Assembly: GCA_016192135.1 (NCBI GenBank)
Contig: JACPUR010000020.1
Coordinates: 1-14,793, forward strand
Reading direction: 5' to 3'
Origin: Candidatus Tectomicrobia bacterium
GTDB taxonomy: Bacteria; UBA8248
Length of the DNA: 14,793 nucleotides
Part shown: in pieces, positions 1 to 14,793 of the stretch
How the letters are laid out: each line of letters opens with the position of its first letter
Numbering within the stretch: the stretch's first letter is position 1
Made by a program: the position numbers and the translations under genes
The notes under the pieces: model-generated
Seen by the model: only the letters and a program-made list of their open reading frames with translations
What the model was told of the DNA's origin: nothing
Database searches by the model: none

Positions 1-1187
1 GTCACGGCGATCAGGGTCTCGGCCTCGTAGAAGCCCGGGAAGTCCCGCGTCATCTGGCGGATGGACTCGCGGTTTGCCCGCCCGTGTTCCCCGGGGGAGA
101 CGTTTTTCTTGCCGAAGGCCTTGAGGCCGATGGCGGCGAGGCCCTGGTTGACGATGCCGGGGCCGCCCCGCTGGCCGAAGAGGAGATCGCCTGCGGCCCG
201 GGTGGCGGCGCCCTGCTGGAAGGCGTCGAACATCGCGAAGAGGGCCGCGCCCGTGACGGCCCCCGCGGCGCCCGCGGCGGCGGCCCCGGCCTGGGACGCA
301 CCCCCCTCGACGCCCACTTCGAGCCCCGCCTTAAGCGCCGCCTCGGTCGCGGCCTTCGTCGCCGCCTCGGTGAAGGCCTGGGACTTCGCGGCCTCGATGA
401 CGCTCCCCTTCACGAGCTCCCCGGCCGCCTTGAGGGGGATGACGAGCTCGGGCCCGGCCTCCCCGATGAGGGCCACGGTGGGCTTCTGGACCAGGCCCCC
501 CTGGGCCAGGCCCAAGAGGTTCTTGCCCGCGCTCAAGAGGTTCCCCACGGCGCCCTGGGCGAGCCTGAGGGCGGGGGCCAGCAAGTTCTCCTGCACCAGG
601 GCCGAGGCCATGCGGCCCAGGGACTGGAAGAAGGAGGCCTCCATCTGCTTCAGGAATTTCTCCCAGGCCTCGTGGGTCTCCTTGGTGGTGGCGGTGAAGG
701 AGGTGGCGAAGACCTTGGTGAGGCCCTCGTCGAAGGATGTGTGGAAGGTTTCGAAGGCTTTCTTGCCGGCATTTAAAGCGAAAGTGGCTTTATCATCAAA
801 TAGTTGCCCAAATTTCTTGTTCACCCCCTCTAAAGTTTTTCCTATGCTAAAAGCAACGTCCTCAAAATGTAATTTTGTTCGATCCAGAGCCTCAGCGAAG
901 GCGAGGGTTTCCGCCGTCATCTCCCCCATGCCTTCCACGTACCCGATCTGCAACCTCTGGATGTCGAGACGCATCTTATCCAGCGCGGAGGGCTTGATCT
1001 TCCCGATGGCCTCCTGATACGTCTTCGTGAGCTTTTGAAGCTCGGCATCGTAGCTGTCCAGGCTCGCCTGGGCTTTCTTCATGTCCTTGTCCAGCTGCAC
1101 CATGACGCCGCCCAGCTGCTTGACTTGCAACTGCGCGTTGCCCTCGACCTGGATGTCGATATCGATCCGGTTCTGCTGCGAGGCCAT
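1..1187 (-). CDS. Phage tail tape measure protein (C-terminus cut by window edge)
   Basis: The tape measure sets tail length and acts with the chaperone and tail tube during siphophage tail assembly. The frame stays open for 395 codons to the window edge, so its end is not seen. Residues 30-80 are a predicted coiled coil (LDKDMKKAQASLDSYDAEL). Residues 230-252 carry the tape-measure signature GGLVQKPTVALIGEAGPEL followed by VIPL. An Ala-rich hydrophobic stretch follows at about 265-310. The start at 1187 follows AGGAG with 8-nt spacing. The gene is 21 bp downstream of the 69-aa gene and probably co-transcribed with it. The signature usually lies near the C-terminus, so the protein is probably short, implying a short tail (inference). 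Codons for residues about 102-141 are unusually AT-rich. Confidence 0.85.
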   Translation of the reverse strand, partial: MASQQNRIDIDIQVEGNAQLQVKQLGGVMVQLDKDMKKAQASLDSYDAELQKLTKTYQEAIGKIKPSALDKMRLDIQRLQIGYVEGMGEMTAETLAFAEALDRTKLHFEDVAFSIGKTLEGVNKKFGQLFDDKATFALNAGKKAFETFHTSFDEGLTKVFATSFTATTKETHEAWEKFLKQMEASFFQSLGRMASALVQENLLAPALRLAQGAVGNLLSAGKNLLGLAQGGLVQKPTVALIGEAGPELVIPLKAAGELVKGSVIEAAKSQAFTEAATKAATEAALKAGLEVGVEGGASQAGAAAAGAAGAVTGAALFAMFDAFQQGAATRAAGDLLFGQRGGPGIVNQGLAAIGLKAFGKKNVSPGEHGRANRESIRQMTRDFPGFYEAETLIAV

Positions 1188-1208
1188 GGGGGAAACTCCT
1201 TCGATTTT

Positions 1209-1418
1209 CTACTTGTTCAAGATAATCACCGGAATGCCCGGCAGACGGCCTTTCACGTTCGGCTCTGAAAAAAGTGTTCCTGCAAATTCAACAACATTCA
1301 CATCTACTTTCCCCCCCTGCGCGCTCACATACCCCGGCGCCACCCATGGATTCATGGCGATGACGGCGAGCGCGAGAGCGATGAGGCTGAACACGATCCG
1401 GTCATAGCGGCTGAGCAT
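1209..1418 (-). CDS. Small membrane-anchored protein of unknown function
   Basis: A 69-aa protein with one hydrophobic segment (about residues 8-27, IVFSLIALALAVIAMNPWVA) followed by a short polar tail with beta-prone sequence (VDVNVVEFAGTLF). The start is supported by AGGAGA about 7 nt upstream. It could be an uncleaved membrane anchor or a signal peptide releasing a tail of about 40 residues. It lies between the tail chaperone and the tape measure, a place where such a protein is not standard, so it may be a moron or host gene carried in the operon. It has its own leader region (1419-1570) with a TATAAT box. I do not recognise a named family. Confidence 0.7.
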   Translation of the reverse strand: MLSRYDRIVFSLIALALAVIAMNPWVAPGYVSAQGGKVDVNVVEFAGTLFSEPNVKGRLPGIPVIILNK

Positions 1419-1456
1419 GTCGGGGTCTCCTGTGAGAGGGGAAAATCGCTTCCCCT

Positions 1457-1462
1457 ATTATA
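1457..1462 (-). promoter_or_regulatory. TATAAT -10 box for the 69-aa/tape measure pair
   Basis: A perfect TATAAT on the minus strand, about 39 nt before the ATG at 1418, in otherwise GC-rich DNA. It overlaps the stop codon of the small leader ORF. No convincing -35 hexamer sits 16-18 bp upstream (GGCGCC is there), so an activator or an alternative sigma contact would be needed if it is used. Confidence 0.4.
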
Positions 1463-1559
1463 CCGCCGCCCCGGCTCCCGGCGCCGGACGGAGGGAAATA
1501 TAAGCTGGCAGGGGTAAAGACCATTTACCGCAATTCGCGGCAATTTCGCGCACCTTCAT
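1458..1559 (-). CDS. Leader small ORF B (33 aa), paralogous to the sequence at 8718-8783
   Basis: The ORF encodes MKVREIAANCGKWSLPLPAY followed by ISLRPAPGAGAAV and a TAA stop. A second copy at 8783 downwards reads MKVREIARNCGKWLYPDPAY then IP. Differences include three consecutive synonymous third-base changes (Pro CCG/CCA, Ala GCC/GCT, Tyr TAC/TAT). Alignment also suggests a compensating pair of 1-nt indels around CTTTACCCC that restores the frame. Both point to selection on a peptide. No good Shine-Dalgarno sequence precedes the ATG, so translation is uncertain. It ends at the TATAAT box of the next gene and may be a regulatory leader. Function unknown. Confidence 0.4.
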   Translation of the reverse strand: MKVREIAANCGKWSLPLPAYISLRPAPGAGAAV

Positions 1560-1570
1560 GCTCAGGCGGG
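1494..1570 (-). repeat. Duplicated leader element, copy B
   Basis: This 77-bp segment is about 75-80 percent identical by eye to 8718-8793, in the same orientation. It holds repeated half-sites of the type CGAAATTGC/CGCGAATTGC and an inverted repeat GGTAAA-TGGTC-TTTACC. It precedes the 69-aa/tape measure genes, as copy A precedes the capsid gene. It could be an operator or promoter module, a leader peptide, or both. Confidence 0.6.
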
Positions 1571-1614
1571 AAAATTTTCAGGCGGCGAGGGGGAGGAAAA
1601 TCGCTCCGCGCGAT

Positions 1615-1779
1615 CTACACCCTTCCCTCCCCGGACCGCCGCTCGAGGGCGAGGCCGGTCTCGAGCGCCTCCCAGTCGAGGCGCAGCTCCTCCCAGGTGC
1701 ACTCCGCCAGGAGGTGGGGCGGCAGGCCGTAGGCCTTCCCCAGGAGGTGGAGCGCCGCCAGCAGCTCAGCCCGCGCCCT
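1615..1779 (-). CDS. Tail assembly chaperone extension (T-like), probably reached by ribosomal frameshift
   Basis: The minus strand here reads RAELLAALHLLGKAYGLPP then HLLAECTWEELRLDWEALET and GLALERRSGEGRV before a TAG at 1615-1617. It looks like genuine helical protein, with TWEELRLDWE as in other tail-chaperone downstream ORFs. It has no ATG or GTG start and overlaps the end of the chaperone gene (TGA at 1766-1768) in a different frame. Siphophages and Mu-like phages commonly make a G-GT fusion by programmed frameshifting at this position. Here the shift needed is +1 or -2. A -2 shift is known for Mu. The crossover probably lies within about 1769-1800, before the chaperone stop. A separate gene with an unusual start is the alternative. 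Confidence 0.55.
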   Translation of the reverse strand, partial: RARAELLAALHLLGKAYGLPPHLLAECTWEELRLDWEALETGLALERRSGEGRV

Positions 1780-2146
1780 CCGGAAAGGCGCCCCCGGCGG
1801 GGGAAGCCTCCGGGCCCGCGGGCCCGCCCCCGAGCGCCGAGACGGCCTCGAGGATGGCGGCGGCGTCCTCCGGGGCGAGCTCGTGGACGCTCAGCTCCCC
1901 GGGCAGGCACCGGCCCGGCTCCTTCTCGCACATCACGCCCCCCTCTGGGATGAAGCAGCGCCGCAGGACGAGGCGCACCCACTCCCGCGTGGCGTCCTCG
2001 CCGCGCCCCTCCCCCCCGTTGCGCTGGGCGAGGAGGGCGGGATGGTCGGCGAAGTCGAGCACGCTCGGCGCGCGCACGAAGCCCCGGAGGCCCGAGGGCA
2101 GGGTGACGGGGCGGCGGTTGCGGTTGCGGTATTCGGCGAGATCCAT
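1766..2146 (-). CDS. Phage tail assembly chaperone (G-like)
   Basis: A 126-aa protein between the tail tube and tape measure genes, where the tail assembly chaperone lies in siphophages. It begins MDLAEYRNRNRRPVTLPSGL, with the basic/LPSG N-terminus seen in many such chaperones. It has a Cys-containing middle (RRCFIPEGGVMCEKEPGRC) and a Gly/Pro-rich end. Two in-frame ATGs occur at 2152 and 2146. AAAGG directly abuts the first, so the second, with 6-nt spacing, is preferred. Annotation rests on position, size and the overlapping downstream frame more than on a sequence signature. The chaperone coats the tape measure before tube polymerisation. Confidence 0.6.
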   Translation of the reverse strand: MDLAEYRNRNRRPVTLPSGLRGFVRAPSVLDFADHPALLAQRNGGEGRGEDATREWVRLVLRRCFIPEGGVMCEKEPGRCLPGELSVHELAPEDAAAILEAVSALGGGPAGPEASPAGGAFPEGAG

Positions 2147-2152
2147 GCGCAT

Positions 2153-2352
2153 CCTTTCTATGTCCCCCCATTTCGCCTCCCCCCAAAGGGGGGCGGGGCG
2201 GCCCGCCAGAATCCGAAGAGGCTGCCATCAGGCGCCGGCCGGGATGGGCGGTACACTCCTTCCCCCTTCAAGCCATCCCAAGCCGCTTGCGGCTTGGGGG
2301 CCCAAGGTCGAGGGGGAGGTATTGGGGGGATGGGGTTGGGGTGGAAACCTTC
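2153..2352. other. Gap with GC-rich repeat material
   Basis: The 200-bp gap between tail tube and chaperone has no coding potential I can support. It contains C-tract sequence (CCCCAACCCCATCCCCCC on the minus strand) like that in other gaps of this block, and the perfect hairpin at 2277-2298. The plus-strand open frames crossing it are antisense artefacts. Confidence 0.6.
2277..2298. repeat. Perfect inverted repeat (10-bp stem, TT loop)
   Basis: CCCAAGCCGC-TT-GCGGCTTGGG lies downstream of the tail tube gene. It lacks a T-run on either strand, so an intrinsic terminator is unlikely. It could stabilise the 3' end of the upstream message or be a REP-like element. Confidence 0.6.
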
Positions 2353-3492
2353 TCAGGTGAACGTGATCGTCAGCTCGTCGTCCCCGGCGCTGCGGTTCAT
2401 GACGAAGGGCGCCTCGTAGGCGAGGAGGCCGTTCCGGTCGCCGAAGCCCGCCCCCGTGTACTGGCACTTGGGGGCGGCGAGGGTGCAGATGTTGCCGGGC
2501 TGGGAGCCGATGACGGCGGCGAGGGCGGCCTGGGCGCCCGCCTCCCAGTCCGCGAAGAGGTCCTTCGTGCCCTTGAGCACGGCCTCGGGGTCGAAGCTGC
2601 CGGAGGGCGCGCGGCGGGTGACGAGGGCGCCGATGTGGCCTCCCGGAACGTTCGCGCTCTGGCGGAGCACCACGGTGTTGTTCAGGGCGAGGGTCAGGCG
2701 CGAGATGTCGAAGTTGAAGCCGGCGAAGGAGAAACCCGTCACCATGACGGGCGCGGGGATCACCTCCTGGTAGGCCGAGCCCTCGACCAGGGCGGCGTCC
2801 GAGACGAGGAAGTCGGCCGCGGTGAAGTCCCAGTTCACGGCGGGCACGCCGTCGAGCGGGAGCTCGATCGAGAAAGTCCCCATGCAGCCCAGGTAGAGGA
2901 TGCGGAGCCCGTCCAGATAGACGGTGATGCATGCGCGGGTGAAGGCGGCCTTGTCCGAGGTGGGCTTGTAGGCGACGGAGGCGCCGGCCGCCACCGCCTG
3001 CGACATGCCGCAGGCCCGGAAGAGGACGCCGTAGTCCGGCGGCACCCCGGCCGCGCCCGAGCCGCGCAACTCGGTGGCGAAGGAGAGCCGGGCCGAGCGC
3101 TTGCCCATCACGGCCGGGAAGGGTGAGAGGCTCGCGTCCTTCACCGCGCGCTCCAGGCGCTCGATGTTGAGGTCGTGCCGGAAGCTCCCGGCCCGGAAGA
3201 GCTCCGCCGCCGGGGCGGGCCGGTCGAGGAGGTAGCGCGTCCCCGCCGCCGGCTGGACCGTCCAGGCGGGGGTCACGGTGAGGGTGTCGCTCAAGGCGTC
3301 GAAGTCGGAGACGGCGCGCTGCTGGCCCGCGCCCGCCCCCCGGATGGTCTTGAGGATCGAGCCGTTCCAGAAGTCGTCCGCCTCGGTCAGGGCGGCGTCC
3401 GCGAGGGTCGAGGCCCCGGCCGAGTCCGCCGTCAGCTCCCGTTCCTCCGTCGCCCCGATGGTCTGCCGGTCCCTGAACAGCAAGTCGCCCAT
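2353..3492 (-). CDS. Phage major tail tube protein with inserted N-terminal domain
   Basis: A 379-aa protein located after the tail completion and terminator candidates and before the chaperone and tape measure, the position of the siphophage tail tube subunit. The C-terminal two thirds (about 100-379) are beta-rich, consistent with a tube fold. Residues about 26-93 hold a module common in phage structural proteins: TLADAALTEADDFWNGSILK, then GAGAGQQRAVSDFDALSDTL and TVTPAW...YLLDR. This makes it longer than simple tube proteins. The start at 3492 follows AAGGGAG with 8-nt spacing. The function is inferred from order and architecture; it could instead be a related decoration or minor tail protein. 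Confidence 0.6.
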   Translation of the reverse strand: MGDLLFRDRQTIGATEERELTADSAGASTLADAALTEADDFWNGSILKTIRGAGAGQQRAVSDFDALSDTLTVTPAWTVQPAAGTRYLLDRPAPAAELFRAGSFRHDLNIERLERAVKDASLSPFPAVMGKRSARLSFATELRGSGAAGVPPDYGVLFRACGMSQAVAAGASVAYKPTSDKAAFTRACITVYLDGLRILYLGCMGTFSIELPLDGVPAVNWDFTAADFLVSDAALVEGSAYQEVIPAPVMVTGFSFAGFNFDISRLTLALNNTVVLRQSANVPGGHIGALVTRRAPSGSFDPEAVLKGTKDLFADWEAGAQAALAAVIGSQPGNICTLAAPKCQYTGAGFGDRNGLLAYEAPFVMNRSAGDDELTITFT

Positions 3493-3547
3493 GATGCGAT
3501 CTCCCTTTCGTTTGGCCGCCTGCGGCGGCGCGATGATGTCCTGGTCT

Positions 3548-3606
3548 GTAGGGGCGGCCCCCTGTGGCCGCCCTCCACCGGGGCAGGCACGGGGGCCTGC
3601 CCCTAC
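3548..3606. repeat. Two adjacent palindromic GTAGGGGC-type elements
   Basis: The first (3548-3573) begins GTAGGGGCGGCC and ends GGCCGCCC around a CCCTGT loop. The second (3580-3606) pairs GGGGCAGGC with GCCTGCCCC and ends in CCCCTAC. The same pair recurs at 6535-6603, and a relative lies at 5621-5676. They fill the gap between the tail tube and tail-terminator genes. Their nature (REP-like, small non-autonomous mobile element) is unknown. Confidence 0.75.
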
Positions 3607-3619
3607 AGGTCGGTTTGCG

Positions 3620-4153
3620 TCACCCCCTCGCGATCCGCTCGACGGCCTCGATGCGGATCTCGGCCGCGTGGCAGAGGACCGCCCCGAAGCGGCGCGCCTC
3701 CACCGCGTCGACCCGGGGCGGCTGGAGGCGCTCCAGCGTGGCCACCTTCGGGGCGCCCTGCGCGTCGAGGAGCCGGAGCGCCCGGTTGTCCCGGAAGCGG
3801 TCGCACACCGCCTCGACGAGGTCCTGGAAGGCCAGCTCGCTCCCCGTCCCGTCCTCGAGGCCCATCACCCCGAAGAGGAGGAAGGTGTGCGCCCGCCGGT
3901 TCACCCCCGCGGGGACGAAGCCACCCGGCTGGGAGGAGGCCGCCGAGCCCAGCCCCTCGCGCGCCGCCTCGCGCGTCAGCACCCACCCGCGGACCTGGCT
4001 GCGCCCGTCCGGGGCGGTCCAGCGGAAGAAGTCGAGGTACTTCGCCAGATCGGCGGCGTAGCGCTGGTAGAGGTGCACGCGCCCGATGTTCGCCACGGCC
4101 CCGACCTCCGCCACGATGCCCTCGCCGATCTGCCGGTAGTTCGATGCGGCCAT
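3620..4153 (-). CDS. Putative phage tail terminator / minor tail protein
   Basis: A 177-aa protein between the gp10-like and tail tube genes, the usual slot for the tail terminator that caps the tube and joins it to the head. It begins MAASNYRQIGEGIVAEVGAV and ends VLCHAAEIRIEAVERIARG. The mixed alpha/beta pattern and size suit terminators, but I see no diagnostic motif. ATGs occur at 4159 and 4153. GGGGAG abuts the first, giving the second a 6-nt spacing, so 4153 is chosen. The role is inferred from order alone. Confidence 0.5.
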   Translation of the reverse strand: MAASNYRQIGEGIVAEVGAVANIGRVHLYQRYAADLAKYLDFFRWTAPDGRSQVRGWVLTREAAREGLGSAASSQPGGFVPAGVNRRAHTFLLFGVMGLEDGTGSELAFQDLVEAVCDRFRDNRALRLLDAQGAPKVATLERLQPPRVDAVEARRFGAVLCHAAEIRIEAVERIARG

Positions 4154-4176
4154 CGTCATCTCCCCGGTATCGTTTT

Positions 4177-4238
4177 GTAGGGGCGATGCTTGTCATCGCC
4201 CTCAGGCCACGGGGGGCGAACACAAGGTTCGCCCCTAC
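4177..4238. repeat. Two GTAGGGGC-type palindromic elements
   Basis: A first unit GTAGGGGCGATG-CTTGT-CATCGCCC is followed at about 4213-4238 by GGGGCGAAC-ACAAG-GTTCGCCCCTAC. The second overlaps the 3' end of the gp10-like gene: its TAG stop (4235-4237) lies inside the conserved TAGGGGC of the element. Confidence 0.7.
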
Positions 4239-4747
4239 GAAAGGCCCTCTCCCCCCAGCGCCGCCGCGATCTCCTCCCCCAGCCGCCTCGCGCGCTCCTC
4301 GATGCGGCCCTGGCTCGCCTCGAGCGCGCCGCGGAACATGTGCCGCCCCGGCATGCCCCGCCGGGCGATGGCCCGCGCCACGAGAAAGGAGACGCGCCCG
4401 GCCTCCCGGTCCGGGGCGCCCGTGCGCCTCCGCACCCAGGCGTGGAGGGGCGTCCCCGGCCGCCAGGGCGGGAAGCCCCCCGGCGCGCGGCCCTCCTCGG
4501 CCGCGGCGGCGTAGGGTGAGAGGGAGAAGACCTCGCCCTGAAGCTCCTCCACGGACCCGCCCCGCACCTCGCTCCGGATGGAGCCGCGGAGCGCCCCCGT
4601 GACCCCGCCCGGGGCCCGGGCCTCGACCTCGGCGCGGAGCATCCCGGCGATGTCCGCCACCGCCCTCTCCGCGAGACGGAAGAGGATCTCCTCGCCTTCC
4701 CCCTCGAGGAGCGGGCCTTCGATCTCTTGGTGCCATTCGATGGGCAT
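4235..4747 (-). CDS. HK97 gp10-like tail completion / minor tail protein
   Basis: A 170-aa protein of the HK97-gp10 type. These act at the head-tail interface during tail completion. The recognisable core is an N-terminal amphipathic helix (RLAERAVADIAGMLRAEVEA), then RAPGGVTGALRGSIR (the family pattern P...G.L..SI), SLSPYAAAAEEGRAPGGFPP (the Y..Y.E.G motif) and a C-terminal GRHMFRGALEASQGRIEERA helix. The start MPIEWHQEI at 4747 follows CGGAGG with 4-nt spacing; a longer frame from 4789 lacks a ribosome site and runs into repeat sequence. The stop codon falls inside a palindromic repeat, so the extreme C-terminus may have been set by insertion of that element. Confidence 0.75.
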   Translation of the reverse strand: MPIEWHQEIEGPLLEGEGEEILFRLAERAVADIAGMLRAEVEARAPGGVTGALRGSIRSEVRGGSVEELQGEVFSLSPYAAAAEEGRAPGGFPPWRPGTPLHAWVRRRTGAPDREAGRVSFLVARAIARRGMPGRHMFRGALEASQGRIEERARRLGEEIAAALGGEGLS

Positions 4748-4771
4748 CTCGCCTCCGATGGCCGTTCTTAT

Positions 4772-4870
4772 GTAGGGGCCTATGGCCATACGCCCCGAGG
4801 ATGTGTCCGTCCGATGCGGAGATCCGAGGGGCCGATCCCTTTGTAGGGGCGACCGGCCGGTCGCCCCTAC
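4772..4870. repeat. GTAGGGGC-type palindromes, including a perfect 28-bp one
   Basis: 4772-4796 is an imperfect unit (GTAGGGGCC-TAT-GGCC-ATACGCCCC). 4843-4870 is a perfect 28-bp palindrome whose left half is GTAGGGGCGACCGG. The identical 28 bp recurs at 6056-6083. They occupy the 147-bp gap between the connector and gp10-like genes. Confidence 0.8.
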
Positions 4871-4894
4871 GGACGTTTCCGCTTCACGATGTTC

Positions 4895-5593
4895 CTACCG
4901 CTCCGCCGGGCCGCCGTGGGTGAGGTAGTCGCCCCGGCCCGGGGAGAGAGCGTCGTCCCAGTCGAGCGTCGCGCCCGAGGCCCCGGGGGCCTGGGCGGCG
5001 TGGGCGTGGTAGCGGCGCTCGAGCTCCCGCGCGAGCTTGGTGTACTCGGCCGCCTTGCTCTGGTGATCCACGGCGTCGGCCGAGAGGGTGGGCGCCGCCG
5101 TCTGGGCGAAGCGCCGGGCCAGCACGTGGCAGCCCTCGGCGGCGGCGAGCCAGGCGACGGCCCTCTCGTCGTTCGCGGGGACGGTGCTGGAGACCGCATC
5201 GGCCATGTGCGGCAGGGTGTAGAAGAGCCGCGCCGTCTCCCCCGCCCCGGGGGTATGGCGCAGCAGGCGCAGCTTTTCGGCGGAGGTGCCGGGGGCGTAG
5301 AGCGTCCAGTCGCGCCTTTGCAGGTAGACGGGCTCGCGCCGGCCGTGCGGGTACTCCACCGCCTCGACGACGGAGAGGGCGCGATCCCAGCCGGCCGGGA
5401 GGGTGAAGTCGTAGGCCGCGCCGTCCCCGGCGTAGTCCGCGTGGGCGCGGCGGGGGCGGTCCTGGCTGTAGCGCGCGAGGGCGGCGCGGACGAAATCCGC
5501 CCAGTCCGCCTCGGCTGGGGCGAACTCCGCCGGGAGCGAGCCCGCCTGGAGGAGGGCCTTGGCGGCGTCGATGAAGGTCTGGAGGTTGGCCAT
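4895..5593 (-). CDS. Putative head-tail connector / head completion protein
   Basis: A 232-aa protein starting MANLQTFIDAAKALLQ, with AAGGAA 5 nt upstream of the ATG at 5593. Notable segments are YDFTLPAGWDRALSVVEAVE, YLQRRDWTLY, ETARLFYTLPHMADAVSSTV and a long C-terminal helical region (AWLAAAEGCHVLARRFAQTA ... AAEYTKLARELERRYHAHAA). A beta region followed by helices, between the small head genes and the gp10-like gene, fits an adaptor or head-completion protein. I do not recognise a named domain; the assignment comes from position and architecture. Confidence 0.5.
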   Translation of the reverse strand: MANLQTFIDAAKALLQAGSLPAEFAPAEADWADFVRAALARYSQDRPRRAHADYAGDGAAYDFTLPAGWDRALSVVEAVEYPHGRREPVYLQRRDWTLYAPGTSAEKLRLLRHTPGAGETARLFYTLPHMADAVSSTVPANDERAVAWLAAAEGCHVLARRFAQTAAPTLSADAVDHQSKAAEYTKLARELERRYHAHAAQAPGASGATLDWDDALSPGRGDYLTHGGPAER

Positions 5594-5620
5594 GGATTCC
5601 TTCCGGTGTGACCGGTTCGG

Positions 5621-5755
5621 CAGGGGCGGCTCTCTGAGGCCGCTCCGCCGGGGCAGGCACGGGGACCTGCCCCTACGGATGCGTGCGCGTTCAGCAAATT
5701 CATCCACCCCTCCCCCAACCCCTCCCCTTGATAAGGGGAGGGGCGAAGGGGTGGG
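5621..5755. repeat. Repeat cluster between connector and 91-aa gene
   Basis: 5621-5649 is a GGGGCGGC...GCCGCTCC unit, followed at 5650-5676 by GGGGCAGG...CCTGCCCCTAC. At 5719-5743 CCCCTCCCCTT-GAT-AAGGGGAGGGG forms a perfect 11-bp stem within a longer CACCCC...GGGGTG setting. The second type recurs at 6630-6654. Together they fill nearly the whole 163-bp gap. Confidence 0.75.
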
Positions 5756-5756
5756 G

Positions 5757-6032
5757 TTACGTGAATTCCAGGTAGAGCTTGGGCCCCGTGCCGGCGAGGA
5801 CGATGTGGAGCCCCGCGCCGAAATGGATTCCTCCGGCGGGGATGGCGAGGTCCGCGCTGGTGTTGGCGGGAGCTTTCACGGTGCGGAGGATTTTTCCCGC
5901 CGCGGAGGTGTTGTCGTAGAGGACGGCCGAGGCGGCGTCCGCCCCTGCGGTGAGCAGGCCGCCCAGGAGCTTTCCGCTCCCCGTCCGGGCGGTGCCGGTC
6001 GAGGCGATCTCGGTGGTCTCGGATGGGTGCAT
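5757..6032 (-). CDS. Small phage structural protein (91 aa)
   Basis: Begins MHPSETTEIASTGTARTGSG and contains AVLYDNTSAAGKILRTVKAP, then ANTSADLAIPAGGIHFGAGL and a beta-rich end (KLYLEFT). The pattern LYDN.SA.GK.L..V.AP.N.S.D...P..GI.F..GL is one I recognise from small unnamed proteins in phage head modules. AAGGAGG is 4 nt before the ATG. It is likely a decoration, head-fibre or similar virion protein; a precise role cannot be given. Confidence 0.6.
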   Translation of the reverse strand: MHPSETTEIASTGTARTGSGKLLGGLLTAGADAASAVLYDNTSAAGKILRTVKAPANTSADLAIPAGGIHFGAGLHIVLAGTGPKLYLEFT

Positions 6033-6055
6033 GGGTCCTCCTTGCGCCCTGCCCT

Positions 6056-6083
6056 GTAGGGGCGACCGGCCGGTCGCCCCTAC
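6056..6083. repeat. Perfect 28-bp GTAGGGGC palindrome, identical to 4843-4870
   Basis: The left half is GTAGGGGCGACCGG and the right half its exact reverse complement. It is the main content of the 70-bp gap between the 136-aa and 91-aa head genes. Confidence 0.85.
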
Positions 6084-6102
6084 GAAGGCGCGGGCAAATT
6101 GA

Positions 6103-6513
6103 TCAATTCGGCGAGAACTCGACCACCACGCCGAGGGGCGGGAGGGCGATGCCGGTCCCCACCTTCTCGATCTGGAGGGCGAGCTGGGTGCCCTGGACCA
6201 CGGCCAGGGGCGCGGCCGGGGCGTAGAGGACGAGACCGGCGACGCCCAGGCTGTTCCCGCTGGTGAGGTCGTAGTTCGCGACTTCGGCCGCCCCGGCGCC
6301 GTTCGCGCCGCGGTTGACGAGGTTCAGGTGCCGGGTGTTGGTGTCGGCGCCCGTGACGGCGGCGCCGGGGATGACCTTCACTTTCTCGATCCTGCAGTTC
6401 ACCGGGGCCTCGAAGACGACGAAGTCCGCCGTCGGGTCCGCCGCCGCCACGGGCGGGAGCGCCGCCTGGCGGTCGTGCGTTCCCGGGGCGTCGTATGCCT
6501 GCCGCTGGGACAT
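6103..6513 (-). CDS. Putative head decoration / small capsid-associated protein
   Basis: A 136-aa protein immediately after the capsid gene, where decoration or head-stabilising proteins usually lie. It begins MSQRQAYDAPGTHDRQAALP and is rich in beta-prone segments (VVFEAPVNCRIEKVKVIPGA, TRHLNLVNRG, GTQLALQIEKVG, GVVVEFSPN). It has the FEAP.C.I..V..IP.AA.TG.DTN pattern of phage virion beta-barrel proteins. The start at 6513 has AGAGGAGG with 6-nt spacing; the longer upstream frame translates the repeat at 6535-6561 and is rejected. The exact role is inferred from position. Confidence 0.55.
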   Translation of the reverse strand: MSQRQAYDAPGTHDRQAALPPVAAADPTADFVVFEAPVNCRIEKVKVIPGAAVTGADTNTRHLNLVNRGANGAGAAEVANYDLTSGNSLGVAGLVLYAPAAPLAVVQGTQLALQIEKVGTGIALPPLGVVVEFSPN

Positions 6514-6534
6514 GTGTGCCTCCTCTTTTTCCCC

Positions 6535-6654
6535 GGGGCAGGCACGGGGGCCTGCCCCTACGAATCCCGTTATTTCTGTAGGGGCGGCCCCCTGTGGCCG
6601 CCCTGTCGGGTGCTCACCCCTCCCCTCCGCCCCTCCCCTCATCAAGGGGAGGGG
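6535..6654. repeat. Repeat cluster downstream of the capsid gene
   Basis: 6535-6561 (GGGGCAGGC...GCCTGCCCCTAC) and 6578-6603 (GTAGGGGCGGCC...GGCCGCCC) match the pair at 3548-3606. 6630-6654 (CCCCTCCCCT-CATCA-AGGGGAGGGG) matches 5719-5743. The cluster fills the 173-bp gap between the capsid and 136-aa genes, and could act as a transcript-stabilising or attenuating hairpin set below the most heavily expressed gene. Confidence 0.75.
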
Positions 6655-6686
6655 ATGGGGGTGGGGTGATTGAATTGGGGTGCTAT

Positions 6687-8633
6687 TTACGCCGGGGCGC
6701 CGCGGTAGAAGGCGCGGTGGTCGAGCACCGCGCCGCCGTAGACGTGGCGGATCTTGTAGCGGAGCTTGTCGGCGCTGAAGCCGCTGCCCGAGGCGGGGTT
6801 GTCCTCGATGAAGAGCTCGGGCTCCTGCTGATCGTCGAGGAAGCCGATCTCGATGGTGTCCATGAGGGCCGGGTCGGCGACGAGGAACCAGTCGTTCGCG
6901 TCCGTCAGCTCGGGCGCCCAGAGGGGCTCGATCCCCAGCCGGTTGATGACGCTCGGCTGGGTGGAGTTGGCGCTCGAGACGACCTTCACCGCCGACTGGG
7001 TGACGTCGAAGGCCTCCTCGAGCAGGGCCGTCGGGTGGACGAGGTAGCGCGGCTGGGCCTGGGAGGCCGCGGCGGCCCCCTCGCCCGGGAAGGCCTGGGC
7101 GCCCATGGCCTTGATGCCCGCCACGGCGTTTGCGTAGGTCAGGGCGTTCGCCGAGGTGTTCGCGTGGTTGGCGTGGAAGAGCGCCACGCCGTCGTAGATC
7201 GCGGGGTTCGCGGCCAGGAAATCGAAGACGAACTTGTTCAGCGTGCGCTGGGCCGCGCGGGCGAGCCGCCGGGGGATCATGCGGATGGCGCCCATGTCGT
7301 CGTTCTGGATCATCTCCCAGGTCAGGTCCTCGATGCCCCCGCGCTTGGCCACGGCGTAGGTCACCGCCTCGTCCGAGGGCGGGGCCAGGACCGGGTAGGT
7401 GGCCTGCTCGGCCACGGTGGCGAGGTCGCCGTAGCCCCCGACGCGCACCCGGCGGTTGGTGCGGAAGTCCTTCACCGGCACCACGGCCGAGACGATCTTC
7501 CGCCAGAGGTGGAAGCGGTCGTCCCGGAAGTCGCGCAGCAGGGCCCGGCGGATGGAGTCGCCGAAGGCCTCGCCCCAGGTGGCCGTGGTCATGGAGGCCG
7601 AGAGGCGGCGGATGCCGTTCCAGTCCTCCCCGGCGCGGTGGTAGTGGAAGGTCTCGGCGAAGAAGGCCTGGGGCGTGAGCCGGCGCCCGGTGAAGTCCTG
7701 GAAGGCCTCGCTCAGGAAGCGGTAGGGCGCCGCTCCCTCCCGCGCGCGGGGCGCGGGGTCCCAGAGGCCGTCCAGGGCGGCGAGCTTGCGGTCCGCCTCG
7801 TCGCGCACCCCTTCGAGCCTCGCCCCGAAGCCCCGGAGCGCCCCGCTCGCCGTGAGCTTCTCGAGCGTCGCGGCTTCGAGGCGGATGGCCTCCTCCAGCT
7901 CCTCCTCCGTCTCCCCGGCGAACTGCCGCTCCAGCTTCTCCCGGACGGGGGCCGGCAGGCTCGACGCCGCGAGCCGCACCGCCAGCTTCTCGCCCCAGGA
8001 ACCCTCCCCGCCCGCGGCGAGGGCCCGGCCCTCCTCCGAGGCAGGCTTCCCCAGCTTTTCCCGCATCTTCTCGAACATGTCCGTCTCCCCTTCAGGCGGG
8101 CGCCCGGCGGGAAGCCCCAGCAGGGCCCCACCCAGCCGCCCCTTGTGAACGACGTCCACCGAGTGGACCGCCTCGATCGTCAGTATGTGAAGGACGGGCC
8201 TGCCGTCCTCCTCGCGGATCTCCCCGCGCCCCAGCACGTCGAACGAGAAGCCGAAGGGCTCGGGGATGCCGCGCTCGAGCGCGTCGTGCGCCAGCGCGTG
8301 GAACCAGGCCGCCGACTTGGCCACGGCGAAGGTGGAAACGAGGCCCTCCTCCGCCAAGCGCACGCCGCGGTGCCAGCCGATGAGATCCTTGATGTCCGGG
8401 GCGCCCGAGCGGGCGTGGTTGGCGAAGGCCTGGGCCCCCTCGAACAGGGGCGCCGCCTGGGCCAGCACCTCCCGGGGCAGGAACCAGTCCCCCTCCCGCG
8501 AGGGCCCGGGCCGGGCGATGAGCACCTCGAAGTCCCAGGCGCCTTGCCCGCCCTCCTTCGCCGCCCGGAGCACCCCGCCCTGGAGCCGGATGGCCCGGGC
8601 GCGGACGGGCTTTCGTGCGAAGAAACCTCCCAT
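6687..8633 (-). CDS. Prohead protease / major capsid protein fusion
   Basis: A 648-aa polyprotein. Residues 1-180 resemble a phage prohead protease: FANHARSG (H73), PFGFSFDVLG (S130) and ILTIEAVHSVDVV (H157/D160) are candidate catalytic positions. Residues about 181-310 are charged and helical, like a scaffold (MFEKMREKLGKPASEEGRAL, REKLERQFAGETEEELEEAI). Residues about 310-648 form the capsid domain of the Mu gpT-like/HK97-fold type (FFAETFHYHRAGEDWNGIRR, DGVALFHANHANTSANALTY, PRYLVHPTALLEEAFDV, ANDWFLVADPALMDTIEIGF, KLRYKIRHVYGGAVLDHRAF). The start MGGFFARKP at 8633 has AGGAGG upstream. An open frame continues to 8783 but holds the leader element. The protease is expected to act in cis or trans during prohead maturation. 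No portal or terminase precedes it. Confidence 0.85.
   Translation of the reverse strand: MGGFFARKPVRARAIRLQGGVLRAAKEGGQGAWDFEVLIARPGPSREGDWFLPREVLAQAAPLFEGAQAFANHARSGAPDIKDLIGWHRGVRLAEEGLVSTFAVAKSAAWFHALAHDALERGIPEPFGFSFDVLGRGEIREEDGRPVLHILTIEAVHSVDVVHKGRLGGALLGLPAGRPPEGETDMFEKMREKLGKPASEEGRALAAGGEGSWGEKLAVRLAASSLPAPVREKLERQFAGETEEELEEAIRLEAATLEKLTASGALRGFGARLEGVRDEADRKLAALDGLWDPAPRAREGAAPYRFLSEAFQDFTGRRLTPQAFFAETFHYHRAGEDWNGIRRLSASMTTATWGEAFGDSIRRALLRDFRDDRFHLWRKIVSAVVPVKDFRTNRRVRVGGYGDLATVAEQATYPVLAPPSDEAVTYAVAKRGGIEDLTWEMIQNDDMGAIRMIPRRLARAAQRTLNKFVFDFLAANPAIYDGVALFHANHANTSANALTYANAVAGIKAMGAQAFPGEGAAAASQAQPRYLVHPTALLEEAFDVTQSAVKVVSSANSTQPSVINRLGIEPLWAPELTDANDWFLVADPALMDTIEIGFLDDQQEPELFIEDNPASGSGFSADKLRYKIRHVYGGAVLDHRAFYRGAPA
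8076..8078 (-). other. Possible internal start giving scaffold-capsid without protease
   Basis: An in-frame ATG (MFEKMREKL, residue 186 of the fusion) sits about 7 nt after AGGGGAG, at the junction between protease and scaffold regions. Initiation here would give a 463-aa scaffold-capsid, echoing nested scaffold genes such as lambda Nu3 within C. A good ribosome site at a domain boundary is what is seen; its use is inferred. Confidence 0.4.
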
Positions 8634-8717
8634 TTCCCCCTCCTCTCTCCGCTTTTCCCTGCTGGGGTGTGCCTCGTGCGCCCGTGGGGCGCGGGCGCGC
8701 CCGGACGGACGCGCAGA

Positions 8718-8793
8718 GGGAATGTAGGCCGGATCGGGGTAAAGCCATTTACCGCAATTTCGTGCAATTTCGCGCACCTTCATGTTCAGCGGG
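8718..8793 (-). repeat. Duplicated leader element, copy A (with small ORF start at 8783)
   Basis: This copy reads MKVREIARNCGKWLYPDPAY from an ATG at 8783 and contains CGCGAAATTGCACGAAATTG and the inverted repeat GGTAAA-TGGC-TTTACC. It matches 1494-1570 in the same orientation. Here the frame stays open into the capsid gene, but the good ribosome site at 8633 argues that the capsid starts there. It lies at the boundary between the phage block and host cdaA, which starts at 8876 on the other strand. Confidence 0.6.
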
Positions 8794-8875
8794 TTTTTTT
8801 GCCGAAAAAATCAAAAAAGGTTGTTTGAGACGCCCTTTTTGGGCAGGATTGTTCCCGGATCGGGGGGGCGAGCGC

Positions 8876-10147
8876 ATGGCGGAGTGGCTGGAGAGGGTGA
8901 AGGATTTAATCGTCCGCATCCCCTGGAGCCAGGTGATCGACATCGGGATCATGTGGTTCCTGGTGCACCAGGTGTACGTGCGCTTCCAGGGGACGCAGGC
9001 CATGCGCCTGCTCGTGCGGGTCTTTTTGCTCTTCGTGGCCTACCTGGCCGCCCATTCCGCCAATCTGATACTGACCTCCTTTCTGCTCTGGGCGCTGTGG
9101 CTGGCGGCGCTGCTGCTTTTCCTCGTGAACTTCCAGGGTGAGATCCGCCGCATCGCCATGCAGCTCAGGCCGGTGAGCCGCCTCTCGGTGCTGCTCAGGC
9201 GGGCGCGGCGGGTGGTCCTGCCGGAGGAGAGCGTGCTGGGGCTGGCGGAGTCGGCTTTCGCCCTGGCGCGAAAGGGCATCGGCGCTCTTTTCATCCTGGA
9301 GCGGCGCGACCCGGTCCTCCCCCTGCTGCGCAGCCCGGGGGAGCAGATCGGGGCCGAGATGCGCCCGGCCCTCGTCGAGACGCTCTTCCTCTACAACGCG
9401 CCCTATCACGACGGCGCGGTGCTCATCGGGGAAGGGAAAATCCAGCGCGCCGGCTGCGTGCTGCCCTTGTCCGAGAACTCGGACCTCCCCCCCGTCTACG
9501 GCACCCGGCACCGCGCGGCCATCGGGATCAGCGAGGCCTCGGACGCGCTTGGGGTGGTGGTATCGGAGCAGCGGCGCGAGGTGTCGGCCGTGGAGCATGG
9601 GGACATCCACACGATGGAGACGGCCGGCGAGCTGGCCACTTGGCTCTCGGCCCGCCTGCGGGCGCGCGCGGAGCCGAAGGGGGCGGCGGAGGCCCTGAAG
9701 GAGGCGCTGCTCTCGAACTGGCGGTCCAAGACGGCCACGCTCGCGGCCGTGTGCCTGCTCTGGCTCGTGGGCTCCTACCAGCGCGGAAACCCACGCGACA
9801 ACCTCTTCAGCCGGATCGCCCCAGGGGTGGAGGAGACGTACTCGGTGCCGGTTTCCTACTACAACCTGGAGAAGGGGCTCGCCCTGGGCGCCGTGCCCCA
9901 CGAGAGGGTGAAGGTGAGGCTGCGCGCCCGGCAGGACACGCTCAACTTCCTCGACCCGGGCCGCCTCCGGGTGAACGTGAACCTCGCGGGCCGCTCCGAT
10001 GGGCTGGCGCGGATCGACCTCTCGGCCCGCAATATCGACCTGCCCGTCGAAATCCAGGTGATGGAAATCCAGCCGCCGGAGATCTCCGTCCCCATCGTGC
10101 GGCGCGGGCCGCGCCCGTCCGCGAAACCCTCCCCGCCGGCCCCCTAG
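8876..10147 (+). CDS. cdaA: Diadenylate cyclase (CdaA type) fused to a YbbR/CdaR domain
   Basis: A 423-aa membrane enzyme that makes c-di-AMP from two ATP. N-terminal hydrophobic segments lie at about 17-33, 43-60 and 62-85. The DAC domain spans about 115-265 with both signature motifs: YHDGAVLI (DGA at 179-181) and GTRHRAAIGISEASDA (RHR at 211-213). A fourth hydrophobic segment (about 287-300, TLAAVCLLWLVGS) is followed by a YbbR domain at about 320-405 (VPVSYYNLEKGLALGAVPHE, VRVNVNLAGRSDGLARIDLS), which should face outward. In Firmicutes CdaA and its YbbR-domain regulator CdaR are separate adjacent genes; here they are one chain. The ATG at 8876 begins the canonical N-terminus, with a G-rich weak ribosome site; upstream in-frame sequence is not CdaA-like. 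Confidence 0.9.
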   Translation: MAEWLERVKDLIVRIPWSQVIDIGIMWFLVHQVYVRFQGTQAMRLLVRVFLLFVAYLAAHSANLILTSFLLWALWLAALLLFLVNFQGEIRRIAMQLRPVSRLSVLLRRARRVVLPEESVLGLAESAFALARKGIGALFILERRDPVLPLLRSPGEQIGAEMRPALVETLFLYNAPYHDGAVLIGEGKIQRAGCVLPLSENSDLPPVYGTRHRAAIGISEASDALGVVVSEQRREVSAVEHGDIHTMETAGELATWLSARLRARAEPKGAAEALKEALLSNWRSKTATLAAVCLLWLVGSYQRGNPRDNLFSRIAPGVEETYSVPVSYYNLEKGLALGAVPHERVKVRLRARQDTLNFLDPGRLRVNVNLAGRSDGLARIDLSARNIDLPVEIQVMEIQPPEISVPIVRRGPRPSAKPSPPAP

Positions 10148-10157
10148 CGCCGGCCGG

Positions 10158-10178
10158 CGCCCCTGGATTTCAGGGGCG
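10158..10178 (+). terminator. Hairpin downstream of cdaA, possible weak terminator
   Basis: CGCCCCTG-GATTT-CAGGGGCG forms an 8-bp stem 10 nt after the cdaA stop. The T-run (TTTTT at about 10190) is displaced by about 11 nt, so efficient intrinsic termination is doubtful. Confidence 0.35.
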
Positions 10179-10198
10179 AAATCGGGATGTTTTTGTCC

Positions 10199-10227
10199 TT
10201 GACGCTTCCCTCCGCGCGCCACATATT
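10199..10227 (+). promoter_or_regulatory. Sigma-70-like promoter of cassette 1
   Basis: TTGACG (10199-10204), a 17-bp spacer, then CATATT (10222-10227). The same layout, with the same -10 and the same spacer, precedes cassette 2. The start site is expected near 10234. Confidence 0.6.
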
Positions 10228-10266
10228 GAGATTGGACAAGGAAAAGGGAGGGATGAGGGAGTAAGG

Positions 10267-10380
10267 CGCACCCGGCGCGGTGCCGGGGGGATGGGAGTCC
10301 CGGGGCGGGCGCCCCGCGCGGGCTCCTAGGGGAGCGATGGTGGCAGGCGCTCCAAGACCGGCGGTACCACAAAGGGGAGG
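10267..10380 (+). ncRNA. Structured leader RNA, cassette 1 (riboswitch-like, unassigned)
   Basis: Stems in order: CCCGGC/GCCGGG (10271-10276 with 10282-10287); a stem GGAGTCC/GGGCTCC (10294-10300 with 10320-10326) enclosing the perfect hairpin CGGGGC-GGGC-GCCCCG (10301-10316); and GGAGCG-ATGGTGGCAGG-CGCTCC (10331-10353). Then AAGAC and a purine-rich Shine-Dalgarno sequence. The paralogous leader at 10771-10887 keeps every stem, with different sequence in the second one. Conserved unpaired motifs are GGGGGGATG before that stem and ATGGKGGCAGR in the last loop. I cannot match it to a riboswitch class I know. Confidence 0.55.
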
Positions 10381-10384
10381 ATGC

Positions 10385-10510
10385 ATGGAGAGAGAAAGGC
10401 ATCGGGTGTTGCAGGTGCAGTTCCAGGCCTCCTCGGCCCCGCGCGCTGGCCGGGCGGGGAGGGAATACCGGATCCTTCCGGATGGCCGGCGCACACTGAC
10501 GGGCGGCTAA
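10385..10510 (+). CDS. Arg-rich small protein, cassette 1 (41 aa)
   Basis: Sequence: MERERHRVLQVQFQASSAPR then AGRAGREYRILPDGRRTLTG G. It aligns without gaps over 26 residues with the cassette-2 small protein (M-E/K-R-E/S-R-H/N-R ... F-AS-A-R-GRAGR). Three aligned Arg codons differ only synonymously (AGA/CGG, AGG/CGA, CGG/CGA), which supports translation. AGGGGAGG lies about 4 nt upstream. A competing ATG at 10381 opens a frame running into the terminator and is not conserved. Highly basic; function unknown. It may be an effector, RNA-binding or leader peptide. Confidence 0.55.
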   Translation: MERERHRVLQVQFQASSAPRAGRAGREYRILPDGRRTLTGG

Positions 10511-10696
10511 CCGTCCGGCGCGGCCAACGGGGACATTCTCCCCGGCCGCAAGAGCCAGAGAGCACATCGAGCGGGGTGTGATGCCCCGCTCGCTTTTTGG
10601 GGAAATTTCCTGAATTCGGAATTTCTTTCCCCCATCCCGCGCTCCGCTTCAGGTTTTTTCCTGATAAGAAAATCGCTTCCGGACATGGCGGACCGC
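10511..10696. other. Spacer: cassette 1 3' UTR and AT-richer stretch
   Basis: From 10511 to the terminator at 10568 the transcript can fold GCGGCC...GGCCGC around GGGGA/TCCCC. After the terminator, 10599-10696 is AT-richer than its surroundings, with an inverted repeat GAAATT...AATTTC near 10602-10626. I see no gene here. Confidence 0.5.
10568..10598 (+). terminator. Rho-independent terminator of cassette 1
   Basis: CGAGCGGGG-TGTGATG-CCCCGCTCG forms a 9-bp stem followed by CTTTTT. Stem and loop size match the terminator at 11085, so the terminator is part of the duplicated unit. Confidence 0.85.
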
Positions 10697-10725
10697 TTGC
10701 GCGGGCGGGCTGGGCTTCCCATATT
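10697..10725 (+). promoter_or_regulatory. Sigma-70-like promoter of cassette 2
   Basis: TTGCGC (10697-10702), a 17-bp spacer, then CATATT (10720-10725). It matches cassette 1 in spacing and -10 sequence. The start site is expected near 10732. Confidence 0.55.
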
Positions 10726-10770
10726 TTCAGTGAGGGCAAGAACGTCCCAAGAGCCAAGCCACGCATGCGC

Positions 10771-10887
10771 GGCTTGCACCCGGCGGTTGCCGGGGGGATG
10801 AGAGCCCGCGAGCCGGGTGAAAAGGAATTACTCCGGTTCGGGCGCGGCTCTCAGAGGAGCGATGGGGGCAGACGCTCCAAGGGTGCA
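10771..10887 (+). ncRNA. Structured leader RNA, cassette 2 (riboswitch-like, unassigned)
   Basis: An outer stem TGCACC/GGTGCA (10775-10780 with 10882-10887) closes the element. Inside are hairpin CGGC-GGTT-GCCG (10781-10792), an 8-bp stem TGAGAGCC/GGCTCTCA (10799-10806 with 10846-10853), an inner stem GAGCCGG/CCGGTTC (10810-10816 with 10833-10839), and GGAGCG-ATGGGGGCAGA-CGCTCC (10856-10878). Cassette 1 keeps the same order with compensating changes. A further hairpin (CAAGCC/GGCTTG around 10755-10775) precedes it. The closed multi-stem form next to a strong ribosome site suggests a ligand- or protein-responsive leader. Confidence 0.6.
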
Positions 10888-10920
10888 GGAGGAAGACCAG
10901 CCTGCAAGGAGGTGGTCGCC

Positions 10921-11013
10921 ATGAAGCGGAGCCGAAATCGAGAAACGCGGGCCGAGTTCCTGGCCTCCCTGGCCTCACGCGTCGGCCGGGCGGGGAGGGT
11001 CCTGGAAGGCTGA
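10921..11013 (+). CDS. Arg-rich small protein, cassette 2 (30 aa)
   Basis: Sequence: MKRSRNRETRAEFLASLASR then VGRAGRVLEG. It is preceded by a near-perfect AAGGAGGTG ribosome site with about 6-nt spacing. It is the paralogue of the 41-aa product of cassette 1; the conserved core is R-R-R...F-AS-A-R-GRAGR, with a divergent C-terminus. The DNA of the last shared block (GGCCGGGCGGGGAGGG) is identical, so this part may also serve an RNA role. The ribosome site could be partly paired by GACCA/TGGTC (10894-10916), a possible switch. Function unknown. Confidence 0.6.
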   Translation: MKRSRNRETRAEFLASLASRVGRAGRVLEG

Positions 11014-11078
11014 CGGCCCATGACGGGGCGGATATCCGCCCCCTTTCCGGCGAGCGAGCCGGATGAAAAAGAGAACCG

Positions 11079-11116
11079 AAAAAGGAGCGGGGCGCAATGC
11101 CCCGCTCTCTTTTTTT
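11079..11116 (+). terminator. Terminator of cassette 2, bidirectional with the toxin gene
   Basis: GAGCGGGG-CGCAATG-CCCCGCTC (11085-11107) is followed by TCTTTTTTT on the plus strand. On the minus strand the same stem is followed by CTTTTT, 13 nt past the stop of the convergent toxin gene, so it can terminate both transcripts. Confidence 0.85.
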
Positions 11117-11128
11117 GCCTTTTGTCCC

Positions 11129-11413
11129 TTACAGGCGCTTGTCGACGAAACGGTCGAAATCGGCGTGCGCCCCGATGAATATCCAGAAATAATCCTCCCC
11201 TTCGGCTTCAGCCACCGCCCGGTATTGCAAGGTAACCCGCACCTCAATGTAAGACTTGGGGCGATTCTTCAGCCGCTGCGGGATTTTCCGATGCAGGCTG
11301 GGGTGGTTTTGATCTTTCTTGAAGAGCGCGAATTGCTTATTGGCCGCCCGCTGAACCATGGGAGGAAGAGCATTGTACAGCGCGATAAAGGTGGCCGAGC
11401 GTCGGCTTCGCAT
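11129..11413 (-). CDS. RelE/ParE-like toxin of a putative type II TA pair
   Basis: A 94-aa basic protein. The C-terminal half follows the RelE/ParE-superfamily pattern: HPSLHRKIPQRLKNRPKSYI, EVRVTLQYRAVAEAEG and DYFWIFIGAHADFDRFVDKR, matching the usual S-R-V..R-YRA and W-GHA-YD strands. Such toxins usually cleave mRNA or act on gyrase; which applies here is not evident. The ATG immediately follows the TAG stop of the upstream gene with no spacer, indicating translational coupling. The terminator at 11079-11116 lies just downstream. Confidence 0.65.
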   Translation of the reverse strand: MRSRRSATFIALYNALPPMVQRAANKQFALFKKDQNHPSLHRKIPQRLKNRPKSYIEVRVTLQYRAVAEAEGEDYFWIFIGAHADFDRFVDKRL

Positions 11414-11884
11414 CTAGTCCATATCGAACACGCGGCCCTCGGCTTTGTCGCGCTCTGCCGCGTCCAGAATTCTCTGGAAACCGGGGGAATCGTAATTCCA
11501 CTCCTCTTGAAGATTCTTGAGCAGTTCGTGGTATTTCTGGGCGAGTTCCTCGCATCCCTTGATCTTCCACCCCCGGCTTTCCAGGTGCCCGCACAGTTCC
11601 AATAGCTGTCTTTCCAGTTGAACAAGCATTTCGAACCTGGCGACGAGAAGCTGCTCGCCTTCTTGGCGCCGCGCCTCGGTAACCCGATCGGCCAACCCGG
11701 CGTGGAAAAAAGCATCCGAGTCGGCGGTCATGTCGTGAAAGGCACTCGCCCGGCTCAGGCTCACCTCCAGCTCCCGGACAAGCCGCGCCCTCTCGTGGTC
11801 CACCTCCCACCGTTCCTTCTGCTGCCGCAACATCTCGTTTTCGATGGAGAGGACTCTCATCAGTGGGTCGGAAATCGTGGGCAT
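11414..11884 (-). CDS. Coiled-coil protein, putative antitoxin partner
   Basis: A 156-aa acidic, mostly helical protein (MPTISDPLMRVLSIENEMLR ... QLERQLLELCGHLESRGWKI ... SPGFQRILDAAERDKAEGRV). Heptad-like segments run at about 10-50 and 70-120. It precedes the toxin gene in the usual antitoxin-first order. No helix-turn-helix, ribbon-helix-helix or Phd-type DNA-binding motif is apparent, and it is longer than typical antitoxins. The start at 11884 has GAGG 6 nt upstream; an earlier ATG at 11929 lies within the promoter spacing. Function rests on the gene pair. Confidence 0.5.
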   Translation of the reverse strand: MPTISDPLMRVLSIENEMLRQQKERWEVDHERARLVRELEVSLSRASAFHDMTADSDAFFHAGLADRVTEARRQEGEQLLVARFEMLVQLERQLLELCGHLESRGWKIKGCEELAQKYHELLKNLQEEWNYDSPGFQRILDAAERDKAEGRVFDMD

Positions 11885-11916
11885 GGCATTCCTCGATAGG
11901 CTCAATTCCTGCTGCG

Positions 11917-11945
11917 AAACTATCGGCAAGCCCCGCCCTTGTCAA
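11917..11945 (-). promoter_or_regulatory. Promoter of the putative TA operon
   Basis: On the minus strand, TTGACA (11945-11940, perfect -35), a 17-bp spacer, then TAGTTT (11922-11917). The start site is expected about 25 nt before the ATG at 11884. Confidence 0.6.
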
Positions 11946-12009
11946 ATTTCCAATTCCCTGGAAATCTCGCTTAATCCTATTGGGTTGCGAGCTACCATAT
12001 GGAACCTTC

Positions 12010-12504
12010 ATGACTCTCGCCGCCGTCCTCGTCATTCCCCTTCTCCTCTCCGGCTGCGGCTTTGTGCTCGAGGGCGAGGTGGCGCGGGTCGTGGACGGGG
12101 ACACCATCGAGCTCTCCCACGCCGGGGGACGGGACCGGGTGCGCCTCTACGGGGTGGACTGCCCCGAGCGGGGCCAGCCCTATGGAGCGGAGGCCACCGC
12201 CTTCGCCCGCCGGCTCGCCCCCGTGGGCGGCCCCGTCACCGTCCACGTGCGCTTCCTGCTGCGCGACGCGCGCAACCGGCTGCGGGGCGAGGTCATCCTC
12301 CCGGACGGCAGGAGCCTCGCCTACGAGTTGCTCAGGGCGGGGCTCGCCTGGCACTTCCGCCCCCACGACGCCGCCGACCCGATGCTGCCCTACCTGGAGG
12401 AAAATGCGCGCGCGGAGAGAAAGGGCCTGTGGGCCGATCCGCACGCCATCCGGCCATCGGCCTGGCGGCGGATGCGGGACCGGGGGGAGACGGCCCCGCC
12501 CTGA
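12010..12504 (+). CDS. Staphylococcal-nuclease-type (SNase/TNase) lipoprotein
   Basis: A 164-aa secreted nuclease-family protein. The signal peptide MTLAAVLVIPLLLSGC ends in a lipobox LSGC with Cys16 as lipidation site, so it should be membrane-anchored outside the cytoplasm. The SNase core follows: ARVVDGDTIEL, RVRLYGVDCPERGQPYG (R45 and E53, the spacing of R35/E43 in staphylococcal nuclease), NRLRGEVILPDGRSLAYELL (R92 a candidate third catalytic Arg) and RAGLAWHF. The family hydrolyses DNA and RNA with Ca2+. The start at 12010 gives the signal peptide at once; a longer upstream frame crosses the divergent TA promoter. The ribosome site is weak. Confidence 0.85.
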   Translation: MTLAAVLVIPLLLSGCGFVLEGEVARVVDGDTIELSHAGGRDRVRLYGVDCPERGQPYGAEATAFARRLAPVGGPVTVHVRFLLRDARNRLRGEVILPDGRSLAYELLRAGLAWHFRPHDAADPMLPYLEENARAERKGLWADPHAIRPSAWRRMRDRGETAPP

Positions 12505-12751
12505 GCCGCCAGGAATGCCCGGGCCCATGGCGGCGTTACAGGCACGGAAACCCCGCACGGAGGATGGACATGGAGATCATCGCCCACCCCGCCGCCCGCG
12601 CGCGTCCAGGCGGGCCCCGGGGCGGGCCGCGAGAGGATATCTTGCCTGGATGAAGGCGGGAGAAAGGCAGCGGCGGAAAAACCACACCCGAAAACCGGAT
12701 GCGCCCGGCGGGGGACGTGCAAGCCGTGACGGATAGAACAGCCGCCTGTGG
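12505..12751. other. Convergent gap between nuclease and carboxypeptidase
   Basis: A 247-bp gap between two genes facing each other. It contains a 27-codon open frame at 12570-12653 (MEIIAHPAARARPGGPRGGP...) behind GGAGG, which I do not regard as supported. There are no clear terminator hairpins with T-runs. Confidence 0.4.
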
Positions 12752-13966
12752 CTACTTCCAGAACATGACCCGGTCGAGCAGGGTCTTCTGGGCCACGTCC
12801 TCGGTGGCGACGACGGGCGTCTTCGCGATCACCTTGTCGCCCAGCACGGCCTCGAGCTCGCCCACCTTCTGCCCCTTGGCCAGCGGCGCGGCGAGCGGCG
12901 AGGGCAGGCGCAGGCGGGTCTTCACGTCGGGGGCCTCGAGGCGCTTGACGAGGACGGAGACGGGAGCCGCCGGCGCCAGAAGGGTGGCCGGCTTCTTGGC
13001 GCCGGCCACCGCGACGGGCTTCTCGAGCTCCTTCACCTTCACGAAGAGGTTTTCCTTCTTGTAGAGGCGGAAACCCTGCAGGAGGAGGCGGCTCGACTCG
13101 CGGTCCCGGATGGGGCGGGTGGTGGCGCCGAGCACCACCGAGACGAGCCGCATGCCCTCGCGCTTGGCCGTGGCGCAGAGGTTGAAGCCCGCCTCGCCGT
13201 AGTAGCCCGTCTTGATGCCGTCCATCCCCCGGAAGGTGCGCAGGAGGCGGTTGTTCGTGTTGAGGAGGATGAATTTCCCGTCCCGGAAGGGCTCGCGCCA
13301 GGTGGAGGTCCACTTGAGGAGAGCGGAATGCTTCACGATCTCCCGCGCGAGGATGGCGGTGTCCCGCGCGGTGGTGTAGTCGGCCTCCTCGCCCGGGCCG
13401 GGGGGCAGCCCGTGGACGGAGTGGTAGAGGGTGTTGGCCATGCCGAGCTGCTTCGCGCGCTGGTTCATGAGCTGGACGAAGGCCTCGACCGAGCCCGTCA
13501 TGTGCTCGGCCACGGCGTAGGAGGCGTCGTTCGCCGAGGCGATGGAGATCGCCTTGAGCATCTCCTCGAGGGTGAAGCGCTCGCCCTGCTTGAGGTAAAC
13601 CTGCGAGCCCCCGATCTTGCTGGCCAGCGCCGAGGTATTGACCATCTCGTCGAGCTTGTGGACGCCCTTCTGCACCGCCTCGGCCACGATGAGCATGACC
13701 ATCATCTTGACGATCGAGGCGGGGATGAGCCTCTCGTCCGCGTTGTCCTCCTCGAGCACCTGGCCGCTCTCGGCCTCGATGAGGATGGCGCCCTTGTAGG
13801 GCTTCTCCGCCGCCTTGGCCGGCGCCTCCTTCTCTTTCGCGCCGGCCGCGGCTTGCCTGGGCTTGGCGGCGGCCTCCTTCGGGGGCCGGGCGGCGGATGC
13901 CGCGCCGGGCAGGGCGAGGACGGAGCAGAACAGGAGGCAGAGCGGACCCATCCACAACCGGCGCAT
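12752..13966 (-). CDS. dacA: D-alanyl-D-alanine carboxypeptidase (PBP5/DacA family)
   Basis: A 404-aa serine-type carboxypeptidase that removes the terminal D-Ala from peptidoglycan pentapeptides. It has a signal peptide (MRRLWMGPLCLLFCSVLALP, cleavage near GAASA-A) and then an Ala/Lys-rich linker to about residue 55. The transpeptidase fold carries all three motifs: SIVK (S84-K87), SAN (144-146) and KTG (252-254, GMDGIKTGYYGEAGFN). The C-terminal part (about 315-404) matches the PBP5 C-terminal beta domain and ends in VMFWK, which may hold an amphipathic membrane anchor. The start at 13966 has AGAGGTG at suitable spacing; an upstream in-frame ATG at 14020 would disrupt the signal peptide. 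The linker is longer than in E. coli PBP5. Confidence 0.9.
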   Translation of the reverse strand: MRRLWMGPLCLLFCSVLALPGAASAARPPKEAAAKPRQAAAGAKEKEAPAKAAEKPYKGAILIEAESGQVLEEDNADERLIPASIVKMMVMLIVAEAVQKGVHKLDEMVNTSALASKIGGSQVYLKQGERFTLEEMLKAISIASANDASYAVAEHMTGSVEAFVQLMNQRAKQLGMANTLYHSVHGLPPGPGEEADYTTARDTAILAREIVKHSALLKWTSTWREPFRDGKFILLNTNNRLLRTFRGMDGIKTGYYGEAGFNLCATAKREGMRLVSVVLGATTRPIRDRESSRLLLQGFRLYKKENLFVKVKELEKPVAVAGAKKPATLLAPAAPVSVLVKRLEAPDVKTRLRLPSPLAAPLAKGQKVGELEAVLGDKVIAKTPVVATEDVAQKTLLDRVMFWK

Positions 13967-14027
13967 CAAGACACCTCTCCCGGATAGGCGGCGGAACGGC
14001 GGAAGGAAGAAACGGCCCAACGGAGTC

Positions 14028-14123
14028 TCACCGCAGCTTGGCCCGGGCCTCCGGACGCACGGAGGCCGCGGCGGCCTTGTCCGGAAAATCGCGCACGGGC
14101 GGAATCACGAAATGCCAGCGCAT
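14028..14123 (-). CDS. Possible small ORF upstream of dacA (31 aa)
   Basis: It reads MRWHFVIPPVRDFPDKAAAA then SVRPEARAKLR and a TGA, 61 bp before the dacA start. The composition looks protein-like, but there is no Shine-Dalgarno sequence and no homologue I recognise. Confidence 0.25.
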   Translation of the reverse strand: MRWHFVIPPVRDFPDKAAAASVRPEARAKLR

Positions 14124-14216
14124 AGGGTACCACGACCCGGCCGCGGCTCAAGACATTTTTGGGCCGGCGGCGGCCCGGGCGGGCTCCCGGGGCGGGCGGG
14201 GGCCCGCGAGGCCTCC

Positions 14217-14244
14217 TTGACGCGGCCGGGGGAAGCCCTAAAAT
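14217..14244 (+). promoter_or_regulatory. Sigma-70-like promoter for the binding-protein gene
   Basis: TTGACG (14217-14222), a 16-bp spacer, then TAAAAT (14239-14244). The start site is expected near 14251, giving a 5' UTR of about 95 nt. Confidence 0.6.
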
Positions 14245-14345
14245 CCCGGGAACATCTCAGCCAACGGTCGTGGATGAAGACGCGGGCGGGAGAGGCCGCG
14301 CTCCTCCAGGCCCGTCTCTCCGCACCTTCGAGAGGAGAGCTCCCG

Positions 14346-14793
14346 ATGCCCATGTTCCGCCGTTCCGCCGTTTGCCTCGCCGCCTTCGCCGCTTTGGCCG
14401 CCCTCGCCCTGGCCGCCCCCGCCCAAGCGGCGGAGGACGCCGTGCTCCGAGCCGCCAAGAAGGAAGGCAAGGTCACCTGGTACACCGCGGTGGCCACCGC
14501 GGTGGCCCAGAACGTGTGCCAGAAGTTCAACGCGAAGAACGCGGGTGTCACCTGCACCGTGCACCGCGACGGCTCCGGTCCGCTCTACCGCCGCATCCTC
14601 CAGGAAGCCAAGAGCGGGGTGTTCCAGGTGGACGTCTTCGATTCGGCCAACACCGGCCATTTCCTCAGCCTCCGCAAGGACCACCTCGCCTCCTACAAAC
14701 CCAAGGGGACGGACAAGTTCCACCCGGCCTTCGTGACCGACCACGGCTACTGGACCTACTACCGGGCGACGGTGGTGGTGCCCTTCTACAACA
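14346..14793 (+). CDS. ABC transporter solute-binding protein, FbpA-like (3' end beyond window)
   Basis: The first 149 codons of a secreted binding protein. The signal peptide is MPMFRRSAVCLAAFAALAAL with ALAAPAQAA, probably cleaved after AQA. The mature N-terminus EDAVLRAAKKEGKVTWYTAV is the typical start of the iron(III)/thiamine-type class of extracellular solute-binding proteins. VDVFDSANTGHF and TYYRATVVVPFYN follow the family pattern. The substrate cannot be told from this part; Fe3+, small organic anions or others are possible. AGGAG lies 8 nt upstream of the ATG, with a promoter at 14217. Transporter permease and ATPase genes would be expected beyond the window. Confidence 0.8.
   Translation, partial: MPMFRRSAVCLAAFAALAALALAAPAQAAEDAVLRAAKKEGKVTWYTAVATAVAQNVCQKFNAKNAGVTCTVHRDGSGPLYRRILQEAKSGVFQVDVFDSANTGHFLSLRKDHLASYKPKGTDKFHPAFVTDHGYWTYYRATVVVPFYN

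Follow-up and report, generated by a model that had tools for sequence, protein, structure and literature searches.

Phage genes and element G in the window

The window, i.e., the whole 14,793-nt stretch of DNA analyzed, carries a series of minus-strand phage genes, a divergent host gene and two copies of an intergenic element, here called G (Table 1). The capsid gene starts 81 nt from the predicted transcription start of copy 1. The product of the divergent gene, which we take to be a CdaA-like diadenylate cyclase, is encoded next to the capsid operon in another genus as well, and the 69-aa gene has paralogues behind the same promoter-like element on contig C41 and in the related species G002. 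Gene calls were obtained with a codon-model script run on selected genome stretches; an Rfam scan of the window alone at the gathering threshold returned no family.

Table 1. Genes and parts of element G in the window.
Feature	Position	Strand	Match or remark
Tape-measure-like gene, truncated by contig end	3..1187	-	phrog_10093 2.5e-5, local match only
69-aa protein gene	1209..1418	-	72 nt downstream of predicted start of copy 2
G copy 2, -10-like box TATATT	1497..1502	-	28 nt after CGGTA; transcription start predicted near 1490
G copy 2, 10-bp phased repeats ATGAAGGTGC / GCGAAATTGC / CGCGAATTGC / GGTAAATGGT	1520..1559	-	model match 1496-1562, E 2e-16
Tail tube protein	2353..3492	-	PF18906 1.4e-13; phrog_290 8e-17
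Tail completion/Neck1-like protein	4235..4747	-	phrog_5 4e-11
SU10-type adaptor-like protein	4895..5593	-	PF24175 E 0.001, under cut-off
Capsid protease/major capsid protein gene, first of operon	6687..8633	-	PF25209 1.6e-44; phrog_133 3e-49
G copy 1, -10-like box TACATT	8721..8726	-	28 nt after CGGTA; transcription start predicted near 8714
G copy 1, 10-bp phased repeats ATGAAGGTGC / GCGAAATTGC / ACGAAATTGC / GGTAAATGGC	8744..8783	-	model match 8720-8785, E 4e-17
Divergent host gene	8876..10147	+	neighbour 51% identical at G013 C31:57531-58826

The two minus-strand copies (1511-1570 and 8736-8793) align at 88% with an E-value of 2e-13 within the window. A preliminary description of this DNA had noticed CGAAATTGC-type repeats in both copies and their position upstream of phage genes; the repeats are real and phased at 10 bp, and the copies do precede the capsid gene (start 8633) and the 69-aa gene (start 1418). 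The downstream limit it had drawn is to be moved to the TANNTT box. The general layout of G is one to five tandem 10-bp repeats, followed by CGGTAA and the -10-like TANNTT box at a spacing of exactly 28 nt. The distance from CGGTA to the box was the same in 28 of the 28 copies collected first, for which the box was not used in the search, and in all 64 of a later set, for which it was part of the search matrix. Sequence identity at a lag of 10 is 0.52, versus about 0.2 at most other lags, and some copies are short of one whole repeat. The decamer differs between G002 and the genome of the window, the versions found in the family being GCGAAATTG, AGGGAATTTG and CCCGCATTTG. The identification of G as a promoter-like element is well supported by the sequence; it would be a late-type promoter, with tandem decamers held at a rigid 28-nt distance from the -10 box, and we infer that a multimeric activator probably binds the decamers and that G is transcribed. 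One candidate for the activator is the conserved pair at C10:19611-20257.

Distribution of G across the genome

A genome-wide model search recovered about 64 copies of G in the same genome at E <= 4e-4, every one of them intergenic. Seven lack modules of the kind described below and lie 48-139 nt upstream of a gene on their own strand; for six, this gene is part of a Mu-like phage remnant (capsid, terL, gp26/terS, holin-like and 69-aa genes, at 48-81 nt before the start codons), while the gene downstream of the seventh is apparently unrelated. The remaining 57 adjoin terS-like modules and are not obvious gene promoters, 40 of them facing a convergently oriented gene at its 3' end. The six phage copies support the co-ordinated control of the phage module that the preliminary description proposed. 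Its placement of G at two operon heads is correct for the window, but the genome has some 64 copies. Genome-wide scatter unrelated to operon starts, which it named as the mark of a simple dispersed repeat, is seen by half: the element is scattered, and 57 copies have no obvious gene, but all 57 stand beside terS-like modules.

The same survey makes it very improbable that G is a leader at the heads of two operons in which a conserved peptide (MKVREIA-NCGKW) is translated and an inverted repeat acts as control site. Of the 57 copies having ATG or ACG where a start would be expected, 49 keep an open frame; however, the codon is ATG in 35 of 64 copies and ACG in 22, losses of a decamer change the frame after REI, and the decamer of G002 is not the same. 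The GGTAAA/TTTACC inverted repeat is found in only three of the 64 copies, namely the two in the window and a close paralogue on C41, and the number of copies itself speaks against a device of two operons.

The exact G pattern had no match in relatives because G has diverged there, and a profile search recovered it. In G002, 22 of 39 loci share with a locus of the genome under study a common neighbour gene on the same side and the same strand. The spacing of loci is also more even than chance would give (P about 0.003-0.008, post-hoc test). Conserved neighbour genes, fixed spacing and partner modules do not fit a simple dispersed repeat of the REP or MITE type, and the copy number rules out att sites or plain direct repeats around a prophage. 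When all species genomes were scanned with the pattern, a single match came up, in an Ectothiorhodospiraceae MAG, which has neither -10 box nor repeats and is ascribed to chance.

Modules and small terminase genes

Downstream of about 54 of the G copies lie one to four modules at places where there is no terS (small terminase) gene, and three other copies precede stand-alone terS paralogues, one of which is partial. The dispersed modules are phased at 10 bp, always lie on the strand of the promoter, mostly 45-350 nt downstream of the -10 box, and match DNA inside Mu gp27-like terS genes of the same genome. Within terS itself, phased modules occur in the genes on contigs C14, C30 and C2, as well as in genomes G002 and G007, and coincide with predicted helix-turn-helix codons. 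Read in one frame, the dispersed modules also give TerS-like helix codons; at the loci read, which may hold several modules each, the 36-45 nt module is the only recognizable part of terS. A few loci, e.g., 25 and 41, are recent duplicates of one another. On a 380-kb contig, module matches are confined to its four G loci.

Membership of the small terminase family is indicated by PF11985 (phage Mu Gp27), which matches 15 of 16 TerS members at E <= 0.01 (best 5e-8) with some scores under the cut-off (24.4 against 28 for the C14 protein), and by phrog_426 (TerS). A search of solved structures with the TerS alignment gave no TerS match. The stand-alone genes are distant from terL and portal, and TerL is split over two frames.

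The correspondence between modules and terS is specific to the genome. The 36-nt terS cores of the genome under study match 10-20 of its 61 loci (stricter threshold) in the forward direction only, with no matches for reverse or shuffled sequences, whereas the G002 form of an orthologous terS has matches at 14 of 39 G002 loci versus 0 of these 61 (P 3e-7); the modules co-vary with terS between the two species. Two properties of pac sites are found here, direct repeats in or beside terS and, judged from sequence comparison alone, a fit to the TerS of the same genome. The layout recurs in two more genera, g5 and g6, where the repeats are different. In g5 there are 48-76 sites per genome (control 0), many of them composed of two convergent G elements flanking an AT-rich module, and the dispersed module was not found in the single terS gene of that genus. 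In G007, a probe from terS L152 detected dispersed copies, and a probe from terS L167 detected none. At the sequence level, the terS/module link is therefore seen in genera g1 and g6 only.

A candidate gene transfer agent

That the phage genes form a domesticated Mu-like remnant, kept in this bacterial family as several operons and a candidate gene transfer agent (GTA), is fairly well supported by gene content and context. Structural and packaging genes are present (capsid/protease, tail tube, Neck1 and TerS, plus terL and portal on C10), distributed over chromosomal operons on C20 and C10 without a complete phage genome, and host genes lie between phage operons on C10 and in G013 C31. Comparison within the family indicates vertical inheritance at fixed chromosomal places: the capsid gene is present in 14 of 18 family genomes, at a single locus in most, and the host neighbours of three operons are shared between genera g1 and g5. 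A match of the capsid to Mu gpT is weak, and no relatives of it were found among viral contigs. Six G copies would drive the structural genes of the candidate GTA, which would be expected to form particles.

Proposed packaging loci and alternative readings

We infer a packaging role for the G/module loci and give about even chances to the hypothesis that they are pac-like loci for packaging, scattered around the chromosome and controlled by the GTA. TerS would bind the modules and terminase would begin packaging chromosomal DNA there; in the pac region of SPP1, too, promoter and direct repeats are kept side by side. The broader proposal that an uncultured bacterial family keeps a GTA with programmed packaging, having dozens of chromosomal pac loci as set start places, is offered more tentatively; each locus would then combine the GTA's own promoter with sites for several terminase paralogues. 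The DNA recognized by terminase would itself encode part of its DNA-binding domain, so that protein specificity and chromosomal sites would change together. Against packaging, the conservation of G is about equal at module loci and gene promoters, and an active promoter is not needed by a packaging site; in addition, the terS adjoining gp26 in this genome seems to be devoid of a helix-turn-helix, and the missing terS module in g5, the PF11985 scores under the cut-off and the structure search that gave no TerS match count in the same direction.

Alternatively, the stand-alone TerS-like proteins have turned into DNA-binding regulators of a regulon. G would then drive read-through or short non-coding transcripts, and the modules in the leaders of these would be the operators. 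Retention of promoter-like G at all module loci, the position of the modules downstream of the -10 box and the separation of stand-alone terS from terL and portal would all agree with this, but the loci that face a convergent 3' end leave no obvious regulated gene, and the nearest homologues are small terminases, so we regard a regulon as unlikely. We think it improbable that the loci are functionless, either degenerate terS remains or a passive dispersed repeat whose identity to terS is kept by gene conversion. The helix codons and the recently duplicated loci are what such remains could leave behind; however, the rest of terS is unrecognizable while several modules occur in one locus, positions are common to both species with sequences changing together, no further module copies occur in the 380 kb, and the post-hoc spacing test indicates excess evenness.

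Phage origins typically contain iterons and a promoter reading through them, and the Bartonella GTA employs run-off replication. The loci could accordingly be starts of local DNA amplification, with G providing transcriptional activation and modules acting as iterons, and the convergent G pairs around an AT-rich module in g5 would suit such origins; yet the modules match terS genes and not a replication initiator, and we hold little expectation of this. Least credible among the roles for the modules is that of silent cassettes by which gene conversion would change the terS helix-turn-helix. The terS orthologues of the genome under study and G002 do have different modules, with the dispersed copies changing accordingly, but conversion from a cassette requires homology to terS on its flanks, which the modules lack, and they lie in no TerS-like open frame.

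Comparison with known systems

Packaging of host DNA by known GTAs is generally regarded as more or less random, and we found no description in the literature of a GTA with discrete chromosomal packaging sites. If the packaging hypothesis is true, gene transfer would be aimed at set places maintained by selection, and the loci predict the start positions of packaged DNA. How TerS recognizes DNA has long been an unanswered question (review PMC9611059); with dozens of site/protein pairs that match within a genome and between species, the rules of recognition would become readable and testable.

In SPP1, the direct repeats of pac cover the promoters and the start of the terS gene (PMC4737164); that phage has one pac site in its own genome, whereas here about 57 sites lie on a bacterial chromosome, mostly without terS. 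The P22 pac is located inside the terS gene (PMC9611059), a likeness to the modules within terS, which TerS may bind. In Salmonella, pseudo-pac sequences, host-chromosome look-alikes of pac, start packaging (PMC11226127). They number about ten and resemble pac, whereas the loci described here are organized with their own promoter, and many are conserved in place between species while changing along with terS. The candidate shares with Mu (gp26-gp27-gp28-gp29) a Gp27-like TerS, the gpT-like capsid match and terL with portal, and differs from it in the split TerL, the scattered operons and the amplification of terS as stand-alone genes. With GTAs of the RcGTA type it has in common domesticated phage genes, vertical inheritance and several operons. 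In RcGTA, however, packaging does not start at discrete sites and TerS is without a specific DNA-binding domain (PMC7947584), whereas the candidate GTA described here has discrete candidate packaging loci.

Anatomy of the element

The element consists, in order, of an A-rich tract (in many copies), one to five 10-bp direct repeats resembling GCGAAATTGC, the sequence CGGTAANNGG and a TANNTT box. Identity at lag 10 is 0.52, compared with about 0.2 at most other lags. Among 28 copies collected by BLAST, with the TANNTT box unused in the collection, every one has 28 nt from CGGTA to TANNTT, though 24-32 nt was permitted. Activator-dependent promoters with a -10 box are laid out in this way, and we infer that the element is transcribed; in the window, predicted transcription starts lie 81 nt upstream of the capsid gene and 72 nt upstream of the 69-aa gene. 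Two small genes conserved as a pair close to the phage operons are a candidate source of the activator; one of them is perhaps DNA-binding. Two tandem integrase-like genes, recognized by eye, lie near this pair in one genome.

The preliminary description had reported two copies in the window, and both are present (88% identity over 60 bp). It had read them as a leader before two phage operons, with a conserved translated peptide and a GGTAAA/TTTACC inverted repeat. Of 64 copies, however, 35 have ATG and 22 have ACG as the start codon, several are short of exactly one 10-bp repeat, which alters the frame, and the inverted repeat occurs in 3/64; what is conserved is therefore neither the peptide nor the inverted repeat. 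In the frame proposed for that peptide, the decamers of the window and other copies read R-E-I-A-x-N-C-G-K, like the codons R-V-I-A-D-N-A-G-Y of a small terminase (terS) helix.

Distribution and classes of copies

In the 3.92-Mb own assembly (41 contigs, the window being C20), BLAST detected the element in about 30 places at E < 0.01. A sequence-only profile built from 26 copies found 64 places at E <= 4e-4, a set gathered with a matrix that contains the -10 box. All 64 sites are intergenic by gene calls from a codon-usage script trained on the stretches analysed. Family genomes are mostly split over many contigs. Copies sit at the very contig ends in two of them, so these assemblies probably break at element loci. 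Intergenic stretches also commonly contain a separate dispersed palindrome, GTAGGGGCGAATCTTGTATTCGCCCCTAC, which often falls within module loci (L036, L048 and L055 among many), with a variant, GTAGGGGCGAGGCATGCCTCGCCCCTAC, on contig C1.

Two classes were distinguished. Seven gene-class copies have no module, that is, no 10-bp phased terS-like stretch, and precede a same-strand gene by 48-139 nt; six are phage-linked. The ~69-aa protein family, with a hydrophobic N-terminal segment (MLSRYDRIVFSLIALALAVIAMNPWVAPGYV), has several copies under the same promoter. Each of the 57 module-class copies is followed within 1 kb by one to four modules, on the same strand every time, and 40 copies point towards the 3' end of a convergent gene. 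Sequences overlap between module families, and per-family counts do not represent distinct types. Contig C1 (380 kb) was examined over its full length as an unbiased sample; its module matches are confined to its four element loci. Dispersed loci occur about once per 69 kb of chromosome, with a minimum distance of 10 kb on large contigs (P ~0.003-0.008 versus random, in a post-hoc test).

Coordinates of the features discussed (G, genome; C, contig; L, locus; G000, own genome)
Feature	Genome (genus)	Location	Remark
Element, gene class	G000 (g1)	C20:1496-1562; C20:8720-8785	minus strand
Element, gene class	G000 (g1)	C41	precedes paralogue of 69-aa gene
Element, gene class, three copies	G000 (g1)	C10	precede terL, gp26/terS operon, holin-like gene
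Element, gene class	G000 (g1)	L107	precedes gene without known phage link
Element at contig termini	G002 (g1)	C189, C19, C204, C196	
Element at contig termini	G001	C7, C285	
~69-aa protein family	G000 (g1)	C20:1209-1418; C41 near 347026-347491	
~69-aa protein family	G002 (g1)	C19	
Large terminase, two frames	G000 (g1)	C10:7550-8221; C10:8545-9615	
Large terminase, two frames	G013 (g5)	C31:68025-69625	same split
terS beside gp26	G000 (g1)	C10:15291-15833 (L149)	
Conserved small-gene pair	G000 (g1)	C10:19611-20257	
Conserved small-gene pair	G013 (g5)	C31:92541-93175	
Tandem integrase-like genes	G013 (g5)	C31:93576-95923	
Second, convergent element, many loci	G013, G009, G011 (g5)	L239-L258	

Modules and terS genes

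ORFs related to phage Mu Gp27/small terminase (PF11985; phrog_426) lie downstream of two element copies, with a partial one after a third. Within terS genes, the module covers codons for the first part of a predicted helix-turn-helix (e.g., EASTIFHDITGEK) and mostly ends before the predicted recognition helix; the motif was called from sequence pattern and family membership, with no structure behind it. At a stricter threshold, matches to the 36-nt cores of three own terS genes occur at 10 to 20 of the 61 other own-genome loci, the best with up to 33/36 identical bases; none lay on the reverse strand or in shuffled sequence. The promoter repeats may, to judge from their sequence, share ancestry with the terS modules. 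The own terS beside gp26 seems to lack the helix-turn-helix segment present in other genera's counterparts; own stand-alone terS genes elsewhere do carry it.

The genus-mate G002 has its own terS versions and its own element version, AGGGAATTTGAGGTAA, with the same 28-nt spacing (39 sites examined). Its orthologue of the C14 terS matches 14/39 G002 loci versus 0 own loci (Fisher P 3e-7), and the C14 terS itself showed own-genome preference at P 0.05. Two other terS genes prefer their own genome (P 0.0005 and 0.003), and one G002 terS showed no such preference. At 22/39 G002 loci, a neighbour gene also neighbours an own locus, with side and strand preserved. Shared neighbours and genome-specific matches together indicate that locus places are inherited, while promoter, module and terS sequences change jointly between the two genomes.

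Other genera

In genus g6 (G007), the layout is the same with decamers CCCGCATTTC, and modules at dispersed places are 91-94% identical over 33-37 nt to its own terS (L152). Four g5 genomes were tested; each has 48-76 dispersed sites with decamer CCCGCATTTG 28 nt from TANNNT, and a reversed control pattern gave 0 sites. The g5 element also lies upstream of the capsid, terL and gp26 operons. Dispersed g5 loci carry a different, AT-rich 10-bp phased module in at least 40 places per genome, frequently flanked by a second, convergent promoter-like element. This module was not found in g5 terS and has no known gene source; this absence leaves the chief gap in the argument.

A candidate gene transfer agent and its proposed packaging sites

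The capsid gene is present in 14/18 family genomes (62-89% identity), in a single place in most, and no capsid relatives were found in 2.9 million viral contigs. In both g1 and g5, the capsid operon adjoins a diadenylate cyclase-like gene, the terL-portal operon adjoins YajQ-like and ammonium transporter-like genes, and the gp26-terS operon keeps a third host gene as neighbour. The phage genes look domesticated and would make up a candidate gene transfer agent (GTA), with putative particle production. The large terminase is split in both genera: one frame matches terL, and the second, without a family match, is read as a putative nuclease part.

The pac site of P22 lies inside its terS gene (PMC9611059), and SPP1 pac comprises direct repeats across the terS promoters and gene start (PMC4737164). 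The element and modules show the same arrangement, with terS otherwise missing, at places scattered around the chromosome; because of this likeness, we infer that the dispersed loci would be sites where the agent's terminase(s) start packaging. The main rival reading, in which TerS-like proteins serve as regulators at these loci, is less probable but plausible on sequence. Under the packaging reading, 10-bp phasing would fit DNA running along the rim of a ring of helix-turn-helix domains, a disputed terminase model (PMC9611059). The promoter at every site may serve to open it by transcription; alternatively, the decamers may belong to the recognised structure.

The open literature searched, which takes in a minority of subscription journals, yielded no GTA whose packaging loci are conserved on the chromosome; this is weak evidence of absence. 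P22 has about ten look-alike pseudo-pac sites in its host genome (PMC11226127). In RcGTA, packaging has no discrete starts, and TerS is without a specific DNA-binding domain (PMC7947584).

What the first reader, a model, noticed from the sequence alone, without database searches (positions are those of the whole stretch)
10199..11116. Tandem pair of undescribed leader-RNA / Arg-rich small-ORF cassettes
Two paralogous units follow each other. Each has TTGnnn-17-CATATT, a multi-stem leader RNA, a strong ribosome site, an Arg-rich ORF of 30-41 codons and a near-identical GAGCGGGG/CCCCGCTC terminator. The leaders share stem order with compensating changes (TGAGAGCC/GGCTCTCA versus GGAGTCC/GGGCTCC), and the last hairpin keeps its stem and the loop ATGGKGGCAGR. 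The ORFs align without gaps over 26 residues with several Arg codons changed only synonymously. Independent, self-terminated transcription plus conservation of RNA and peptide suggests a riboswitch-controlled or RNA-peptide system. I cannot match it to a class I know. Proximity to cdaA raises a c-di-AMP link, but that is only a guess.
Basis: partly seen in the sequence, partly recalled or inferred. Interest (0 to 1): 0.8.

Follow-up and report, generated by a model that had tools for sequence, protein, structure and literature searches.

The report
Micropeptide genes with built-in RNA pseudoknot
Two neighbouring tiny genes belong to an undescribed, multi-copy family, found so far in one small bacterial phylum, in which a folded RNA knot overlaps the code for a 30-residue peptide and both are conserved, although what they do is not yet known.

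Summary
Window 10199-11116 carries two related, self-contained transcription units, each with TTGnnn-17-CATATT, a leader, SD, micro-ORF and terminator. Both lie downstream of cdaA. The interpretation needs changing. The leader is not the conserved part: it differs or is missing in many relatives, no Rfam family matches, and no gene follows within the transcript, so a riboswitch is unlikely. The conserved core is the micro-ORF plus an H-type pseudoknot (S1 CCTCCCTG/CGGGGAGG; S2 CGTCGGCC/GGCTGACG). It overlaps the 3' half of the ORF and, in most copies, its stop codon. The S2 helix covaries (95% of cells paired; 0 of 500 shuffles reach the covariation score). It recurs in most units outside the alignment, and three C units hold an extra pseudoknot copy behind a broken or divergent ORF. 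Codons 2-12 are under protein-level selection and come in three main 'heads': RNRVLQVQ, RNRETRAE and GKxSKFPGA. Units occur in 16-17 of 18 genomes of this phylum (Ca. Tectomicrobia/Nitrospinae-labelled MAGs). I found none in viral, phage or plasmid collections, or by one exact-pattern scan of other GTDB genomes. Best reading: dual RNA-micropeptide genes whose translation and pseudoknot folding exclude each other. The molecular output is unknown.

The parts
10199..10227 (+). Promoter of unit A: TTGACG-17-CATATT
   Evidence: TTGnnn-17-NATATT (or NACATT) in 29 of 32 units
10271..10353 (+). Leader hairpins of unit A: P1 CCCGGC 10271-10276/GCCGGG 10282-10287; insert stem 10294-10300/10320-10326; P2 GGAGCG 10331-10336/CGCTCC 10348-10353
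   Evidence: not conserved in the whole family
10374..10381 (+). Shine-Dalgarno region of unit A (GGGGAGGA)
   Evidence: sequence
10385..10510 (+). Micro-ORF A, 41 codons; conserved head codons 2-12 ERERHRVLQVQ
10428..10492 (+). H-type pseudoknot inside ORF A: S1 10428-10435/10455-10462; S2 GCGCTGGCC 10443-10451/GGCCGGCGC 10484-10492
10498..10549 (+). 3' hairpins P5 (10498-10515) and P6 (10518-10549)
10568..10592 (+). Intrinsic terminator of unit A
10697..10725 (+). Promoter of unit B: TTGCGC-17-CATATT
   Evidence: not found by the stricter scan
10755..10878 (+). Leader hairpins of unit B: P0 10755-10760/10771-10776; P1 10779-10784/10789-10794; insert stem 10799-10806/10846-10853; P2 10856-10861/10873-10878
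10906..10912 (+). Shine-Dalgarno of unit B (AAGGAGG)
10921..11013 (+). Micro-ORF B, 30 codons; conserved head KRSRNRETRAE
10964..11015 (+). H-type pseudoknot in ORF B: S1 CCTCCCTG 10964-10971/CGGGGAGG 10991-10998; S2 CGTCGGCC 10980-10987/GGCTGACG 11008-11015, the stop codon TGA (11011-11013) lying in the S2 3' strand
11025..11062 (+). 3' hairpins P5 (11025-11042) and P6 (11047-11062)
11084..11108 (+). Intrinsic terminator of unit B (scores as a terminator on both strands)
8876..10147 (+). cdaA-type diadenylate cyclase (DAC + YbbR), the conserved upstream neighbour

Best explanation
Each cassette is a stand-alone gene for a dual RNA-micropeptide product. A sigma-70-like promoter makes a transcript of roughly 330-400 nt that ends at its own terminator. 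A strong ribosome site starts a short ORF whose first 12 codons specify a conserved Arg-rich head. About 8 nt after the head an H-type pseudoknot (S1 7-8 bp, S2 6-10 bp) begins; it covers the rest of the ORF and usually its stop codon. A translating ribosome must melt this knot, so translation and folding exclude each other. The most likely working is that the head, or a factor or ligand acting on the ribosome at the head, pauses the ribosome at the edge of the knot, and the knotted versus ribosome-occupied state sets how much peptide is made or which RNA surface is exposed to a partner in trans. Shown by sequence: the promoter, ORF, pseudoknot and terminator layout, the coding signal in the head, the RNA-level signal in the knot, and the different paralogue heads on one chassis. 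Inferred: ribosome pausing, mutual exclusion, and action in trans. Unknown: the target.
For: Coding selection is confined to the head: in codons 2-12 substitutions by codon position are 51/23/83 (type A) and 50/47/141 (type B), and column shuffles reach the in-frame score 0/1000 times for A, 0/1000 for B and 7/1000 for C, against 103, 130 and 41/1000 for codons 13-26. S1 and P5: 92.3% of cells paired, 0/500 shuffles. S2: 95.2% paired, covariation 0/500, slid controls at most 53%. S2 of 7-10 bp recurs in 13 of 18 units left out of that alignment, for example GCGCCGGCC/GGCCGGCGC, GCATCAGCC/GGCTGATGC and TGTCAGCC/GGCTGACA (three of these are near-identical g2 units). Three C units carry an additional pseudoknot-like copy behind a broken or divergent ORF (MREPK*, MRVIN*, 18 aa). 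In genus g2 the knot nucleotides are kept while their reading frame is shifted +1 and then restored. Promoter with exact 17-nt spacing in 29 of 32 units. Terminators directly after the units and no consistent downstream gene.
Against: No expression data exist. The pseudoknot is inferred from covariation in about 32 units of one phylum, many of them closely related. S2 is weak in G11_A, G11_C and G15_C, broken by a mismatch in G2_A, and missing in one copy (G10_B4). The S2 tests on the extra C-unit copies are weak one by one (p 0.04-0.14). G17_A stops early inside the knot. The coding test was not significant for the near-identical genus-g2 copies. No slippery site or known arrest motif was recognised. 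No partner or target is known.
Confidence: 0.5

Rival explanations
1. Mainly a trans-acting structured small RNA; the ORF is kept because ribosome loading protects the RNA or times its folding, and the peptide has no job of its own.
For: Pseudoknot-like copies persist behind broken or divergent ORFs in three C units; an early stop in G17_A with the knot kept; the C-terminal half of the peptide varies and is frame-shifted in g2.
Against: Strong synonymous bias in codons 2-12 of types A and B; peptide heads constant within each type across genera.
Confidence: 0.25
2. A peptide gene whose Arg-rich product binds RNA, perhaps its own transcript, in the manner of phage lambda N and boxB.
For: From memory only, head B (RNRETRAEKKA in L069) resembles the lambda N arginine-rich motif RRRERRAEKQA; many terminator loops read as GNRA-like (sequence).
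Against: No match in Pfam, PHROGs (one weak, unnamed family, E 0.014), NCBIfam or PDB; heads A and C do not look like that motif; some terminators lack the loop.
Confidence: 0.12
3. A riboswitch leader that controls a small peptide gene, possibly answering to c-di-AMP.
For: P1 is almost invariant in types A, B and C of several genera; a unit next to cdaA in nearly all genomes.
Against: The leader is replaced or missing in L148-L151 and in genus g2; no Rfam match; the RNA outside the leader is what is conserved.
Confidence: 0.08
4. Ordinary attenuation or leader-peptide elements, or a frameshift cassette.
For: Short ORF, pseudoknot about 8 nt after a conserved codon block, terminator.
Against: No gene follows in the same transcript; no conserved slippery heptamer seen; the units have varied neighbours.
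Confidence: 0.05

Closest known systems
Downstream-peptide motif (glutamine riboswitch class, RF01704)
   Same: A conserved RNA tied to ORFs of 17-100 residues of unknown family with synonymous changes (PMC2864571).
   Different: There the conserved RNA is a 5' UTR and the ORF follows it; here the pseudoknot lies inside the ORF and the leader varies; no Rfam match.
Dual-function small RNAs (e.g. SgrS/SgrT, SR1/SR1P, RNAIII)
   Same: One short self-terminated transcript appears to work as RNA and to encode a small protein.
   Different: In those, from general knowledge, the regulatory RNA part and the ORF are largely separate; here RNA fold and codons overlap, with several peptide heads on one chassis.
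Frameshift-stimulating H-type pseudoknots
   Same: H-type geometry, start about 8 nt after a conserved codon block, an A-rich third loop in several units.
   Different: No conserved slippery site and no longer product.
tmRNA
   Same: A short reading frame next to pseudoknots in a stable RNA.
   Different: No tRNA-like ends; own SD and ATG; an ordinary tmRNA above cut-off in 13 of 18 genomes.

Membership tests
Any Rfam 15 family | score at or above gathering cut-off | tested here: not met
   0 matches in the window; at a relaxed threshold best E 0.029, far below cut-off
Downstream-peptide / glutamine riboswitch | conserved leader aptamer 5' of the ORF | tested here: not met
   leader not conserved family-wide; no RF01704 match
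Downstream-peptide / glutamine riboswitch | ligand binding | not testable with these tools
   needs in-line probing
Dual-function small RNA | ORF under protein-level selection | tested here: met
   codon 2-12 tests for types A, B and C; translation itself not shown
Dual-function small RNA | regulatory activity of the RNA in trans | not testable with these tools
   no targets known
tmRNA | tRNA-like domain / model match | tested here: not met
   no tmRNA or tRNA in the window; tmRNA found elsewhere in the phylum
Frameshift cassette | slippery heptamer before the pseudoknot | tested here: not met
   no shared heptamer on inspection of the 13-unit alignment
Lambda N-type ARM peptide | profile or sequence match to N proteins | tested here: not met

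The most novel reading that the evidence does not exclude
A new class of bacterial gene in which a ribosome reading a conserved peptide head is held at an in-ORF pseudoknot, so that one transcript works as a sensor or effector through competition between translation and knot folding, with interchangeable peptide heads giving specificity.
Probability: 0.3. Interest if true: 0.9.

Novelty: new variant of a known kind. Interest (0 to 1): 0.7.

Why it matters
Peptide code and RNA knot overlap and are conserved separately, on several copies with different peptide heads, and in extra copies whose ORF is broken. That gives a natural set of separations between RNA function and peptide function that can be tested by simple recoding. 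It would extend the known range of RNA-peptide genes, and it points to an unexplored regulator in a phylum without cultured models as far as I know.

Tried and rejected
Rfam at gathering and relaxed thresholds: nothing. First leader model R1 and short-form model R2 were useful for finding copies, but showed that the leader is not the family's common core. L074 was a false hit inside a coding region. Pfam, PHROGs, NCBIfam and PDB searches with the peptides: no useful match. tmRNA replacement considered and rejected. Frameshift cassette considered: no slippery site. Order, class and phylum searches returned the same 18 genomes, so they added nothing. Viral contigs, phages, plasmids: nothing convincing. 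The automatic pseudoknot finder picked other helices for some units (G10_A, G15_A, G15_B, G16_B, G10_B3); the fixed-column count and fixed-position test are the ones relied on.

Full report
What was checked. The window is contig C20 of genome G000 (3.9 Mb, 41 contigs). Two units lie at 10199-10598 and 10697-11115. Each has TTGnnn-17-CATATT, leader hairpins, an SD, a short ORF and an intrinsic terminator. The second promoter was missed by the stricter scan, which asks for 4 of 6 matches in each hexamer. The pairwise alignment and the shared covariance model R3 (E=1.7e-33 and 2.4e-19 in the window) show that the units are paralogues. No Rfam family matches, and there is no tRNA or tmRNA.

Relatives. 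The same tandem pair follows cdaA in the two other genomes of the genus. A model of the leader (R1) and of the short form (R2) found copies in other genera. A model of the ORF region (R3, built from alignment A7) found units in 16 genomes with confident scores (E below 0.001) and a very weak hit in one more, of the 18 genomes held for this phylum; G012 has none. Order, class and phylum searches all return the same 18 genomes, so this is the whole phylum as held here. An exact-pattern scan of GTDB contigs gave only records named Candidatus Tectomicrobia bacterium RIFCSPLOWO2_12_FULL_69_37 and uncultured Nitrospinae bacterium FO_M_Nitrospinota_01. That scan used a leader pattern, which is not the conserved core, so copies in other phyla are not excluded. 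Viral contigs, phages and plasmids gave nothing convincing.

Unit types. Type A (head RNRVLQVQ or close) lies directly downstream of cdaA in G000, G001, G002, G010, G011, G015 and G017. Type B (RNRETRAE or close) is the second unit in this genus and a dispersed single unit elsewhere, beside varied genes; two of them, in one genus, lie between a glyoxalase-like gene and flagellin (gene names by eye). Type C (GKxSKFPGA...) is the second unit after type A in G010, G011, G015 and G017, and lies after a degenerate first unit in G014. Genus g2 carries a B-like unit (MISTINRFSRAETPPSPAPSHQPGGEEDKG or close) after cdaA. Counting all types, a unit follows cdaA in 15 of the 16 genomes in which cdaA was found; for G005 the cdaA end and the unit are on another contig.

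Coding signal. Within codons 2-12, substitutions fall mostly on third positions (A 51/23/83, B 50/47/141 by codon position). Column shuffling, which keeps column content but destroys the frame, reaches the observed in-frame score 0/1000 times for A and B and 7/1000 for C; codons 13-26 give 103, 130 and 41/1000. So the head is selected as protein, and the second half much less or not at all. For the near-identical g2 copies the test has no power (186/1000).

RNA signal. The second half of the ORF holds an H-type pseudoknot. S1 pairs CCTCCC-type with GGGGAGG-type arms (S1 and P5 together 92.3% paired, 0/500 shuffles). S2 pairs the loop sequence CGTCGGCC with GGCTGACG, which in most B copies and in the g2 copies contains the stop codon. 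On A7, S2 has 95.2% of cells paired, a covariation score of 0.264 that no shuffle reaches, and slid controls of at most 53%. In units left out of A7, S2 of 7-10 contiguous pairs appears in 13 of 18, with changes such as GCGCCGGCC/GGCCGGCGC and GCATCAGCC/GGCTGATGC; it is 6 pairs in two (G11_A, G11_C), interrupted by a mismatch in two (G2_A, G15_C) and missing in G10_B4. Three of these 18 are close g2 relatives of aligned units, and the combined p-value assumes independence that does not hold, so I do not rely on it. In genus g2 one base is gained in loop 1 and one lost in loop 3, so that the knot nucleotides are read in another frame while the knot itself is kept. In three C units an extra copy of the SD-ATG-knot arrangement has a broken or divergent ORF (MREPK*, MRVIN*, 18 residues), and both helices can still form, although each S2 test alone is weak (p 0.04-0.14).

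What is not conserved. The leader hairpins P1 and P2 are shared by many A, B and C units, but genus g2 has a different leader that keeps only a P2-like stem, L151 has a plain short leader, and L148-L150 have others. A leader riboswitch is therefore not the common principle.

Mechanism. The knot starts about 8 nt after codon 12, the end of the protein-selected block (alignment). A ribosome that has just read the head would stand at the edge of the knot, and reading on must melt it. The terminator follows and no gene is consistently placed downstream, so the product acts as peptide, as RNA or as both. I take the dual reading as most likely (0.5). It explains why head and knot are conserved separately, why knot copies can survive a broken ORF, and why several heads sit on one chassis. 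Pausing, competition and action in trans are inferred, not shown. No target is known.

Comparison. The closest described kind is the Downstream-peptide RNA of cyanobacteria, a leader RNA tied to ORFs of 17-100 residues (PMC2864571); the place of the structure differs, and no match was found. Dual-function small RNAs share the general idea but, from general knowledge, not the overlap. An ordinary tmRNA is present above cut-off in 13 of 18 genomes, so these units are not its replacement. The similarity of head B to the lambda N arginine-rich motif is from memory and gained no support from searches.

Limits. The S2 helix was first seen in folds of these same units and then counted, so even the left-out set was not wholly unseen: it is only independent of the alignment used for the counts.

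Noticed in passing
window 2353-8783, - strand: Phage-like head and tail genes (Phage_capsid_4, HK97-gp10_like, Phage_tube_2) stand divergently next to cdaA. In G006 (L110) a reading frame resembling the N-terminal part of the window's capsid-fusion protein lies beside cdaA too, so a long-kept or domesticated prophage or gene-transfer-agent cluster is possible.
   Followed up: partly
window 11129-11929, - strand: ParE-like toxin gene with an unnamed upstream partner, between the cassettes and the SNase gene; not present at that place in L018 and L019, so probably an insertion in this genome.
   Followed up: partly
L076 2226-2741 and L077 2015-2830: A type-B unit lies a few hundred bases upstream of flagellin in two genomes of one genus.
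   Followed up: no
all units; in the window 10222-10227 and 10720-10725: The -10 hexamer NATATT (mostly CATATT) at exactly 17 nt from TTG is unusually constant and may be the promoter type of this phylum.
   Followed up: partly
window 10568-10592 and 11084-11108, and the other units: Most terminator loops read as GNRA plus a pyrimidine (GCAAY, GNGAU), which seems more uniform than expected for terminators.
   Followed up: no
G000, G005, G010, G011, G016: No tmRNA above cut-off was found in these genomes, G000 (97% complete) and G011 (95%) among them, while 13 others have one.
   Followed up: no
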